This document shows, piece after piece, positions 1 through 64,000 of a stretch of DNA of 64,000 nt (position 1 is the first letter of the stretch; each line of letters starts with the position of its first letter). The notes under the pieces are model-generated. The model did no database searches and was not told where the DNA came from. It worked only from the letters and a program-made list of their open reading frames with translations. Location of the stretch: the NCBI RefSeq assembly GCF_002019735.1, contig NZ_KV917378.1:801869-865868 (forward strand), in the 5' to 3' direction. The DNA is from Salipaludibacillus agaradhaerens (GTDB taxonomy: Bacteria > Bacillota > Bacilli > Bacillales > Salisediminibacteriaceae). Made by a program: the position numbers and the translations under genes.

Positions 1-45
1 GAATTGTCACATGTCATTCGAGAAATTTATAAAGATAGAAAATAG
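1..45 (+). CDS. possible 3' end of an unidentified gene, truncated by the window edge
   Basis: Frame 1 is open from the first base and ends at a TAG at 43-45, giving a 14-residue tail ending in IYKDRK. It is followed by about 125 bp of non-coding sequence and a hairpin that could terminate it. The tail is too short to assign to a family, and a 14-codon open frame can occur by chance. Confidence 0.3.
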   Translation, partial: ELSHVIREIYKDRK

Positions 46-170
46 TTTGCCGTCCACCTTGTAGACGAATTCTTCTTAACAACAAAAAACGCGGCTAAAC
101 TTCCTTCAATCCTTTATAAGGTGGCACAAAAACGTATACCTGTCTTGATGAAAACTTCAGTCTATATCAT

Positions 171-217
171 AAAAAACAATCCACTCGATCTAAGCAGCTA
201 AAGCGGATTGTTTTTTT
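171..217. terminator. bidirectional intrinsic terminator downstream of resE
   Basis: The arms AAAAAACAATCC (171-182) and GGATTGTTTTTT (205-216) pair over 12 bp around a loop of about 22 bases. A-runs and T-runs flank it, so it can work on both strands. It lies just past the resE stop and could also end the transcript entering from the left edge. Confidence 0.7.
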
Positions 218-236
218 ATGATTTTCAAGATAGTCT

Positions 237-2027
237 TCATTTATCAGAAGAGATATAAGGTAAATAGACAGAAAATGTTGTGCCTTCATTTACTTTACTA
301 TGAGCTGATACTTTTCCTTTATGTGCTTCTACAATATTTTTAACGATAGCTAGTCCTAAACCGGTGCCAGATCTTCCACGTGTTCTCGCTTTATCTGCTT
401 TATAAAAGCGTTCAAAAACAAACGGTAAGTCCTCTTCTGGTATGCCGGCTCCCGTATCTTCTACTTCTAACTTGACGCCATTAAGAAACGCTTCTACTCT
501 TAAAGTCACAGTGCCAGCCTCTGGCGTATGACGTATTGCATTATCTATAAGGTTTGTTAAGATTTGCTCTAGCCGATCAGAATCAGCCATCAACGTTTTT
601 TCAATAGGCTGAATATCCCCTTCGAGCTTTACTTCGTGTTCTTTTGCTACACCTTGAAATTTCCGGATCATCTTTCCTGCTAAGGTCTCTAAATCGAGCT
701 CTTCTATTGTTAACTGAATATGCCCAGCTTCCATACGAGCTAAGTCAAGTAACTCATTAACAAGACGGCCCATCCTTAATGATTCATCGTAAATAATTTT
801 AGCCAATTCTCTTTTCTCTTCTTCGTTTCCTGCTATATCGTCAATAATTGCTTCGCTATAGCCCTGTAACATCGAAATAGGCGTACGGAGCTCATGAGAT
901 ACGTTGGCGATAAAATCTTTGCGCAATTTATCATGCCTTCGTTCTTCGGTCATATCACGAAGAACAGCCACTGCTCCTCTCACATGCTCATGGTCATACA
1001 AAGGCGTCATTAAAATCACCCAGCTACGCCCTTGTACATCTACCTCACCCATCTGCTCCATTTCTTCAGTGACCACTTTCTCAAATAAAGATTGCAGCTC
1101 TTCAGGAAGGTGGCCAGATTCCTCCACTTCATAACCTTGTTCATATAGCCATGCTCCAATAAATTCATTGGCAGGCGGGTTTGTTACCATTACTTCTCCG
1201 TCTCTATCTAACGTAATAACACCATCTGCCATCGAACTTAATATCCTCGACAATTGCTCTTTCTCTTGGTTAAGTGCATTTAAGTTCGTATTAAGTGCCC
1301 TCGCCATTCTGTTAAAAGCAATAGCAAGCAACCCTATTTCATCGGTAGTTAATATCGGAACTTTCGTGTCGAAGTTTCCTTTAGCAACTTCTAAAGATGC
1401 TTTACGCATTTTTCTAAGTGGCGCTGTTATGCGTGTTGTCAAGAAAAAGGCGAAGACGGTTGTTAAAATAATAGCGATTCCTGCTGATAAATAAATAATA
1501 TTTTTTGTTTGGTTTGAAGCTTCTTCTACCACATCTAGTGATTGATACATAAAGAGTGCGCCATATTCCCCATTATTAAATTCAACTGGAAGCCCAACAA
1601 CCATCATTTCTTCACTAATCTGTTCTCCTCTCACAGGGAACGTATAATCCGATTCTGTAACGATGGTTTCATGAAATTCAATCACGCGTGACAGCACATT
1701 ATCTTCATAGAAGATTGTAATAGGCATGTCATAGGAACCGCCTTCAGTTGTATACCAATAGTCCTCTTCATTTTGAATAATTAACGCCTCGGTTTCATAA
1801 GTAGCAGAAATGTTTCGACTCATGGCAAGTGCTGACTCATCCACACCTTCTTCTTCTAATAAAGAAACAATTAAGTGTGCATGGTTCATGAGTTCACTTT
1901 CAGCTTGATCAGTATGAAACCGCTCGAAATATTGTAGAAGTAGTACGGTTAGTATAACAAGGACAACCGAGACGAGAAGAAGTATTGTAAACCACAATTT
2001 CCCTACGACGCTCCGCCAAAAAAACAT
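237..2027 (-). CDS. resE: ResE sensor histidine kinase
   Basis: This is the membrane sensor kinase of the ResDE two-component system, which in Bacillus controls respiration and anaerobic metabolism genes. Membrane segments lie at about residues 11-32 and 177-197 and enclose an extracellular sensor domain. They are followed by HAMP (about 198-250), a PAS-like domain (about 258-360), a HisKA dimerisation helix with the phospho-acceptor in NVSHELRTP (His378) and a HATPase domain with the N box NLIDNAIRHTPE and glycine-rich ATP-lid motifs. The length of 596 residues is normal. The start ATG overlaps the resD stop as TAATG, so the two genes are translationally coupled. Assignment rests on the adjacent resD and resABC genes. 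Confidence 0.95.
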   Translation of the reverse strand: MFFWRSVVGKLWFTILLLVSVVLVILTVLLLQYFERFHTDQAESELMNHAHLIVSLLEEEGVDESALAMSRNISATYETEALIIQNEEDYWYTTEGGSYDMPITIFYEDNVLSRVIEFHETIVTESDYTFPVRGEQISEEMMVVGLPVEFNNGEYGALFMYQSLDVVEEASNQTKNIIYLSAGIAIILTTVFAFFLTTRITAPLRKMRKASLEVAKGNFDTKVPILTTDEIGLLAIAFNRMARALNTNLNALNQEKEQLSRILSSMADGVITLDRDGEVMVTNPPANEFIGAWLYEQGYEVEESGHLPEELQSLFEKVVTEEMEQMGEVDVQGRSWVILMTPLYDHEHVRGAVAVLRDMTEERRHDKLRKDFIANVSHELRTPISMLQGYSEAIIDDIAGNEEEKRELAKIIYDESLRMGRLVNELLDLARMEAGHIQLTIEELDLETLAGKMIRKFQGVAKEHEVKLEGDIQPIEKTLMADSDRLEQILTNLIDNAIRHTPEAGTVTLRVEAFLNGVKLEVEDTGAGIPEEDLPFVFERFYKADKARTRGRSGTGLGLAIVKNIVEAHKGKVSAHSKVNEGTTFSVYLPYISSDK

Positions 2028-2743
2028 TAGTCTTTCACTGCCTCAAATTTATAGCCAACTCCCCAAACAGTGGAGATCATATTCGCTGCCTCAGGGGACA
2101 TTTTGTTTAACTTTTCGCGTAGTCGTTTAATATGAGTGTCGACTGTACGTAGGTCTCCAAAGAACTCATAATTCCACACATCTTTCAATAACTGCTCCCT
2201 TGCAAACACTTTGTCAGGTGCTTGAGCAAGATAATGTAACAGTTCATATTCTTTAGGTGTTAAATTAATATGGTTGCCATCTGCTGTCACTCTGTGTGCA
2301 TCATTATCAATAGTTAAATGAGGAAATACGAGTACATCCTTTGTCGTTGTCTCTGTTTGCAAAAATTTAGTAGAAGATGCTCTACGTAAGAGAGCCTTGA
2401 CACGTAACACCACTTCACGGGGGCTAAACGGCTTCACAATATAATCGTCCGTTCCCGCCTCAAAACCTTGAACTCTGTTAGTTTCTTCCCCTTTTGCAGT
2501 TAGCATGATAATGGGTGTCGCTTTATGTTTCCTAATCTCTTCACATACTTCAATGCCATCAATACCAGGCATCATTAAATCTAAAACAATTAAGTCATAA
2601 TCCGTATCTAAAGCCATTTGGAGCGCTTTTTCTCCATTTTCTGCATCATCCACATCATACTCTTCACGTTCTAAATACATTTTTAACAGCCTTCTTATAC
2701 GCTCTTCATCGTCAACAACTAAAATTTTTGCTTCATCAGCCAT
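2027..2743 (-). CDS. resD: ResD response regulator, OmpR family
   Basis: This is the DNA-binding partner of ResE. The receiver domain has the acidic pocket DDE at 11-13, the phospho-acceptor Asp55 (LIVLDLMMPG) and the lysine in PFSP-K context near residue 105 (YIVKPFSP). A winged-helix output domain follows, with the typical RTVDTHIKRLREK segment. The length of 238 residues is standard. A GGGGGAT ribosome-binding site precedes the ATG. A gap of 176 bp containing two inverted repeats separates it from resC, so resDE may have its own promoter as well as readthrough from resABC. Confidence 0.95.
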   Translation of the reverse strand: MADEAKILVVDDEERIRRLLKMYLEREEYDVDDAENGEKALQMALDTDYDLIVLDLMMPGIDGIEVCEEIRKHKATPIIMLTAKGEETNRVQGFEAGTDDYIVKPFSPREVVLRVKALLRRASSTKFLQTETTTKDVLVFPHLTIDNDAHRVTADGNHINLTPKEYELLHYLAQAPDKVFAREQLLKDVWNYEFFGDLRTVDTHIKRLREKLNKMSPEAANMISTVWGVGYKFEAVKD

Positions 2744-2763
2744 ATTTTAATCCCCCTTAAGCT

Positions 2764-2784
2764 TAAACCACACCCTGTGGTTTA
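2764..2784. promoter_or_regulatory. perfect inverted repeat in the resD leader
   Basis: TAAACCACA and TGTGGTTTA form 9-bp perfect arms around a CCC loop, just upstream of the resD ribosome-binding site. There is no T-run, so it does not look like a terminator. It could be an operator or an mRNA hairpin near the start codon. No known regulator site was matched with confidence. Confidence 0.45.
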
Positions 2785-2886
2785 TACTTTTTACAGTTGT
2801 CAGGACCTTCCGTCCACTTTGTTCACAATTTATTGTAACATGTTCATCGCACGGCGTGTATACTCTTTCATAAGACTAGTACAAGA

Positions 2887-2911
2887 GCCCGCTCTTATTT
2901 AAGAGCAGGCC
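2887..2911 (-). terminator. hairpin between resC and resD
   Basis: GCCCGCTCTTA and TAAGAGCAGGC pair around a two-base loop with one wobble or mismatch. It lies nine bases past the resC stop. No good T-run follows, so termination is probably weak and would allow readthrough from resABC into resDE, as is known for the res operon of Bacillus subtilis. Confidence 0.5.
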
Positions 2912-2919
2912 AATAATGA

Positions 2920-4104
2920 CTAAGCATATGAATGTAATCCGGCAATAACAAGATTAACGAATACAAGATTAAACATAATCAGCGCGAAACCTACAACACA
3001 TAGCCATGCACTTTTTTCTCCATGCCAGCCTCGTGATAAACGTAAATGCAAGTACGCGGCATAAAATAGGAATGTAATAAGCGCCCATACTTCTTTTGGA
3101 TCCCAGCCCCAAAATCTCGTCCAAGCAATTTGAGCCCAAATCATCGCAAAAATCAGGCCGCCGAGTGTAAATACAGGAAAACCGATGGCAATCGCGCGAT
3201 AACTAATTTCGTCTACTAATTGTGGATTTACATTTTTTACTATCGGTTGAAGAGCCCCACCGAGTGGCTTACGTAGAACTAATCGTAAGAGCCAATAAAT
3301 TATTAATCCTGTTAACACGGACCAAACAACCATATTAACTCCCCCACTCCTAACATTTGCAGGTGTAGAAATAAGGGGACTCATGCCTTGATCAGAAATT
3401 AGTTCTCCTTCATGAGGACCAATAAGCGGAGGTACATGATAGACCATCTCTGCTACATTTTCTTGCTCATCCACATACGTGAAAACAGCTTCATAATTAG
3501 CCAACCCAAAACCGATATTCACTAACACATACGCTAGCACTGCAATTAATGAGAACATGATAAACTCGACGCCTTTTACCTTTTTAGAGGCTTTAGTAAA
3601 ATCTATTACCCGCACTAAATATAAAAGACCAGCAGCAAATCCAATAGCTAATATGCCTTGTCCAATAACAGTTGTAATAACATGTATTGTTAACCAGTGT
3701 GATTGTAATGCAGCAATCAAAGCCTGTTTTTCGGTTGGAAAAAGCGAGGCGTAGGCAATAATTAACATGGCTACAGGCATTGTAAACAGGCCTAAATAAT
3801 TTATTTTGTAAATTGGGTAAATAATGACAAAAGCTAGCGAGATAGCAATACCTAAAGCGGTAGTATACTCAAACATATTACTGACTGGTGCATAGCCTAC
3901 TGCTATCCAGCGAGTAATAAAATATGTTAGTGAAAAGACAAACCCACCAATAGAGAAAAAATAACCGATCAAAGCAGACTTATTATGTTCTTCTCCTCGA
4001 CGATTTTTAAATTTTTTCCCTGTGATTGATACCGCATAAAAAATAGTGGCAAGTAAAAAGAAGAAAAACGCTGTATATAACATATTCATACTTAACTGAA
4101 ACAT
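2920..4104 (-). CDS. resC: ResC (CcsA-type) cytochrome c synthase subunit
   Basis: This polytopic membrane protein is the haem-handling half of the system II cytochrome c maturation complex, with ResB as partner. The protein is almost entirely hydrophobic helices. Near its C-terminus it carries the tryptophan-rich haem-binding WWD motif (WGWDPKEVWALI), the hallmark of CcsA/ResC/CcmC. The ATG at 4104 was chosen because GGAGGAGAG lies 7-8 bases upstream and the resulting 394 residues match the family. A longer frame reaches 4167 but runs into resB. It starts 4 bp after the resB stop. Confidence 0.93.
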   Translation of the reverse strand: MFQLSMNMLYTAFFFFLLATIFYAVSITGKKFKNRRGEEHNKSALIGYFFSIGGFVFSLTYFITRWIAVGYAPVSNMFEYTTALGIAISLAFVIIYPIYKINYLGLFTMPVAMLIIAYASLFPTEKQALIAALQSHWLTIHVITTVIGQGILAIGFAAGLLYLVRVIDFTKASKKVKGVEFIMFSLIAVLAYVLVNIGFGLANYEAVFTYVDEQENVAEMVYHVPPLIGPHEGELISDQGMSPLISTPANVRSGGVNMVVWSVLTGLIIYWLLRLVLRKPLGGALQPIVKNVNPQLVDEISYRAIAIGFPVFTLGGLIFAMIWAQIAWTRFWGWDPKEVWALITFLFYAAYLHLRLSRGWHGEKSAWLCVVGFALIMFNLVFVNLVIAGLHSYA

Positions 4105-4108
4105 GGAG

Positions 4109-5785
4109 TCACTCTCCTCCTTTTTGGCTATCGCTCTGTTCAGATATTTTGGCTTCTGTTTGATCAATCGGTATATCTATCTCTGTATTCTCTGAGAGAT
4201 AAAGAAAGTCTTTCTTTAAACCATGCCAATTTTTATTAGCATGTCCAGCTACTAGTAACGTGCCATCACGCTCCTGCAACCATATACGTCTATGAAACCA
4301 ATATGAACCTTGTACAAGTCCAATCATAAATATAATCCCACCAACAATTATAAAAGGCAACGTATTGTCTTTCCTCACAGTCAACCCTGTTACGTCTACC
4401 ATTTCAGCATCCGTAAATCGAATCGTATGGTCATGAGCATCGCCATCAGGATTTAAATGCTCATTCATTTGAATACCAATTAAACTGAGTTCACCTGTTT
4501 CTTCTTCTGGATCCATATCAGGTGTAAACACTTCAAATACGATAGCTGGATTATCTGGTATACGGTTAATTGTCGTCGGTTCTCTGTCTTCATTAAACGT
4601 GAAGTTAGGAAAATATTCTCTTATCTCAATCCTATAACCATTATCAAATTCATACACATTTTGAGGGTCATTTAAGTCCACTTTAAATTCCATGTCTGAT
4701 AAATCTTCATCTGCCGTATCGCTTTCCAACCTAAACGTAAACGTTGATAATTCATTTAACTTATAGTCTACCTGATAAAGTGAAAAGCCATTAAACGTAA
4801 GCGGTTGATTAACACGAATCTCAGCTTCCTTTACTTCCTGAAGTTCTGTTTCACTGCCAACGGTACCTTCGTTTGTCCGTTTTAATAACGTTGCATTCGT
4901 TTGATAATTTCTAACTATAACGCCTCCAGCTCGTTCAATAGCTTCAGCATAATGTTCCTCTTCTTCTTCATCATATAATTCCATAATGAATTCATTATTT
5001 CTTAAGAAGTACTCGCCATCAGTCCCATTAATAACCTCTTCTTCACCTTCACGTACCCAAATATACTCATCCAAATACATGCCAGGAAAAAAGCGTAGCA
5101 TACCACCGATAAGAAAAATAATCAGACCAATGTGATTGACATATGGCCCCCATCTGGAAAACCGTCCTTTTTCTGCAAGAATATTGCCGTTCTCTTTACG
5201 AATTTTATAACGTCTCTCTTTAAGAAGTTTCTCAGCTTTCGTTAATTCCTCACTAATATCAGTTATCTTCTTTGTCTCAAGAAAAAGACGCTGTCGTTTT
5301 AAAAAACCTTCATGTCGCGTCACTCGTTGCGTTTTTAAAGCTCTATATAAAGGAACAACGCGATCAAGACTACATATAACAAGAGAGATACCAAGTGATG
5401 CAATAAGTAGTATGTACCACCAAGATCGATAAAGGTTATGGAAGCCTAATTGGTAATAGAGCTTCCCTAAAATACCGTACTCCTGTTCATAATAAACGGT
5501 TGGGTTTTCCCCAGGTGGTATGTATATTTCTTGCGGGAAAATAGTCCCTAACGATGATGCTAAAAGGATGGCGACTATTATCCATATACCCACTTTTACA
5601 GAAGAAAAGAAATTCCATATTTTATCCACAACCGTCCTCTGATATGTTTGAGAACGGCGGGCAACCCCTTCATAACGCATATTGGCCAGTTTATTCGTAT
5701 CTTCTATCAATGGCTTCCCACAGGATTCACATAAGTAAGTTCCGTAAGGGTTTACGTGTCCACACTCGCATTTGACTTTATTCAT
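4109..5785 (-). CDS. resB: ResB cytochrome c biogenesis protein
   Basis: This is the second core subunit of the system II cytochrome c synthase. The N-terminus is a small zinc-ribbon-like motif with two cysteine pairs (CECGH at about 6-10 and CESCGK at about 19-24), a feature I recall from Bacillus ResB. Three membrane segments follow near residues 65-85, 115-140 and 215-235. A large extracytoplasmic domain of about 220 residues then ends in a last membrane helix near 470. The length of 558 residues is normal. The ribosome-binding site is GGGGGAT. Spacing to resA (15 bp) and resC (4 bp) shows one operon. Confidence 0.95.
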   Translation of the reverse strand: MNKVKCECGHVNPYGTYLCESCGKPLIEDTNKLANMRYEGVARRSQTYQRTVVDKIWNFFSSVKVGIWIIVAILLASSLGTIFPQEIYIPPGENPTVYYEQEYGILGKLYYQLGFHNLYRSWWYILLIASLGISLVICSLDRVVPLYRALKTQRVTRHEGFLKRQRLFLETKKITDISEELTKAEKLLKERRYKIRKENGNILAEKGRFSRWGPYVNHIGLIIFLIGGMLRFFPGMYLDEYIWVREGEEEVINGTDGEYFLRNNEFIMELYDEEEEEHYAEAIERAGGVIVRNYQTNATLLKRTNEGTVGSETELQEVKEAEIRVNQPLTFNGFSLYQVDYKLNELSTFTFRLESDTADEDLSDMEFKVDLNDPQNVYEFDNGYRIEIREYFPNFTFNEDREPTTINRIPDNPAIVFEVFTPDMDPEEETGELSLIGIQMNEHLNPDGDAHDHTIRFTDAEMVDVTGLTVRKDNTLPFIIVGGIIFMIGLVQGSYWFHRRIWLQERDGTLLVAGHANKNWHGLKKDFLYLSENTEIDIPIDQTEAKISEQSDSQKGGE

Positions 5786-5800
5786 ATTAATCCCCCATTA

Positions 5801-6328
5801 TTAACTCTCGGGTATTAGTTCGTCTAGTGCCTCTATGACTTCTTCCTTCGTCTGAGCTCCAACTTGTCTCTCAATAACCTCTCCATCCTCATCAATTAAA
5901 AAAGCAGCAGGCAGACTATGGACCCCATACGCATTACTGACAAGCATATTACGGTCGATATACAAAGGATAACTTAGTCCTTGTCTGTCTTTATGCCTTT
6001 CTACTTGAAGGGTCGTTTCATCTACATTAACAGAGACGATCTTCACCCCTTTTTCAGCATACTCTTCATAAAACTCCTCAAAATAACTCATTTTCTCACG
6101 GCAATACCTACAATACGTTGCCCAGAAGTTAACATAAACACCTTCTCCACGAAGCTCATTGAGCTCCAATCGATTGCCCTCCATATCTTCTAGTACAAAG
6201 TTTGGCGCTATATCCCCTGTATCAACAACGCCTCTTTCTTCTGAGAATTGATTATATAGAGTGTATCCCACAGCGATAACCATCACAAGAAGGATGGCAG
6301 AACGTATAATTAAACGTCGTCTTTTCAT
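5801..6328 (-). CDS. resA: ResA-like membrane-anchored thioredoxin with variant active site
   Basis: ResA reduces the apocytochrome c haem-binding cysteines outside the membrane before haem attachment. The protein has an uncleaved N-terminal anchor (about 8-25) and a TlpA-like thioredoxin fold with a LPAAFLID cis-proline segment. Position and length (175 residues) fit ResA. The active site reads TYCRYC (Cys73, Cys76) instead of the CEPC known from B. subtilis ResA. The glutamate expected three residues after the second cysteine is Lys79, with a glutamate at 78 instead. Function as ResA is therefore inferred from the operon (resA-resB-resC) and the fold; redox properties may differ. Confidence 0.88.
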   Translation of the reverse strand: MKRRRLIIRSAILLVMVIAVGYTLYNQFSEERGVVDTGDIAPNFVLEDMEGNRLELNELRGEGVYVNFWATYCRYCREKMSYFEEFYEEYAEKGVKIVSVNVDETTLQVERHKDRQGLSYPLYIDRNMLVSNAYGVHSLPAAFLIDEDGEVIERQVGAQTKEEVIEALDELIPES

Positions 6329-6363
6329 ACTCTTCCCCCATTAAACGAGTTGTCTCCCTCTAT

Positions 6364-6389
6364 ATTAACACTACAAAAATAGTGTTAAT
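6364..6389. promoter_or_regulatory. perfect inverted repeat upstream of resA
   Basis: ATTAACACTA and TAGTGTTAAT are 10-bp perfect arms separated by CAAAAA. They sit in the 89-bp gap between the rluB stop and the resA start. Neither side has a T-run, so an operator for the res operon is at least as likely as an rluB terminator. The regulator is unknown. Confidence 0.45.
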
Positions 6390-6417
6390 AGTTAATACAG
6401 AAGAGAAAATGTGAACA

Positions 6418-7137
6418 TTATGTGACAGCTAGATCTCTAAGTTGTTTCACTTCATGCGGCCTTAATTCACGACACTCTCCTGCATTTAAACCTTTTAAAT
6501 TTAAAAAACCGTAATGTTCCCGTTTAAGCTTAATAACTGGGTGACCAATGGCTTCAAACATTCGTCTCACTTGGCGATTACGTCCCTCATGAATCGTCAT
6601 TTCAATCACAGAGGTATTTTTTTTGCTATCAGCTTTTAATACTTTCACTTTCGCTGGGGCAGTCTTACCATCTTCCAGTTTCACGCCTCTTTCAAGTTGT
6701 TTCAGCTGCTCTCTAAAGACAATTCCTTCGACTTTGGCAATATACGTTTTAGACACTTTGTATTTCGGATGCATGAGGATATTAGCAAAATCTCCATCAT
6801 TTGTCAGCAGGAGTAACCCTGATGTATCTGAATCTAAACGTCCTACAGGGAAAATTCTCTTATCGGTCGGGATATACTGGGTAACTACTTTCCTACCATG
6901 TTCATCCGAGACACTAGAAATGACCCCTGATGGTTTATAAAGCATATAATAAACCGGTTCCTCTTTATCAATAGGAATCCCTTCCACAACAACGTCGTCT
7001 TTTGAGGAGTCAACTTTTGTACCAAGTTCAGTGACCTTTTTACCATTTACTGTCACTTTCCCTTCTATAATTAACTCCTCTGCTTTTCTTCTTGAGGTAA
7101 TCCCTGCTTGTGCAATGACTTTTTGTAAGCGTTCCAT
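6418..7137 (-). CDS. rluB: ribosomal large subunit pseudouridine synthase B
   Basis: RluB makes a pseudouridine in helix 80 of 23S rRNA (position 2605 in E. coli numbering). The protein starts with an S4 RNA-binding domain (about 1-60) and continues as a RsuA/RluB-type catalytic domain with the signature GRLDSDTSGLLLLTNDG, which holds the catalytic aspartate, and the GRNRQVRRM motif near the C-terminus. The length of 239 residues is typical. It sits between resA and spmB, the same order as in Bacillus subtilis. Confidence 0.94.
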   Translation of the reverse strand: MERLQKVIAQAGITSRRKAEELIIEGKVTVNGKKVTELGTKVDSSKDDVVVEGIPIDKEEPVYYMLYKPSGVISSVSDEHGRKVVTQYIPTDKRIFPVGRLDSDTSGLLLLTNDGDFANILMHPKYKVSKTYIAKVEGIVFREQLKQLERGVKLEDGKTAPAKVKVLKADSKKNTSVIEMTIHEGRNRQVRRMFEAIGHPVIKLKREHYGFLNLKGLNAGECRELRPHEVKQLRDLAVT

Positions 7138-7231
7138 CTATCAACCACTCCAGTTCCGACTCTTTTTTTCAGTGTCGTCGAAAATTGTTGTATTTCAAAC
7201 TTTAATTTTATCTTTTTTTATAAAAAGATAC

Positions 7232-7264
7232 AATAAAAAGCCCTTCTATCAAATGATATAGGGC
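7232..7264 (-). terminator. intrinsic terminator downstream of spmB
   Basis: On the minus strand GCCCT...AGGGC and an inner TATC...GATA pair, followed by CTTTTTATT. It lies 19 bp beyond the spmB stop and closes the dacB-spmA-spmB unit. Confidence 0.75.
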
Positions 7265-7282
7265 GAATTTGCGTCCTAGCTG

Positions 7283-7825
7283 TTATAAAAAAACGGCTCT
7301 TACGATTAGTATAGAGGCAATGACACCAATCACATCCGCTGCTAGACCTACTTTTAGTGCATCTCCCATTTTTCGTACGCCTACTGCGCCAAAATAGACA
7401 GTTAAAACATAAAAAGTCGTATCAGTACTCCCTTGCATCGTAGAAGCAAGTCTGCCAATGAAAGAATCTGGGCCATACGTAGCAATGAGATCACTCGTCA
7501 TGCCGAGCGCCCCATTTCCTGAAAGGGGGCGAATTAACGCTAACGGAATGATCTCTGCTGGAATATAAAACAGCGATAAAACTGGTTCTGATAAAGTGAT
7601 GAAAAAATCTAATGCGCCAGATTCTCTAAATACTTTAATAGAGACTAACATCCCTGCCAAAAAAGGTACGATTGAAAATGCCATTTGTACACCTTCTTTT
7701 GCACCGTCTACGAACGCTTCATACGTAGGAACCTTCTTCCAAGTCCCTACGAGTAATATGACTAAAATTAAGGTGGGGATCAGCCATATAGATACCGTTG
7801 TTACCCAACTCAATTGTCTCCACAT
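7283..7825 (-). CDS. spmB: spore maturation protein SpmB
   Basis: SpmB is a nucleoside-recognition-domain (Gate) membrane protein that, with SpmA and DacB, is required for normal spore core dehydration. The 180-residue protein has about five hydrophobic segments and the conserved LIRPLSGNGALGM and GSTDTTFYVL motifs of the family. The ATG at 7825 overlaps spmA by 16 bp but has poor spacing from its purine-rich site. A TTG at 7813 would overlap the spmA stop as TTGA and is a possible alternative. Confidence 0.93.
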   Translation of the reverse strand: MWRQLSWVTTVSIWLIPTLILVILLVGTWKKVPTYEAFVDGAKEGVQMAFSIVPFLAGMLVSIKVFRESGALDFFITLSEPVLSLFYIPAEIIPLALIRPLSGNGALGMTSDLIATYGPDSFIGRLASTMQGSTDTTFYVLTVYFGAVGVRKMGDALKVGLAADVIGVIASILIVRAVFL

Positions 7826-8409
7826 CCTTTTCTCAAACGTCTATAATAAAAATACCGATCAATAAGAATAGCTCCAATAGTGGAACATGCTGTTGCCATG
7901 ATCGTTGTCATGACAATTTCTGTAGGAGCTGCCGATTGGTAATCGATGCGTAAGGATATGACTGTCGTAGGAATTAACGTAATACTTGCTGTATTGATAG
8001 CAAGTAGAGTGATCATTGAACGGCTAGCTTCATCTTTATTATTATTTAACTCTTTTAATTCTTTCATAGCTTTAATCCCCATCGGAGTTGCGGCATTACC
8101 TAATCCAAATAAATTGGCACTCATATTTGAAATAATGTAGCCGATAGCCGGATGGTCTTTAGGAATGTCAGGAAATAATTTCCTTACAAATGGTTGAAGC
8201 ACTCTACCAACAGCTCTTAACATACCTGCCACTTCGGCAATTCTCATCATGCCAAGCCAGAAGGTAAGAATACTAATAAGACCAATACATATCGTGACAG
8301 CTTCTTTAGCCCCTGCAAATACAGCTTCATTTACTTGTTCCATGTTTCCATTTATGGCAGCAAACATAAAGCCTACAACAAATAAACCAACCCATATTAT
8401 ATTAACCAT
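7810..8409 (-). CDS. spmA: spore maturation protein SpmA
   Basis: SpmA is the partner of SpmB and belongs to the same Gate-domain membrane family. The 199 residues contain multiple membrane segments and the conserved stretch SANLFGLGNAATPMG. It overlaps dacB by 8 bp upstream and spmB downstream, so the three genes are one coupled unit. In B. subtilis this operon is transcribed in the mother cell by sigma E; I did not find a convincing sigma E promoter here. Confidence 0.94.
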   Translation of the reverse strand: MVNIIWVGLFVVGFMFAAINGNMEQVNEAVFAGAKEAVTICIGLISILTFWLGMMRIAEVAGMLRAVGRVLQPFVRKLFPDIPKDHPAIGYIISNMSANLFGLGNAATPMGIKAMKELKELNNNKDEASRSMITLLAINTASITLIPTTVISLRIDYQSAAPTEIVMTTIMATACSTIGAILIDRYFYYRRLRKGCGDN

Positions 8410-9550
8410 TTGTTCCTGCCTCGTTGAACTTCAACCACGGCTCTACCCATCTTTCATAAAAGCTCGGTTTTTTATCGTTTTCATATATATATTTTATTGG
8501 TACGGTGCCGATTATATCGTCATATAACTCGATTTGTACGCTCCCGATTGGATATGGCACCCCTTGTTTTTCCCATTTTTCTAAGTTAGGCCTCAATAAA
8601 AGCAAACGATGAGTTAAATGGTCCTTATCTTCCTTTGACAACGGGTAACCAAACGTATACTGAGCATGAAGCTTATTTTCATAAAACGAATCATTCACAT
8701 TAGCGACGATGCCCTCTGAGACAATCGTATTCATTTCAAAGTTGCCAAAAGCCCATTCAAATAAGTTTATATGATCATTCCAATCGCTAGGCGCATTTAT
8801 GGTAACAGCGATTAATGACATACCCTCTTTTTCCGCAGTCGAGACCAGTGTCCGCTTTGCACGCTTTGTATATCCTGTTTTTCCGCCAGTAGAATGTTTG
8901 TAAAGCTGCGTTAACAATTTGTTTTTATTGTTAAAAACTCGGACCCGCTTTTCTGGCGTTGTTGATCGATAAGTGGTTGTCCCTGATATCTCTCGGTAAA
9001 CCGGATTATCCATAGCATATTGTGTTAATATAGCCATATCATACGCTGTTGAGTAATGTTCTTCATGATCATCTAAGCCATGAGGATTTGAAAAAACTGA
9101 CTGCTCCATACCAATTTCACGTGCCTTTTCATTCATTAAATAAACAAACCCATCCACACTTCCCCCAACATGTTCCGCAATAGCTACCGCTGCATCATTA
9201 CCAGATCGCAACATCAATCCATAAACAAGATCCCTTAGTATAATTTTTTCCCCTTCAGCCAAATAAATCGACGAACCTTCAGTTCCATAGGCATGTGATG
9301 AGATCGTCACTTCTTCATCAAGCTTTCCTGATTCGATCGCTAGTATCGCCGTCATAATTTTCGTTATGCTAGCAATTCTCATCGGTGTTCTTGCTTGTTT
9401 CTCATACAACACTCTACCACTCTCTTGCTCTATTAACACAGCTCCTTTTGCCGACGTATGACCTGCAAATTGCTGCTGTGCCTCTACAGAAACCTGAGCA
9501 GGCAATACGAGAAAAATAAAACAGAGAACACATAATAGTAATACTCTCAT
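8402..9550 (-). CDS. dacB: D-alanyl-D-alanine carboxypeptidase DacB (spore cortex)
   Basis: DacB (PBP5*) trims stem peptides in the spore cortex and so sets its cross-linking. An N-terminal signal peptide (about 1-25) is followed by a peptidase S11 domain. The SxxK box is ASITKIM, the SGN box RSGNDAA and the KTG box GGKTGYT. The ATG at 9550 was chosen because AGGAGG lies 7 bases upstream and the 382-residue product matches the family; the frame extends to 9583 without a better signal. Spacing to spmA is an overlap of 8 bp. Gene order and the S11 family fit DacB rather than DacF. Confidence 0.93.
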   Translation of the reverse strand: MRVLLLCVLCFIFLVLPAQVSVEAQQQFAGHTSAKGAVLIEQESGRVLYEKQARTPMRIASITKIMTAILAIESGKLDEEVTISSHAYGTEGSSIYLAEGEKIILRDLVYGLMLRSGNDAAVAIAEHVGGSVDGFVYLMNEKAREIGMEQSVFSNPHGLDDHEEHYSTAYDMAILTQYAMDNPVYREISGTTTYRSTTPEKRVRVFNNKNKLLTQLYKHSTGGKTGYTKRAKRTLVSTAEKEGMSLIAVTINAPSDWNDHINLFEWAFGNFEMNTIVSEGIVANVNDSFYENKLHAQYTFGYPLSKEDKDHLTHRLLLLRPNLEKWEKQGVPYPIGSVQIELYDDIIGTVPIKYIYENDKKPSFYERWVEPWLKFNEAGTNG

Positions 9551-9742
9551 ACCCTTCCTCCTAATCCGGTACTTCCAGTTCAATCATGCACCTCTTCATT
9601 AATAAAAGAACCTCTAAATGATGTTTATGCATGTGACGGACAAGTATGTCCACGTTTATTACAAGAATAAAATGAACATGACTGAGGTAAAACTACATCT
9701 ATTGATTTATTACTATTTAATGAAAACTTGGAGGGATAATGA

Positions 9743-10462
9743 GTGAACCAATTTTTTGAATTCTTTGTTGTGATTGCACGTATCTTTACAATTCTCCCTC
9801 TCTTATTAGTCGTGACTATGTATATGGGGAAGCGCGCTATCGGGCAACTCCCATTATTTGATTTCCTCGTTATTATTACACTTTCCTCTGTCACAGGTGC
9901 GGATATAGCCGACCCAGATATTCAACATATACATACAGTTATAGCTATTATTACTATCGCTTTATTACAGCGCATTATTAGCTATCTCATCATTAAAAAA
10001 CGTTGGTTCGGCCATGTTATGACCTTTGAACCAACAGTGGTGATCGAAAATGGTGTGCTCCTTATTAAAAACATTGAACATATTCGCTATTCAATTGATA
10101 ATATATTACAGATGTTAAGAGAAAAAGATATTTTTGACCTTTCTATCGTGAAATTGGCAATCATTGAGGCAAATGGAAAACTGACTGTTTATCGATTTCA
10201 CAGCAGTACGCCTGTGTCACTTGAAGACATTAATGTGACGAAACGCACGTCTAATTTAGCGTACCCTGTAATGATGGAAGGAAAGGTGTATACTGAAGTA
10301 TTACAAAACCTCGGCTTATCTGTCTCTTGGCTTCATAATGAACTCATGAAGAAGGGCATTAATCATCCAGAGAAGGTCCTATTTGCAAGTATAAATGATG
10401 ATCATCAGTTACATATTTCAACGATCGATGCAACCCCCACAGGCCCTCCCTTTAGACATTAG
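9743..10462 (+). CDS. YetF-type DUF421 membrane protein (copy 1)
   Basis: This 239-residue protein has hydrophobic helices in its first 90 residues and then a soluble DUF421 domain recognisable from VVIENG, LLREKDIFDLS-like and AIIEANGKL segments. The start is a GTG with GGAGGG eight bases upstream; a nearby ATG at 9739 is out of frame. Its stop abuts the spoVAE stop on the other strand. DUF421/YetF genes are known to accompany some spoVA operons (the spoVA-2mob type), where they influence spore heat resistance. A role in the spore membrane is inferred from context only. Confidence 0.85.
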   Translation: MNQFFEFFVVIARIFTILPLLLVVTMYMGKRAIGQLPLFDFLVIITLSSVTGADIADPDIQHIHTVIAIITIALLQRIISYLIIKKRWFGHVMTFEPTVVIENGVLLIKNIEHIRYSIDNILQMLREKDIFDLSIVKLAIIEANGKLTVYRFHSSTPVSLEDINVTKRTSNLAYPVMMEGKVYTEVLQNLGLSVSWLHNELMKKGINHPEKVLFASINDDHQLHISTIDATPTGPPFRH

Positions 10463-10813
10463 TTATCCTTTAGGTTTAAAAAGGAGGGCCGCAATAAAGC
10501 TGAAAATGATCGCCGATGAAATACCAGCACTTGTCACCTCGAAAATGCCTGTGAGGATACCGATCAATCCAGTACTTTTAGCTTCCGTGATCGCACCATG
10601 AACAAGTGAATTACCGAAGCTCGTAATAGGAACAGTGGCCCCAGCGCCAGCAAAATCGATTAAGGGTTCATATAACCCTATCCCATCGAGAATAGCCCCA
10701 CTCACAACAAGCGTGCTAAGTGTATGAGCTGGTGTCAATTTACCTACATCTAGCATAAGCTGGCCAATGACACAAATTAAGCCTCCAACAATAAATGCAT
10801 TCACAAAAATCAT
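10463..10813 (-). CDS. spoVAE: stage V sporulation protein AE (SpoVAEb type)
   Basis: SpoVAE is a small inner-membrane subunit of the spore dipicolinate channel. The 116-residue protein has several hydrophobic segments and the conserved [10 protein letters not shown] motif. It resembles the C-terminal half of SpoVAC, its paralogue. Its ATG overlaps the spoVAD stop as ATGA, so translation is coupled. There is no spoVAEa-like partner next to it. Confidence 0.9.
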
Positions 10814-11829
10814 TGAACAAAACCTCCTTGTCTTTCAATTGAAACAGCGTGGGCGATACAAGGAATGGACTCTTGCTGTTGAAAAGTTAGTGGAGAAAGG
10901 AGAGCCCCTGTGGCAACAATCAGTACTTTGTTCAGTTCACCTTGCTTTAATCGATTATATATGTGACCATAAGTGACTGCTGCCGAGCATCCTGCACCAC
11001 TAGCCCCTGATTGAACAGGTTGTTCTTCGTTATAAATCATCAACCCTGCGTCTTGAAAACTATTTTGATCAATTTGCATATTCTCATTCTGAAATAGTTC
11101 CAGTGCCACAGCATGACCAATTTTACCTAAATCCCCAGTGAGAATGAGATCATAATAATCTTCTGGCAAACTCCGATCTTCAAAATGTGCTTTTATTGTA
11201 TCAACAGCAGCTGGTGCCATGGCGCCTCCCATATTATAAGGATCCTTTAATCCTTCATCTATGACTTTACCTATGGTGGCAGACGTTACAATAGGTCCTG
11301 TTCCCGAAGATGACACGACTCCTACCCCTGCAGCTGTTACGGTCCATTGTGAGGTGGGAGGTTTTTGAGAGCCATATTCTGTAGGGTACCTAAATGTTTT
11401 TTCTACAGCCGCATTATGACTCGCCGACCCTGTTATAACATTATTAGCTCCTTTTCCATTAACGATAAAAGCCGCAAGAGCTAATGCTTCCATCGATGTA
11501 GAACAGGCGCCAAATAACCCAAAATATGGGATGGAAAGACTTCGACAAGCAAAACTTGTAGAAGTAATTTGATTTAACAGATCACCTGCAAAAATAAATT
11601 GAATATCTTCTTTCTGTAAATTTCCTTGATTCAAGGCTTCATGACATGCCTCTTCTAAAAATTTCTTCTGAGCTTTTTCATAACTATCTTCTCCGAACCA
11701 CAAGTCATCCGAAAAGCTGTGAAAGTCCGCAGTCAATTTCCCCTTTTTTTCAAAAGGTCCGCCAACAACCCCTGTACTTGTTATGACCGGCCTGTTTTCA
11801 AATAGCCATGAGCGATTTCCGATTAACAT
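10810..11829 (-). CDS. spoVAD: stage V sporulation protein AD
   Basis: SpoVAD is the thiolase-fold, dipicolinate-binding subunit of the SpoVA channel. The 339-residue protein has the family segments [26 protein letters not shown] and ASHNAAVEK. It lies 12 bp after spoVAC and overlaps spoVAE. No membrane segment is visible, as expected for this peripheral protein. Confidence 0.94.
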
Positions 11830-11841
11830 AGTGCCACCTCC

Positions 11842-12306
11842 TTAAAGTTGAAAGAAAATCATTTTAATAAGCACAATCACAAAAGCTGCGAACACGCCAA
11901 ATACAATCACAGAGCCAGCTAGTTTAAACATATTTGATCCGACTCCAAGAACATAGCCTTCTGTTCGGTGTTCAATCGCGGCGGAGGCCATGGCGTTTGC
12001 AAATCCCGTTACAGGGACAGCAGAGCCTGCTCCTGCAAAGTGTCCAAATCTGTCATAAACACCAAAACCAGTGAGGAGACTGGCGATCAACACAAGTGTT
12101 GCCACAGTTGGATCTCCAGCTGTTTTTTCAGTAAAGTCAAAATAGTAAATGTACCCGTTTTGAATAAGCTGGCCAAATGTGCAAACAAGACCGCCGATAA
12201 TAAATGCTTTTAAACAGTTTTTTCCGACAGGTCGTTTTGTTTCATGTTTATCGGCTATTTTTTGGTAAGCTTGCTGTGCCGGTGTTAGATTTGATTTTTT
12301 ACTCAT
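11842..12306 (-). CDS. spoVAC: stage V sporulation protein AC
   Basis: SpoVAC is the channel-like, mechanosensitive membrane subunit of the SpoVA dipicolinate transporter. The 154-residue product has a charged N-terminus (LTPAQQAYQ...) followed by hydrophobic segments and the conserved VPVTGFANAM stretch. The ATG at 12306 gives the usual SpoVAC start with AGGATAGGTG upstream; the frame extends to 12390 but that adds a basic tail that runs into the preceding gene. Confidence 0.93.
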   Translation of the reverse strand: MSKKSNLTPAQQAYQKIADKHETKRPVGKNCLKAFIIGGLVCTFGQLIQNGYIYYFDFTEKTAGDPTVATLVLIASLLTGFGVYDRFGHFAGAGSAVPVTGFANAMASAAIEHRTEGYVLGVGSNMFKLAGSVIVFGVFAAFVIVLIKMIFFQL

Positions 12307-12319
12307 GCTGACATAACAC

Positions 12320-12745
12320 CTATCCTTCCATGTCCTTCTTAATTTTTTTCGTATCCTTTTCCACGTTTTTTTTCGTAATTTGTTGAGCATCCAGCTTCTG
12401 TTTTAATTCTTTAATTTCCATTTCAATTTTTTTATCTGTAGAAACGTGGACTTTTCCTTCAGGTAAAGATGTTTTTAGCTTCTTTTCTGCCTGACTTCGA
12501 ATATCTTTTAAGAAAAAACGGTCAAAACCTGTGACATTTAAATACACATATACGTCATCATTAAAAGACACGGCTTCAGCCTGCTCCACACGCTGCAACA
12601 CTTCAACTGTTTCTTCAGCTTTTTCAGCTAAATCCTGAGAAACAGTTTCGTTAGTCGTTGCAAATTTTTCAACAGAACCTTCTTCTGCTGTTTGACAAGC
12701 GGTTAAAGTCTGCAACACCAACAGAAAAATCAGGATTTTTTTCAT
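12320..12745 (-). CDS. YhcN/YlaJ-type sporulation lipoprotein
   Basis: The N-terminus is a lipoprotein signal peptide ending in the lipobox LTAC (Cys at about residue 16). The mature part is charged and contains the segment DDVYVYLNVTGF typical of YhcN/YlaJ sporulation lipoproteins. The C-terminus is lysine-rich. It is first in the unit yhcN-like-spoVAC-spoVAD-spoVAE, 13 bp before spoVAC. In the literature such lipoprotein genes accompany spoVAC-D-Eb in mobile spoVA operons. It is expected in the inner membrane of the spore. Confidence 0.85.
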   Translation of the reverse strand: MKKILIFLLVLQTLTACQTAEEGSVEKFATTNETVSQDLAEKAEETVEVLQRVEQAEAVSFNDDVYVYLNVTGFDRFFLKDIRSQAEKKLKTSLPEGKVHVSTDKKIEMEIKELKQKLDAQQITKKNVEKDTKKIKKDMEG

Positions 12746-12775
12746 GTGTAAGCCACCTTTCTTATATCATACCGT

Positions 12776-12804
12776 TAGTATCGTTCTTCCTAGCTGTTTT
12801 ATGT
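12776..12804 (-). promoter_or_regulatory. candidate sigma G (or sigma F) promoter of the spoVA unit
   Basis: Read on the minus strand, ACATA (12804-12800) and GATACTA (12782-12776) are separated by 17 bases. They resemble the -35 and -10 of forespore sigma factors (GHATR and CATNNTA), with one mismatch each. The -10 lies about 30 bp upstream of the lipoprotein start. Confidence 0.4.
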
Positions 12805-12956
12805 TGGAAAAAAAAGTATTTATAAAGAATGATGGGTAGAAGACACTTGAATTAATCGTTATTAGTCATCTGTAAAAAGCGTTATTATCTCTGTGATAAA
12901 TATGAGATAATATAACTTTAACCTTTATCATTTTAACGAATAGGAGAGAAAATAAA

Positions 12957-13475
12957 ATGTGGTTATGGGTGATCAGTAGTTTACTTCTCGTCATTTTTTT
13001 GACTCAGTTATTTATTGTGTACCTTCTTTTAAAAAGAGACAAAAGAATGAAGGCCGAAAAATTAGTAGAACAACACAACAAGCTAAATGAGTCACTAGTT
13101 GAATCAGAAGAGGACAAAGATGAAATGAGACGAACTGTGGAGCTTCAGCTACTTAGAATAAGAAATGCTGTTCAAAAACAAGCAGAAGGAATTCACCAAA
13201 AGGAAATGGAACTCGCTCCAAAAGAAACGATTATTCCTGAGGGAAAACTTGAAGTTATTTATTCTGAAGAGAAATTTAACACTATCATGACTTTTATGGA
13301 CATCTTTAATAATTACTTAAATCGTTTTTGGTACACAAAAAATGGTCAGCTAAAAACTGTATTCCCAGGTACACCTGACAATAAAGAAAGTGAAGCAGGT
13401 CGACTTATTCAGCGTTCCCATGAACTTTGTCATGAAATGGACATCTTACTTAGTAGTCTATTCAACCGCTCATAA
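12957..13475 (+). CDS. unknown membrane-anchored coiled-coil protein
   Basis: I do not recognise this 172-residue protein. It has one N-terminal membrane helix (about 3-24), then a highly charged, probably helical region (about 25-90) and a more globular C-terminus with the aromatic stretch NNYLNRFWYTKNGQ. The ATG has TAGGAGAG upstream. It is divergent from the spoVA unit and is followed at 56 bp by a DUF421 gene on the same strand, so these two may be co-transcribed. Confidence 0.7.
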   Translation: MWLWVISSLLLVIFLTQLFIVYLLLKRDKRMKAEKLVEQHNKLNESLVESEEDKDEMRRTVELQLLRIRNAVQKQAEGIHQKEMELAPKETIIPEGKLEVIYSEEKFNTIMTFMDIFNNYLNRFWYTKNGQLKTVFPGTPDNKESEAGRLIQRSHELCHEMDILLSSLFNRS

Positions 13476-13531
13476 TTTTTTCACTACCGGCTCATTCTAT
13501 ACTTATCTTGTAAAAAAGGTAGGTATCTTGA

Positions 13532-14242
13532 TTGAATACAAATTTTTATTCGTTAACCATCGAGCTACTAGTCGGCTTTATTGCATTACTTGTATTAACG
13601 AAAGTGTTAGGAAAAACGCAAATTACACAATTAACACCGTTCGATTTTATCTCTGCATTAATCTTAGGTGAACTTGTGGGAAACGCTATTTATGATAAAC
13701 AAATTGGTATTAATTATGTTTTATATGCTGTTATGCTGTGGGGGCTTTTAATTACGCTTGTTGAAAAGATTACACAAAAATGGAAGCGATCACGAAGCTT
13801 ATTGGAAGGAAAACCCGCTATTATTATTCGTAACGGAATGATCGATCGGGAAGAATTGAAAAATAATAATCTCGACCTTCATCAGTTACAAAATTTATTA
13901 AGAAATAAAGACATTTTCTCATTTAACGATGTAGCATTCGCTATTCTTGAATCTAACGGGACGGTAAATGTGTTAAAAAAAAGTCTTCAACAAACCCCTA
14001 CGAGAGACGACTTTTCTTTAACGCCTAGTAGTGTTACTCTCCCCATGACACTCATTAGTGACGGCGAATGGATAGAGGATAATGTCTATCAAGCAGGAAT
14101 GACCATAGAAGAACTCAATAAAAAGTTAACTAATGAAGGTCTTCATGTCTCACATATTCTAGTCGCTGAATGGGATAAAGGAAAACCCCTCTATTTACAA
14201 TTAAACCGTGCTCCTTTTATAAAAAATATTACTATAAATTAA
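13532..14242 (+). CDS. YetF-type DUF421 membrane protein (copy 2)
   Basis: This is a second DUF421 protein of 236 residues with membrane helices in the first 90 residues and a soluble C-terminal domain (PAIIIRNGMID, LLRNKDIFSFNDVAFAIL). The start is a TTG preceded by AAAAGGTAGG. It differs clearly in sequence from the copy at 9.7 kb, so this is not a recent duplication. Together the two copies bracket the spoVA unit. Confidence 0.85.
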   Translation: MNTNFYSLTIELLVGFIALLVLTKVLGKTQITQLTPFDFISALILGELVGNAIYDKQIGINYVLYAVMLWGLLITLVEKITQKWKRSRSLLEGKPAIIIRNGMIDREELKNNNLDLHQLQNLLRNKDIFSFNDVAFAILESNGTVNVLKKSLQQTPTRDDFSLTPSSVTLPMTLISDGEWIEDNVYQAGMTIEELNKKLTNEGLHVSHILVAEWDKGKPLYLQLNRAPFIKNITIN

Positions 14243-14269
14243 ACCTGACCTCTTAAAAAGGGGTCAGGT
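14243..14269. terminator. hairpin between DUF421 copy 2 and ypuI
   Basis: ACCTGACC and GGTCAGGT are perfect 8-bp arms in a convergent intergenic gap. On the minus strand the hairpin is followed by TTTAATTTA, so it could end the scpA-scpB-ypuI transcript. It directly follows the TAA of the plus-strand gene. Confidence 0.55.
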
Positions 14270-14284
14270 GATGAGGAGGAGGGA

Positions 14285-14779
14285 CTATTTTCCCTCTCTC
14301 TGTTTTATTTTTGTCCTATAGTCCGTTTCATAGTATTCTAATTCTTCACGAACTTCTTGTAGTGGGCCTTCAATTTCGCAAGTAAGATCTTTAATTTCTT
14401 GTGGAACATCAGTCCGAAAGCGGATAGCGTTTCTGCCAGTATATGCGGCCCTACTATCTTCATACCATACGTCATAATGCGGTTGAAAAAATTCCTCCAC
14501 ACATTGATGAAAAATCCAATACAATGTTTTCTCTGCGGCGCCTTTCCTAAAGTTTTCGCTGCGAAGTAAGACATTTCCTGATTTTAAACCTTCATCAAAA
14601 AATACGAGTAATCGCCTAAATTGATCTAAAATTAATTGAAAATCTTCTTTAGAGGTAGACTGATTCTCCATTAATTTTGAGAGAGTTGCCTCATTTAAAT
14701 ATTCCCTTAATTTTTTCGATGCTTTCTCAATATGCGCTGTCGTTAATTCCAATTGTTGCTTTACTAAGTCATTCCCCAT
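14285..14779 (-). CDS. ypuI: YpuI family protein (DUF3907)
   Basis: The 164-residue soluble protein has no known function. Identity rests on its position after scpA-scpB, where B. subtilis has ypuI, and on its size. It has a charged helical N-terminus and an aromatic-rich middle (YWIFHQCVEEFFQPHYDVW). The ATG at 14779 is preceded by AAGGAGAG at good spacing; the upstream ATG at 14803 overlaps that ribosome-binding site and is unlikely. It overlaps scpB by 11 bp. Confidence 0.78.
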   Translation of the reverse strand: MGNDLVKQQLELTTAHIEKASKKLREYLNEATLSKLMENQSTSKEDFQLILDQFRRLLVFFDEGLKSGNVLLRSENFRKGAAEKTLYWIFHQCVEEFFQPHYDVWYEDSRAAYTGRNAIRFRTDVPQEIKDLTCEIEGPLQEVREELEYYETDYRTKIKQREGK

Positions 14780-15404
14780 CGTCAGTAATCTCTCCTTCTT
14801 CATTTAACACTAGCTGTGGATCAGCGGAAAATTGTTCTTGAAACTTTGTGAAAAATAAATCCACTTCTTCTTCTACATCTTCTTCAGACACATTGTCAGG
14901 TAACGGTGGGAGTTCATCTATAGAACGTAATCCAAATTGTTCAAGAAACAACTTGGAAGTCCCATATAAAATCGCTCTTCCAGGCCCTTCTGCTCTGCCA
15001 ACTTCTTTAATAATCCCTTTTCCGTTTAACGTACGAATTGGACGCTCAGATTTCACCCCTCGAATATCCTCAATCTCGACACGTGAAATCGGCTGTTTAT
15101 AGGCAATAATTGCAAGGGACTCCAGAGCTGCTTGAGATAGCGTTGCTGAAGATGGTGACTGTACTAGTCGTTTAAAAAACGGCGCATGATCTTGCTTCGT
15201 TGTTAATTGATAGCCGCCAGCTACTTCCACAAGTTGAATGCCTCGTTGCTCTGACTGGTACATGTCTTTCATTTCTGCTAAATAAAATTTAAGTGATTTC
15301 CGATCTATTTGTAAGACATCCATTAGTTGTTTTTCATCGATACCTTCTTCCCCGGACACAAACAAAAGTCCTTCTATCACAGCTTTTATTTCATGACTTT
15401 TCAA
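14769..15404 (-). CDS. scpB: segregation and condensation protein ScpB
   Basis: ScpB binds the ScpA kleisin and the SMC heads in the condensin complex for chromosome compaction and segregation. The 211-residue protein has two winged-helix domains, with the conserved LAIIAYKQPISRVEIEDIRG segment around residue 105. The C-terminus is acidic. It starts with TTG immediately next to the scpA stop, with GGGAGG upstream inside scpA. Confidence 0.95.
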   Translation of the reverse strand: MKSHEIKAVIEGLLFVSGEEGIDEKQLMDVLQIDRKSLKFYLAEMKDMYQSEQRGIQLVEVAGGYQLTTKQDHAPFFKRLVQSPSSATLSQAALESLAIIAYKQPISRVEIEDIRGVKSERPIRTLNGKGIIKEVGRAEGPGRAILYGTSKLFLEQFGLRSIDELPPLPDNVSEEDVEEEVDLFFTKFQEQFSADPQLVLNEEGEITDDGE

Positions 15405-16154
15405 CTAGTGAACCTCCCTTTTATAAATTAAAATATCATCAAAATTATTCGCTTGTTCACACCTGACGGCATTGGACTTCATTAATTCCAATAGGGCTAA
15501 GAAGGTCACCACTAAGTGTTCTTGTTGCTCATCATCGCTAAAAAGCTCGGAGAACCGACTTCTTCCACCGCTTAAGTGGATTTTACTAAGTACTCGTGAC
15601 ATCATGTGTTCAATCGGAATTTCTTCTCGATGAATTTTAGAATAGACTGGCTCTTTCTTCTTTTTACGTTTTGTCATTTTTTGAAAAGCTTGCAGCATAT
15701 CATATATAGACACATTTATATTCACTTGCTCTGCTTCCTCGTTATCATCTAACAACGTGGTTAAATCGGTCATAGGCTTTGTAAAAAGATCGCTGCGAGC
15801 AAGTTCACGGTCTTTAAGTTCTCCTGCCGCTTCTTTATATTTTTTGTATTCTATTAACCGCAACATCAAATCTTCTCGCGTATCTTCTTCATATTCTGCA
15901 AACTCATCATCATCAATATTCTCCTCTACTGGAAGAAGCAGCTGACTCTTCATATGTAAAAGTGTGGATGCCATCACTAAATATTCGCTGGCAATGTCCA
16001 GATGGAGTACTTGCATAGCATGAATATATATCATATATTGTTCAGTGATTTCTTTAACCGGAATATCATATAGATCAAGGTCATTTTTTTGAATGAGGTG
16101 AAGCAACAAATCTAACGGCCCTTCAAATGCGTGCAATTTTACACTATATTGCAT
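15405..16154 (-). CDS. scpA: segregation and condensation protein ScpA (kleisin)
   Basis: ScpA bridges the SMC dimer with ScpB. The N-terminal motif FEGPLDLLLHLI and the ERLIEYKKYKEAA-like and ILSKIHL-like helices are those of the family. The ATG at 16154 gives 249 residues, the usual length, with AAGGAAGGG upstream. A frame open to 16337 adds 61 residues that do not resemble ScpA and cross the divergent promoter region. The stop abuts the scpB start. Confidence 0.95.
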   Translation of the reverse strand: MQYSVKLHAFEGPLDLLLHLIQKNDLDLYDIPVKEITEQYMIYIHAMQVLHLDIASEYLVMASTLLHMKSQLLLPVEENIDDDEFAEYEEDTREDLMLRLIEYKKYKEAAGELKDRELARSDLFTKPMTDLTTLLDDNEEAEQVNINVSIYDMLQAFQKMTKRKKKKEPVYSKIHREEIPIEHMMSRVLSKIHLSGGRSRFSELFSDDEQQEHLVVTFLALLELMKSNAVRCEQANNFDDILIYKREVH

Positions 16155-16289
16155 AAGTTCATCAAACCCTTCCTTACATGAAAGCATTATACCACAATCT
16201 GCCCGTGTTAAAGAGGGACGTTTCTTCACATTCATAAAAATATCGTTTATGATAATATAAGTATGAATCATGATTGTTTGGAGGACACT

Positions 16290-16817
16290 ATGACAGTATA
16301 CCCGAAAGAATATATTGAATATCTGATTCACTTTCATGGCTCACGTGATTATTTCGAATGTCATGAGATAATGGAAGAATATTGGTTAGAGAATAACCGT
16401 CACGTCACATGGTTAGCCTTAATTCAGCTTGCTGTCGCGGTCTATCATGAAAGGCAACAAAATTTGTCTGGAAGCCTTCGATTATATCGCAAAGTCCTTA
16501 CTCATATGAGAGCAAATAAAGATATTTTCCACGGCCTTCATATTCATCATAGTGATACAGAACAGTTAATTAAATCTAGAATTAAAACGATCCTGCATGA
16601 AGGAACGTACGAACCGTTTAACCTCCCCTTGTCCGACAGTGATCTCATAACACAGTGCAAAAAATTATGTCACACATACGGGTGGGAGTGGTTATCAGAT
16701 GATCGCGTGCAAGCAAAAGACCTCATTTATAAACATAAATTGAGAGACCGCTCAGATGTTATTCAAGCAAGGCAGCATTCTCTATTAAAAAAGAAAAGAG
16801 AAAGGGAAGAGCTCTAG
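16290..16817 (+). CDS. ypuF: DUF309 family protein (YpuF-like)
   Basis: The 175-residue protein carries the DUF309 signature near its start (DYFECHEIMEEYW, about 20-32) with histidines and acids that could bind metal. Its function is unknown. The ATG at 16290 has TTGGAGG five to six bases upstream, better than an ATG at 16263. It is divergent from scpA and convergent with ribT. B. subtilis has a DUF309 gene, ypuF, at the same place. Confidence 0.82.
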   Translation: MTVYPKEYIEYLIHFHGSRDYFECHEIMEEYWLENNRHVTWLALIQLAVAVYHERQQNLSGSLRLYRKVLTHMRANKDIFHGLHIHHSDTEQLIKSRIKTILHEGTYEPFNLPLSDSDLITQCKKLCHTYGWEWLSDDRVQAKDLIYKHKLRDRSDVIQARQHSLLKKKREREEL

Positions 16818-16838
16818 TAAAAGCTCTTCCCTTCTTTA
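16802..16838. terminator. bidirectional terminator between ypuF and ribT
   Basis: AAGGGAAGAGCT (16802-16813) and AGCTCTTCCCTT (16822-16833) are perfect 12-bp arms. The hairpin includes the last codons of ypuF and is pyrimidine-rich on both exits, so it can end both ypuF and the rib operon. Confidence 0.75.
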
Positions 16839-16839
16839 C

Positions 16840-17193
16840 TTAACACCCATTTTTTCGGCAATGCTCTAAAAAATGCTCTGTTACCTTCGTGCCTTTTAAA
16901 GGGGTTTTATATAGATGCTCTAATTCATCAACCATTTGTTTTGCCACCCCTTCATTACGATAAGAAGGATTTAACGTTATATCATGCAAATAGATATGTT
17001 CATTTGCCTCTTCTATTCCGGCGACACCAATGATACTGCCATCTTTATGTTTCCATAAGTAGAGTTTCCATTCTGTAGAAGACCGATACGTATCCAACGT
17101 TTTTTGAATATCCTGCACCCGCTTTTCACCTGGCATAAATGAGAGCAGGCCCATCGCAATCTTTTCGTATTCTTTTTTGTAAGGTATGAGCAT
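16840..17193 (-). CDS. ribT: RibT, GNAT-family acetyltransferase-like protein
   Basis: This is the last gene of the rib operon, a 117-residue GNAT-fold protein. The acetyl-CoA loop region is NPSYRNEGVAKQMVDELE. The substrate of RibT is not established. It follows ribH by 10 bp, the conserved Bacillus order. Confidence 0.88.
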   Translation of the reverse strand: MLIPYKKEYEKIAMGLLSFMPGEKRVQDIQKTLDTYRSSTEWKLYLWKHKDGSIIGVAGIEEANEHIYLHDITLNPSYRNEGVAKQMVDELEHLYKTPLKGTKVTEHFLEHCRKNGC

Positions 17194-17203
17194 ACGTCAC
17201 CTT

Positions 17204-17674
17204 CTACTCATTAAAATTCTTAGTTAGATTCGCCATTTCTATAGCTCCAGCGGCTGCTTCCCATCCTTTATTACCTGCTTTTGTTCCCGCACGTTCAATT
17301 GCCTGTTCAATCGTATCTGTGGTAAGTACCCCAAAAATGACTGGAATACCTGATGATAAAGAGATAGAAGCTACTCCCTTCGATACTTCTCCACACACAT
17401 AATCAAAATGAGGTGTCGAACCTCGAATAACGGTACCGAGAGTAATAACAGCATCATATTTTCCTGAGTCCGCCATTTTTTTTGCAATTAACGGAATTTC
17501 AAATGCACCAGGCACCCACGCTACATCCACGTCATCATTGGCTACGCCATGCCGTTTTAAAGCATCCTCTGCCCCACCTAATAATTTACCTGTAATAAAC
17601 TCATTAAACCTTCCTACAACAATCCCTATCTTTAATCCTGTCCCAACAAGATGTCCTTCATACGTATGTCCCAT
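17204..17674 (-). CDS. ribH: 6,7-dimethyl-8-ribityllumazine synthase
   Basis: RibH condenses 5-amino-6-ribitylaminouracil with 3,4-dihydroxybutanone phosphate to lumazine. The 156-residue protein has the typical [17 protein letters not shown] and [14 protein letters not shown] motifs, including the catalytic histidine of the last one. It lies 16 bp after ribA and 10 bp before ribT. Confidence 0.97.
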
Positions 17675-17690
17675 AAAATTTCCTCCTATA

Positions 17691-18890
17691 TTAAAAATGT
17701 AATAAGTGACCTAATTTCTCTTTTTTTACTTTTAAATATTTTTCATTACTAGCACTATGCGGTAATTGCAAAGGCACTCTGTCCACTACTTCTAGATCAT
17801 AGCCCTTTAACCCAGTAATTTTACGAGGGTTATTCGTTAATAACTTCATTTTTCGAATACCTAAATCTCTTAAAATTTGGGCACCGATCCCATAATCCCT
17901 TAAATCCGGAGCAAATCCCAATTTTTCATTAGCTTCCACCGTATCATAGCCTTCTTCTTGAAGCTTATAAGCTTTCATTTTATTTAGTAAGCCTATACCG
18001 CGTCCCTCTTGGCGCATATAAAGCAGCACACCTGAACCTGCTTCTTGAATCTGGCTCAATGCCGCATGTAATTGTGGCCCACAATCACAACGTTGAGATC
18101 CGAAAACATCCCCTGTTAAACATTCAGAGTGTACACGCACAAGTGTGGGCTTTTCACCCCCGATATCACCTTTCACAATAGCTATATGTTCTTTGCCATC
18201 AACAACATTTGAATAGCCAATTGCTTTAAACTCTCCAAATTCTGTCGGTAATGAGATCTCAACTTCTTTTTGCACTAATTTATCTTTTCGATTACGATAT
18301 TGAATCATGTCTTTAATTGTGATCATTTTTAATTGATGTTCGTCGGCTATTTGGCGTAATTCTGGGACTCTTGCCATTGTACCATCTTCTTTTATAATTT
18401 CACAGATGACACCTGCAGGAGCTGCTCCGCACATTCTAGCCAAATCGACAGCAGCCTCGGTATGTCCGGCACGGCGTAAAACACCTCCATCCTTTGCGAT
18501 CAATGGGAATATGTGACCAGGGCGTTGGAAGTCAGCTGGTTTTGCTGTCTCATCAATAAGCGCTTTAATCGTAAACGACCTTTCTGGGGCCGAAATTCCA
18601 GTTGTTGTATGTTTATGATCAACACTGACAGTAAATGCTGTTCCATGAGGATCAGAGTTACGGTCAACCATCGGCATTAAATCAAGCTTTTTTGCCCGTT
18701 CTTCAGTTATAGGCGCACAGACAAGCCCCCTCCCATGAGTAATCATGAAATTAATTACCTCTGGGGTCGTTTTTTCAGCAAGAGCGACAAAATCTCCTTC
18801 ATTCTCTCTATCCTCATCATCACATACAATAATGACTTCACCTTGGGCTAGAGCATATATAGCTTCTTCTACGGGATCAAATTGTGTCAT
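17691..18890 (-). CDS. ribA: bifunctional GTP cyclohydrolase II / DHBP synthase (RibAB type)
   Basis: The N-terminal half (about 1-200) is 3,4-dihydroxy-2-butanone-4-phosphate synthase with [10 protein letters not shown] and the [11 protein letters not shown] motif. The C-terminal half (about 205-399) is GTP cyclohydrolase II with the zinc-binding [18 protein letters not shown] cysteines and the RQEGRGIGL motif. It thus makes both precursors of riboflavin. The length of 399 residues is normal for the fusion. It follows ribE by 14 bp. Confidence 0.97.
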
Positions 18891-18904
18891 GTCACCGCAC
18901 CTCC

Positions 18905-19564
18905 TTATAAATTAAATCCATGTTCTTTTAGAAAATTATCCGTTATTTTACCAGGTGTAGACTCTACTGTTTGAATACGATTGGTTAAAAGACCTTCAAT
19001 ATATTTAGCGAGCATATCACACTCGATGTTCACATTGTCACCAGAACCTTTTTCACCTAATACTGTTCCCTCTAGTGTGTGTGGTATGAGTGACACCGTT
19101 ACACTATTATCGGATACTCCAAATATCGTTAAGCTAGTGCCGTCCACACATATACTACCTTTCATCATCATATACTTTCGTAACTCTGGGGATATTTTAA
19201 TATCGTAATAAACAGCATTGTGCTCTGGTCGTTTAGTTATAATCGTCCCCATCCCATCCACATGTCCACTGACAAAGTGACCACCGAAACGGCCATTTGC
19301 AGCCATTGCGCGCTCTAAGTTCACGGAAGAAGTCACTTTTAAATCTTTTAAGCTTGTGTGTCTAACGGTTTCTGGCATGAGGTCCACAGTAAACAACTTG
19401 TCATTAAAGTAGGTCACTGTTAAGCAAACGCCGTTAACAGCGATACTGTCTCCTTCCTTCACGTCTGTTAAAATTTTTGAGGCTTCAATCGTCATCACGA
19501 TCGCATCGCCAGTCTGCCTAATATTGTGTATTTTACCTTTTTCTTCAACGATACCGGTAAACAA
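18905..19564 (-). CDS. ribE: riboflavin synthase alpha chain
   Basis: RibE dismutates two lumazines to riboflavin. The 219-residue protein is an internal duplication of two lumazine-binding barrels, with [10 protein letters not shown] at the start and the VNGVCLTV and VDGTSLTI repeats. The start is TTG, with GGGAGG upstream, two bases after the ribD stop. The gene is called ribE or ribB depending on nomenclature. Confidence 0.96.
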
Positions 19565-19566
19565 AG

Positions 19567-20652
19567 TTATTCCTCCCTTTTACGAAACACAAATTTAACA
19601 TCTAGTCCAATAAGTTCCATATTAACTAACTCTAATCGAGGAACATCACTTAAATTTGAAAAGCCCTTGCCTGAAAAAGAAGACCTCGCTTGTTCCCCAC
19701 CGATGATCATCGGCGCCATATATTTGATGAGACATTGAAATTCTCCAGCCCGTAAAAAGCTGTCATTCACAGTGCCTCCCCCTTCCACAAGCAAGGAAGA
19801 AACCTGTTGTTTACCGATGATCGTAAGGAGCTCAGTAATTTCAATCGTATCACCTGACACTGTAAAAATAGTAACACCAGCTTGTTCAAGCGCTTCCTTC
19901 GCCTCTTCACTAGCTCTGTTTGTCGTTATAACCCATGTGTCAGCTTGTGTGTCCGTTACAACATGACTTGTAAGAGGTATCCTTAGTGTGGAATCAAGTA
20001 TGATGCGTATTGGATGATGGCCACCATTACTTAACCTAGCCGTTAACATCGGATTATCTTGAATAATCGTCTCAACACCTACTAAAATGGCATCGTTCTC
20101 ATGCCGCAACCGATGACCGTCTTTTCTTGCTTCTTCTCCAGTAATCCATTGACTTTCACCTGAACTGGTTGCTATTTTCCCATCAATACTAGATGCTGTT
20201 TTAAGGGTGACATATGGCTTGGAAGTTCGTATGAAGTGAAAAAATTCTTTATTTAATGCGTCGGCTTCCGCTTTATGTGTCCCTGTTTCCACTACAATCC
20301 CTGCTTGCTTTAGTTTCGCTATTCCATTCCCACTAACTTTTGGATTGGGGTCTATAGAAGCGATAAAAACTTTAGAGATACCTGCTTCAATAATTGCATC
20401 GGCACACGGGGGGGTTTTCCCGTAATGTGAACAAGGTTCTAATGTGACATACATAACAGCCTCTTTTGCTTTCTCACCTGCCATCGCTAAAGCATGCCTT
20501 TCAGCGTGAGGGTCGCCTGCTTTCAAATGAGCCCCCAAACCTACAATTTCAGAATCTTTTACAATCACACATCCCACAACTGGATTTGGTACTGTTTGGC
20601 CTTTTGTTTTTGCAGCCATTTGAATCGCTAGTTCCATATAATCAGTCTCCAA
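19567..20652 (-). CDS. ribD: bifunctional riboflavin deaminase/reductase RibD
   Basis: The N-terminal cytidine-deaminase-like domain has HAERHA and PCSHYGKTPPC zinc ligands, and the C-terminal domain is the reductase (GKIATSSGESQWIT, LVEGGG). The protein performs two successive steps of riboflavin synthesis. Start codons here are two adjacent TTGs; the one at 20652 is better spaced from GGGGGAG and gives an N-terminus METDYMELA that resembles B. subtilis RibD. It is the first gene of the FMN-riboswitch-controlled operon. Confidence 0.95.
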   Translation of the reverse strand: METDYMELAIQMAAKTKGQTVPNPVVGCVIVKDSEIVGLGAHLKAGDPHAERHALAMAGEKAKEAVMYVTLEPCSHYGKTPPCADAIIEAGISKVFIASIDPNPKVSGNGIAKLKQAGIVVETGTHKAEADALNKEFFHFIRTSKPYVTLKTASSIDGKIATSSGESQWITGEEARKDGHRLRHENDAILVGVETIIQDNPMLTARLSNGGHHPIRIILDSTLRIPLTSHVVTDTQADTWVITTNRASEEAKEALEQAGVTIFTVSGDTIEITELLTIIGKQQVSSLLVEGGGTVNDSFLRAGEFQCLIKYMAPMIIGGEQARSSFSGKGFSNLSDVPRLELVNMELIGLDVKFVFRKREE

Positions 20653-20851
20653 CAAAACTCCCCCTCTGACAGCTATTACTTGACTAGTTAGTTGTTCTAT
20701 ATGTGAAATTATGACACGAGATGTGAACTCATTTGTAAAAGGTAAAATAATCGATAAGACTCACCTATTTTACATAATCTCACGAAAAAACATATTCCGT
20801 AGTCACTTTCTTACTCCTCAAATTGAGAGGACAACATTTCGCTGTAAAATG

Positions 20852-20881
20852 AAAAAACCCTGAAAGTAGGTCCTTTCAGAG
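20852..20881 (-). terminator. attenuator terminator of the FMN riboswitch
   Basis: On the minus strand CTCTGAAAG and CTTTCAGGG pair over 9 bp around GACCTA and are followed by TTTTTT. It lies between the aptamer and ribD, as an attenuator should, about 165 bases past the aptamer and 200 bases before the start codon. Confidence 0.8.
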
Positions 20882-21044
20882 CAGATAATCTAGAATATGA
20901 ATCGTTTAAAAACATAGGGTTATGAAAAAGACAGAATGGCAGAAAATCCCATACTCAATTAACAATACTCCCCTATAAGTTATAGGAAAGAAAGTTTAGA
21001 TACACTGTCCTACTTGGTTCAATCCCCAATATTTTTATCCATCA

Positions 21045-21196
21045 TATCCTTCTCCCATCCAGACTATACTGTCGGCTTTGGATTTTCACCAAATCCACCG
21101 TTATTGCAATGAGCAAAATAACGGGTCACGGACTAAGAGGTATATACCTCATCACCGCCGGTTGGGAATTTCACCCTGCCCCGAAGGAATGATTCT
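21045..21196 (-). ncRNA. FMN riboswitch (RFN element) of the rib operon
   Basis: Read on the minus strand, the conserved RFN pieces occur in order: TTCGGGGCAGGGTGAAATTC, CCGGCGGT, AGTCCGTGACCCG, GGTGGATTTGGTGAAAATCC and AAGCCGACAGTATAGTC, closing with GGATGGGAGAAGGA. FMN binding normally stops ribDEAHT transcription. Confidence 0.97.
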
Positions 21197-21251
21197 TATT
21201 GTGTTTTGTTTATTATATCACATGTTATTTCGGTGTCACTAAAATTTGCTC

Positions 21252-21285
21252 AAAAAAAACAGTGAAAGTGTAAAACTCTCACTGC
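21252..21285 (-). terminator. intrinsic terminator downstream of ppiB
   Basis: CAGTGA and TCACTG plus an inner AGT/ACT pairing form a hairpin followed by eight T residues on the minus strand, 10 bp past the ppiB stop. Confidence 0.8.
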
Positions 21286-21294
21286 TTGTCCTTA

Positions 21295-21729
21295 TTATGC
21301 ATCATAGACAGTTACTTTTTGCATGACATCCCCTTGCTTAATGCGATCGACCACATCAATACCCTCAATAACTTTACCGAACACAGTATGAACACCATCT
21401 AGATGGGGCTGAGGATCAAATACGAGGAAAAATTGACTTCCCCCCGTATCTTTTCCTGCATGAGCCATTGATAAGCTTCCTTTTTCATGTTTGTGGGGAT
21501 TACCTTCTGTTTCACATTTTATCGCATAACCAGGACCGCCTGTGCCTGTACCTTGAGGACATCCGCCTTGAGCTACAAAGCCAGGAATAACACGATGGAA
21601 ATTTAATCCGTTATAAAAACCTTCATTTGCTAATTTTTCAAAGTTAGCCACTGTGCCCGGTGCTTCATCTGGAAAAAATTCAATAACAACTTTTTCTCCT
21701 GTTTCAAATACAATTTCGCCTTTTTTCAT
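21295..21729 (-). CDS. ppiB: peptidyl-prolyl cis-trans isomerase, cyclophilin type
   Basis: The 144-residue cytoplasmic cyclophilin catalyses proline isomerisation during folding. The active-site segment is [13 protein letters not shown] (about 49-61), with the further motifs MAHAG and GSQFFL. No signal peptide is present. It is a single gene with its own terminator, downstream of lysA with a 100-bp gap. Confidence 0.95.
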
Positions 21730-21829
21730 GTTGGAAGACCTCCCATTATTGTGTAAATCAGTCAGACTTCTTTATTCTACCTTACATTGAGTTAGAATGA
21801 AACTCATGAGACTATATCTAAATGTTATA

Positions 21830-23176
21830 TTATTTATTTACAGTTGAATCCACATCTTTAAGTTGACACTGATGACGGTATGATCGCTCGTGGCGCACTA
21901 AGTCACTAAACGTCTCTCTCTCAATAACACATGTGTGTTCTCCACCTTCCACAAAAACCACAGCAGGACGAAGAATACGGTTATAATTATTGGCCATAGC
22001 ATAACCATATGCACCTGTAGAAGAAACTGCAAGAATATCACCTTGAACAGCTGGTGGTAACTTAACATCCCAGATAAGCATATCGCCACTTTCACAGCAT
22101 TTGCCTGCGATAGATACGAGTTCTGTTTTTTCATCGTTTGCTTTATTCGCTAAAACAGCTTCATATTCTGCCTGATATAATGCTGGACGAATATTATCAG
22201 TCATCCCCCCGTCTACAGATAGGTATGTCCGTACATCGGGAATATCTTTTCTAGCACCTATACGGTAAAGTGTCGTACCAGCTTCCCCGACTAGTGCCCG
22301 CCCTGGCTCAATCCAAATTTCTGGAACTGGCATTTTCAGTTTAGCTGCCTCGCTTTTCGCCGTTTCTACCATTTTGTCAACATAGACATGTAAAGGCAAT
22401 GGATGGTCGTTCTCTCCATATCGAATACCAAAGCCGCCCCCCACATTTAACACATCTGGATAGTAGCCCATTTCCTGATGCCACCGGGCTATTGATAAGT
22501 AAATTGCTTTCACCGCTTCTTCAAAGCCTTCCGCTCGAAAAATTTGTGATCCTATGTGTGAATGGACACCTTGTAAGTAAAGATACTCATGATTAAGTAA
22601 CATTTTAATCGCCTTTTCAGCTTGACCACTGTTCAGATCAAATCCAAATTTGGAATCTTCCTGTCCAGTTGAAATATATTCATGTGTGTGTGCTTCTACA
22701 CCCGGTGTAATTCGAATAAGAACTTTCATCGGCGTTTTCATAGATTCAGTCATAGCCATTAGCCAAGATAGCTCTGTAAAGTTGTCAACAACAATACACC
22801 CAATTCCTTCTTTTAAAGCCATTTCCAACTCATCAGGCGTTTTATTATTACCATGAAAATGAATTCTCTCGGCTGGAAAACCTGCCTTCATAGCGGTAAA
22901 CAGTTCCCCACCAGAACAGACATCTAAACTTAAACCCAGTTCTTCAGCTAGCTCTATCATAGCAATACAGCTAAATGCTTTACTTGCATAAGCTACTTGA
23001 TAATCTACACGTTGTTGTTCAAAAGCTTTCTTAAAAGCTAACGCGCGATCGCGAATGTCTTTCACATCATATATATATAACGGAGTGCCATAATACTCTG
23101 CTAATTCAGTAACATCGACGCCACCTATCGTTAAATGTCCAAAGTCATTAATATAGCTCGTGCCGTATAAACCCAC
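21830..23176 (-). CDS. lysA: diaminopimelate decarboxylase
   Basis: LysA makes L-lysine from meso-diaminopimelate, the last step of the pathway. The PLP lysine is Lys66 (AYASKAFSC). Other signatures are DVCSGGELFTA, NVGGGFGIRY, EPGRALVGEAG and CCESGD. The length of 448 residues is typical. The start is GTG at 23176, with AAAGGAG nine bases upstream; an ATG two bases away is out of frame. Expression is controlled by the upstream lysine riboswitch. Confidence 0.97.
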   Translation of the reverse strand: MGLYGTSYINDFGHLTIGGVDVTELAEYYGTPLYIYDVKDIRDRALAFKKAFEQQRVDYQVAYASKAFSCIAMIELAEELGLSLDVCSGGELFTAMKAGFPAERIHFHGNNKTPDELEMALKEGIGCIVVDNFTELSWLMAMTESMKTPMKVLIRITPGVEAHTHEYISTGQEDSKFGFDLNSGQAEKAIKMLLNHEYLYLQGVHSHIGSQIFRAEGFEEAVKAIYLSIARWHQEMGYYPDVLNVGGGFGIRYGENDHPLPLHVYVDKMVETAKSEAAKLKMPVPEIWIEPGRALVGEAGTTLYRIGARKDIPDVRTYLSVDGGMTDNIRPALYQAEYEAVLANKANDEKTELVSIAGKCCESGDMLIWDVKLPPAVQGDILAVSSTGAYGYAMANNYNRILRPAVVFVEGGEHTCVIERETFSDLVRHERSYRHQCQLKDVDSTVNK

Positions 23177-23220
23177 ATTAATCCACTCCTTTAGTCACTC
23201 GTATTACTAATATAAAACAA

Positions 23221-23258
23221 ATAAAAAGAGAAATGAATATGAAACACATTCATTTCCC
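23221..23258 (-). terminator. terminator of the lysine riboswitch
   Basis: On the minus strand GGGAAATGAATGTG and CATATTCATTTCTC pair over 14 bp with wobbles around a TTT loop, followed by TTTTTAT. It lies between the aptamer and lysA and is the off-state terminator. Confidence 0.85.
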
Positions 23259-23288
23259 TTAAGCTCAACGCAAAGAACAGTGTGCTTT

Positions 23289-23463
23289 CAGGGTAGTGCT
23301 CCACCACATTTATAAGCAGTGACAGTGTACAGAATGTTCAACTGTACCCCAGCTGGTGGAATGTAAGGAGGCATTCTCCAACTTCGGCAACTCGGCCTTT
23401 CCATTGTTTTCAAAGCCTCCTTAGCTCCCACAATGTACTGTTCCTCATTGCACCTCTACCTGT
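23289..23463 (-). ncRNA. lysine riboswitch (L-box) upstream of lysA
   Basis: On the minus strand the element opens with AGGTAGAGGTGC and closes with GCACTACCCTG, which pair as P1. Between them are the conserved GGAAAGGCCGAGTTGCCGAA and AGCTGGGGTAC pieces of the L-box. Its length of about 175 bases and its position before lysA agree. Confidence 0.93.
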
Positions 23464-23541
23464 TTCAGAAAAGGTGAACCTTTTCTTGTCAGTTTTATAA
23501 ACATTATCATACTCAAAGACTTCATGCAACTGCTTTGCGTG

Positions 23542-25029
23542 TTAGCTTTGTTTAATCGGGTCTTTTGGTTTAACGATACTTGGTCTACGTCGTTTTAATG
23601 GAATTGGTTGACGGATTAAAATATCCCAAAAGGCTTTCGGATAAAAGGGCAGAAAGGGCCACAAATACGGTGCATTTAAAGGCTTCGTTCGAGCTATAAG
23701 GATGAAAAAGACTGTTGTAGCAATAACAAAGCCTGGTACTTTAAACAATGCAACAGCTATGAGGACGGCTATCCTTAAAATTTTTAATGCAATCGCCATT
23801 TCATAACTTGGTGTTGCGAACATACCAATGGCAGCAAAGGCTACATATAAAATAACTTCTGGGACTAACAAACCCACCTCAATGGCAATTTCACCAATTA
23901 GTAAAGCCGCTACTAACCCGAGAGCTGTCGCTAAAGGTGAAGGTGTATGTATTGCAGCCATCCTTAATAATTCAATTCCTAATTCAGCAAAGACCATTTG
24001 AGCAAATATAGGTACATTTGTTGTTTCTTCAGGCCCAATGTAGTGCAATTGTTCAGGAATGAGTGATGGTTCTAGCACCATCAATAGCCATAATGGCAAA
24101 ATGAATAACGCAAATATCATACCTGAAAAGCGTACCCATCGAAAAAAAGTGCCAACTATAGGGGCTTGGCGATATTCTTCCGCATGCTGCACATGATGAA
24201 AAAAAGTAGCTGGAAACACGATGATACTTGGGGATGTATCCACAAATAAAATAACATGACCTTCCAACAAATGAGTAGCTGCTACATCAGGCCTTTCTGT
24301 ATAGCGTACCATCGGAAACGGATTAATTCCTTGCTTCACGACGAACTCTTCAACCACTTTGTCTGCCATTGTTAACCCGTCTATATCGATCGCTTCTAAT
24401 TCTTTTCGAACAATGTTCACAAGGTCTGGGTCAGCAACCCCTTTAATATACGATAAACAGATATCTGTCTTTGATCTTCTTCCAACTTGCATCATTTCAT
24501 TGCGTAATCTTTCATCCCGAATTCGACGTCTAGTTAACGCCGTATTTTCAATAATATTTTCCGTATACCCATCGCGGCTTCCCCGTACAACTCGTTCTGT
24601 ATCAGGTTCTTCAGGTCCACGTCCAGGATAACTTCGTACATCTATGACAATGGCTTCTGCTTCACCTTCAATGAGAATAAATATAAGCCCCGAGAGCATT
24701 TGCTTAATAGCTGTATCTAGTGTATCAGCATACTCAACTTGTACGTGGGTCAGTCGATTTTCAATCTGCTCTCTGACTTTATTAGTTCGCTTTCTTTCTG
24801 TAGCGTCTAAAAACATGAGCTCTTTTAACAGCTCAATGATATATTCGATATCGCAAAGACCATTAACAAAATAAAATTGGACTTCCTTATCGAGTACATG
24901 AATCTTTCTAATCCCTACGTCAAAGCTTTCACCAATACCCACTCGTTCTATTATCCGGCGCTCATTTTCGTGGATATCTGTAACAAATGGATGATCAATT
25001 TTTGTTTCATCCAGCTCATCACGACTCAA
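23542..25029 (-). CDS. spoVAF: stage V sporulation protein AF (GerA family)
   Basis: SpoVAF belongs to the GerA/GerBA spore germinant receptor A-subunit family and is an inner spore membrane protein. The 495-residue protein has a soluble N-terminal domain (about 1-300) with VRSYPGRGPEEPDTER and VDTSPS-type motifs, then a membrane domain (about 305-465) with PLWLLMVLEPSLIPEQ. It starts with TTG, with AAGGAGAG upstream. It stands alone between lysA and sigF: the spoVAA to spoVAE genes found before it in B. subtilis are absent here. Confidence 0.92.
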   Translation of the reverse strand: MSRDELDETKIDHPFVTDIHENERRIIERVGIGESFDVGIRKIHVLDKEVQFYFVNGLCDIEYIIELLKELMFLDATERKRTNKVREQIENRLTHVQVEYADTLDTAIKQMLSGLIFILIEGEAEAIVIDVRSYPGRGPEEPDTERVVRGSRDGYTENIIENTALTRRRIRDERLRNEMMQVGRRSKTDICLSYIKGVADPDLVNIVRKELEAIDIDGLTMADKVVEEFVVKQGINPFPMVRYTERPDVAATHLLEGHVILFVDTSPSIIVFPATFFHHVQHAEEYRQAPIVGTFFRWVRFSGMIFALFILPLWLLMVLEPSLIPEQLHYIGPEETTNVPIFAQMVFAELGIELLRMAAIHTPSPLATALGLVAALLIGEIAIEVGLLVPEVILYVAFAAIGMFATPSYEMAIALKILRIAVLIAVALFKVPGFVIATTVFFILIARTKPLNAPYLWPFLPFYPKAFWDILIRQPIPLKRRRPSIVKPKDPIKQS

Positions 25030-25094
25030 GTCAATCTCTCCTTTCCATAATTACATGTGACATGTTTAGTATGAGTGAAAAACACAATTCAATA

Positions 25095-25126
25095 CAAAAA
25101 CAGCTCAACTTAATCGTTGAGCTGTT
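25095..25126 (-). terminator. intrinsic terminator overlapping the end of sigF
   Basis: AACAGCTCAAC (25099-25109) and GTTGAGCTGTT (25116-25126) are perfect 11-bp arms, followed by TTTTTGTATT on the minus strand. The sigF stop codon is in the loop. It separates the spoIIA operon from spoVAF. Confidence 0.85.
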
Positions 25127-25865
25127 CTTTCAATTGAATGAGAATTTTCTTTTCAAGTCGTGAAACCTGTACTTGAGAGATTCCAAGTCTTTCTGCTACC
25201 TGAGATTGTGTTTGATCTTTATAATACCTTAGAAAAATAATTAACTTTTCACGGTCTGATAGTCTGTCAATTTCATCTTTTAACGCTATTTTATCGAACC
25301 ACTTCGTATCATTTTCATCAGAAATTTGGTCGAGGATAGTAATAGGGTCACCATCATTTTCATAGACTGTTTCATGAATAGAGGCTAGTTGCCGATTGGC
25401 TTCTTGAGCAAATACAACTTCTTCAGGGCTGATGTCTAACTTATCGGCTATTTCTTGGATAGTTGGTACTCTACCAAACGTTTTTGCTAGCTCATCACTC
25501 ATTTTGCGAATATGATTCGCTGTTTCTTTAATTGATCGGCTTACTTTTACTGTGCCGTCATCTCGAAGAAAGCGTTGAATTTCTCCAATAATCATAGGGA
25601 CGGCATAAGTAGAAAATTTGACATCAAAAGATAAATCAAACTTATCTACTGATTTAATTAAGCCAATACACCCAATTTGAAATAAATCCTCTTGGTCATA
25701 ACCCCTATTTAAAAAACGTTGTACGACTGACCAAACTAGTCGCGTATTGTGACTGACGATACGGTCACGAGCCTTTTGATTACCTTGTTGCGCTTCTGCG
25801 ATCAATTTTTTTACTTCCTCATCTTTTAAATACTTCTTCTGATTATCTTTAAATTCTACATTCAT
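25110..25865 (-). CDS. sigF: RNA polymerase sigma factor SigF (forespore)
   Basis: Sigma F is the first forespore-specific sigma factor and is held inactive by SpoIIAB. The 251-residue protein has region 2 (GCIGLIKSVDKFD, FSTYAVPMIIGEIQRFLRDDG), region 3 and region 4 (REKLIIFLRYYKDQTQSQVAERLGISQ, split here by reading). The ATG at 25865 gives the MNVEF start seen in homologues; an adjacent ATG at 25868 also fits the AGAGGA site. It follows spoIIAB by 14 bp. Confidence 0.96.
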   Translation of the reverse strand: MNVEFKDNQKKYLKDEEVKKLIAEAQQGNQKARDRIVSHNTRLVWSVVQRFLNRGYDQEDLFQIGCIGLIKSVDKFDLSFDVKFSTYAVPMIIGEIQRFLRDDGTVKVSRSIKETANHIRKMSDELAKTFGRVPTIQEIADKLDISPEEVVFAQEANRQLASIHETVYENDGDPITILDQISDENDTKWFDKIALKDEIDRLSDREKLIIFLRYYKDQTQSQVAERLGISQVQVSRLEKKILIQLKEQLND

Positions 25866-25879
25866 CATAGGGAGTCCTC

Positions 25880-26320
25880 TCAATTACAGAGTACATTTTG
25901 TTTTGACAGGCGTTTAACGAGTGTGACAGTCGTGCCCTCTAATCGGCTCGATTCAACTGAAACGTCATCCATAAAGTTCTCCATAATTGTAAATCCCATA
26001 CCACTTCGTTCCAGTTCTGGCTTCGATGTATATAATGGCTGCCTTGCCTCTTCCAAATTTGAAATACCTAAACCCTCATCACGGACTACAAGATGGACTG
26101 TTCCGTCTACTAACTCAACCTCGACATAAACAATCCCTTCATCGTTTTCCCCGTAACCATGAATAATCGCATTCGTAACGGCTTCACTCACAACCGTTTT
26201 TATTTCAGTGAGTTCATCCATTGTTGGATCTAATTGGGCTACAAAAGCAGCTACTGAAACTCTTGCAAATGATTCATTAGCACTGACAGCTGTAAAGGAT
26301 AACGCCATTCGGTTTCTCAT
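25880..26320 (-). CDS. spoIIAB: anti-sigma F factor SpoIIAB
   Basis: SpoIIAB is a GHKL-fold kinase that binds sigma F and phosphorylates SpoIIAA on serine. The 146-residue protein has the N box [11 protein letters not shown] and the ATP-binding VRDEGLGI and [12 protein letters not shown] motifs. It overlaps spoIIAA by 4 bp. Confidence 0.97.
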
Positions 26321-26670
26321 GAAGCAGCCCCCAAACTGTTCAACGCTTCCCTTTCATTGGCCGTGAACGTCACAATTTTAAATAGACCCGATAATTCGAA
26401 TAATCGTCTCACTTGCTGTGACAAGCAGCATACCACCATTTCCCCATTAACCGCTTGAACTTTTTTATAGCGACCAAGTACAACCCCCAAACCAGAACTA
26501 TCCATAAAGGTTAGTTTTTCTAGATTAAGCAGCACATGTGTTAATCCTTGTTCATTCAAAGCTGTGTCTACCCTGTCCCTTAACTTAACAGCTGTATGAT
26601 GATCTAATTCTCCTACGAGTCTGACACAAAGAATGTCACCTTTTTGCTCTAAATCGATCAGTAAACTCAT
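26317..26670 (-). CDS. spoIIAA: anti-sigma F factor antagonist SpoIIAA
   Basis: SpoIIAA is a STAS-domain protein that releases sigma F from SpoIIAB when unphosphorylated. The phosphorylated serine is Ser58 in MDSSGLGV. The start at 26670 gives 117 residues, with GAAGGAGTG five bases upstream; the six-residue upstream extension overlaps that site. It is the first gene of the spoIIA operon. Confidence 0.97.
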
Positions 26671-26740
26671 GCTTTCACTCCTTCTCATAAATTCTTACTC
26701 CTCCGTTCCCCCTCCCGGGAATCTGGTGAGTCACGTTTAG

Positions 26741-26770
26741 TACTTCACTTTTCACACTTTTTATTCCTGC
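26741..26770 (-). promoter_or_regulatory. candidate sigma H promoter of the spoIIA operon
   Basis: On the minus strand GCAGGAATA (26770-26762) matches the sigma H -35 (RNAGGAWWW) and AGTGAAGTA (26749-26741) is close to the -10 (RNNGAATWW), with a 12-base spacer. It lies about 75 bp before spoIIAA, where B. subtilis has its sigma H promoter. Confidence 0.55.
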
Positions 26771-26821
26771 TCTTGAACAAAACTAGTGTTGATTCGGCAA
26801 AACCATTAACAATTCGGTGAA

Positions 26822-27985
26822 TTACGAAGCACGGCCCGACAACGCATCTTTCGCACGCTTCATGAGCTGCCATATACTAGCTTCTTTTATATCTTCCTGG
26901 GCTACTAACGGTTGACTAAGAACCTCTTTGCCATCTTGGTGAAGAGTGATAATTCCTAATTGATCTCCTTTTTTCACCGGCGCTCTGACATGATCACTAA
27001 CTGTCACCTTTTCAGTCAAACCATCTAACGATTGTCCTTTTTTTATAAGTAATGAGACAGGAGTTGCAGGAACTAGGTTTACATGTCTCCTCGCTCCTTT
27101 ATCTATTTTTGCTTCAGCAAGTATATCTTCTGGTTGATACCGATTGTGTAATTCAAATTGGCTGTAAGCATAATCGAACATTTCAGTAATGTAACGATTA
27201 CGGTCTTTTGTAGCAGGTGCTCCCATGACGACTGAAATCATTCTCATCCCATCTTTATTTGCGCTGGCTGTGAGACAATACTTTGCTTCTTCTGTATAAC
27301 CAGTTTTTAAACCATCTACCCCTGGATAGAACTTTATGAGCTTATTCGTATTGACGAGCCAAAAAGGGTCTGAAGTATCTTCCCGCAAGTAATCTTCATA
27401 AATACTTGTAAACTCTGTTATCTTTTCATGTTGCAATAGTGCTTTTCCCATTATTGCAAGGTCATAAGCTGAGGAATAATGATTATCTGCTGGCAGGCCG
27501 TTTGAATTAGCGAATAAGGTGTTCGTTAACCCTAATTCTTTTGCTCTATCATTCATTAAACGAACGAATTCCTTTTCAGACCCTGCTAAATGCTCTGCCA
27601 TGGCAACAGATGCATCATTACCTGAGACAATTGCAATCCCCTTCATCATTTCCTTTACTGTCATTTCTTCTCCCGGTTCAAGAAAAATTTGCGAGCCTCC
27701 CATAGAAGCAGCTCGTTCACTTGTTCTCACTTTATCCTCCCAGTTAAGTCTCCCATCATCGATGGCTTCCATGATTAACAACATGGTCATAATTTTTGTC
27801 ATGCTCGCTGGAGGCAACCTTTCATGACTATTTTTATCAAATAATACGGTTCCAGTATCTCTTTCCATCAATATAGCTGAAGTCGCTTCTTCTGCGAACT
27901 CAAGAGTCGTTTCTTCTGCTGAAGTGAAACCAATATGAGTCAAAAAGAAAAGTACACTTAAACATCCTGTCACTAGTTTCTTCAC
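26822..27985 (-). CDS. dacF: D-alanyl-D-alanine carboxypeptidase DacF
   Basis: DacF is a forespore-expressed peptidase S11 carboxypeptidase acting on cortex or germ-cell-wall peptidoglycan. A signal peptide covers about residues 1-23. The SxxK box is ASMTKIM, the SGN box VSGNDAS and the KTG box LKTGYTEEA. A PBP5 C-terminal domain follows, ending in an amphipathic tail for membrane attachment. The start is GTG with TGGAGGG upstream. It lies directly before spoIIA, the conserved Bacillus order; in B. subtilis sigma F drives it. Confidence 0.94.
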   Translation of the reverse strand: MKKLVTGCLSVLFFLTHIGFTSAEETTLEFAEEATSAILMERDTGTVLFDKNSHERLPPASMTKIMTMLLIMEAIDDGRLNWEDKVRTSERAASMGGSQIFLEPGEEMTVKEMMKGIAIVSGNDASVAMAEHLAGSEKEFVRLMNDRAKELGLTNTLFANSNGLPADNHYSSAYDLAIMGKALLQHEKITEFTSIYEDYLREDTSDPFWLVNTNKLIKFYPGVDGLKTGYTEEAKYCLTASANKDGMRMISVVMGAPATKDRNRYITEMFDYAYSQFELHNRYQPEDILAEAKIDKGARRHVNLVPATPVSLLIKKGQSLDGLTEKVTVSDHVRAPVKKGDQLGIITLHQDGKEVLSQPLVAQEDIKEASIWQLMKRAKDALSGRAS

Positions 27986-28195
27986 ACGTATCCCTCCATT
28001 TTAATCATTATCACTCCCATCTATTTTTTCCATTTTTTTGTGATAGTATTCTTTCAAACGTAAAAGAAGCAAAGGTTTATACTTAAATCAAAACCTTCAA
28101 GCCGTTTTCAAATTTTTTTATTAGGAGAGGCACGTGAATAGATTTCATAAATCATGGTTGTGTCGTTATTTCAGACGGGATGATTCATTTCCATT

Positions 28196-28299
28196 ACAGA
28201 TGGACGCTTTCCGCGGGACTCGTCTTCAACTAATTGTTCAATCAGAATGGATTTTCAGACGTCGCATCTTCCCACATGGGTCGCCATCTTTCGTTCCAA
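28196..28299. repeat. dispersed repeat family B, copy 1
   Basis: This intergenic element begins CAGATGGACGCTTTCCGCGG, contains GTCTTCAAC and GGATTTTCAGAC, and ends GGGTCGCCATCTTTCG. A related copy is at 47.47 kb. A short frame of 72 codons crosses it, but its sequence follows the repeat and has no ribosome-binding site, so I do not call it a gene. The rest of the 27,986-28,448 gap holds nothing else I can name. Confidence 0.7.
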
Positions 28300-28448
28300 T
28301 TCTTCGTTTCTATGGCGAAGTTTTATTATTAATTTCCAATAATAGTTATTGAGCGTGACATCACATTCATGCACATAAGAATAATTCCACATCTGTCCAC
28401 AATCATATAATTCAACATCATTTTTAATAAAACTAGTCCTCTTTTTGT

Positions 28449-28488
28449 ATAAAAAAATGAGACGAGGAATACTACATCTCGTCTCATT
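28449..28488 (-). terminator. intrinsic terminator of the deoB-punA-pdp unit
   Basis: AATGAGACGAG (28456-28466) and CTCGTCTCATT (28478-28488) are perfect 11-bp arms, followed on the minus strand by seven T residues. It lies 52 bp beyond the pdp stop. Confidence 0.9.
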
Positions 28489-28539
28489 ACAAATGCCTTT
28501 AGAGGCTTTTATATCAAGCTTTCCCCTACAGCACTTTTA

Positions 28540-29841
28540 TCATGTCAGCACATCATAAATTAACTCAGGTGCCTCTACTTCTAAAGGGGTTATTTTATAA
28601 GATTTAAGAATTTTCGATTTAACTTCGGAAATATTTTCATTATTAGCATGAATCGTCACAAGGGGCTCTCCTATTGAAATTGTATCTCCAATTTTCTTTT
28701 TCAGTTCTAGTCCCACAGCTAAATCAATTTCAGATGATTTGGTAGCTCGTCCTGCACCTAAAAGCATAGCCGCAGTGCCAATTTGATCAGCAACAATACC
28801 TGAAACGAACCCTTCGCTTTCACTTAACACATCAATTTTATAGGAAGCTTGGGGAAGTTTTTCCGGATAGTCTACTACTGTAGCATCTCCTTCTTGAGCT
28901 GCAATAAATACTTTAAACTGCTCAATCGCTTTCCCTGAATCAATCGCTTCTTGTAGGATCTCCTTGGCCCTTTCTAACGACTCGGCCTTTCCCGCTAAGA
29001 CAGCCATATGACTACCTAGAGTTAAACATAAGTCTGTTAGATCTTCAGGGCCTTCTCCCTTTAAAGTATCGATGGCTTCTTTAACTTCAAGGGCATTTCC
29101 TACCATAAAACCTAATGGTTGACTCATATCTGAAATAATTGCAGAGGTTTGTCTGCCAAGGTTATTTCCGATAGTCACCATTGCTTCTGCTAGTTTTTTC
29201 GCCTGAGACAATTCTTTCATAAAGGCACCTGCACCCGTTTTAACATCTAGTACGATTCTATCTGCTCCAGAAGCAATTTTTTTACTCATGATAGAACTTG
29301 CAATAAGGGGAATAGAATTAACGGTTGCAGTCACATCACGTAGCCCATACAACTTTTTATCAGCAGGCGTTAAGTTTTGCGTTTGACCGATAACCGCGGC
29401 CTTATTTTTATTAACAAGTTCAATGAACGTGTCATTTGAAATTTCCACATTAAATCCTTTTATTGCTTCTAGCTTATCAATTGTTCCGCCCGTATGCCCT
29501 AGTCCACGTCCACTCATCTTAGCTACTGGCACACCGATACTTGCTACTAGCGGCGCAAGGACAAGTGTCGTGGTATCTCCCACTCCTCCTGTAGAATGCT
29601 TATCAACTTTGATCCCTTCAATAGCAGACAAATCTATTGTGTCACCAGAATGAACCATAGCTTCGGTTAACCATGCTTTTTCTTCTTCTGACATATCTTG
29701 AAAAAAAACAGCCATTGCCCATGCACTCATTTGATAGTCAGGAATCGATTCATCTGTATATCCCTTGATGATGAACCTTATTTCTTCCTTAGTATGAGAT
29801 TGTCCGTTCCGTTTCTTTTCTATTAAATCAACCATTCTCAT
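28540..29841 (-). CDS. pdp: pyrimidine-nucleoside phosphorylase
   Basis: Pdp phosphorolyses thymidine, uridine and deoxyuridine to base and (deoxy)ribose-1-phosphate. The 433-residue protein has the glycosyltransferase family 3 motifs [10 protein letters not shown] (phosphate binding) and [16 protein letters not shown]. It is last in deoB-punA-pdp, with 96 bp after punA. The products feed into DeoB phosphopentomutase. Confidence 0.96.
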
Positions 29842-29937
29842 GCTTTAATCCCCCTTTGTTTCTTTAATTCACTTATCCATTATAGAAAACTTAACCTTGT
29901 CATTAATAAATAATTGGGGTGTCCCGATTTTATGACT

Positions 29938-30768
29938 TTATAGTCTTTTAATAGTTGCTTTTACGAAGTTAAGAAAGTTTACTTTGACTCGTTCCGTCGT
30001 TTCCATAACTTCATCGTGAGTTAACGGCTGGTCAAGAATACCAGCTGCCATATTAGAAATACAAGAAATCCCTAAAACGGACATATTACTATGTCTTGCC
30101 ACAATAACTTCTGGTACTGTAGACATCCCTACTGCATCTCCTCCAAGAGTACGTAACATCCTAACCTCTGCGGGGGTTTCGTAAGCAGGACCTGTATTAC
30201 CAACATAGACCCCCTTATGAACATCTATGCTTAAAGATTCTGCCACATTTTCAGCCAATTCTACTAATTTAGGGGTGTATGCTTGAGACATATCTGGAAA
30301 TCTTACACCTACTTCTTCTTCATTCGGCCCTATGAGAGGGTTCGTACCAAACATATTAATATGATCTTTAATTATCATCAAGTCACCCGGCTGATAAGAT
30401 TCATTAATGCCTCCCGCAGCATTCGTTACGATTAAATTGTCCACTCCCATCGCTTTCATGACACGAACAGGGAGCGTTACTAATGCCATCGTATAACCTT
30501 CATAATAATGGAACCTTCCTTGCATGGCAGCTACAATCTTACCTTCAAGCTCACCTATGACAAATTGTCCTTTATGCCCCGTTACGGTTGACTGTGGAAA
30601 GCCTGGGATATCCTTATAAGGAATCGTAACTGGATCTTTAATATCATCTGCTAGAACACCGAGACCTGATCCAAGAATAAGACCTATAGTTGGCTTAACA
30701 GTTAACTTACTTTCAATATATTCTTTTGCTTCTTTGATTGTATTTGCTGTTAGATTCACTTTTTTCAT
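29938..30768 (-). CDS. punA: purine nucleoside phosphorylase, PNP/MTAP type
   Basis: This trimeric-type phosphorylase cleaves guanosine and inosine nucleosides. The 276-residue protein has LGSGLGVLAD, the TVTGHKGQF phosphate-binding motif and LIVTNAAGGIN. The B. subtilis gene is also called pupG. It follows deoB by 3 bp and so is co-transcribed. Confidence 0.95.
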   Translation of the reverse strand: MKKVNLTANTIKEAKEYIESKLTVKPTIGLILGSGLGVLADDIKDPVTIPYKDIPGFPQSTVTGHKGQFVIGELEGKIVAAMQGRFHYYEGYTMALVTLPVRVMKAMGVDNLIVTNAAGGINESYQPGDLMIIKDHINMFGTNPLIGPNEEEVGVRFPDMSQAYTPKLVELAENVAESLSIDVHKGVYVGNTGPAYETPAEVRMLRTLGGDAVGMSTVPEVIVARHSNMSVLGISCISNMAAGILDQPLTHDEVMETTERVKVNFLNFVKATIKRL

Positions 30769-30771
30769 CTC

Positions 30772-31956
30772 CTATTCAAGCTCATTTAGAAAACTCGTGC
30801 CAATTTCAGGCGCTTTCACCTTAAAATTCTCTGCAATACTCGCGCCAATGTCAGCGAATGTTGTTCTAGTACCTAACGATTTACCGCCATTCAAGTTAGT
30901 ATTGTATACAAGTAATGGCACATATTCTCGAGTGTGATCCGTCCCGTGATGAACAGGATCATTTCCATGATCAGCTGTAATAATTAATAAGTCATCATCA
31001 CGTAAATTGTCTATTATTTCTGGCAAACGTGCGTCGTATTCCTCCAAAGCATGACCATAACCGAGTGGATCTCTCCGGTGGCCGAATTTAGCATCAAAGT
31101 CAACGAGATTAAGAAAACTCAACCCTGTGAAATCCATTGCCACTGTTTCGTTAAGTTTATCCATCCCATCCATATTAGACGTGGTTCGTAACGCTTTCGT
31201 AATCCCTTCTCCATCATAAATATCCGAGATTTTCCCTATGGCTAATGAATCCAATCCGTTATCTTTCAATTCATTCATGACTGTGCGCCCAAATGGCTTT
31301 AAAGCATAATCATGTCTATTTGGCGTCCTCTCCCAATTGCCGGGAGTACCAATAAATGGTCTAGCAATAACACGCCCTACCATATACTTTTCATCTAGAG
31401 TAAGTTGTCTTGCCATTTTACAAATGTCCCATAACTCTTCAGCTGGTATTACCTCTTCGTGGGCAGCAATTTGTAAAACAGAATCAGCAGATGTGTAAAT
31501 AATTAAATCACCTGATTTTAAATGCGCTTCACCAAGTTCATCAAGAATTTCAGTACCTGATGCAGGTTTATTACCAATTACTTTTCTCCCTGTTTTTAAT
31601 TCGATTTCTTTAATAAGCTCTTCAGGAAAGCCGTCTGGAAAAGTTCGAAAAGGCTTGTCAATATGAAGGCCCATTATTTCCCAATGCCCTGTCATCGTAT
31701 CTTTACCTACAGATGCTTCTGCCATCTTTCCATAAAAAGCTTTCGGAGCGGTAGGTTTGGAACCGCCTTTATAAGGTTTAATATGAGATAACCCTAGTTG
31801 ATCCATGTGTGGCATACTAAGCCCTTTCATATAGTCTGCTATATGCCCAAGTGTATCAGCACCTTCATCGTTAAATGCCTTTGCATCTGGTGCTTCTCCT
31901 ATTCCTACAGAATCCATGACAATTAAAAAAATGCGTTTAAATTGATAATTACTCAT
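30772..31956 (-). CDS. deoB: phosphopentomutase
   Basis: DeoB (Drm) converts (deoxy)ribose-1-phosphate to the 5-phosphate. The 394-residue protein belongs to the alkaline phosphatase superfamily, with metal-binding [12 protein letters not shown] at the start and [18 protein letters not shown] near the C-terminus. It is the first gene of the nucleoside catabolism operon. A perfect palindrome lies 68 bp upstream. Confidence 0.96.
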
Positions 31957-32023
31957 TATTTTCCTCCTTAAGCATCACGTGTCTCTTTTACTATACCCGC
32001 TAATTCTAACTGTATCATATAAT

Positions 32024-32043
32024 GATGTCTGAGGTCAGACATC
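32024..32043. promoter_or_regulatory. perfect palindrome upstream of deoB, candidate operator
   Basis: GATGTCTGA and TCAGACATC are 9-bp perfect arms around GG. It lies in the 108-bp gap between xerD and deoB. There is no T-run after it. The half-site spacing suits a dimeric repressor. It could also be a weak xerD terminator. The regulator is unknown. Confidence 0.55.
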
Positions 32044-32064
32044 TTAAAATAGATCACTATCCCA

Positions 32065-32967
32065 TCAGGCTCGCGGATGGTATTTAGTGTAAACCTCTTT
32101 CATTCTCACTTTTGTTACATGTGTATAAATTTGTGTTGTTGATATGTCAGCATGTCCAAGCATTTCTTGAACCGCTCTTAAATCTGCGCCATTTTCTAAT
32201 AAGTGTGTCGCGAAAGAGTGCCTTAACGTATGAGGCGTCAATTCTTTGTTAATTTGTTTTTTTAAAGCTAGTTGTTTTAGCATTTTCCAAAAGCCTTGTC
32301 GGCTTATAGGTCTCCCGTGGTGATTAACAAATAATAAGTCATGGTCTTGCCTTTTCACAAGTTTGGGGCGACTTTCTTGTAAGTATGTATCAAGAGCACG
32401 AGCTGCCATTTGTCCTAACGGAATAATACGTTCCTTACTTCCTTTTCCTATACATCTAATAAAACCCATTTGCAAGTGGATATCTGATAATTTTAAATGA
32501 CACAACTCACTTACTCTTAAACCACTGGCGTAAAGGACTTCTAGCATTGCTTTATTCCTCAAACCAAGGGCTGTATGCGTATCCGGCGCTTCTAGCAAAG
32601 CTTCAACTTCTGTGGTGGAAAGAATTTTAGGTAACTTCTTATCAGGGCGTGGCATTTCTACATGAAGTGTTGGGTCGTGCGTTGTATATTTTTCTCTAAT
32701 TAAAAACTGGTGGAATGAACGAATAGATGACAGCATTCTTGAAATAGAACTTCCCGCTTTTCCACTGTCGTTTAAGTATTGTAAAAAATGTAGAATGTCT
32801 GACTTTTTAATTGTTTCAAGTTCTACAAGTTTTTTTGTCTTTATCAAAAAAGAAGTATAAGCTTTTAAGTCTCTTTCATACGCTTTTATAGAATTTTGTG
32901 CAAGACCCTTTTCTACAATTAAATAATGAATAAACGCTTTCAATTCAGTTTCCAACCATCTGTTCAC
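32065..32967 (-). CDS. xerD: tyrosine recombinase XerD
   Basis: XerD acts with XerC at dif to resolve chromosome dimers. The 300-residue protein has an N-terminal core-binding domain and a catalytic domain with the Arg of ASGLRVSEL, the HTLRHSFATHLLE box, the LGHADISTTQ histidine and the nucleophile Tyr in QIYTHV. The start is GTG, very close to its GGAAGG site; a TTG four codons later (32955) would give 296 residues. Chromosomal position before fur and yqzK supports XerD over an integrase. Confidence 0.94.
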   Translation of the reverse strand: MNRWLETELKAFIHYLIVEKGLAQNSIKAYERDLKAYTSFLIKTKKLVELETIKKSDILHFLQYLNDSGKAGSSISRMLSSIRSFHQFLIREKYTTHDPTLHVEMPRPDKKLPKILSTTEVEALLEAPDTHTALGLRNKAMLEVLYASGLRVSELCHLKLSDIHLQMGFIRCIGKGSKERIIPLGQMAARALDTYLQESRPKLVKRQDHDLLFVNHHGRPISRQGFWKMLKQLALKKQINKELTPHTLRHSFATHLLENGADLRAVQEMLGHADISTTQIYTHVTKVRMKEVYTKYHPRA

Positions 32968-32986
32968 CCTTCCTCAACAAGTCTTA

Positions 32987-33223
32987 CTACTCACCAGTCA
33001 TAAAAAAAAGGCGTAACCGATCAGCAATTGAGAAGTCTCCTTCTACATTGTCTTCTATAGATGAATTAAACACTTTAACTGCCCGTCCCTGCGGTTCTTC
33101 ATAACGATGATAGTCTCTATATTCTTCACCTACCCATAGAATACCATAATAAAACAGTACCGTGCACCCTATGAATAAGAAAAAGATCCATAATGTCTGT
33201 AAAGCTTGTTTAAATTTTGTCAT
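32987..33223 (-). CDS. yqzK: small membrane protein YqzK (DUF4227)
   Basis: The 78-residue protein has one membrane helix (about 8-30, WIFFLFIGCTVLFYYG), followed by a short charged tail. The function is unknown. It lies between fur and xerD, as in B. subtilis. Two adjacent ATGs are possible; the second, at 33223, is better spaced from GAGGGAG. Confidence 0.85.
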   Translation of the reverse strand: MTKFKQALQTLWIFFLFIGCTVLFYYGILWVGEEYRDYHRYEEPQGRAVKVFNSSIEDNVEGDFSIADRLRLFFMTGE

Positions 33224-33516
33224 CATTCTCCCTCATTTAATTAAACTCTGTTAAACTGGCTTCTTGTGATAATTAAAGTATATGCCGATGATGAGATGGG
33301 ATATACATGCTTCTTATGAAAATATAGTTTAATTAGGCGAGGTTTTCGTATGTTAATAGTTGTTTTTGGATGTGACGGAGTCTAGCAGCAGTTCAACAAC
33401 ATGAAAAAGCACCTAATTATGACTAGATTACGGTTCAGATGGTGATGACTACCAAAATCCTTCTAAAAGCATACCTCATTATTTTTATTTCCAACCAATT
33501 TAACTTTAAGCGTTTA
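33224..33516. other. gene-free stretch between yqzK and the fur terminator
   Basis: I see no open frame with a ribosome-binding site and no clear RNA structure here. It presumably contains the promoter for yqzK-xerD on the minus strand. Confidence 0.5.
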
Positions 33517-33552
33517 ATCAAAAAGCCTGAAAAAGCAGCTGCTTCTTCAGGC
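33517..33552 (-). terminator. intrinsic terminator of fur
   Basis: On the minus strand AGCCTGAA-AAGCAG and CTGCTT-TTCAGGCT pair through a nearly continuous stem with one mismatch, followed by TTTTTGATT. It lies 27 bp after the fur stop. Confidence 0.88.
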
Positions 33553-33578
33553 TATGACAAGCTATTAGGTGGTGATCT

Positions 33579-34016
33579 CTAATCCTTACATCGATGGCAA
33601 ATACCATGAAATGTGAGTCGATGATCTTTAATGGCAAAATTCCACCGATCCTCTACCACTTTTTCCACATCTTCTAATAAATCTTCTTGGATCTCATCAA
33701 CAGATCCGCATTCAATACATACTAAATGATGATGAAAATGGGTGGCTCCCTCTTGGCGAAGGTCATATCTGGATACACCATCACCAAAATTAATTTTATC
33801 AACAACCTTTAATTCTGTAAGTAATTCCAGTGTCCTATAAACAGTAGCCAAACCAATTTCAGGATATTTTTCTTTTACTAACATATAGACGTCTTCTGCA
33901 CTAAGGTGATCATCTTCGTGTTCTAAAAGCACGCGTACAGTAGCTTCTCGTTGAGGTGTCAATTTATAACTTTGAGAATGTAATTGTTTTTTTATCCGCT
34001 CTATTCGTTGTTCCAT
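33579..34016 (-). CDS. fur: ferric uptake regulator Fur
   Basis: Fur is the iron-dependent repressor of uptake genes. The 145-residue protein has the winged helix (LTPQREATVRVLLEHEDDHLSAEDVY), the metal-binding HFHHHLVC segment and two CxxC pairs (CIEC and CHRC) for structural zinc. Position after xerD-yqzK supports Fur rather than PerR or Zur. A good sigma A promoter and two 7-1-7 boxes lie upstream. Confidence 0.94.
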   Translation of the reverse strand: MEQRIERIKKQLHSQSYKLTPQREATVRVLLEHEDDHLSAEDVYMLVKEKYPEIGLATVYRTLELLTELKVVDKINFGDGVSRYDLRQEGATHFHHHLVCIECGSVDEIQEDLLEDVEKVVEDRWNFAIKDHRLTFHGICHRCKD

Positions 34017-34121
34017 TTTTTTCCCCCTACTACATTATCCGTTGCCCTCTGCCTTCTATAAAAAAGGAAGTAACATCTTTCCACACTTCCTTAGTTTATC
34101 CTCAGGGTGATCTTTCATTAT

Positions 34122-34151
34122 ATTATACTCTGGGAGAAAATAAGGTGTCAA
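34122..34151 (-). promoter_or_regulatory. sigma A promoter of fur
   Basis: On the minus strand TTGACA (34151-34146) and TATAAT (34127-34122) are perfect consensus hexamers with an 18-base spacer, about 105 bp before the fur ATG. Confidence 0.85.
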
Positions 34152-34159
34152 ATGAGAAA

Positions 34160-34197
34160 TGAGAATCGTTATAAAAATCATTTTAAAATTATTATCA
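34160..34197. promoter_or_regulatory. two Fur/PerR-type 7-1-7 boxes upstream of fur
   Basis: TGAGAATCGTTATAA (34160-34174) and TTAAAATTATTATCA (34183-34197) each match 12 of 14 positions of the Fur box TGATAAT-N-ATTATCA. The second also matches 12 of 14 of the PerR box. Both lie upstream of the -35 of the fur promoter. In B. subtilis fur is repressed by PerR. Confidence 0.55.
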
Positions 34198-34214
34198 TTT
34201 AATTTACAATATCA

Positions 34215-34856
34215 TTAGATAACCACTTCAATTATCAATGACATAATGCGAGGAGAAATAAAGGCTTCATAGCTTGCTACAAGAAGAAGGATTAAGCCAA
34301 TACATAAAATAAAAAAGCTGTAATGGACAAAATGAGTGATAACAGGCTCTCTTCCCTTTTTGACGATTTGCCTCCATAACCTCACTGTAAATGCCGTTGC
34401 CATCGTAGCTACAGTTATAAAAACAGGAATCAGGACAACATTTTGCGGCAAGACGGACGTGAACGCAAATAGAAAACCATTAACCCCCATTTGATCAACT
34501 AGTATTCCAACAGTAAAACCAACCATCACGCCTTTTACAAATAGAAGAATATAAATGATCGGTAATCCAATAACCGAGAGGCCTAAAAACCAAATAAAAC
34601 CTAGCATTTTACTATAATATGCAAAACTTTGTACAAATACCTCTTTTGAGCTTGCAAACTCCCCCTTACTTGCTTCGTTAAAAAAGAGTGTTAAGTATGC
34701 ATATAGATCATTCTTTTGTGTAAACCCCATACTGTTAACAATAATAGCACCAAAAATAACGCCCATAATAAGTAATACTGTTGTGAAAATATATGTAGCT
34801 CGATTGGCCTCTAAATGATGAGTTAATATATTTCTTCTGAAAGATAGTTTAGGCAT
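34215..34856 (-). CDS. spoIIM: stage II sporulation protein M
   Basis: SpoIIM is the scaffold of the SpoIIDMP peptidoglycan-degrading complex that drives engulfment. The 213-residue protein has five hydrophobic segments (near 25-45, 85-110, 112-130, 140-160 and 180-205) and the DUF95/SpoIIM motif TSVLPQNVVLIP. It lies between endoQ/nudF and fur, as in other Bacillus genomes. Confidence 0.94.
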   Translation of the reverse strand: MPKLSFRRNILTHHLEANRATYIFTTVLLIMGVIFGAIIVNSMGFTQKNDLYAYLTLFFNEASKGEFASSKEVFVQSFAYYSKMLGFIWFLGLSVIGLPIIYILLFVKGVMVGFTVGILVDQMGVNGFLFAFTSVLPQNVVLIPVFITVATMATAFTVRLWRQIVKKGREPVITHFVHYSFFILCIGLILLLVASYEAFISPRIMSLIIEVVI

Positions 34857-34934
34857 GATTAAAACCTCATTTCTGACATGATTAGCTTTCTATCAGAGTC
34901 TATGAAATGAGGTGTAAAACTATGATTGTTATTT

Positions 34935-36143
34935 TTAAAACGTTATTTTGCCGTATATCCCGCCTCCACCCGAGGTGATCTTTACTGTCTGCTGTCGGAT
35001 ACTGGTGAGGTTTTCTAGTTGTTTTTCATTAAGATAGTGAGCTAAATCTTCAAGTGGGGCTTCATGGATAATGACCATTTCAGACTGGAAGCGAGTGATT
35101 AGCTTGTCGATCGTCTTGGGACCAATACCTGGAATAAATTCTAAAGGCACATGTGGTCGATATGGTGGCCGTTGCCCTTTCATTTTACAAGCATTAAGCT
35201 GCCCCTTCTGTGCTTCAGCAAGCTGAATAATTCGGTCATAAACGCCTCGAATAACCCTATTATTAGGATGATCAGGGCATATTTCGTTCTTTAATGACTT
35301 AAAGCAAACCCCACATACTGATTGATAATATTTCCCTAATTGTGGATACAAACCACAATTGGCTATAACTTTTCTATCTGATTTCTCTTTCAAAGCCTTC
35401 TCTATTTCCGAAAATGTCGGAGCCTTCGCCTGAATAATTTGATGTTCTCGCCCGATTTTTGGAATTGAATGCGCGTCCGAGCTCGTAATAAAAGGAAAAG
35501 AAGCTAATTCAGGCAATAAGTCAGCCATTGAGGTATCTGAGCTTAGGCCTAATTCAACAGCATCAACAAGCGATAAGTCAAACACTTCCTCCATAAACGT
35601 GTTTACACCTTTACCATATACACTTTTAAATGGAGTAAAAATATGTGCAGGAATAAACCAGCCCCCTGCCTCTTTGACTCGCTTTTGGAGTGTTTGAGCC
35701 TCTACATAAATACGTTGTGTGCTTAGTGAGAGATTTTTAATCGCCTTTCCGCACCAATCCGAAAACTCTTTCATATCTGCTAACGTAGGCAGATAACAGA
35801 GGACATGAATAGGCCCTTGTGACTTCTCATCAACTATTTCCAATTCCGCCCCTAAAATTAAAGTCGTTTCTCCACGATAAGACAGTCCTCCCCCACTTAA
35901 CTCAGTAAAATCTCCTTTGGACAGCCCCAGCTCGAGTTCATCTAGTACAGTTGGCGATAGACAGTCTATCACCCCAACTATGCCAAGACCCTTTCGCTGC
36001 GAGGCTTCTACCATAATATTATCTACTGTTAGCTCATTTGAAGCTGTTATTTTAACATACTTCCCTTCCATATCTTTACCGATATGAATATGTAAATCCA
36101 TGTAATAGTGCGAATAGGGTTCGGTTAATTCATGTTTAGACAT
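34935..36143 (-). CDS. EndoQ-type endonuclease (YqxK family)
   Basis: EndoQ nicks DNA 5' of deaminated bases and abasic sites; bacterial members have been characterised. The 402-residue protein has an N-terminal PHP metal domain (DLHIHIG, GAELEI, SSDAHS), a cysteine-rich zinc site (CGVC...CPDH) and a helix-hairpin-helix motif (IPGIGPKTIDKLI). The order matches EndoQ architecture. It overlaps nudF by 8 bp, suggesting a coupled DNA-repair and nucleotide-sanitising pair. Confidence 0.88.
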   Translation of the reverse strand: MSKHELTEPYSHYYMDLHIHIGKDMEGKYVKITASNELTVDNIMVEASQRKGLGIVGVIDCLSPTVLDELELGLSKGDFTELSGGGLSYRGETTLILGAELEIVDEKSQGPIHVLCYLPTLADMKEFSDWCGKAIKNLSLSTQRIYVEAQTLQKRVKEAGGWFIPAHIFTPFKSVYGKGVNTFMEEVFDLSLVDAVELGLSSDTSMADLLPELASFPFITSSDAHSIPKIGREHQIIQAKAPTFSEIEKALKEKSDRKVIANCGLYPQLGKYYQSVCGVCFKSLKNEICPDHPNNRVIRGVYDRIIQLAEAQKGQLNACKMKGQRPPYRPHVPLEFIPGIGPKTIDKLITRFQSEMVIIHEAPLEDLAHYLNEKQLENLTSIRQQTVKITSGGGGIYGKITF

Positions 36144-36696
36144 TGCCTTTCTCTACTTTCTCCTTCATTAATTGCCAATATTGAACAGCATAAAGGGTTT
36201 TTGCATCATGGATCACTTCATTTTCAACTAATTTCTCAGCCTCTTCCTTCGTCACTTCTATTTTTTCTACAAATTCGTCTTCATCTAAATTAATGGTCCC
36301 TTTGTTGAGATCTTTTGCTAAATATACATGGACAATTTCATTTGCAAAACCCGGGCTTGTATAAAAAGAGTGCAGCTTCGTCCAAGAATGGGCTACGATA
36401 CCTGTTTCCTCTTCTAACTCACGTTTCGCACATTCAAGAGGATCTTCTCCTTTTTCTAGTTTTCCTGCGGGAATTTCTGCAATAACCTTATCCAGTGCTT
36501 TTCGAAACTGTTTCACTAAAATTAATTTTTCTTCTTTTGTAAAGGCAATTACCGCAACTGCTCCTGGATGATAAATGATTTCTCTTTTACTTTCGTTACC
36601 GTTTGGTAATAAAACATCTTGAACCTCTAATTCAACAACCTTACCTTTAAAGATTTGTTCTTTTTTAACCGTTTTTTCCTCTAAATTTTTGCTCAT
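36136..36696 (-). CDS. nudF: ADP-ribose pyrophosphatase, Nudix family
   Basis: NudF hydrolyses ADP-ribose to AMP and ribose-5-phosphate. The 186-residue protein has the Nudix box GKLEKGEDPLECAKREL-EEETG in the expected spacing (GX5EX7REUXEEXGU), followed by YTSPGFANE. The length fits. It is first of the nudF-endoQ pair. Confidence 0.93.
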   Translation of the reverse strand: MSKNLEEKTVKKEQIFKGKVVELEVQDVLLPNGNESKREIIYHPGAVAVIAFTKEEKLILVKQFRKALDKVIAEIPAGKLEKGEDPLECAKRELEEETGIVAHSWTKLHSFYTSPGFANEIVHVYLAKDLNKGTINLDEDEFVEKIEVTKEEAEKLVENEVIHDAKTLYAVQYWQLMKEKVEKGNV

Positions 36697-36750
36697 GTCT
36701 ACAACTCCTCATCGTCCAACTTATTATTCCAGTTTAGCATAAAGCTAAGG

Positions 36751-36882
36751 TCCAATCATTGGAAGTTTTCCTTCATCCCCACTGATTGTTAGTTTAACTT
36801 ATCGGCCCTATAAGGGCAGTTTATCCCCCACTTAAACTTTCCAATCTTCTTAAGTTTTGAGGTGGGGGTTTTACTGCCCCTT
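36751..36882. repeat. dispersed repeat family A, copy 1, with a long stem-loop
   Basis: The left part carries the inverted repeat CCAATCATTGG...CCACTGATTG shared with copies at 42.7, 52.8 and 61.1 kb. The right part is different: AAGGGCAGT-TTAT-CCCCCAC-TTAAACTT and its imperfect complement (36851-36881) form a stem-loop of about 70 bp with arms ending in ACTGCCCC. It sits between nudF and a gene on the other strand. A minus-strand open frame crossing it has no coding features. Confidence 0.75.
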
Positions 36883-36985
36883 AAGAGGGAAATAAAGGAA
36901 TCACCGAACTCATTTAATTTTAATCTATTAAAATTGACGGTATAATTACTTATTATAAAGGGTAAAGGGAAGTGGAGGTGTTCAC

Positions 36986-37900
36986 GTGAATAAAACTCAA
37001 TTAGGTACATCTGATTTATATGTATCAGAACTCGGTTTTGGCTGTATGTCATTATCAGACGATCATTTGTCTAATCAATCATTAATTGATGAAGCGATCG
37101 ATAGAGGAATAAATTTCTTTGACACTGCTGATTTATATCAATTAGGGTTTAATGAAGAATCTGTCGGTAAAGCCATAAAAGGAAAACGCCACAACATTAT
37201 TTTAGCCTCTAAAGGGGGAAATGAATGGGGAGAAGGCATTGATGGGTGGCGTTGGAACCCTGATAAAAACTATCTAAAAGAGGCGTTAAAACGCTCACTT
37301 CAGCGATTAAATGTGGATTATCTAGATCTTTATCAATTGCATGGTGGAACGATTGATGATCCGATTGATGATGTCATTGAAGCTTTTGAAGATCTAAAGC
37401 AAGAAGGACTCATTCGTTATTATGGGATCTCATCTATTAGGCCGAATGTGATAAAAGCATTTGCCGAAAAGTCCTCTATCGTCAGTGTCATGATGCAATA
37501 CAGTCTGTTAGATAGACGACCAGAAGAATGGTTTTCATTATTTGAGAAATATAACATTTCCGTTATTGCCCGTGGGCCTGTAGCAAAAGGACTTCTGACT
37601 GACGAGTTTGAAAGAAAGCTCAGTACTGATGGCTACTTAGATTATACAGAAACAGAGTTATTACAGCTTTTACCTAAACTAAAAGCCCTTGCAGAAGAAG
37701 CTGGCCTTTCTATGCAGCAGCTGGCACTTCGTTATGTGATGGATCAATCCCCAGTAGCTACAGCTATTGCCGGAGCTAGCAAACCTGAGCAACTAAAAGA
37801 AAATGTTAAGAGTACTCACGCTTCACCTATTTCATTAGACATAAGACAACAACTTCATGCGTTAGTAAAAAAATCAACATACGACAACCATCGCGTATAA
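36986..37900 (+). CDS. aldo/keto reductase family oxidoreductase
   Basis: This 304-residue TIM-barrel NADPH-dependent reductase has the family motifs GFGCMSL, FFDTADLYQLG (catalytic Asp and Tyr), the catalytic Lys in ASKGGNEWG and the His in YQLHGGTIDDP. The substrate is unknown; a B. subtilis YqkF-like protein is likely. The start is GTG at 36986, with GGAGGTG upstream. Confidence 0.9.
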   Translation: MNKTQLGTSDLYVSELGFGCMSLSDDHLSNQSLIDEAIDRGINFFDTADLYQLGFNEESVGKAIKGKRHNIILASKGGNEWGEGIDGWRWNPDKNYLKEALKRSLQRLNVDYLDLYQLHGGTIDDPIDDVIEAFEDLKQEGLIRYYGISSIRPNVIKAFAEKSSIVSVMMQYSLLDRRPEEWFSLFEKYNISVIARGPVAKGLLTDEFERKLSTDGYLDYTETELLQLLPKLKALAEEAGLSMQQLALRYVMDQSPVATAIAGASKPEQLKENVKSTHASPISLDIRQQLHALVKKSTYDNHRV

Positions 37901-37906
37901 CTAATC

Positions 37907-37933
37907 GAGAGCCAAAACGCCCTTTTGGCTCTC
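37907..37933. terminator. hairpin after the aldo/keto reductase gene
   Basis: GAGAGCCAAAA and TTTTGGCTCTC are perfect 11-bp arms around CGCCC. The downstream side lacks a long T-run, so efficiency is uncertain. Confidence 0.6.
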
Positions 37934-38032
37934 AGTCTTATGACGCCACAAACACTCATATTTATTTTCACAAGAAGACTCTAACAGCAGGTTAGTGAAA
38001 TGATCATATTATCTTCACTTCGTTTCCGCGTC

Positions 38033-38644
38033 TTATTCCATTTCCTCATAATAGTCTACTAGCATGTCATAGTTAAGATGTCCTGGACGACGGACGGCTA
38101 CCTTTCCATTTGGATCAATGATTAATGTGGTAGGCAAATAATGGACGTCATAGTTTTCTTTAACTTCCCCTTCTTCGTCTAGTAAGATATAAAAGGGAAT
38201 GTTAAAGTCATTCACAAATTGTTGAACATTGTCTACTGATCGTTCTTCGGTGGTCATGTTAATTGCCACAATGACAACATTATCATCTTGATACTCTTCA
38301 TAGAACTTTATAAAATCAGGCATTTCATCGCGGCATGGCGGGCACCAAGATGCCCACATGTTTAGAATCACATAGTTTCCCCTTAAATCAGACAATGTGA
38401 TTGTTTCCTTACTATTTAATTTTGTTAACGTAAAATCTTTGGCAGTTGTGCCTGGCTGCATTGCTGTTTGGTCATCTTCTAAGTCTTCAACGCCTTCTCT
38501 TTCAATCCCTCCGCTTTCTAAATAGTCGTTGAGTAATTGTTCATTTTTATCATTATTATCTTTTACCTCTTCATAGATCACATAGCCCCCTATTACGATA
38601 GCTGCTACAAAAATCATTATTGACAAAATTCGGCGGCCTCTCAT
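38033..38644 (-). CDS. TlpA/ResA-like thiol-disulfide oxidoreductase
   Basis: This 203-residue protein has an N-terminal membrane anchor (about 6-23), a charged linker and a thioredoxin fold with NMWASWCPPC (Cys101, Cys104), Glu107 three residues later and a cis-proline in YLPTTLIID. It keeps the glutamate position known from ResA, which the res-operon ResA lacks. It may act in cytochrome c maturation or as a StoA/YneN-type reductase. No partner gene is adjacent. Confidence 0.88.
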   Translation of the reverse strand: MRGRRILSIMIFVAAIVIGGYVIYEEVKDNNDKNEQLLNDYLESGGIEREGVEDLEDDQTAMQPGTTAKDFTLTKLNSKETITLSDLRGNYVILNMWASWCPPCRDEMPDFIKFYEEYQDDNVVIVAINMTTEERSVDNVQQFVNDFNIPFYILLDEEGEVKENYDVHYLPTTLIIDPNGKVAVRRPGHLNYDMLVDYYEEME

Positions 38645-38896
38645 TAAACGACTCCTTTTCTTTTAAAATAATATTCATAATTCCTTTTAGCAGACATAGA
38701 AGTTAAGTAAGTTTTCCTTATTGAATCATATCTCTTTTTCTAATTATAAGACAACCTACTCGTTTTTTAAAAGTTGGTCTTTTTTTAAGATAATACATAT
38801 TTTATTCCCTGTACTTCATGATAAAATATAAAATGGTGTGAATTTAAATCGTAGGTTAACAAACTATTACATAAATACTAGAGAGGAAGATTTATT

Positions 38897-39727
38897 TTGT
38901 CACTTATAGAAGCGATTATATTCGGGATTGTTCAAGGGATCAGTGAGTTCCTTCCCATATCAAGTACAGCTCATATTGTCATTACTCAACTAATGTTAGG
39001 CTACACATTCCCAGGACTTTCATTTGAGATTTTTTTGCATCTTGCATCTGTACTAGCTGTCATACTTTATTTTTGGAAAGATCTTTGGGAGGTTATACGG
39101 GGATTTTTCGCCTTCCTTTTTCGCCGTTCCACTGAAGATAAACCTTTGTTTTTCTTCGGAGTATACTTATTAGTTGCCACGTTTATTACGGGGATTTTAG
39201 GGATGCTTCTATCAGATGTGATTAGTGATGCAATGAAAACACCTGCTATGATTGCAAGTGCTCTAACAGTAACTGGTTTAGCTCTTATTTTCATCGAACG
39301 ATTCCATAAGACAGGGGCAAAAGATGAATCATCGATGACTATGATCGACGCCATTCTTGTCGGCCTAGGTCAAACGCTTGCTGTTATTCCTGGTATTTCC
39401 CGCTCTGGGTCTACCCTTGTCGTCTCATTACTAGCCGGTTTAAACAGAGAAACAGCTGTAAGATATTCTTTCTTACTTTCCATACCTGTTATTTTAGGCT
39501 CAACTGTTATGGCCCTGGACGAATTTACAGCAGAGATGGTCACTTATATTGGACCATTAAATTTATTTGTCGCTTTTGTTGTTACATTTTTCTTTTCTAT
39601 TTTAGGGATTATCTGGCTAATTGAATTTCTTAAACGTAGTAAGCTTATCTATTTTGCCCTCTACTGTTTCGCACTAGCCATTTTTGTTTATCTATATATC
39701 GACCCTAGTACTGTCATAGACATTTAA
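38897..39727 (+). CDS. uppP: undecaprenyl-diphosphate phosphatase UppP (BacA)
   Basis: UppP dephosphorylates undecaprenyl pyrophosphate to recycle the lipid carrier of cell wall synthesis and gives bacitracin tolerance. The 276-residue protein has several membrane helices. Motifs are EAIIFGIVQGISEFLPISSTAH at the N-terminus (in pieces EFLPISS) and the phosphate loop PGISRSGST. The start is TTG, preceded by GAGAGGAAG. Confidence 0.96.
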   Translation: MSLIEAIIFGIVQGISEFLPISSTAHIVITQLMLGYTFPGLSFEIFLHLASVLAVILYFWKDLWEVIRGFFAFLFRRSTEDKPLFFFGVYLLVATFITGILGMLLSDVISDAMKTPAMIASALTVTGLALIFIERFHKTGAKDESSMTMIDAILVGLGQTLAVIPGISRSGSTLVVSLLAGLNRETAVRYSFLLSIPVILGSTVMALDEFTAEMVTYIGPLNLFVAFVVTFFFSILGIIWLIEFLKRSKLIYFALYCFALAIFVYLYIDPSTVIDI

Positions 39728-39735
39728 CCGTATGA

Positions 39736-39769
39736 AGCGAGTCATCCTTTCAGATGCTCGCTATTTTTA
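39736..39769 (+). terminator. intrinsic terminator of uppP
   Basis: AGCGAG-T-CATC and GATGCTCGCT pair with one bulge, followed by ATTTTTAT. Confidence 0.8.
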
Positions 39770-39907
39770 TATCCTAAGTTTTAGTGACTACTTATCTTCA
39801 TATAATAGTCACAGAGCAAAAAGGAACTTAACCTCATTTACTAAACGACTGGGATTTGTTAAGATGTTGTAAGTTTAATAGAAAATAGTCGTCAGGAGTT
39901 CACTATT

Positions 39908-40960
39908 ATGAAATCTTCACAAGGAAAGATTATAGGAAAAGACCTATTAGGCCTTGGATTACTTTTACTCTTTCTTATCTTATTTTTGTTTAGTGATAGA
40001 GTGAGTACAAGTGACTATGCTGAAGCTCTTCCATCTGCATGGATTAATGTAAATACTATTTTTCTAAGTATCGTATTAGAAGCTATTCCTTTTATATTAC
40101 TAGGTGTTTTTGCCTCTGCTCTTATACAACTTTATGTATCTGAGGAAACCATCAAGCGATTTCTACCGAAAAATGCCTGGGTATCATTAGTTCCTGCGGC
40201 AATGCTTGGGGCTATTCTCCCTCTTTGTGAGTGTGCCATCGTGCCAGTCGTGAGGCGGTTAATTAAAAAAGGAATGCCCCTTCATGTTGGAATCGTTTTT
40301 CTCGTAGCTGCACCTATTTTAAATCCAGTCGTCTTTGCTTCAACGTATTATGCATTTAGAACGAATCAAACGATACTGTACACTCGTATGGGACTAGCTT
40401 TCGTATTAGCGATTATTATCGGCGCTATCCTTTATAGTATTTTTAAATCGCGACCTAATCAGCTACGAAGTCAGATAAACGTCTCCCTAGCAAATCATCA
40501 TGTGCATTTAGATGGCGGCGAAGATCTTAAACAAGTGAAAAAAGCCAGTGCGTTAACTCAATTACGAAATACACTGTATCATGCTGTCGATGAATTCTTT
40601 ATGATGGGAAAATACTTAATTCTCGGGGCCTTTATAGCCGCTCTCTTTCAAACATTTCTTGACAGAAGTTTACTAGAGGCAATTGGTGGCAATGAATACT
40701 CTTCAACCTTTGTGATGATGGTATTTGCGTATTTACTATCATTATGTTCTGAGGCAGATGCGTTTGTCGCTTCTTCATTCGGCTCCTCATTTACAGATGC
40801 CTCACTTGTGGCATTTCTCGTCTACGGGCCGATGCTTGATTTAAAAAATACGTTTATGCTATTTGCATTTTTTAAAGTGCGTTTTGTTCTAATCTTTATG
40901 GTGACAGTGACGCTTTGTGTGTTTACTGCTGTTATACTGTTATCAGGCTGGATCTTATAA
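39908..40960 (+). CDS. UPF0718/DUF318 permease (YcgR-like)
   Basis: This 350-residue protein has about eight membrane helices and the family motifs LPLCECAIVPV and LCSEADAF, both with conserved cysteines. It is 14 bp upstream of the YcgQ-like gene. The pair is usually co-conserved as ycgR-ycgQ, with a possible role in metal or other ion handling. The substrate is not known. Confidence 0.88.
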   Translation: MKSSQGKIIGKDLLGLGLLLLFLILFLFSDRVSTSDYAEALPSAWINVNTIFLSIVLEAIPFILLGVFASALIQLYVSEETIKRFLPKNAWVSLVPAAMLGAILPLCECAIVPVVRRLIKKGMPLHVGIVFLVAAPILNPVVFASTYYAFRTNQTILYTRMGLAFVLAIIIGAILYSIFKSRPNQLRSQINVSLANHHVHLDGGEDLKQVKKASALTQLRNTLYHAVDEFFMMGKYLILGAFIAALFQTFLDRSLLEAIGGNEYSSTFVMMVFAYLLSLCSEADAFVASSFGSSFTDASLVAFLVYGPMLDLKNTFMLFAFFKVRFVLIFMVTVTLCVFTAVILLSGWIL

Positions 40961-40974
40961 TTAGGAGGTTTCTT

Positions 40975-41943
40975 ATGAAACAACCATATGATCACTCATT
41001 TCACGCCTTCATACAAGGGATTATTCTTGTTGGATTTGCTATGCTCATGCTTCATTTAATTTTAACAGGCAACATTGTCTATTACATTGCGCCAATGATG
41101 ATGCCATTCATTTATTTTGCCCTTGTCGTTTTCTTTCTGCTTGGAATTATACAAGTATTTAGAAGTACAACAAAAACGGATCACGACCACCATGAATGTG
41201 CATGTGAGCATGATCATCATATTAAAGGCCCTTCTTGGGTTAAAACGATAATCTATAGCATTTTCATACTTCCTATCGTACTAGGATTTGCTCTTCCAGA
41301 CAGATCATTGGATAGCTCTGTCGCTGCCAATAGAGGGATACAACTTGGAGGCGGTGGTAACGCCTCCTCTTCAGCAACAGATAATTCTATTAATGAAACT
41401 GATCAAAACAATAACGGCAGTACCTCACGAGCAGAGGCTTTTTTGGAAGACCCTGAAGGTTATATGGAGAATTTAACTACCCAATCTGGTGAGGAAGAAC
41501 ATTACCAATTTGAAGACATTTACGATGAAGGCTGGTTTGATGATTACTATGCGGAATTGTACGAGGAATTAATGAACAATACGGTTATTGAAGTTACTGA
41601 AGACAACTACTTAGATGTAATGACTGTTTTAGATCTTTACTTGGATGATTTTATAGGGAAAGAAATGGAGATTGTTGGTTTTGCTTACCGTGAAACTGAT
41701 TTTCACTCAAACCAGATAGTTGCGGCGAGGTTTGCTATGACATGTTGCACGGCTGATGCTTCTGTATATGGGACTATGATAGAAAGTGAAGAAAGTAATA
41801 GATTTGACGAGGATACATGGATCTATGCGAGAGGAACAATAAAAAAAGATCATTATAATGATCAACCAATACCTGTTCTTGTGGATGCTCACATTCAAGA
41901 AGTGGAAGAACCAGATAGCCCTTACGTCTATCCTAGCTTTTAA
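40975..41943 (+). CDS. TIGR03943/YcgQ family membrane protein
   Basis: The 322-residue protein begins with membrane helices near 12-32 and 40-62, then a histidine/cysteine-rich stretch (DHDHHECACEHDHH, about 68-82) that could bind metal, a further helix near 90-108, and a long acidic extracellular part with AMTCCTAD. The ATG at 40975 has AGGAGG upstream. It is the partner of the preceding YcgR-like gene. Confidence 0.88.
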   Translation: MKQPYDHSFHAFIQGIILVGFAMLMLHLILTGNIVYYIAPMMMPFIYFALVVFFLLGIIQVFRSTTKTDHDHHECACEHDHHIKGPSWVKTIIYSIFILPIVLGFALPDRSLDSSVAANRGIQLGGGGNASSSATDNSINETDQNNNGSTSRAEAFLEDPEGYMENLTTQSGEEEHYQFEDIYDEGWFDDYYAELYEELMNNTVIEVTEDNYLDVMTVLDLYLDDFIGKEMEIVGFAYRETDFHSNQIVAARFAMTCCTADASVYGTMIESEESNRFDEDTWIYARGTIKKDHYNDQPIPVLVDAHIQEVEEPDSPYVYPSF

Positions 41944-41963
41944 TAGATCTTTATAAATTCACA

Positions 41964-42006
41964 GATAAACCGGCAGTGTGACGAAGGTCATCACTACCGG
42001 TTTATC
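41964..42006. terminator. bidirectional terminator between the YcgQ-like gene and the EIIA gene
   Basis: GATAAACCGG and CCGGTTTATC are perfect 10-bp outer arms, with further pairing AGTG/CACT inside. Confidence 0.7.
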
Positions 42007-42029
42007 TCATACATAGGTTTTCTTATTTA

Positions 42030-42557
42030 TTACTTACTAGTTAACATCATAACAGCCGTTTCCCCTGCTTTTGCCACCTGATTCTCATACTTCTCCACAG
42101 ACTCTACAGCTTCTCCGTTTGTAATGATAATTGGTGTTATGAGACTTTCTGCTTTTTCTTTGACGACGTCTATATCAAATTCTATCAGCTTGTCTCCTGG
42201 AGCAACTTTACTTCCTTCTTTTACGAAAGCTTTAAACCCTTCCCCTTGTAAAGTAACAGTCTCAATTCCAATATGAATGAGAATCTCAATACCATTTACC
42301 GTCTTTAATCCTACTGCGTGCTTAGTTGGAAATACTTGAATCACCTCGCCATGGACCGGGGCCACAATATGACCGTCAGTAGGCATCACTGCAATACCAT
42401 CACCCATCATTTGTTTAGAAAATGTTGGATCAGGAACCTCTGAAAGCGGTACGATTTCCCCATTAACAGGACTTAAAAGAGTATCTTTTCCATCAGCTTG
42501 GGGCAACTCTTCCCCAGACTTTGTCTTTTTATCTAAACCAAATAATTTTTTAAACAT
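42030..42557 (-). CDS. PTS glucose-family EIIA component
   Basis: The 175-residue protein is a free-standing EIIA(Glc) domain, which receives phosphate from HPr at the histidine in EILIHIGIETVTL and passes it to an EIIB domain. Upstream motifs VNGEIVPLSEVPDP and DGHIVAPVHGEV fit the fold. The ATG at 42557 is 8 bases from GGAAGG; two earlier starts overlap that site. No EIIBC gene is near, so it may serve an EIIA-less transporter elsewhere, as YpqE/Crr does. Confidence 0.9.
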   Translation of the reverse strand: MFKKLFGLDKKTKSGEELPQADGKDTLLSPVNGEIVPLSEVPDPTFSKQMMGDGIAVMPTDGHIVAPVHGEVIQVFPTKHAVGLKTVNGIEILIHIGIETVTLQGEGFKAFVKEGSKVAPGDKLIEFDIDVVKEKAESLITPIIITNGEAVESVEKYENQVAKAGETAVMMLTSK

Positions 42558-42687
42558 AGTCATCACCTTCCTCTTATAATCACTATAAATAAATTCGTTT
42601 ACCGGTTAAATCTTGTGACCCTAGTTTAATATATTGCAATTACGAACTAGATCCATTCAAGATTATTACCTGCTACTTTTATAAAAC

Positions 42688-42831
42688 GGCCCTTCAATCA
42701 GTGGGTGTTTTTGTTCTTCTCCCACTGATTGTTAGTTGCGTTAATCAAGACATTAGCGGCCGTCTAGAATAGATCTACCTCTCCTTTCTATTTGGATCAG
42801 GAAACTTTACGGACACTTATCTGTAATAAAA
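42688..42831. repeat. dispersed repeat family A, copy 2
   Basis: The inverted repeat CAATCAGTGGG...CCCACTGATTG is perfect over 11 bp here. It is followed by TTAGCGGCCGTCTA, AATAGATCTACCTCTCC-TTTCTATT and ACTTTACGGACACTTATCTG. It lies between the EIIA gene and the guanine riboswitch. Copies 1, 3 and 4 are at 36.8, 52.8 and 61.1 kb. Confidence 0.8.
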
Positions 42832-42904
42832 TTCTACATAAACGTTCAAATTCTCTCTTGCAGTGCATCGCCATTATGATATAATCAATCCATCTTTAAA
42901 AATT

Positions 42905-42975
42905 GAACTCGTATAACTGTGAGAATATGGCTCACGAGTCTCTACCAGACGACCATAAATTGTCTGACTACGAGT
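42905..42975 (+). ncRNA. guanine riboswitch (purine riboswitch, G-type)
   Basis: The aptamer shows ACTCGTATAA, ATATGGCTC, AGTCTCTACC, CCATAAA and CTGACTACGAGT in order, with the P1 pairing ACTCGT/ACGAGT. The specificity base is C (GACTAC), which indicates guanine or xanthine-like recognition and not adenine. It controls xpt and the permease. Confidence 0.95.
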
Positions 42976-43069
42976 GATCAAACTGAGTTAGGGTTAGTGA
43001 GCAAGTGGAACACCTAAGTGTACTCTTGCAAATCGCTTTTCCCTGTAGGAGCATACTTCAAACACTCGG

Positions 43070-43730
<661 letters not shown>

Positions 43731-43877
43731 TCTGACTTAATACATACCGAACCAATATCATACAAAATACATCTGGAAATACGCCTAATATAATAATCTT
43801 TAGCTACGCTACACACGAAGACTTTTGAAGGCTTGTCCCAGCTAATGATGCCATTAAAAAATAAAAGGAGTGGTTAC

Positions 43878-45395
43878 ATGCCTGCAAATACTGGCCATTA
43901 CCCTATTTTTAAAAGAGAAGATATAGATGCTTTTTTTGCCCTTTTTCAAAATAATTTAGCCAACTTTGTCATTATTACTGTTACAATGCTCGGCTTGGGC
44001 TTCCCCGCAAATCTCGTGTTCGGTCACGTTATCCCTGGTGCAGCGGTAGCAGTCATTTTTGGAAACATTTATTATGCCTATATGGCTAAACGCCTCGCAA
44101 AAAAAGAAAACAGAAGCGATGTGACAGCTTTATCTTACGGAATAAGTACCCCTGTTATGTTTATATTTCTATTCGGGGTTCTCGTTCCCGCCTACTCATT
44201 AACAGGTGATTTTGAGTTGGCATGGAAGATTGCAGTGGCTGCTGCCTTTTTAAGTGGTTTAATTGAAGTACTTGCTAGCTTTACAGGACGATGGATGCAA
44301 AAAAATCTCCCTCGTGCCGCTATGCTTGGCGCTCTAGCTGGTGTTGCCCTATCTTTTATAGCAGGCGAAATGCTCTTTATGTCTCTCGAAATGCCTGTCG
44401 TTGGATTATTTGTTCTAGCGGTTATATTAATTGGTATTGTCGGCAAGGTTAGCATGCCCTTTCGGATACCCGCCTCATTATTTGCTATGATCATTGGGAC
44501 AGCCTTAGCCTTTGGATTAGGATACTCAGAAATATCAGCTATTCAAGAAGGATTTTCCCATCTAGGCTTTTATCCATTTCTCCCTTCATTAGCTGTTGTA
44601 GAAGGTTTTCAGTACTTATTTGGGGCTATGATTGCCCTATTAGCTGTTATTTTACCCATCACAATTTACAATGCTGTCGAAACGATGAACAATGTTGAAG
44701 CAATGAAAGCTGAGGGGGATACTTATGATGTTAAAGAATGTCAAGCCGTTGATGGTGTTGGTACAATGCTCGGCTCTGTTTTTGGCGGCTTATTCCCTAC
44801 TACCGTCTATATAGCGACAGTAGGATCAAAGAAAATGGGGGCAGGTCGTGGTTATAGTTTATTGAATGCTATTGTAGTTGGATTCGCCGCCATTTTCGGT
44901 GTTATTGCAGCTTTAAGTGCTATTTTACCAGTAGCCGTCGTTGCCCCTATCCTTGTTTTTGTCGGTATATCAATGGTAAGTTCTGCTTTCAGCACGAACA
45001 AAGAAAAATATTATCCTGCTGTCGCCATTGCCATGCTTCCATACTTTGCAAATTATTTAATGACACGTTTTGAAAATCGTGCACCCGATGCATTAGCTGA
45101 TATATCATCAGGGATCATTCCATTAGGACAGGGTGCTATGTTTACAGGTATTATCTTAGGCGCTATGACTGTCTTTATTATAGATCACGACTATCTAAAA
45201 GCAGCACTCTTTGCATTTGTCGGTGCTTTATTGAGTTTTGGCGGTCTTATGCATGCGCCTGAAATGGCCTTTGGAGCTGCTAACGACTTTGCCGCAGGTT
45301 ATAGTTTAATTGGGTTATGTTTTATCGCTTATTTCATTAAAGAGGTTGTGCAATCAAGAGACCAACGTCTTAACAATGATAAAAAAGTAGCTTAG
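43878..45395 (+). CDS. xanthine/purine permease, NCS2-related
   Basis: This 505-residue protein has about 12-14 membrane helices and the segments AVETMNNVEAMKAEGD and GSVFGGLFPTTVYIATVG, which resemble NCS2-type nucleobase permeases. Position after xpt suggests a xanthine or guanine importer. It is longer than, and unlike, the classic PbuX of B. subtilis, so I do not assign a symbol. The ATG at 43878 has AAAGGAG upstream. Confidence 0.82.
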   Translation: MPANTGHYPIFKREDIDAFFALFQNNLANFVIITVTMLGLGFPANLVFGHVIPGAAVAVIFGNIYYAYMAKRLAKKENRSDVTALSYGISTPVMFIFLFGVLVPAYSLTGDFELAWKIAVAAAFLSGLIEVLASFTGRWMQKNLPRAAMLGALAGVALSFIAGEMLFMSLEMPVVGLFVLAVILIGIVGKVSMPFRIPASLFAMIIGTALAFGLGYSEISAIQEGFSHLGFYPFLPSLAVVEGFQYLFGAMIALLAVILPITIYNAVETMNNVEAMKAEGDTYDVKECQAVDGVGTMLGSVFGGLFPTTVYIATVGSKKMGAGRGYSLLNAIVVGFAAIFGVIAALSAILPVAVVAPILVFVGISMVSSAFSTNKEKYYPAVAIAMLPYFANYLMTRFENRAPDALADISSGIIPLGQGAMFTGIILGAMTVFIIDHDYLKAALFAFVGALLSFGGLMHAPEMAFGAANDFAAGYSLIGLCFIAYFIKEVVQSRDQRLNNDKKVA

Positions 45396-45415
45396 TTAAT
45401 GCTACATCACCGTCT

Positions 45416-45451
45416 AAAAAGAGCCCCTCCATCTCTGGCTGGGCTCTTTTT
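45416..45451. terminator. bidirectional terminator between the permease and HAD genes
   Basis: AAAAAGAGCCC and GGGCTCTTTTT are perfect 11-bp arms with A-runs and T-runs on both sides, between two convergent genes. Confidence 0.9.
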
Positions 45452-45457
45452 GCATTG

Positions 45458-46336
45458 TTAGTCTTGTAATTGGTGAGTGATAACTGAACGTATGGCTTTA
45501 GCTACGCCATCTTCTCCATTAGTCGCTGTCGTGAAATCACATAGCTGTTTGATCTCTTTTTCAGCATTCCCCATAGCTACAGCATAACCTGCTATTTGCA
45601 TCATTGAGACATCATTAAAGTTATCGCCCACTACCATGGCTTCTGAGACGTCTAAATTAAAACGTTTTGTCATTATCTCGATACCTTTACCTTTTGTTGC
45701 ATACTGGTGGGTAATTTCTAAATTATCTCTTGCTGAAGCACTGACGCTAATATTTAATTCTTGAGCCAATTTAGCTTCTGCCCGTTCACGTTTTTCACGG
45801 TCAGTTGAAAAAGCCAATACTTTTAGTAATAGGGTCCCTTCTCCTCGTAAAATCTCGTGATAATCATCTGTTCGAAAAACAGCTCCTTGCTCAAACCTTT
45901 TCTCAGCTAATGCCATCGCTTCCTCGTAGGACGAAAACTCTCCAGTCGTTTTTAACAAATCGACGACTAACTCTAATCCTCGTTTTTCGTTATTTGTATA
46001 TGTCCCTTTAGATGTCGTTATTTCAAAATAAATTTCTTCTTCTTGTAAAATGCGATTAATAACGTTAAATTGATCTGTTGACAGGGATTGTTGCTGAATA
46101 ACGTTTCCATCTTCTTCTCTTATATCTGCGCCATTAACACAAATTAGAGGAAGACGTAGACCCACTTCTTTCAATGGTGTAATCGCTTCTGTATAATCGC
46201 GCCCTGTTGCTACAACTACTGTTATACCTGCCTTTTGTGCTTCTTTTATAGCACGAACACTTTCCTCTGAAACTTTACGATTATTATCTAGTAATGTTCC
46301 ATCCATATCGGTTGCAATAAATTTAATTGTTTTCAT
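45458..46336 (-). CDS. Cof-type HAD family phosphatase
   Basis: The 292-residue protein has the HAD motif I DMDGTLLDNN, motif II VVATGRDY and motif IV VGDNFNDVSMM, with a C2-type cap between. Cof/YwpJ-like enzymes dephosphorylate sugar phosphates or flavin/PLP phosphates; the substrate here cannot be told. It is a single gene. Confidence 0.9.
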   Translation of the reverse strand: MKTIKFIATDMDGTLLDNNRKVSEESVRAIKEAQKAGITVVVATGRDYTEAITPLKEVGLRLPLICVNGADIREEDGNVIQQQSLSTDQFNVINRILQEEEIYFEITTSKGTYTNNEKRGLELVVDLLKTTGEFSSYEEAMALAEKRFEQGAVFRTDDYHEILRGEGTLLLKVLAFSTDREKRERAEAKLAQELNISVSASARDNLEITHQYATKGKGIEIMTKRFNLDVSEAMVVGDNFNDVSMMQIAGYAVAMGNAEKEIKQLCDFTTATNGEDGVAKAIRSVITHQLQD

Positions 46337-46443
46337 ATGATAATCTCCTTCTGTCTGTGCTGCACCAACTTAATAAAATCCGTTCACAATTCGTATTCGC
46401 CAAGAAAGGTTAGACGCCTAAAATACGAAATAAAACATATGAT

Positions 46444-47187
46444 TTAATGATGATAAATCATTTTTCGAGTCATTCCCCCATCGATAATGATATTTTCTCC
46501 AGTAATGAAGTCAGCGTCTTCCCTTGATAAAAAAAGGCATGCTTTTGCCACATCAGCCGGTTGACCGACTCGTTGTGAGAAATGTTGATGATGGTCTTCT
46601 TCACGAAGCAGAGAATAATTTTCCGTTTGAATCCACCCAGGGCTAATAGCATTCACTCGAATATATTTTTCTGACAAGGTTGCTGCCAAAGCATGTGTGA
46701 GAGCTATTACTGCTCCTTTGGATGCGGCATATGCTTCACAATTAGGCTCTGACATAAGAGCTCTTGTAGAAGCTATGTTAATGATAGATCCTCCTAACTT
46801 CATTAAGGGCACACAATATTTTGACATTAACATCATGCTTCTCACATTTGTATTCATGACAGTGTCCCATTCAGTGACTTCCAGTTCACTAAATCGTTTA
46901 AAATGAGAGATACCAGCGTTATTAACAAGCGTATTGATAACGGCATTTTCACCAGCTAGTCGTAAAAAAAATGCTTTAATTTCTTCGGGATGTTGAACAT
47001 CTAATTGTTGAAATGTAACATTGTACCCTTTCTCCTGTAAATCCCCTTCCACTTGTTTCCCCTTCGATAAATTGCAATCAAGTAACCATACATGTGCCCG
47101 AGCCTCAGCAAATAATTCTGCTATCTTTTTTCCAATACCTTGGGATGCCCCGGTTACAATAACATGTTTATCGTCTCGTTGATTCAA
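46444..47187 (-). CDS. short-chain dehydrogenase/reductase
   Basis: The 247-residue SDR has the NAD(P) motif TGASQGIG, NNAG, the catalytic serine in INIAS and YAASKG. It is of glucose-dehydrogenase/FabG-like type; the substrate is unknown. The likely start is TTG at 47187, since AAGGAGG lies eight bases upstream; a 16-residue extension to 47235 crosses that site. Confidence 0.87.
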   Translation of the reverse strand: MNQRDDKHVIVTGASQGIGKKIAELFAEARAHVWLLDCNLSKGKQVEGDLQEKGYNVTFQQLDVQHPEEIKAFFLRLAGENAVINTLVNNAGISHFKRFSELEVTEWDTVMNTNVRSMMLMSKYCVPLMKLGGSIINIASTRALMSEPNCEAYAASKGAVIALTHALAATLSEKYIRVNAISPGWIQTENYSLLREEDHHQHFSQRVGQPADVAKACLFLSREDADFITGENIIIDGGMTRKMIYHH

Positions 47188-47898
47188 ATTTCTTACCTCC
47201 TTGTCTATTTTACCATATCGTTTAAAACCGATCATTTTATTGTGAGGAAAGAGAATCTAGTTAGAAACTCTCACTATAGAAAACTCCCCATTCACAAGCC
47301 ATAAGCCCCACTAAAAAGAAATACTAGTCTTAGTACACCATTATTCTTTCACCATTTTTCGGCCAAATTTAGAAGCATTAAAAAAATCAATTTTTCATAA
47401 GGTGAATAATGTTAATTAAACCATTCGAAATAAGAAGTCAAAATTCGAATAAGAATGTGGCCTTCACTTCAGACGGACGCTTTCCTGAGGGCTTGTCTTC
47501 AGCGAGTATTTGTACTAGGTAATCCTCGCAAAAGTGGATCTTCAGTCTACGCTTTATCCTCTTCGAGTCGCCGTCTTACGATTAAGCCACTTTTTATCCG
47601 TATATTAAAATGAAATGTAACATATTTGTCGTTTTATTGCTCATGAAGCGCCATTATGAAATTGATTTATTTAATTTTAGTTTAGCGTTCTCTCATGATC
47701 CACAAACGTACAGAAGTATTTTCCTTCACTCAAATTACTGTTCCATATCGCGTTACTTTCTTACGGATCAGCTTACTAGAAATGGAGAACTTCTGTCACA
47801 CGTCCTTAGTACTTTTCTTCATTGACACTACTCACTCTTTCACTATAATTAATTTTAAGAAAATACAACTTTATCCTTATCCACACACTTCTTTCCCC
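47188..47898. other. 711-bp gene-free stretch
   Basis: Apart from the family B repeat at 47,469-47,580 I see no gene here. Short open frames at 47.6-47.9 kb overlap each other in different frames, lack ribosome-binding sites and look like chance. The left part is AT-rich and should hold the promoter of the short-chain dehydrogenase. Confidence 0.55.
47469..47580. repeat. dispersed repeat family B, copy 2
   Basis: This copy reads CAGACGGACGCTTTCC, GGCTTGTCTTCAGCG, GGATCTTCAGTCTACGC and GAGTCGCCGTCTTACG. It matches the order of blocks of the copy at 28.2 kb with a longer middle. Confidence 0.7.
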
Positions 47899-49383
47899 TC
47901 AATCCATTGCCCCTGAAAGGAGATGTGCCGTAATTCTCGCTGATTCAAAAATCGTTGGTAGCCCACTCCCTGGATGTGTACCCCCTCCAACGAGCCAAAG
48001 ACCTCGAAATTCTTTCAATTTATTATGGGGTCTGAAGTACATCATTTGTCGCAAATTATGAGCTAGGTTAAACGTAGCCCCTTTATAGACGTACTTTTTA
48101 TTTTCCCAATCAGCCGGTGTTAAAACGGTTTCTGTTTCAATTTTATGTCGAAGGTTGTGTAAGCCTGTTTTTTCCTCCACTTTAGACAGGATTAAATCAT
48201 GAAAAGCTCCTTTTTCTTTCTCCCAATCTATATGACTAAAATTGTTAGGGACTGGAGCTAGAATGTACAATGCTGACTTCCCCGTCGGAGCTAATGTTGA
48301 ATCTGTTATTGAGGCATTTTGAATATAGATAGACGGGTCTTGGGATACTGTTTTCAAATGTGAAATCTCTTCTACATTACGTTTGTAATCTTTAGAGAAT
48401 AATACGGTATGGTGATCTAACGGTACAGAGGTATCTACTCCAGCGTAGATCATAAAAGTAGAACACGAGTAGCGTTTTTTTTCTAAATGGATGGTCTTAT
48501 ACTTTCTTCGCAGATCATCAGCCACAAGCTGACTCATAGCTTGAGCAAAATCAGCATTCATAATCACATGATCAGCCGCTATTTTATCACCAGTATCTAG
48601 TTGTAAGCCTTGAACAGTCCGCTTATTATCAATGATTAACTTAGACACCCCTGTTCCTGTATGTATCTCTGCTCCGTGTTCTCTGGCAACTATCCCCATA
48701 GCTGCAGTTAACTTACTTAGTCCCCCTACTGGATGGAAAATACCATACTCATGTTCCATAAATGCTAAGATGCTAAATAAACCTGGGCACTCCCAGGGAG
48801 ACATTCCTAAATATTTGGACTGAAAGGTGAATGATAATTTTAAGCGATCATCGTCAAAATATTTGGATAACACTTCATATAACGTTTTACTTAATTCTAA
48901 TTTTGGCCAGGCTTTTATACTTCGTAAACGTACATAATCAAAAATAGAATCGTGATTTTTTTGTAGAATTGGTAATAATACGTTCATTTTCTTACGTGTA
49001 TCTAACATAAAACGTTCGTATTGCATACCATACCCAGGGAAATGTGTCTCTACAATTTGTTTCATTTTTTGTCGATCTGAGCTTGCTTTCATGGAGAAAT
49101 CATCAAACATAAGCGTATACATAGGATCTATTTTTCTTAGCGATACGTAATCTTCTAACCGGCGGCCTGCTTCCTGAAATAGTTCTTCAAGAATATATGG
49201 CATACTAAAAAAAGTTGGGCCTAAATCAAATGTATAACCAAATTTAGAAAATGAGGATGTTCGTCCACCAATATATTTTTGTTTTTCGAACAGCTGAACG
49301 TGATAGCCTTTTGCTGACAATAACATCGCTGCGGCTAATCCCCCTGGGCCAGTCCCTATTATTGCAATTTTCTTCCTCTGCAT
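47899..49383 (-). CDS. phytoene desaturase-like flavoprotein (CrtI/CrtN family)
   Basis: The 494-residue protein begins with the FAD dinucleotide motif IIGTGPGGLAAAMLLSAKG and ends with the family signature LVGGGTHPGSGLPTIFESAR. These are typical of CrtI/CrtN/CrtP desaturases or oxidases of carotenoid synthesis. No phytoene or diapophytoene synthase is adjacent, so the substrate is unknown. The ATG overlaps no neighbour. It follows a terminator after the asnB-like gene. Confidence 0.85.
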   Translation of the reverse strand: MQRKKIAIIGTGPGGLAAAMLLSAKGYHVQLFEKQKYIGGRTSSFSKFGYTFDLGPTFFSMPYILEELFQEAGRRLEDYVSLRKIDPMYTLMFDDFSMKASSDRQKMKQIVETHFPGYGMQYERFMLDTRKKMNVLLPILQKNHDSIFDYVRLRSIKAWPKLELSKTLYEVLSKYFDDDRLKLSFTFQSKYLGMSPWECPGLFSILAFMEHEYGIFHPVGGLSKLTAAMGIVAREHGAEIHTGTGVSKLIIDNKRTVQGLQLDTGDKIAADHVIMNADFAQAMSQLVADDLRRKYKTIHLEKKRYSCSTFMIYAGVDTSVPLDHHTVLFSKDYKRNVEEISHLKTVSQDPSIYIQNASITDSTLAPTGKSALYILAPVPNNFSHIDWEKEKGAFHDLILSKVEEKTGLHNLRHKIETETVLTPADWENKKYVYKGATFNLAHNLRQMMYFRPHNKLKEFRGLWLVGGGTHPGSGLPTIFESARITAHLLSGAMD

Positions 49384-49513
49384 GTGTCACCTCTGCTATA
49401 AATATCTATAATAAGTTCCTACTTCTATAAGAAAAACATAATACAGTCAGTATTCTGTTTCCTCTAGACTAAAGTTCTTCTTTTCAATTATGTTCTGAAT
49501 GTGAAGGCATCAT

Positions 49514-49570
49514 ACAAAAAACACCTCCGATTTGTCGTTAAGTTTATATACGACTATGGAGGCATTTTTG
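49514..49570. terminator. bidirectional terminator downstream of the asnB-like gene
   Basis: CACCTCC/GGAGGCA and an inner GTCGT/ACGAC form a two-part hairpin flanked by A6 and T5. On the minus strand it ends the asnB transcript. The rest of 49,384-49,730 holds nothing I can name. Confidence 0.75.
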
Positions 49571-49730
49571 TATCATATTATTATAAATTCTTTGGTTTTA
49601 TAGGGATAAAAGGGGGTACCTAATTTGTTGCCCCAGTAGTTTAAAGATGTTCCAACTTATGTTAAGTTGTATGAAAAATGACTAGATCTTATTAGTAAAT
49701 CATTATCCTTTCTAAAGCTTAATGGCTTCT

Positions 49731-51569
49731 TCAACTCACATTATAGTGTCTCATCCAACCATCCAATTGAAGCAAGTAAGCCATTAACTGGGGGCCTGTC
49801 ATCAATTGTCCGAAATACGGTTTCTTAAAGGAGCTCCCTTCTGTTTCAGCAAGTATCTTTACCTTTTGATAATCAAGCTTATTGAAAATAGGAGACTCTT
49901 TCTGTTTAACAAGTTTCATGAGCGAATCTGAGACCAATTTTCGATAAATAGGATGGTGAGTTTTAGGGAAAGGACTTTTCTTTCTATATAATACATCGTC
50001 CGGTAGAATGCCTTCCATCGCACGTCTTAATATTCCCTTTTCCCTGCCGTTTAACATCTTCATTTCCCATGGTATGTTCCACACATATTCCACGAGCTTA
50101 TGATCAGCGAAGGGGACTCGAACCTCCAAGCTTTGTGCCATACTCATACGGTCTTTTCGTTCCAGTAAAGTGGTCATAAACCATATCATATTGACGTAAA
50201 ATAAGCTTCTCCTTTGCGCCTCTTCTTCTCCTTCTCCTTCTAAAACAGGTACTTCATCTAATGTTTCTCTATAGCGTTCTGTCACGTAATCCTTTAGTTG
50301 AAGTTGAGTTTGCCATTCCGGTCTAAGTAACTGTTCTCTTTCTTCTAATGAACTCATCCATGGGAAGATTTCTCCCTGTAATTTTTCTTTATCACGAAAC
50401 CACGGATAACCGCCAAAAATCTCATCGGCACATTCGCCAGACAAAGCCACAGTCGCTTGTTTACGAATTTCTCCGCAAAACCACAGCAATGAAGAATCAA
50501 TGTCTGCCATTCCAGGTAAGTCTCTCGCTTTAACTGCTGACTCAAGTAACTTATATAGCTCAGTTTGTTTTATAATCGCTTTCGTATGAGCAGTATTAAG
50601 TTCTTCAACCATTCGTTCTACCCATGGGCTATCAGCATCTGGTTGAAAATGACTAGAGGTAAAATAACGGTCATTATCCTCATAATCAAAAGAGAAGGTT
50701 TTTAAAGGTGAACGCCCTTTTTGTTTATAAAATCCAGCTGCAATCGCTGAAATAGCGCTAGAATCGAGCCCACCTGACAGAAATGTTGAGACTGGCACAT
50801 CAGCTACCAACTGTTCTTCAACGGCTGTCGTCAATAAATGGCGTATATGAGCCGCTGTTTCTTCAGTTGATTCACGATGTTGTTGACTTTTTACTTGCCA
50901 ATATCTTTGAATAGTTGCTTTGCCATTATTAAATCGCATGAAATGAGCAGGTCTTAATTCATTAATGCCACTAAAAATACCATGACCTGGTGTACGAGAT
51001 GGACTTAATCCAAGTAATTCTTGCCACCCTTCAATACCAACACTTGTATTTATAGCTGGATGAGCTAATAGCGCTTTTATTTCCGAACCAAAGATTATCC
51101 CTTTGTTGCCCAAACTATAAAACAATGGCTTCACACCTAATCGATCTCTCGCTAAAAATAGTTCATTTCTTTCTTCATCCCACACAGCAAATGCAAAGAT
51201 ACCTGTTAGTCTTTCAACGCAGGCTTCTCTCCATTGAATATAGGCAGTCAACAGAACTTCTGTATCAGAATGGGAGTTAAAGCTGTATCCGTGAGCGCGC
51301 AATTCTTTTCTAATGTCCTCAGTATTGTATAATTCGCCGTTATAACAAATCGTATAGCTAAATCCGTTTTTCTTCTTCGTCATTGGTTGAGCACCACCTG
51401 CTGGATCAACTACGATTAGACGTGTATGACCGAAAACAGCCTTTTCACAGCTCCATGTCGTAATCGCATCTGGACCACGCAGGCTCAATTGGTTAGCCAT
51501 CTGTCTTAACGTGTCTTCGTGGTTCATTAAATTTTCTGATTGATCCACCCATCCAGTAATTCCACACAT
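49731..51569 (-). CDS. asparagine synthase (glutamine-hydrolysing) family protein
   Basis: The 612-residue protein has an N-terminal glutamine amidotransferase domain whose nucleophile is Cys2 (MCGITGWVD), then RGPD and YNGELYN, and a C-terminal synthetase domain with the ATP loop FLSGGLDSSAISA. The start at 51569 is fixed by the need for Cys2 and by GAGGG upstream; an extension to 51626 is not used. It could make asparagine or amidate another substrate, as AsnO-type paralogues do. A methyltransferase gene precedes it by 98 bp on the same strand. Confidence 0.92.
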   Translation of the reverse strand: MCGITGWVDQSENLMNHEDTLRQMANQLSLRGPDAITTWSCEKAVFGHTRLIVVDPAGGAQPMTKKKNGFSYTICYNGELYNTEDIRKELRAHGYSFNSHSDTEVLLTAYIQWREACVERLTGIFAFAVWDEERNELFLARDRLGVKPLFYSLGNKGIIFGSEIKALLAHPAINTSVGIEGWQELLGLSPSRTPGHGIFSGINELRPAHFMRFNNGKATIQRYWQVKSQQHRESTEETAAHIRHLLTTAVEEQLVADVPVSTFLSGGLDSSAISAIAAGFYKQKGRSPLKTFSFDYEDNDRYFTSSHFQPDADSPWVERMVEELNTAHTKAIIKQTELYKLLESAVKARDLPGMADIDSSLLWFCGEIRKQATVALSGECADEIFGGYPWFRDKEKLQGEIFPWMSSLEEREQLLRPEWQTQLQLKDYVTERYRETLDEVPVLEGEGEEEAQRRSLFYVNMIWFMTTLLERKDRMSMAQSLEVRVPFADHKLVEYVWNIPWEMKMLNGREKGILRRAMEGILPDDVLYRKKSPFPKTHHPIYRKLVSDSLMKLVKQKESPIFNKLDYQKVKILAETEGSSFKKPYFGQLMTGPQLMAYLLQLDGWMRHYNVS

Positions 51570-51667
51570 GTTCATCCCTCGTTTCCAATCTTGAACTGTA
51601 AACAGTCGTTTTTTTATGCTATTCAATGAGGGTTGTCCTATTGACTACTGATTAGGTGGTCAATCTA

Positions 51668-52687
51668 TTAAATTGTTTTTCTCATTGTCACTAAGTACCA
51701 ACCACCTTCTCTAATAAGCGGTTTAATCGTCATTATTTTAAGTCCAGCTTTTTTGCTGTTACGCTTCATTTCTTTTAATGTTGGAAGCGGGTAGAGATTT
51801 TTGTGAGCTGTCATAAATGTATTAAATGCCGCTGTAAAGGTTTGTCCATGTTTGGCTCCCTTGACAGGTTGTATAAACGTGATGATGCCTCCTTGATTCA
51901 TGATTGAAGCTATTTTTTTAAATAGCTCTGCTCTTTCCTCAGGTGCAAAATAATAGAGTAAATTATGTACCATGACCATATCTGTTTTACCGCTATACTT
52001 TTCTATAAATGTCTCCATATCAGTACAATGAATCTGCGCGTGTTCATTCAATGCGTCTCTCGCTTGTTTAGCCACCTTGTCATTTATTTCAACGCCATTT
52101 AGAGCTATCGTTGGAAAGCGTTTTTGTATGCGTTTTAAATAACCGCCATAGCCGCAGCCTAAATCGATAATTGTGGCCGGCTTATTTTTTTTCACAATTT
52201 TTAAAATTGGGTAAATGGAAACCTTTTCCAATAGCGTGGATGTTTCTGCCACTACATTTGCAAAAGAATCTTCCAAATATTCTATCCGCTCGTTATTTTT
52301 TAATAGATCAGGATATTTTAATAAAGTGGGAAGGTGTAATTCCATCATCTCTCTTAATAAAACGCCAACAGACTCCGAACTGTTTGCTGAAGCATATTTT
52401 ATGAGTTTTCGTTTCGCTTTTATTTTACCCGTCATACTTTTTTTCAAATGACCTATCTCCAGACCCACTTCTATCCACCTATTAAGAAGAGCACGGTTGA
52501 AATCACATGTTTCTGCTACATGCTCCACAGAGCGATATTGACTAAAATAATAAAACAAATCTAATGTATAGCCTACATGCGCATGCCAAGTGGACAAGAA
52601 ATTTTCATTTGTTTTCATCCATTTTCTTGCCTGCAGCATACGATTAAATTCACTCAATTCTCTCAACTCCCCAATTGTCTTAACCAA
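51668..52687 (-). CDS. class I SAM-dependent methyltransferase
   Basis: The 339-residue protein has a helical N-terminal half (about 1-160) and a methyltransferase domain with the SAM motif IIDLGCGYGGYLKRI (about 172), the acidic GVEIND and MVMVHNLLYY. The N-terminal layout recalls small-molecule O/C-methyltransferases with a dimerisation domain. The target is unknown. The start is TTG with AGAGGTT upstream; an internal TTG at 52657 is possible. It probably forms one transcript with the asnB-like gene. Confidence 0.85.
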   Translation of the reverse strand: MVKTIGELRELSEFNRMLQARKWMKTNENFLSTWHAHVGYTLDLFYYFSQYRSVEHVAETCDFNRALLNRWIEVGLEIGHLKKSMTGKIKAKRKLIKYASANSSESVGVLLREMMELHLPTLLKYPDLLKNNERIEYLEDSFANVVAETSTLLEKVSIYPILKIVKKNKPATIIDLGCGYGGYLKRIQKRFPTIALNGVEINDKVAKQARDALNEHAQIHCTDMETFIEKYSGKTDMVMVHNLLYYFAPEERAELFKKIASIMNQGGIITFIQPVKGAKHGQTFTAAFNTFMTAHKNLYPLPTLKEMKRNSKKAGLKIMTIKPLIREGGWYLVTMRKTI

Positions 52688-52811
52688 AACACTGTAACCT
52701 CTATACCCTATTAGCTACTTGAACTAAACTATTCTAAACATTCATAAGCATAAGGAGGTTATTTAGAAACATTGAGAAGTTTTTTACAAAAAGAGCACCT
52801 ACCAAATAAAA

Positions 52812-52920
52812 CGCCCGCCCTTCAATCAAGTCATTATCGATCGTTAACTCATGCTAAATAGAGATAGCTCTCTCTCCTCTTTATTTTGAGCCGAGAGGTT
52901 TACGGACCTTTATCTATGAT
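52812..52920. repeat. dispersed repeat family A, copy 3 (degenerate)
   Basis: CGCCCTTCAATCAAGTC starts the element; AATAGAGATAGC-TCTCTCCTC-TTTATT and GGTTTACGGACCTTTATCT match the right part of copy 2. The left inverted repeat is decayed. It runs up to the terminator of the phosphatase gene. Confidence 0.65.
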
Positions 52921-52947
52921 AAAAAACCGACCCTGTAGTAGGTCGGT
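52921..52947 (-). terminator. intrinsic terminator of the phosphatase gene
   Basis: ACCGACC and GGTCGGT are perfect 7-bp arms, followed on the minus strand by TTTTTTATC, 26 bp past the stop. Confidence 0.85.
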
Positions 52948-52973
52948 GAACTTTAAATAGGTTTGATATTTGT

Positions 52974-53444
52974 CTAGATACCTTCTTTATCTTTGATGAA
53001 CGCTAATAAAGCGCTACACCCCTCATTAATTAAATCATATACTTCATCAAAATTCCCCGTGAAATATGGGTCGGGAACATCTTTTACTTGACTTATTTCT
53101 ACAAAATCTAGTAGCTTATGCAAGTGAACAATGACTCCTAATGTATTAAGCTCATTAAGATGCTTCATATTCGATGCATCCATGGCAATAATGTAATCAT
53201 ACGTTGATAAATCTTGTTCAACCACCTGACGTGCAACCAACTGTTCGTCCTCTACATGATACTTTGCCAAAATAGCGAGCGTCCCTTCGTGTGGGCGTTT
53301 TCCAATATGCCAATTTCCAGTCCCTGCTGAGTCTGTCACTATTTTATTCTGTAATCCCGCCTGTTTTACTTTCTGGCGAAAAATAGCTTCTGCCATTGGT
53401 GACCGACAAATATTCCCTAAACATACAAATAAAACGTTTATCAC
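52974..53444 (-). CDS. low-molecular-weight protein-tyrosine phosphatase
   Basis: The 156-residue protein has the P-loop CLGNICRS (Cys8, Arg14) and the general-acid loop VPDPYF. It is a YfkJ/Wzb-type phosphatase; the target is not evident and no tyrosine kinase is adjacent. The start is GTG, with AAAGGAG seven to eight bases upstream. Confidence 0.92.
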   Translation of the reverse strand: MINVLFVCLGNICRSPMAEAIFRQKVKQAGLQNKIVTDSAGTGNWHIGKRPHEGTLAILAKYHVEDEQLVARQVVEQDLSTYDYIIAMDASNMKHLNELNTLGVIVHLHKLLDFVEISQVKDVPDPYFTGNFDEVYDLINEGCSALLAFIKDKEGI

Positions 53445-53650
53445 TTTATGTCTCTCCTTTGCACATCTGTTATTTACATTCTAGTAGAGATTTGCTGTTT
53501 TTATAATTTAATTGTAAAGCTTCAAACTTCATTATACGCGATTTATCTCCTTTTAGGTGTCGTCATATCGTTTAAGATTTTTTCTCCATTTTATTTCAGC
53601 TTTATTTCGCCTGTTTAAAAAAGGTCCTCTTATTTAACCCGATTAACAAG

Positions 53651-53679
53651 AAAAAACCCCTTGGTTATCCAAGAGGGGC
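53651..53679 (-). terminator. intrinsic terminator overlapping the 3' end of the following small gene
   Basis: CCCCTTGG and CCAAGAGGGG pair with a two-base bulge, followed on the minus strand by GTTTTTTC. The stop codon of the gene lies in the loop. Confidence 0.8.
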
Positions 53680-53979
53680 TAATTCAGGCTTATCGATCAG
53701 ATAGTGTGAATGTTTTAATTTTATATCTTCTATGATCGCTTCGATGGAAGTGAAATCTTCACCAACTTTATAAGTTGCCGCGCTTGTTAACGATTTCGAT
53801 GCTTCCGGATTACCTATTAAAATCTGAATGATTTCTTCCGGATCACATTCGATCTCCTCTACCGCGTCCCCTACACATTGACAGTCCTTATTATCAAACC
53901 TTTCGTACACTACAAAGACATCTTCAGGTGTTTCGTCGGCCAAAAGCTCTCTCGTCTCCACTAAATCTTTTACGATCAC
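53665..53979 (-). CDS. small acidic protein of unknown function
   Basis: I do not recognise this 104-residue protein. It is acidic, has no membrane segment, and has a cysteine pair in NKDCQCVGD. The likely start is GTG at 53979, since AGAGAGGAAG lies seven bases upstream; an ATG at 54015 lies before that site. It has its own terminator. Confidence 0.72.
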   Translation of the reverse strand: MIVKDLVETRELLADETPEDVFVVYERFDNKDCQCVGDAVEEIECDPEEIIQILIGNPEASKSLTSAATYKVGEDFTSIEAIIEDIKLKHSHYLIDKPELAPLG

Positions 53980-54226
53980 TATAAACTTCCTCTCTTTTAT
54001 TCCGTGAGTTAGCATGTGAAATTATTCACGGTTTTATTAGATTACAAGGTCTACTATACACCATTTCACTAGGTAATTTGTGAACTTTTCGTGAACATTC
54101 AGTTACATTTATCGGTCATAAATGAACATAAATTCAGTTATAGCAAGGTTTTGGTGTAATTAACCATTTAACGACACACAATGATATATCATCTGACAAT
54201 TGACAAAGCTGTTTTCTTCTGATAAG

Positions 54227-55021
54227 TCATTTTTTATTCATATGCTTACCAAGTATTTTTTGAAATAAGGTGGGACACAGTTGATATAAAATAGCACCTG
54301 CTCCCATCCATATCGGAAGGTTAATTTCTCGTTTTGGCTTTTTTAACAATTGGGCTGTCTTTTTAGACACGTACGCTGGCTCTAACATATAATTTTGGAC
54401 ATTTTTTTTGTAATTACCTGATTTATCAGCAACATTGAAAAAATCAGTACGGACAGGCCCCGGATTGACGATGCTTACATGGAGGGGACTGTCTTGAAGC
54501 TCCATCCTTAAAGCATTTGCAAAGCCGAGAACAGCATGCTTCGTAGCTGAATAGACACTGGCTTTAGGTGTGGGAATTTTGCTAGCCACTGACCCGATAA
54601 AAATAATGTGTCCATATCCTTGCGTCATCATGTATGGAAGAACTTGCTTTGTACATGCAATCGTTCCAAATACATTTACTTTAAACATGTTTTCCATGTC
54701 TATTAAGTCAGCTTCTCTGACAGTGTCAAACACGGCAAAACCGGCATTATTTATAAGGGCAGTGATGGTACCTACCTCCTTATAAATGGTTTTAAATGTC
54801 GTGTCTATCGCGTTAAGGTCTGATACATCTAATTCATAAATTGGTGCGTCAACGCCAGTTGTACGACATATATAGTCTGAGACTGCTCTTAACTTATCAC
54901 CCGAACGGGCAAGTAAGACTGGCGTGCCCCCTTGCTGAGCAACCTCAATCGCTAATTCTTTACCAATTCCACCGGATGCTCCTGTAATCACAACAACATC
55001 ATTGTTTAAACATTTTTTCAT
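54227..55021 (-). CDS. short-chain dehydrogenase/reductase (DltE/YqjQ-like)
   Basis: The 264-residue SDR has TGASGGIG, NNAG, the serine in IGSVAS and YSATKHA, then a hydrophobic C-terminus (about 235-255) that may attach to the membrane. The substrate is unknown. The ATG at 55021 has GTGGGGAT upstream; a GTG at 55033 overlaps that site. Confidence 0.88.
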   Translation of the reverse strand: MKKCLNNDVVVITGASGGIGKELAIEVAQQGGTPVLLARSGDKLRAVSDYICRTTGVDAPIYELDVSDLNAIDTTFKTIYKEVGTITALINNAGFAVFDTVREADLIDMENMFKVNVFGTIACTKQVLPYMMTQGYGHIIFIGSVASKIPTPKASVYSATKHAVLGFANALRMELQDSPLHVSIVNPGPVRTDFFNVADKSGNYKKNVQNYMLEPAYVSKKTAQLLKKPKREINLPIWMGAGAILYQLCPTLFQKILGKHMNKK

Positions 55022-55311
55022 CAATATCCCCACTTTTAAAGTACAAAATTTAAAATCACATTTTTACATTGTGTTACGTAAAAATAACAACTAGACAAGC
55101 TGATAGTGTAAAGGCACTGTTAGTAATTCGGAAAAAATTTTGACTAACTAAAAAAGCTAACATTGTTAAAATAACGTATTCTTTTAGTACTATCAGAAAA
55201 TCTTTTGACGTTATTTTATCGTTATTCTATTGACTTTTCATCCATTCCCACTCATAATAATGGAAATTTGAACTATTCTATAATAATGGATGAGATAAAA
55301 GGTGGTCACTT

Positions 55312-56175
55312 ATGAATACGATGATTAGTATACTTGGAGCAGGTTCAATGGCAGAAGCCCTTATTTGTGGATGGGTGAAAAGCGGACAGATAGCACCACA
55401 AAATATTTTAGTTACAAACCGATCAAATGATAAGCGTCTTGAAGAACTCTCTACTACTTATGGGGTGAAAACAACCCGTAACATAGAAGAGCTCATAGCA
55501 CACGCACATATACTACTTATTGCTTGTAAACCAAAAGACTGGAAACAAGCGGTAAAACCGTTACAACATCTGTTGACTCAGGATATTCCCCTCGTTTCTG
55601 TCATGGCCGGTATTACAACTGAAGCGTTAGAAGACTTCTTCCCAAATTTAAATGCGCCCGTCATTCGCACTATACCAAATACCTCTGCTGTCGTAAATGC
55701 TTCGATGACACCAATAGCACTGGGAAAGTGGGTTAATCAAGACCATCTATCTAGAGTGAAAGACACATTTAAGTTAGTTGGGGAAACAGCAGAGGTTCCT
55801 GAAGACACGATGGATGCTCTCACAGCTTTAACCGGAACTGGTCCAGCCTATATTTATTATTTAATGGAAGCGATGGAATTGGCAGCTGTAAAAATTGGCG
55901 TTGATCAGAATCTTGCGAGACATCTCGTCTCTCAAACGTTGCTTGGAGCGGGCTTGCGTGTGCAGGCAAACGACTCTTCTCCATCCATTTTATACCAACA
56001 AATTATGAGTCCGGGAGGTACAACTGAAGCCGGATTCAATGTATTAAGAGAGCAAAAAATGCAAGAGATCATTATTTCCTGCATAGAAAAAGCAGCTGAA
56101 CGCTCAAAAGAGTTGGGATCACTAACAAATGAGCGTACAATCGCCTCTAACAATGTAAAAAATGACGTAAAGTAG
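55312..56175 (+). CDS. proC: pyrroline-5-carboxylate reductase
   Basis: ProC reduces pyrroline-5-carboxylate to proline, a common compatible solute in salt-tolerant bacilli. The 287-residue protein has the Rossmann motif ILGAGSMAEAL, GTGPAYIYYLMEA and the signature MSPGGTTEAG. It is longer than the usual 265-275 residues by a short charged tail. A terminator follows. Confidence 0.95.
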   Translation: MNTMISILGAGSMAEALICGWVKSGQIAPQNILVTNRSNDKRLEELSTTYGVKTTRNIEELIAHAHILLIACKPKDWKQAVKPLQHLLTQDIPLVSVMAGITTEALEDFFPNLNAPVIRTIPNTSAVVNASMTPIALGKWVNQDHLSRVKDTFKLVGETAEVPEDTMDALTALTGTGPAYIYYLMEAMELAAVKIGVDQNLARHLVSQTLLGAGLRVQANDSSPSILYQQIMSPGGTTEAGFNVLREQKMQEIIISCIEKAAERSKELGSLTNERTIASNNVKNDVK

Positions 56176-56192
56176 CCGTTATAATTGATTAA

Positions 56193-56228
56193 CCCTGGGT
56201 AGCAAAGTAACTACACCCAGGGTATTTT
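56193..56228 (+). terminator. intrinsic terminator of proC
   Basis: CCCTGGGT and ACCCAGGG are perfect 8-bp arms, followed by TATTTTCT. Confidence 0.82.
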
Positions 56229-56317
56229 CTCTCTTTAATCCATATTTACAGTAAGTTATAATTATTATTAGCAGTATACGTCATCTATCATACTGAATTC
56301 TTGCAGGAGGTCTCACA

Positions 56318-57631
56318 ATGAAAAACAGCCAGTACGATGTGGTCATCGTAGGAGGAGGTCTAGCTGGATTAACCTCAGCCGCATATTTAGCTTACCACGG
56401 CAAAAAAGTCGCGCTATTAGAAAGAGGCAAACTTGGCGGTAGAGCTATGACAATCCAACTTAAAGGCTATCAATTTAATTTTGGAGCTCATGCTATTTAT
56501 GCAAGAGATACCTCTTACCTCACTAAAATTGAACAAGAATTAGACCTTCGTATTCATTGGGAAGACTTCTCTCAATTAAAAGCTAAATATGATATGGGTG
56601 AAGAAGCAACTGTTATTACAAGTAATATCGGTGGTCTCTTACAAACAAAACTTCTCAAAGGCTTTGATAAATTTCGTTTTGCTTATCATATGCTTTTTAC
56701 GACATTAGGATTTGAGAAAGGTGATCCTAACTTATCGATCCAGGAATGGATTGAGTTACGAAAAATAAGTCCAGCAGTGAAAGAAATGATGTTAAATCTC
56801 GCTACAACAAATTTTTTCTCTGGAGATCCGGATAGTATTCCTAGTGATGTTTTCTTTAATTATTATCGACGGCTTTTTAAAACAAATATACCCGTTAGCT
56901 TCATTCAAGGTGGTTGGAAAGTTCTCATTGAAGAGTACAAACGGGTTATTAAAGAAAATAATGGCGTTATTTTTGAAAAAACTAAAATAACCGATGTTGT
57001 TACAGAGCAAGGCCGTATCACAGAAGTACAAACGAAAAAACATGCTTTTTCAGGCGAACAATTTATTTTTGCTATTCCTCCGGAAGAACTACAAAAGTTG
57101 CTAAATGACACAGTCATTAAACCTGAATTAGAAAGGTATACAGATTATGAACCGACTTATGTCATGTTTTATGATGTAGGTTTGAAAAAGAGAATTGAAT
57201 CAGACTATACGTATATTTTTGATAAAAACAGACAAATTTTTGTGACTGATATTTCTTACTATGATATGGAGGCTGCACCAGAAGGTGGACAATTATTACA
57301 GGCAGTTGGCTATTTAAAGCAAAGTGATATTAATGATCCAACAGCACATGATGCCATGGTTGAGAAAATGGAGCGATTCTATGACAAGCATTTCCCCGGA
57401 TGGCGAAAAACGTTAGCTATTCCTAGAGCTTCTAAAAAACCTGTTTTACAAGCTATACGTTGGACGATGAATCAGCGAGGACTACCGTTGCATTTTGAAG
57501 CACTACCTAACGTCTTTTTCGCTGGTGATTGGTGTCAAGGTTATGGTCAGCTATCTGAAGTTTCTTTCTCAAGTGCCTATCTCGTCAGTAAAAGCATTCT
57601 AAACCAACACAGTGCTATAAATAATTCCTGA
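56318..57631 (+). CDS. FAD-dependent oxidoreductase, phytoene desaturase-like
   Basis: The 437-residue protein starts with the FAD motif VVIVGGGLAGLTSAAYLA and the ERGKLGGRA extension, and ends with VFFAGDWCQGYGQLS and SAYLVSK. It belongs to the amine oxidase/phytoene desaturase superfamily but is more diverged from CrtI than the gene at 48 kb. The substrate is unknown. The ATG has GGAGGTC upstream. Confidence 0.83.
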   Translation: MKNSQYDVVIVGGGLAGLTSAAYLAYHGKKVALLERGKLGGRAMTIQLKGYQFNFGAHAIYARDTSYLTKIEQELDLRIHWEDFSQLKAKYDMGEEATVITSNIGGLLQTKLLKGFDKFRFAYHMLFTTLGFEKGDPNLSIQEWIELRKISPAVKEMMLNLATTNFFSGDPDSIPSDVFFNYYRRLFKTNIPVSFIQGGWKVLIEEYKRVIKENNGVIFEKTKITDVVTEQGRITEVQTKKHAFSGEQFIFAIPPEELQKLLNDTVIKPELERYTDYEPTYVMFYDVGLKKRIESDYTYIFDKNRQIFVTDISYYDMEAAPEGGQLLQAVGYLKQSDINDPTAHDAMVEKMERFYDKHFPGWRKTLAIPRASKKPVLQAIRWTMNQRGLPLHFEALPNVFFAGDWCQGYGQLSEVSFSSAYLVSKSILNQHSAINNS

Positions 57632-57634
57632 ATT

Positions 57635-57666
57635 CAACCTCCAATGGTAATTCATTGGAGGTTTCC
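57635..57666 (+). terminator. intrinsic terminator of the FAD oxidoreductase gene
   Basis: AACCTCCAATG and CATTGGAGGTT are perfect 11-bp arms, followed by TCCTTAT. T-run is short. Confidence 0.7.
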
Positions 57667-57744
57667 TTATGTCATGAATTTTTGTAGAATAATAGAATAC
57701 TAAAACACGTTATCTCAATTGATTGATAGATGGAGGAATATACA

Positions 57745-58560
57745 ATGAATCATCAAATTACCGATTCTAAATGGAAAATAAAACTCAATCACGTTGTTTC
57801 CCATCCATTTTTTAATGGTACAGTCATAACGCTCATTCTTATAAATGCAGTTGTTGTAGGATTAGAAACTTATCCTCATCTTTATTCAGAATATCGAACT
57901 GAATTCTGGATAGCGGACAGACTTTTACTTTGGATTTTTACCGTCGAAATTTTCCTTCGTCTACTAGCAGCTCCTCATCCGAAAACATTCTTTAAAAATA
58001 GTTGGAATTGGTTTGATTTTATTATTGTTAGTGCTGGCCATATTTTTGCTGGTGCTCACTTCGTTACTGTTTTAAGAATTCTACGTGTACTTCGTGTATT
58101 TAGAGCAATCTCTGTCATCCCATCGTTACGACGCCTAGTAGACGCACTCTTAATGACCATTCCTGCTTTAGGGAATATTATGCTTCTTATGAGCATCATC
58201 TTTTATATTTTTGCTGTTATCGGAACAATGCTGTTTCAAGAGACAGCACCTGAGTATTTCGGAAGCTTGCAACTTTCCCTTCTCACCCTCTTTCAAGTCG
58301 TCACGCTAGAATCATGGGCTAGTGAGGTCATGCGTCCAATTTTTGCTGAACTACCTTGGGCTTGGGTTTACTTTGTAGCTTTTGTACTTGTTGGGACCTT
58401 TGTTATTTTTAATTTATTCATCGGCGTTATTGTCAACAATGTTGAAAAAGTAGAAATTGCTGAACAGGAAGTGGAAGAAACTTCCGAAGAATTGAAAGAA
58501 CTACGTAAAGATGTAAAAGAATTGAAATCACTCATTAAAAAGCAACTTACTGATAGCTAA
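57745..58560 (+). CDS. voltage-gated sodium channel, NaChBac/NaVBP family
   Basis: The 271-residue protein has six membrane helices. S4 (about 108-129) has arginines every third residue (RILRVLRVFR). The pore-loop selectivity filter is TLESWAS (187-193), identical to that of NaChBac. The C-terminus is a charged coiled coil (about 232-271) that assembles the tetramer. In alkaliphilic Bacillus such channels readmit Na+ for pH homeostasis and motility. The ATG at 57745 has TGGAGGA upstream; an ATG at 57730 lies before that site. Confidence 0.95.
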   Translation: MNHQITDSKWKIKLNHVVSHPFFNGTVITLILINAVVVGLETYPHLYSEYRTEFWIADRLLLWIFTVEIFLRLLAAPHPKTFFKNSWNWFDFIIVSAGHIFAGAHFVTVLRILRVLRVFRAISVIPSLRRLVDALLMTIPALGNIMLLMSIIFYIFAVIGTMLFQETAPEYFGSLQLSLLTLFQVVTLESWASEVMRPIFAELPWAWVYFVAFVLVGTFVIFNLFIGVIVNNVEKVEIAEQEVEETSEELKELRKDVKELKSLIKKQLTDS

Positions 58561-58779
58561 TAGAATCGCTATCTATGTAAGAAAATCTAACAATTTTGCC
58601 ACTACCTTTACTCATCCATGATATAGTATAAGAAAATCACGGGAGTTACCGTATAAACAACTGTTAACTTCACCATGTATTTAAACACATCTCATCATTC
58701 AAATGAGACATGGTTACCTAATCTATAACTAATAAGTTAACAAAACAACGAACTTTCATGGAGAAGGAAGGGGATTCCT

Positions 58780-59079
58780 TTGGCATTCAGTTACAAGGAT
58801 AAGAAAGTAATTAGCATTGGTATAACTAGTGAACTAACAGGGTTGTCCGAACGTCAAATACGTTATTATGAAGAACGAAAACTGGTATTCCCAGAGCGGA
58901 GTAAAGGCGGCACACGAAAGTATTCGTTTGCAGATGTAGAGAGGCTTGTCGAGATTGCAAACAAAATGGAAGATGGTATGCAGACATTTGAAATTCGTAA
59001 AGAAGAAATGAAAAAGGCTGATGTTAGAGATAAAATGCTTCGTGGTCAATTAAATGCTGCCTTTAAAATTAGGAAATAA
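58780..59079 (+). CDS. tnrA: TnrA, MerR-family nitrogen regulator
   Basis: TnrA regulates nitrogen genes in Bacillus under nitrogen limitation. The 99-residue protein has [11 protein letters not shown] and the MerR helix-turn-helix [17 protein letters not shown], as in TnrA. The C-terminal [10 protein letters not shown] matches the tail that in B. subtilis TnrA binds glutamine synthetase and GlnK; the linker before it is about 10 residues shorter. The start is TTG, with GGAAGGGG upstream. Confidence 0.92.
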
Positions 59080-59092
59080 ACTGTGAGTATCT

Positions 59093-59118
59093 ACCGTCAG
59101 TGAAAACTGACGGTTTTG
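59093..59118 (+). terminator. intrinsic terminator of tnrA
   Basis: ACCGTCAGT and ACTGACGGT are perfect 9-bp arms around a GAAA tetraloop, followed by TTTGTC. Confidence 0.88.
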
Positions 59119-59179
59119 TCATGTTCTTAGTCAAAAAGTGCATACTAATGTTATAAAACAGTATTAAAGGAGTATGCCT

Positions 59180-59992
59180 ATGTTCGCCTTACGTGTTACA
59201 TTCCTATTTTTTGTTAGCAGCCTCATTGTCATAAGTAGTGGTCACAATCTAAATGTCTCAGCAGCCTCTACAGAAGCAAAAGCTGCCATTATAATTGATG
59301 ATTTTGGTGGGATTGGTAAAGGATCAAACGAATTTCTAACGCATAATATTCCGGTCACTGTTGCTGTCATGCCTTTTTTAGAAAATTCTCGCCTAGTGGC
59401 TGAAAAGGCTCATGAAGCTGGGTTTGAGGTAATGATTCATATGCCAATGGAACCAAAACAAGGAAAAAAATCATGGCTTGGTCCAAATCCTATTCTAGAT
59501 AGCTTAACCGATGAAGAAATTAGATCACGGGTTCGAGAAGCAATCGATGACGTTCCATACGCTAGTGGTATTAACCAACATATGGGGTCAAAAATTGTGG
59601 AGAACGAACAAATAATGACGATCATTTTAGAAGTAGCAAAAGAGCATAACCTCTATGTCATAGATAGTGGGACAAACCCCAACTCATGCATTCCTAAGTT
59701 ATGTGAGCAAACAAATATGTTATACGGTGAAAGGGACCTTTTTCTTGATAACACTCAGTCTTCTCGACACCACACTTACAAAATGGCTATAAAATTAGCT
59801 GAACTCGCGGAACAAAATGGCCAAGCTATCGGTATTGGACACGTTGGTATTAAAGGGCTGGATACATTTCACGCTTTACAAGAAGCAAAGTCATATTTTG
59901 CTGAAAAGAATGTTGACATCGTTCCAGTATCTCATTTACTAAAATCACCGATTGATAAGGATCCTTGGCACTTCTGGGAAGAAGGTTTATAA
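59180..59992 (+). CDS. divergent polysaccharide deacetylase family protein
   Basis: The 270-residue protein has a signal peptide (about 1-29) and a DUF610/YibQ-like deacetylase fold: IIIDDFGG with the metal-binding aspartates, MIHMPMEP, GINQHMGSK, VIDSGT and IGIGHVG. It is exported and probably acts on a cell-envelope polysaccharide. The ATG at 59180 was chosen over 59174 for spacing from AAAGGAG. Confidence 0.9.
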   Translation: MFALRVTFLFFVSSLIVISSGHNLNVSAASTEAKAAIIIDDFGGIGKGSNEFLTHNIPVTVAVMPFLENSRLVAEKAHEAGFEVMIHMPMEPKQGKKSWLGPNPILDSLTDEEIRSRVREAIDDVPYASGINQHMGSKIVENEQIMTIILEVAKEHNLYVIDSGTNPNSCIPKLCEQTNMLYGERDLFLDNTQSSRHHTYKMAIKLAELAEQNGQAIGIGHVGIKGLDTFHALQEAKSYFAEKNVDIVPVSHLLKSPIDKDPWHFWEEGL

Positions 59993-60011
59993 TTTGTTAT
60001 CAATTAAACGT

Positions 60012-60257
60012 CTACCTAACACTACGATCAAATGGAATGATCTCTGCTGGTTGATTGTAAAGGTAGACAGTTCGGCACTGATAGCCGCGCTTTTTCCAAT
60101 AGTTAAACGTCTTTGCTGTGATCGGTCTCTTCTTCCCCCAATATAAAGAATCTGTATTTTCCCAGCTGTCATTCGTGATGATTTCTTGTTTGAAATAATA
60201 CTTATTGCCTGATAAGTAGACTTCACAGAAATATCGGACAGTATTTTTTGAATGCAA
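60012..60257 (-). CDS. small hypothetical protein rich in aromatic residues
   Basis: I do not recognise this 81-residue frame, but codon choice looks coding and the protein is plausible: aromatic-rich (SGNKYYF, LYWGKKR, YWKKRGY) with no membrane segment. The likely start is TTG at 60257, six bases after AAGGGG; a GTG at 60266 touches that site. It is convergent with the deacetylase gene, 19 bp apart. Two other frames in the same place are shadows. Confidence 0.6.
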   Translation of the reverse strand: MHSKNTVRYFCEVYLSGNKYYFKQEIITNDSWENTDSLYWGKKRPITAKTFNYWKKRGYQCRTVYLYNQPAEIIPFDRSVR

Positions 60258-60479
60258 ATCGCTCACCCCTTATTACTTATTTTGTGATAAAACACCCCCA
60301 TTTAAACGCCCCCTTTCCTTAAACGAGCTGTTCGAAAATGATTCTCTATGATACCCTTTCAAGTTGACATTTGTTCTACGTCTCGCTAACATTAAAGGTG
60401 TCAGCATGCTCTGTTTAAAAAGGTTACTTTTGTGGTATAACATTAAAGGTCAAATCTAATATAGAAAGTGTGCATAAGT

Positions 60480-60935
60480 ATGCAAAATTTAGAAGAGAAT
60501 GATGTGCTAAATTACGCTATAACATCGTTTCTAATATCCGCTGAGCAAGTAGCACATACGCAGCCTGAAAATAGTTTAGAACATGCGCTTTTAGTTTTAG
60601 TCAAATCAGGTTATACAGCTGTGCCTGTTTTAGATGACTCATTTAAGCTTAAGGGGATTATTAGCAAAGCCCAAATTTTAGACTCCATTTTAGGGATTGA
60701 GCGTATTGAACCAGAGAAACTTAATAATTGGAAAGTAGAAGAAATAATGACGCAGGATATTGCTTGTGTTCAGCGTGATGATCCTTTTGAAAAAGTAATG
60801 TCGCTATCAATTAATCATCCATTTATTTGTGTAGAGGATTCTACTGGTGCCTTTTCTGGTATTATTCCACGTAGCAAAATATTGGCTTTTCTTAATGGTT
60901 ATTTCCATGAACAGCGTAAACAGGATCGTTCTTAA
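60480..60935 (+). CDS. CBS-domain protein CbpB/DarB (c-di-AMP binding)
   Basis: The 151-residue protein is two CBS domains (about 18-75 and 88-145). The segments NSLEHALLVLVKSGYTAVPVLD and GIERIEPEKL closely resemble B. subtilis DarB (YkuL), which when free of c-di-AMP activates the (p)ppGpp synthetase Rel and pyruvate carboxylase. The ATG at 60480 is preferred; a GTG at 60468 is also in frame and the ribosome-binding site is weak for both. Confidence 0.88.
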   Translation: MQNLEENDVLNYAITSFLISAEQVAHTQPENSLEHALLVLVKSGYTAVPVLDDSFKLKGIISKAQILDSILGIERIEPEKLNNWKVEEIMTQDIACVQRDDPFEKVMSLSINHPFICVEDSTGAFSGIIPRSKILAFLNGYFHEQRKQDRS

Positions 60936-60947
60936 TTAACGCCATTT

Positions 60948-60971
60948 AACCGGGATAATTCCCGGTTTTAA
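60948..60971 (+). terminator. intrinsic terminator after the cbpB-like gene
   Basis: AACCGGGA and TCCCGGTT pair around ATAT-like bases, followed by TTAAAAATT. Confidence 0.72.
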
Positions 60972-61092
60972 AAATTATTTTTCAACCTCTTATCTCGCTA
61001 GCACTGTTAATGAAATTCCTTCCATCAACATAAACTTCTCTATATGAATTACTCATCATATATACATATCAACTAAGAAGACGTCAAAACAA

Positions 61093-61218
61093 ACCATCAA
61101 TCAATGAGAGTTTTCCTTCTTCCTCCACTAATTGGTAGTGGCGTGAATCAGCGTATTATCCGACCCTTAAATAGATTTACCTCTCCTTTCTATTTCAGGT
61201 AGTTATCTGTGATAAATT
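61093..61218. repeat. dispersed repeat family A, copy 4
   Basis: CATCAATCAATGAGAGTTTT, CCTTCTTCCTCCACTAATTG, CGACCCTTAAATAGATTTAC, CTCTCCTTTCTATTTCAGG and TTATCTGTGATAAA match copies 1 and 2 block by block. The GGACACTT piece is missing. It occupies most of the 408-bp gap before namA. Confidence 0.72.
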
Positions 61219-61343
61219 TAAACCGTCTCATTTTCTTTTCTCACCTGTTAGATTGAATGGCCTCCCTAATTGGTGCGTCTTTTCTGACAAACGCTTCCAT
61301 TTATGATACATTAACCTTAATTACTAAATAAGGAGTGATTGTT

Positions 61344-62363
61344 ATGACGTCAAGCACAGCATTATTTTCCCCTTTGACCATTAAAGACGTTACATTTAAA
61401 AACAGAATTACCATGTCTCCAATGTGCATGTATTCATCGACTAACAAAGACGGTAAAGTTGCTCCATGGCATTACACTCATTACATAAGCAGAGCAGTAG
61501 GCCAAGTGGGGCTAATTATGGTTGAAGCTACTGCTGTCCAAATGGAAGGACGTATCTCACCATATGATTTAGGCATATGGGACGATCAACACATTCCTAA
61601 TTTAAAAAAACTTGTGGATAGTATGAAAGAACATGGTGCTAAAACAGCTATTCAGTTGGCCCATGCTGGGAGAAAGGCTGAATTGAATAGTTCTATCTAT
61701 GCCCCATCACCACTTGCTTTTGAAAATATGAAACAACCGTTAGAGATGTCAGAAGCAGATATTGCGGACACTATCACCGCTTTTAAAGAAGGCGCAAGAC
61801 GAGCTAAAGAAGCCGGCTTTGATGTGATTGAAATTCATGGTGCACATGGATATTTAATCAATCAATTTCTTTCTCCACTCACTAATAAAAGGAAAGATGA
61901 TTTCGGTGGTGACCGCGAAAAACGTTTCACTTTCTTAGATAAGGTCATTAAAGCCGTCAAAACAGCCTGGAATGGCCCATTATTTGTTCGACTGTCAGTG
62001 GATGAATACGCTGAAGGCGGCAATACGATGGATGACTTTATTTATTATGCTAAAAAAATGAAAACATTAGGCATAGACCTTATCGATTGCAGTACAGGTG
62101 GGGTTATTCATACACCGGTACACACTTATCCAGGCTACCAAATTGTGCATGCGGAAACGATCAAACATAGTGCCGACATCGCGACTGGTGCAGTGGGGAT
62201 GATCTCAAGTGCTTTTCAAGCAGAGGAAATTTTACAAAATAACAGAGCAGATTTAATTTTTATTGGGAGAGCTTTATTAAAAGATCCCTATTGGCCACGC
62301 ACTGCAGCTGTCGAGTTAAATGAAAAGCTAGATCCACCAGTGCCGTATTATCATGGCTGGTAA
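61344..62363 (+). CDS. namA: NADPH dehydrogenase NamA, old yellow enzyme family
   Basis: NamA (YqjM) is an FMN enzyme that reduces activated C=C bonds and nitro compounds and is linked to stress responses. The 339-residue protein has MSPMCMYSS (the flavin-tuning Cys), QLAHAGRKAE and HGAHGYLINQFLSP. The ATG at 61344 has AAGGAG nine bases upstream. Its stop abuts the stop of the SRPBCC gene on the other strand. Confidence 0.95.
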   Translation: MTSSTALFSPLTIKDVTFKNRITMSPMCMYSSTNKDGKVAPWHYTHYISRAVGQVGLIMVEATAVQMEGRISPYDLGIWDDQHIPNLKKLVDSMKEHGAKTAIQLAHAGRKAELNSSIYAPSPLAFENMKQPLEMSEADIADTITAFKEGARRAKEAGFDVIEIHGAHGYLINQFLSPLTNKRKDDFGGDREKRFTFLDKVIKAVKTAWNGPLFVRLSVDEYAEGGNTMDDFIYYAKKMKTLGIDLIDCSTGGVIHTPVHTYPGYQIVHAETIKHSADIATGAVGMISSAFQAEEILQNNRADLIFIGRALLKDPYWPRTAAVELNEKLDPPVPYYHGW

Positions 62364-62795
62364 CTAATTGAAGTAATGATGCAAATACTTTTCTCTATTA
62401 GAGAACATCATCGTTAACCCAATCGTCATAATACGTGACGGAAGGAAAGAGCTTACCGATATACGGTCAATCATCTGTGTTTGATTATGTGATAATGCTT
62501 TAAAAGTATGAACGTGCTGCCATGATCTAATGGGCCAAGGCAGCTTTTCTCCTTCATCAATAAAGTACACCCCATCGACTGTTTCACTAATTGTCCCTTT
62601 CCAATAAAAATTTAACAGAAGAAAATTCAGACGTAAATGCACTTTCGCTCCTTCATAAACGTTAGAGTCCCCTAAAACAGCTATTTTAGGTACACGCGTC
62701 ATCTGTGCCAAATTTTCAGTGGACTGGAAAAATCGCCACACCTCTGTTAATGACTCATCAATAATCGTCTCATAATAAAATGTCAAATTAAACAT
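62364..62795 (-). CDS. SRPBCC-fold protein
   Basis: The 143-residue protein looks like a START/Bet v1-like (SRPBCC) ligand-binding domain: FYYETIIDESLTEVWRFFQS at the start and a C-terminal long helix. Such proteins bind hydrophobic ligands. The function is unknown. The start ATG is preceded by AGGAGG. It is convergent with namA with zero spacing. Confidence 0.75.
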   Translation of the reverse strand: MFNLTFYYETIIDESLTEVWRFFQSTENLAQMTRVPKIAVLGDSNVYEGAKVHLRLNFLLLNFYWKGTISETVDGVYFIDEGEKLPWPIRSWQHVHTFKALSHNQTQMIDRISVSSFLPSRIMTIGLTMMFSNREKYLHHYFN

Positions 62796-62990
62796 TTAGT
62801 TCCTCCTAAAATGAATAGTGTTGTTATGGTTAACTCTTTCTTGTCACACGACGTATTAAAGTCTTTTTAATGTTGAAACATCATACTACTCTAAATACAC
62901 AAGACAGTACTTCATGAAACAAATAATATTTTGTAACGGAGTTAATAAATAAAAACGTTTCACAGCAATTATTTTGCCGCAAAACGTTAT

Positions 62991-63434
62991 TTACGCATAT
63001 ATATTCACTAGCAAGCCTTTAATTTCACCAACCATATTAAGAATATCTAAGCTCTTTTTTTGCTCATTAAGCACAGCATCAGTTAAATCCAAGAGCTTCC
63101 TGTCAACTTCTCGGACTATCTTATATACTTTCGTACGACCTCTTCGATTGAACCCTTTTCGTTCTTCAAGACTTAAGCCTAATTTTACGGCATCATCCAT
63201 AAATTCTTTTACAAGTTGCTTATATTTTCTTAACTCTTCAACAGTTCGTGATTCAGATAGTATTTTTCCTTGATCGTCAATTTTTTGCATCAATTGGCCT
63301 AAACGCTCATATTCAGCGCTATGACGTCCACGTTGCATGATCTCTTGAAAAGAGACTTTTGCTTCTGTTCCATTCGTACTGCTCTTAGATACTGGCTTAT
63401 TTAAACTTGTCCGACCGAGTTTTTGTACATCCAT
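62991..63434 (-). CDS. YaaR family protein (DUF327)
   Basis: The 147-residue protein has a basic N-terminus (MDVQKLGR), a helical central region and FNRRGRTKVYKIVREVDRKLLDLTD, as in DUF327/YaaR proteins. Function is unknown. The ATG at 63434 has AAAGGAAG upstream; the frame extends 11 codons further but with a worse site. It lies downstream of a flagellin gene on the same strand, suggestive of a flagellum-linked role. Confidence 0.82.
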   Translation of the reverse strand: MDVQKLGRTSLNKPVSKSSTNGTEAKVSFQEIMQRGRHSAEYERLGQLMQKIDDQGKILSESRTVEELRKYKQLVKEFMDDAVKLGLSLEERKGFNRRGRTKVYKIVREVDRKLLDLTDAVLNEQKKSLDILNMVGEIKGLLVNIYA

Positions 63435-63563
63435 TTCATTACTTCCTTTCTCCACATCTTCCCCCAATTATAAAGAAGAAGTGCTTAACATGAAAGAGTG
63501 CTACGTAAAATACGTGTAATAGTCACGATCCAACCTTTTTCTTGTATCATCCTTTTTAATAAA

Positions 63564-63600
63564 ACAAAATAAAACGTAAGACTGATCAACAGCCTTACGC
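63564..63600 (-). terminator. intrinsic terminator of the flagellin gene
   Basis: CGTAAG and CTTACG arms with inner ACTG/CAGC-type pairing form a hairpin followed on the minus strand by TTTTATTTTG. It lies about 8 bp after the flagellin stop. Confidence 0.8.
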
Positions 63601-63607
63601 CACAAAT

Positions 63608-64000
63608 TTATTGCAACAACTGTAAAATCCCCTGTGGCAGCTGGTTCGCTTGAGCGAGCATTGCTGTAGCTGACTGGTTAAGAATGTTGTTACGTGTAAA
63701 TTCAGTCATTTCAAGTGCCATATCAGCATCGCGAATACGTGATTCTGCACTCGTTAAATTCTCATGTGTCACTTGTAAGTTGTTAATGGTATGTTCCATT
63801 CGATTTTGAAGAGCACCCATTTTAGCACGAGCATTAGACACGGCATTAATCGCATTGGATAATGTTTCAATGGCTTCACTAGCATTCTCACGCGTCGTGA
63901 CGCTTAATGTAATATTCCCGTCATCATCAGCAAGGCCTAATTCTGTCGCATTCATTTTAGGAATTTCAATGTCCACGGATTGTCCAGCATTTGCACCGAT
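63608..64000 (-). CDS. hag: flagellin, C-terminal part (runs off the right edge)
   Basis: The frame is open from the right edge (IGANAGQSV...) to a TAA at 63608-63610. It ends with the flagellin C-terminal D0 domain: NRMEHTINNLQ, ESRIRDADMALEM and the tail QLPQGILQLLQ. The 5' part and the promoter are outside the window. The symbol is given by analogy to Bacillus hag; another flagellin paralogue cannot be excluded. Confidence 0.92.
   Translation of the reverse strand: MGANAGQSVDIEIPKMNATELGLADDDGNITLSVTTRENASEAIETLSNAINAVSNARAKMGALQNRMEHTINNLQVTHENLTSAESRIRDADMALEMTEFTRNNILNQSATAMLAQANQLPQGILQLLQ

What the first reader, a model, noticed from the sequence alone, without database searches (positions are those of the whole stretch)
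9743..14242. spoVA genes moved to a new site and flanked by two DUF421 genes
Seen: between dacB and ypuI, neighbours I recall as adjacent in B. subtilis, there is an extra block with DUF421 - spoVAE/D/C - yhcN-like lipoprotein - unknown TM protein - DUF421. At the classical site between lysA and sigF only spoVAF remains. Known: mobile spoVA-2mob operons carry yhcN-like, spoVAC, spoVAD, spoVAEb and DUF421 genes and raise spore heat resistance. Inference: the block is either an ancient relocation of spoVA or a fixed spoVA-2mob-like cassette that replaced the original. spoVAA, spoVAB and spoVAEa are not in the window.
Basis: partly seen in the sequence, partly recalled or inferred. Interest (0 to 1): 0.7.

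Follow-up and report, generated by a model that had tools for sequence, protein, structure and literature searches.

The report
Sole spore DPA channel is SpoVA2
The block encodes a second, separate version of the channel that loads spores with dipicolinic acid; in this bacterium it is the only version left, and some close relatives seem to run channels built from native and foreign parts.

Summary
The gene block is real, but it is not relocated spoVA. It is a resident spoVA2 locus (B. anthracis type): lipoprotein NJ2, C2, D2, Eb2, flanked by two DUF421 genes and an unnamed one-helix protein. Classical spoVA1 and spoVA2 separate at 100/100 support for D, and the window falls in spoVA2. Relatives such as Evansella halocellulosilytica carry both loci at different sites. 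The block lies between dacB and scpA/scpB/ypuI in 30 of 38 fetched loci, from at least seven named genera. Here it holds the genome's only C, D and Eb; SpoVAA and SpoVAB are absent. Relatives show graded loss at sigF-lysA, down to spoVAF alone.

The unexpected result is in sister species. Three genomes of the genus keep NJ2-C-Eb in the block but not D; their only D lies elsewhere and is foreign (AU p 1.6e-56; Eb follows the genus, C does not conflict). The window's genome has an empty site there. These species should use hybrid DPA channels. Function is inferred; nothing was tested at the bench.

The parts
8402..9583 (-). dacB, flank of the site
   Evidence: Pfam Peptidase_S11 5.4e-73; next to the block in relatives
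9743..10462 (+). DUF421a, YetF-family membrane protein (YetF_N model not matched)
   Evidence: PF04239 6.5e-34; YetF 3c6f 54.3 bits; at this site in 3 of the 4 other genus genomes with an intact block (L186, L188, L189; not L003)
10463..10813 (-). spoVAEb of spoVA2 type
   Evidence: TIGR02839 171.6 bits; Eb tree
10810..11829 (-). spoVAD of spoVA2 type (predicted plug)
   Evidence: NF009069 572.9 bits vs NF006160 449.5; D tree
11842..12306 (-). spoVAC of spoVA2 type (open frame runs to 12390)
   Evidence: TIGR02838 204.1 bits from residue 40 of the long frame; C tree
12320..12745 (-). NJ2-like (YhcN/YlaJ) lipoprotein, predicted cap
   Evidence: PF09580 25.2 bits, just under cut-off 26.3; Cys17 invariant in 36 aligned sequences; model pLDDT 86.5, best PDB match YhcN 7peg
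12797..12825 (-). sigma-G-like box upstream of the NJ2-C-D-Eb operon (one mismatch)
12957..13475 (+). 172-aa protein, N-terminal helix plus helical domain, no known family
   Evidence: no Pfam match at E 0.01, NCBIfam matches far below their cut-offs only; 21-sequence alignment with 7 invariant residues; model pLDDT 90.1, best PDB fold match E 1.8
13470..13499 (+). sigma-G-like box upstream of DUF421b
13532..14242 (+). DUF421b, YetF-like membrane protein
   Evidence: PF04239 and PF20730; YetF 3c6f E 6.8e-32
14285..14803 (-). ypuI, flank of the site
21830..23176 (-). lysA, flank of the classical spoVA site
   Evidence: Orn_Arg_deC domains; name by recall
23542..25029 (-). spoVAF, the remaining gene of the classical spoVA operon
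   Evidence: PF03323 GerA family; order sigF-spoVAF-lysA
25110..25883 (-). sigF, flank of the classical spoVA site
   Evidence: ORF; name by recall and order

Best explanation
The block is a resident, mainly vertically kept spoVA2 locus. Its C2 and Eb2 proteins form the inner-membrane channel, D2 is the plug on the core side and NJ2 the cap on the outside; together they load dipicolinic acid (DPA) into the forespore and release it at germination. It is the only such channel in this genome. Its ancestors most likely held a complete spoVA1 operon as well, which decayed at sigF-lysA until only spoVAF was left; FigP (YqhR), the partner of SpoVAF, is still encoded. The two flanking DUF421 proteins most likely stiffen the spore inner membrane, as YetF does in B. 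subtilis. Shown here: lineage, site, single-copy status, absence of SpoVAA and SpoVAB, graded loss in relatives. Inferred from published work on B. anthracis and B. subtilis: DPA transport, plug and cap roles, and the DUF421 role.
For: D tree: spoVA1 and spoVA2 split 100/100, window in spoVA2; Eb and C trees agree (100/99 each); subfamily model NF009069 beats NF006160 by 123 bits, the reverse of the B. subtilis-type protein L114. Only C, D and Eb in the genome. No SpoVAA or SpoVAB, while the same searches find each in 20 of 28 genomes and in B. subtilis. Block at the dacB site in 30 of 38 fetched loci. Both loci together in E. halocellulosilytica (L068, L124), Alkalicoccobacillus (L007 with L123, L024 with L121), A. 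pseudalcaliphilus (L071 with L136) and other genomes. Graded loss at sigF-lysA. NJ2 model resembles YhcN. DPA synthase gene dpaA present; YqhR present, named FigP in PMC11841064 (passages). SpoVA2 function: PMC13059800 (abstract and four sections).
Against: Two DUF1657 genes and 2Duf, normal for spoVA2, are missing from the block; one 2Duf gene lies 1.6 Mb away. NJ2 scores under the family cut-offs by sequence. Rows from the dacB block do not form one clade in any of the three trees (4 changes for D, 8 for Eb, 6 for C), so a single insertion is not shown and exchange of single genes is likely. The window's lowest G+C kilobase (0.336) lies in the block. No expression or phenotype data.
Confidence: 0.9

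Rival explanations
1. The classical spoVA1 C-D-Eb genes were moved from sigF-lysA to dacB-ypuI (relocation).
For: The genome holds one set only, and spoVAF was left at the old site.
Against: The proteins lie in the spoVA2 clade; relatives hold spoVA1 at sigF-lysA and the block at dacB at the same time.
Confidence: 0.02
2. A recent mobile spoVA2mob insertion in this strain.
For: Same core genes as the Tn1546-borne operon of PMC5133452 (passages). The kilobase at 13001-14000 is the poorest in G+C of the window (0.336). A 23-nt inverted repeat (21 of 23) lies at 9505 and 14297, on either side of the block, above 40 shuffles of those two flanks (at most 17, flanks chosen after seeing the repeat).
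Against: Block at this site in 7 of 7 other genomes of the genus, whole in 4 and without D in 3, and in other genera; no transposase ORF between dacB and ypuI; DUF1657 and 2Duf missing. The inverted repeat lies in dacB and ypuI coding sequence and fades in relatives (18, 16, 14, 15, 16 and 15 of 23 in L186, L188, L189, L003, L244, L245).
Confidence: 0.03
3. The block is an accessory channel and DPA enters the spore by an unrelated route.
For: The function was not tested in this organism.
Against: dpaA is present, no other SpoVAC/Eb or SpoVAD exists in the genome, and Galperin et al. 2012 list these three among genes of all spore-forming bacilli and clostridia in their set (PMC3533761, passages).
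Confidence: 0.05
4. For the hybrid channels of sister species: the split is an assembly or search artefact, or the D gene was merely moved within the genome.
For: The three genomes are drafts (30-90 contigs); C and Eb alignments are short; the clades for the AU tests were chosen after the trees had been seen.
Against: Three of three genomes (99-100% complete) show the same split with the flanking genes in place; D of G029 is 82% identical to A. deserti but 65% to the window, while its C is 84% identical to the window; AU p 1.6e-56 against D following the genus.
Confidence: 0.07

Closest known systems
SpoVA2 locus of Bacillus anthracis / B. cereus (PMC13059800)
   Same: C2, D2, Eb2 lineage and an upstream YhcN/YlaJ lipoprotein (NJ2) in the same order
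   Different: No DUF1657 genes or 2Duf in the operon; it is the only spoVA core locus; flanked by two DUF421 genes and a 172-aa protein; sits at dacB-ypuI
spoVA2mob operon on Tn1546 (PMC5133452)
   Same: YhcN-like, spoVAC, spoVAD, spoVAEb core
   Different: No transposon seen, site shared across genera, lacks three of the seven genes, and does not come on top of a spoVA1 operon in this genome
Classical spoVA (spoVA1) of the B. subtilis type
   Same: C, D and Eb are homologous (58, 49 and 68% identical to the B. glycinifermentans spoVA1 set)
   Different: Different clade, different site, no SpoVAA, SpoVAB or SpoVAEa beside it, has NJ2
YetF/YdfS/2Duf (DUF421) spore inner-membrane proteins (PMC10126465, PMC12548441)
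   Same: DUF421 domain; DUF421b also has the YetF N-terminal transmembrane domain
   Different: Placed as flanks of a spoVA2 operon, without the DUF1657 domain of 2Duf

Membership tests
SpoVA2 DPA channel locus | C, D and Eb proteins of the spoVA2 lineage | tested here: met
   D, Eb and C trees; NF009069 is the best model for D. No B. anthracis or B. cereus sequence was in the trees; the lineage is anchored by loci with the published gene order (L013, L005 and others)
SpoVA2 DPA channel locus | YhcN/YlaJ-type lipoprotein (NJ2) gene just upstream of C | tested here: met
   Position, invariant Cys17, fold nearest to YhcN 7peg; sequence scores alone are below the curated cut-offs
SpoVA2 DPA channel locus | Two DUF1657 genes and 2Duf in the operon | tested here: not met
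   Only one DUF1657 domain in the genome, the tail of a distant 2Duf; all three genes are in the block in 5 of 30 loci (L070, L071, L199, L205, L212)
SpoVA2 DPA channel locus | Forespore (sigma-G) promoter | tested here: inconclusive
   Boxes with 10 or 11 of 11 matches upstream of NJ2 in 12 of 31 loci (3.1 expected); one mismatch in the window itself
SpoVA2 DPA channel locus | Carries DPA into the spore | not testable with these tools
   Needs spores
spoVA2mob (Tn1546-borne) | Lies on a Tn1546 transposon | tested here: not met
   No transposase ORF between dacB and ypuI; same site in 30 of 38 fetched loci
Classical spoVA1 operon | C, D, Eb in the spoVA1 clade between sigF and lysA with spoVAA and spoVAB | tested here: not met
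DUF421 / YetF family | PF04239 domain over its cut-off | tested here: met
   116.6 and 114.8 bits against 23.6
DUF421 / YetF family | Sits in the spore inner membrane and raises resistance | not testable with these tools
   Published for B. subtilis homologues (PMC10126465; PMC12548441 abstract)

The most novel reading that the evidence does not exclude
Natural hybrid DPA channels. Two related spoVA2 operons met in the same ancestors and lost genes in a complementary way, so that the channel is now assembled from parts of two lineages: resident NJ2-C-Eb with a foreign D plug in part of the window's genus, and resident NJ2-Eb with C-D from a second operon in neighbouring genera. The cap and Eb stay together in the resident block; D is the part that can be exchanged. 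The window keeps the all-resident version.
Probability: 0.65. Interest if true: 0.75.

Novelty: new variant of a known kind. Interest (0 to 1): 0.62.

Why it matters
How DPA is moved into and out of spores is a central open question of spore dormancy. SpoVA2 with its cap was described in 2026 in a species that also has SpoVA1 (PMC13059800). Here is a lineage that has SpoVA2 alone, a set of relatives that show stages of the loss of SpoVA1, and sister species whose only possible channel mixes native and foreign subunits. Comparing these sisters makes it directly testable which subunit contacts have to match, and whether SpoVAA and SpoVAB (kept without their own C-D-Eb in several genera) work with a foreign core.

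Tried and rejected
Relocation of spoVA1: rejected.

Link between the Eb position 65 variant (published as bypassing NJ2, PMC13059800 section read) and loss of NJ2: tested and not found. Of 180 aligned rows (one a second copy of the window's Eb, some loci overlapping) 173 have Ser, 3 Gly and 4 Asn. The 4 Asn rows come from 3 genomes (L058 and L105 are one); 2 of these 3 have NJ2 in the locus. The one dacB block without a detectable NJ2 (L193) has Ser.

A first impression that some genomes lack Eb, or both C and Eb: corrected by a genome-wide search, which found the missing genes at the dacB site in the window's family and elsewhere in other families.

Idea that the foreign D operon had left 2Duf behind in the window's genome: not supported. 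The distant 2Duf is only 34-38% identical to those of G028, G029 and G032 and lies in another neighbourhood.

Compensating changes in SpoVAC of the hybrids: 4 columns separate hybrid from non-hybrid genus members, 3 of them in the first 30 residues, but the donor clade does not share one residue there. Left as a lead.

Faster evolution of SpoVA1 beside the block: D1 identity to a B. subtilis-type D1 has median 47% (11 loci) against 64% (19 loci), p 1.3e-4; sigF does not differ (6 against 19 loci, p 0.66). But spoVAF is also lower (57 against 63%, p 0.003), three loci whose spoVA2 lies elsewhere (L210, L223, L228) have similarly worn C1 and Eb1, and the genomes are related, so this is descriptive.

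A fold for the 172-aa protein: no PDB match worth naming.

The inverted repeat around the block as transposon ends: not conserved in relatives.
Full report
What is there. On the minus strand a compact operon runs NJ2-like lipoprotein, spoVAC, spoVAD, spoVAEb. DUF421a faces it from the dacB side; a 172-aa protein and DUF421b lie on the ypuI side, on the plus strand. At the classical site the order is sigF, spoVAF, lysA, with 80 bp between sigF and spoVAF. The names ypuI, sigF, scpA and scpB rest on recall and order. The window lies in a 4.32-Mb genome in one contig, 99.97% complete. Its genus-mate G030 has the same size, coordinates and score as G001, in which the record named Salipaludibacillus neizhouensis lies, so the window is probably a Salipaludibacillus (inference).

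One channel only. The genome has one SpoVAD, two members of the SpoVAC/Eb family, no SpoVAA and no SpoVAB; in the same calls SpoVAA and SpoVAB were each found in 20 of 28 genomes. SpoVAA was found in none of the 8 genomes of the genus (the window's, G001, G028, G029, G031-G034). SpoVAEa was not searched genome-wide. dpaA and YqhR, named FigP and the partner of SpoVAF (PMC11841064, passages), are present. Seven DUF421 genes exist; one, far away, is a 2Duf with the only DUF1657 domain of the genome.

Which lineage. Trees were built with 87 D, 86 C and 84 Eb sequences, chosen by me to cover each arrangement, where 150, 148 and 135 had been collected. spoVA1 and spoVA2 separate with 100/100 for D, 100/99 for Eb and 100/99 for C; the window is in spoVA2 each time. 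The spoVA1 side is anchored by L114 of Bacillus glycinifermentans, whose D matches two solved SpoVAD chains at 635 and 720 bits (B. subtilis and B. licheniformis by recall). The NCBI subfamily models agree. No B. anthracis sequence was used; the spoVA2 side is anchored by loci with the published gene order. The lipoprotein scores under the family cut-offs, but its model (pLDDT 86.5) has YhcN of B. subtilis (7peg) as best match (E 1.3e-3, TM 0.72 by target length). This is the core gene set of the B. anthracis SpoVA2 complex, in which NJ2 is predicted to cap and D2 to plug a C2/Eb2 channel (PMC13059800: abstract, introduction, discussion and two result sections).

Site and age. Of 38 fetched loci in which both dacB and scpA, scpB or ypuI were visible, 30 (the window included) have spoVA2 genes between them and 8 do not. 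Named genera with the block and both flanks are Salipaludibacillus, Evansella, Alteribacillus, Salibacterium, Geomicrobium, Halalkalibacterium and Alkalihalobacillus; Alkalicoccobacillus shows it with the dacB side only (L007, L024). All 7 other genomes of the genus have it at this site, 4 whole and 3 without D. The fullest form (L070, L205, L212) is DUF421b, 172-aa gene, DUF1657, NJ2, C, D, Eb, DUF1657, 2Duf, DUF421a; the window has lost the DUF1657 genes and 2Duf, or never had them. Rows from the block are not one clade in the trees, so later exchange, or more than one insertion, is possible.

Decay of spoVA1. Between sigF and lysA (L121 and L137 seen only; L191, L194, L197 and L199 are cut on the sigF side) one finds the full AA-AB-C-D-Eb-Ea-AF (L124, E. 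halocellulosilytica, which also has the block), AA-AB-Ea-AF (L120, Halalkalibacterium), AA-AB-AF (L125 Alteribacillus, L127 and L128 Salibacterium), Ea-AF (L134 E. clarkii, L135 Geomicrobium, L189 of the window's genus), C-D-Eb-Ea-AF (L136 and L137, Alkalihalobacillus) and AF alone (window, L133, L186, L188). The reading that spoVA1 wore down beside a working spoVA2 is an inference from these states. That spoVAA and spoVAB can be missing was known (PMC3533761, passages). In Alkalihalobacillus deserti the D gene of a second spoVA2 operon has an in-frame stop.

Hybrid channels in sister species. G028, G029 and G032 belong to the window's genus; in the tree of six flanking proteins the eight genus members form one clade (98/94). 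In these three the block reads NJ2-C-Eb, without D (L244-L246). Their only D lies elsewhere, with DUF1657 and 2Duf, beside a nitroreductase-like gene (name recalled). In G028 and G029 a second conserved gene follows on the other side; in the window's genome these two neighbours lie side by side, 173 bp apart, without the insert. G032 shares only the nitroreductase side. Holding the eight D proteins of the genus together costs 145.8 log-likelihood units (AU p 1.6e-56); Eb forms the genus clade at 100/95; C does not reject it (p 0.365), its free tree holding the genus plus the long-branched L193 at 100/96. The groups are genus codes, but I chose to test them after seeing the trees. D of G029 is 82% identical to A. 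deserti and 65% to the window; its C is 84% identical to the window. As each of the three genomes has one D and two C/Eb genes, the channel has to combine resident and foreign parts, if it works.

Six further genomes of the family (G035, G037, G043, G050, G055, G059) keep NJ2-Eb at the dacB site and have their only C-D at another site, in 5 of 6 with DUF1657 and 2Duf, in G037 without; three of them have a further weak SpoVAD match under the cut-off (19.6-20.3 bits), which I did not count. Here too D departs from the genus (AU p 1.6e-8 for the pair L068/L190; p 6.5e-4 for the other genus) and Eb does not (pair a clade at 100/92; other set p 0.58). For C the evidence is weak (p 0.17 and 0.043). 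In the 30 blocks Eb is present in 30, NJ2 in 29, C in 24 and D in 21, but the nine split loci were fetched because they were split, so these are not frequencies.

Function. [quoted passage not shown] anthracis (PMC13059800). DUF421 proteins such as YetF and YdfS raise spore resistance in B. subtilis and affect inner-membrane properties (PMC10126465: abstract and two sections; PMC12548441: abstract). DUF421b is close to YetF, DUF421a more distant. Sigma-G-like boxes are more frequent than in shuffles upstream of NJ2 (12 of 31 loci, 3.1 expected) and DUF421b (8 of 26, 3.2 expected), not upstream of DUF421a (2 of 19, 2.1) or the 172-aa gene (2 of 21, 3.3). Among other genes dacB had 6 of 30 (2.3 expected), C2 0 of 25 (1.4), ypuI 1 of 22 (1.9), scpA 4 of 27 (4.1), rluB 0 of 21 (2.7), lysA 1 of 9 (0.8), scpB 1 of 29 (2.8). 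The loci are related and some start codons are the longest-frame choice, so this is suggestive only. The 172-aa protein is conserved in 21 aligned sequences and has no family over cut-off and no fold match.

Print status. The rows listed by the searches (0 to 20 rows each, titles and starts of abstracts) show no paper on a spoVA2-only lineage at dacB or on hybrid SpoVA channels. The library holds open-licence papers only, and the texts of most listed papers were not read.

Noticed in passing
L113, L119, L120, L122, L125, L126, L127, L128, L130, L131: spoVAA and spoVAB are kept at sigF-lysA although C, D and Eb of the same operon are gone; they may serve the spoVA2 core.
   Followed up: partly
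L253-L257 (G004, G008, G072, G080, G013) with L006, L017, L221, L231, L025: Domibacillus, Peribacillus and others also split the channel: NJ2-Eb or NJ2-C-Eb at one site, C-D or D with DUF1657 at another.
   Followed up: partly
window 12957-13475: A 172-aa membrane-anchored family without Pfam or PDB relative, found beside the block in 20 aligned relatives.
   Followed up: partly
window 9505-9527 and 14297-14319: A 23-nt inverted repeat (21 of 23) in dacB and ypuI, on either side of the block; above shuffles of the two flanks but not kept in most relatives.
   Followed up: partly
G026:C11:671670-672656 (L073): SpoVAD of a second spoVA2 operon in Alkalihalobacillus deserti has one in-frame stop, perhaps a redundant copy in decay.
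   Followed up: no
G038, G039, G044, G045, G047, G048, G051, G054, G056, G058, G060: Eleven genomes of the same family, all of genera g5 and g6, have no SpoVAD; the 5 of them also searched for SpoVAC/Eb have none, which suggests lost sporulation. Two (G058, G060) are only 80% complete.
   Followed up: no
L124:9992-11260: An ORF between spoVAF and lysA in Evansella halocellulosilytica looks like a group II intron reverse transcriptase (recalled, not searched).
   Followed up: no
L068:4494-5378 and homologues beside the block: A conserved gene next to the block carries a superoxide-dismutase-like motif (recalled, not searched).
   Followed up: no
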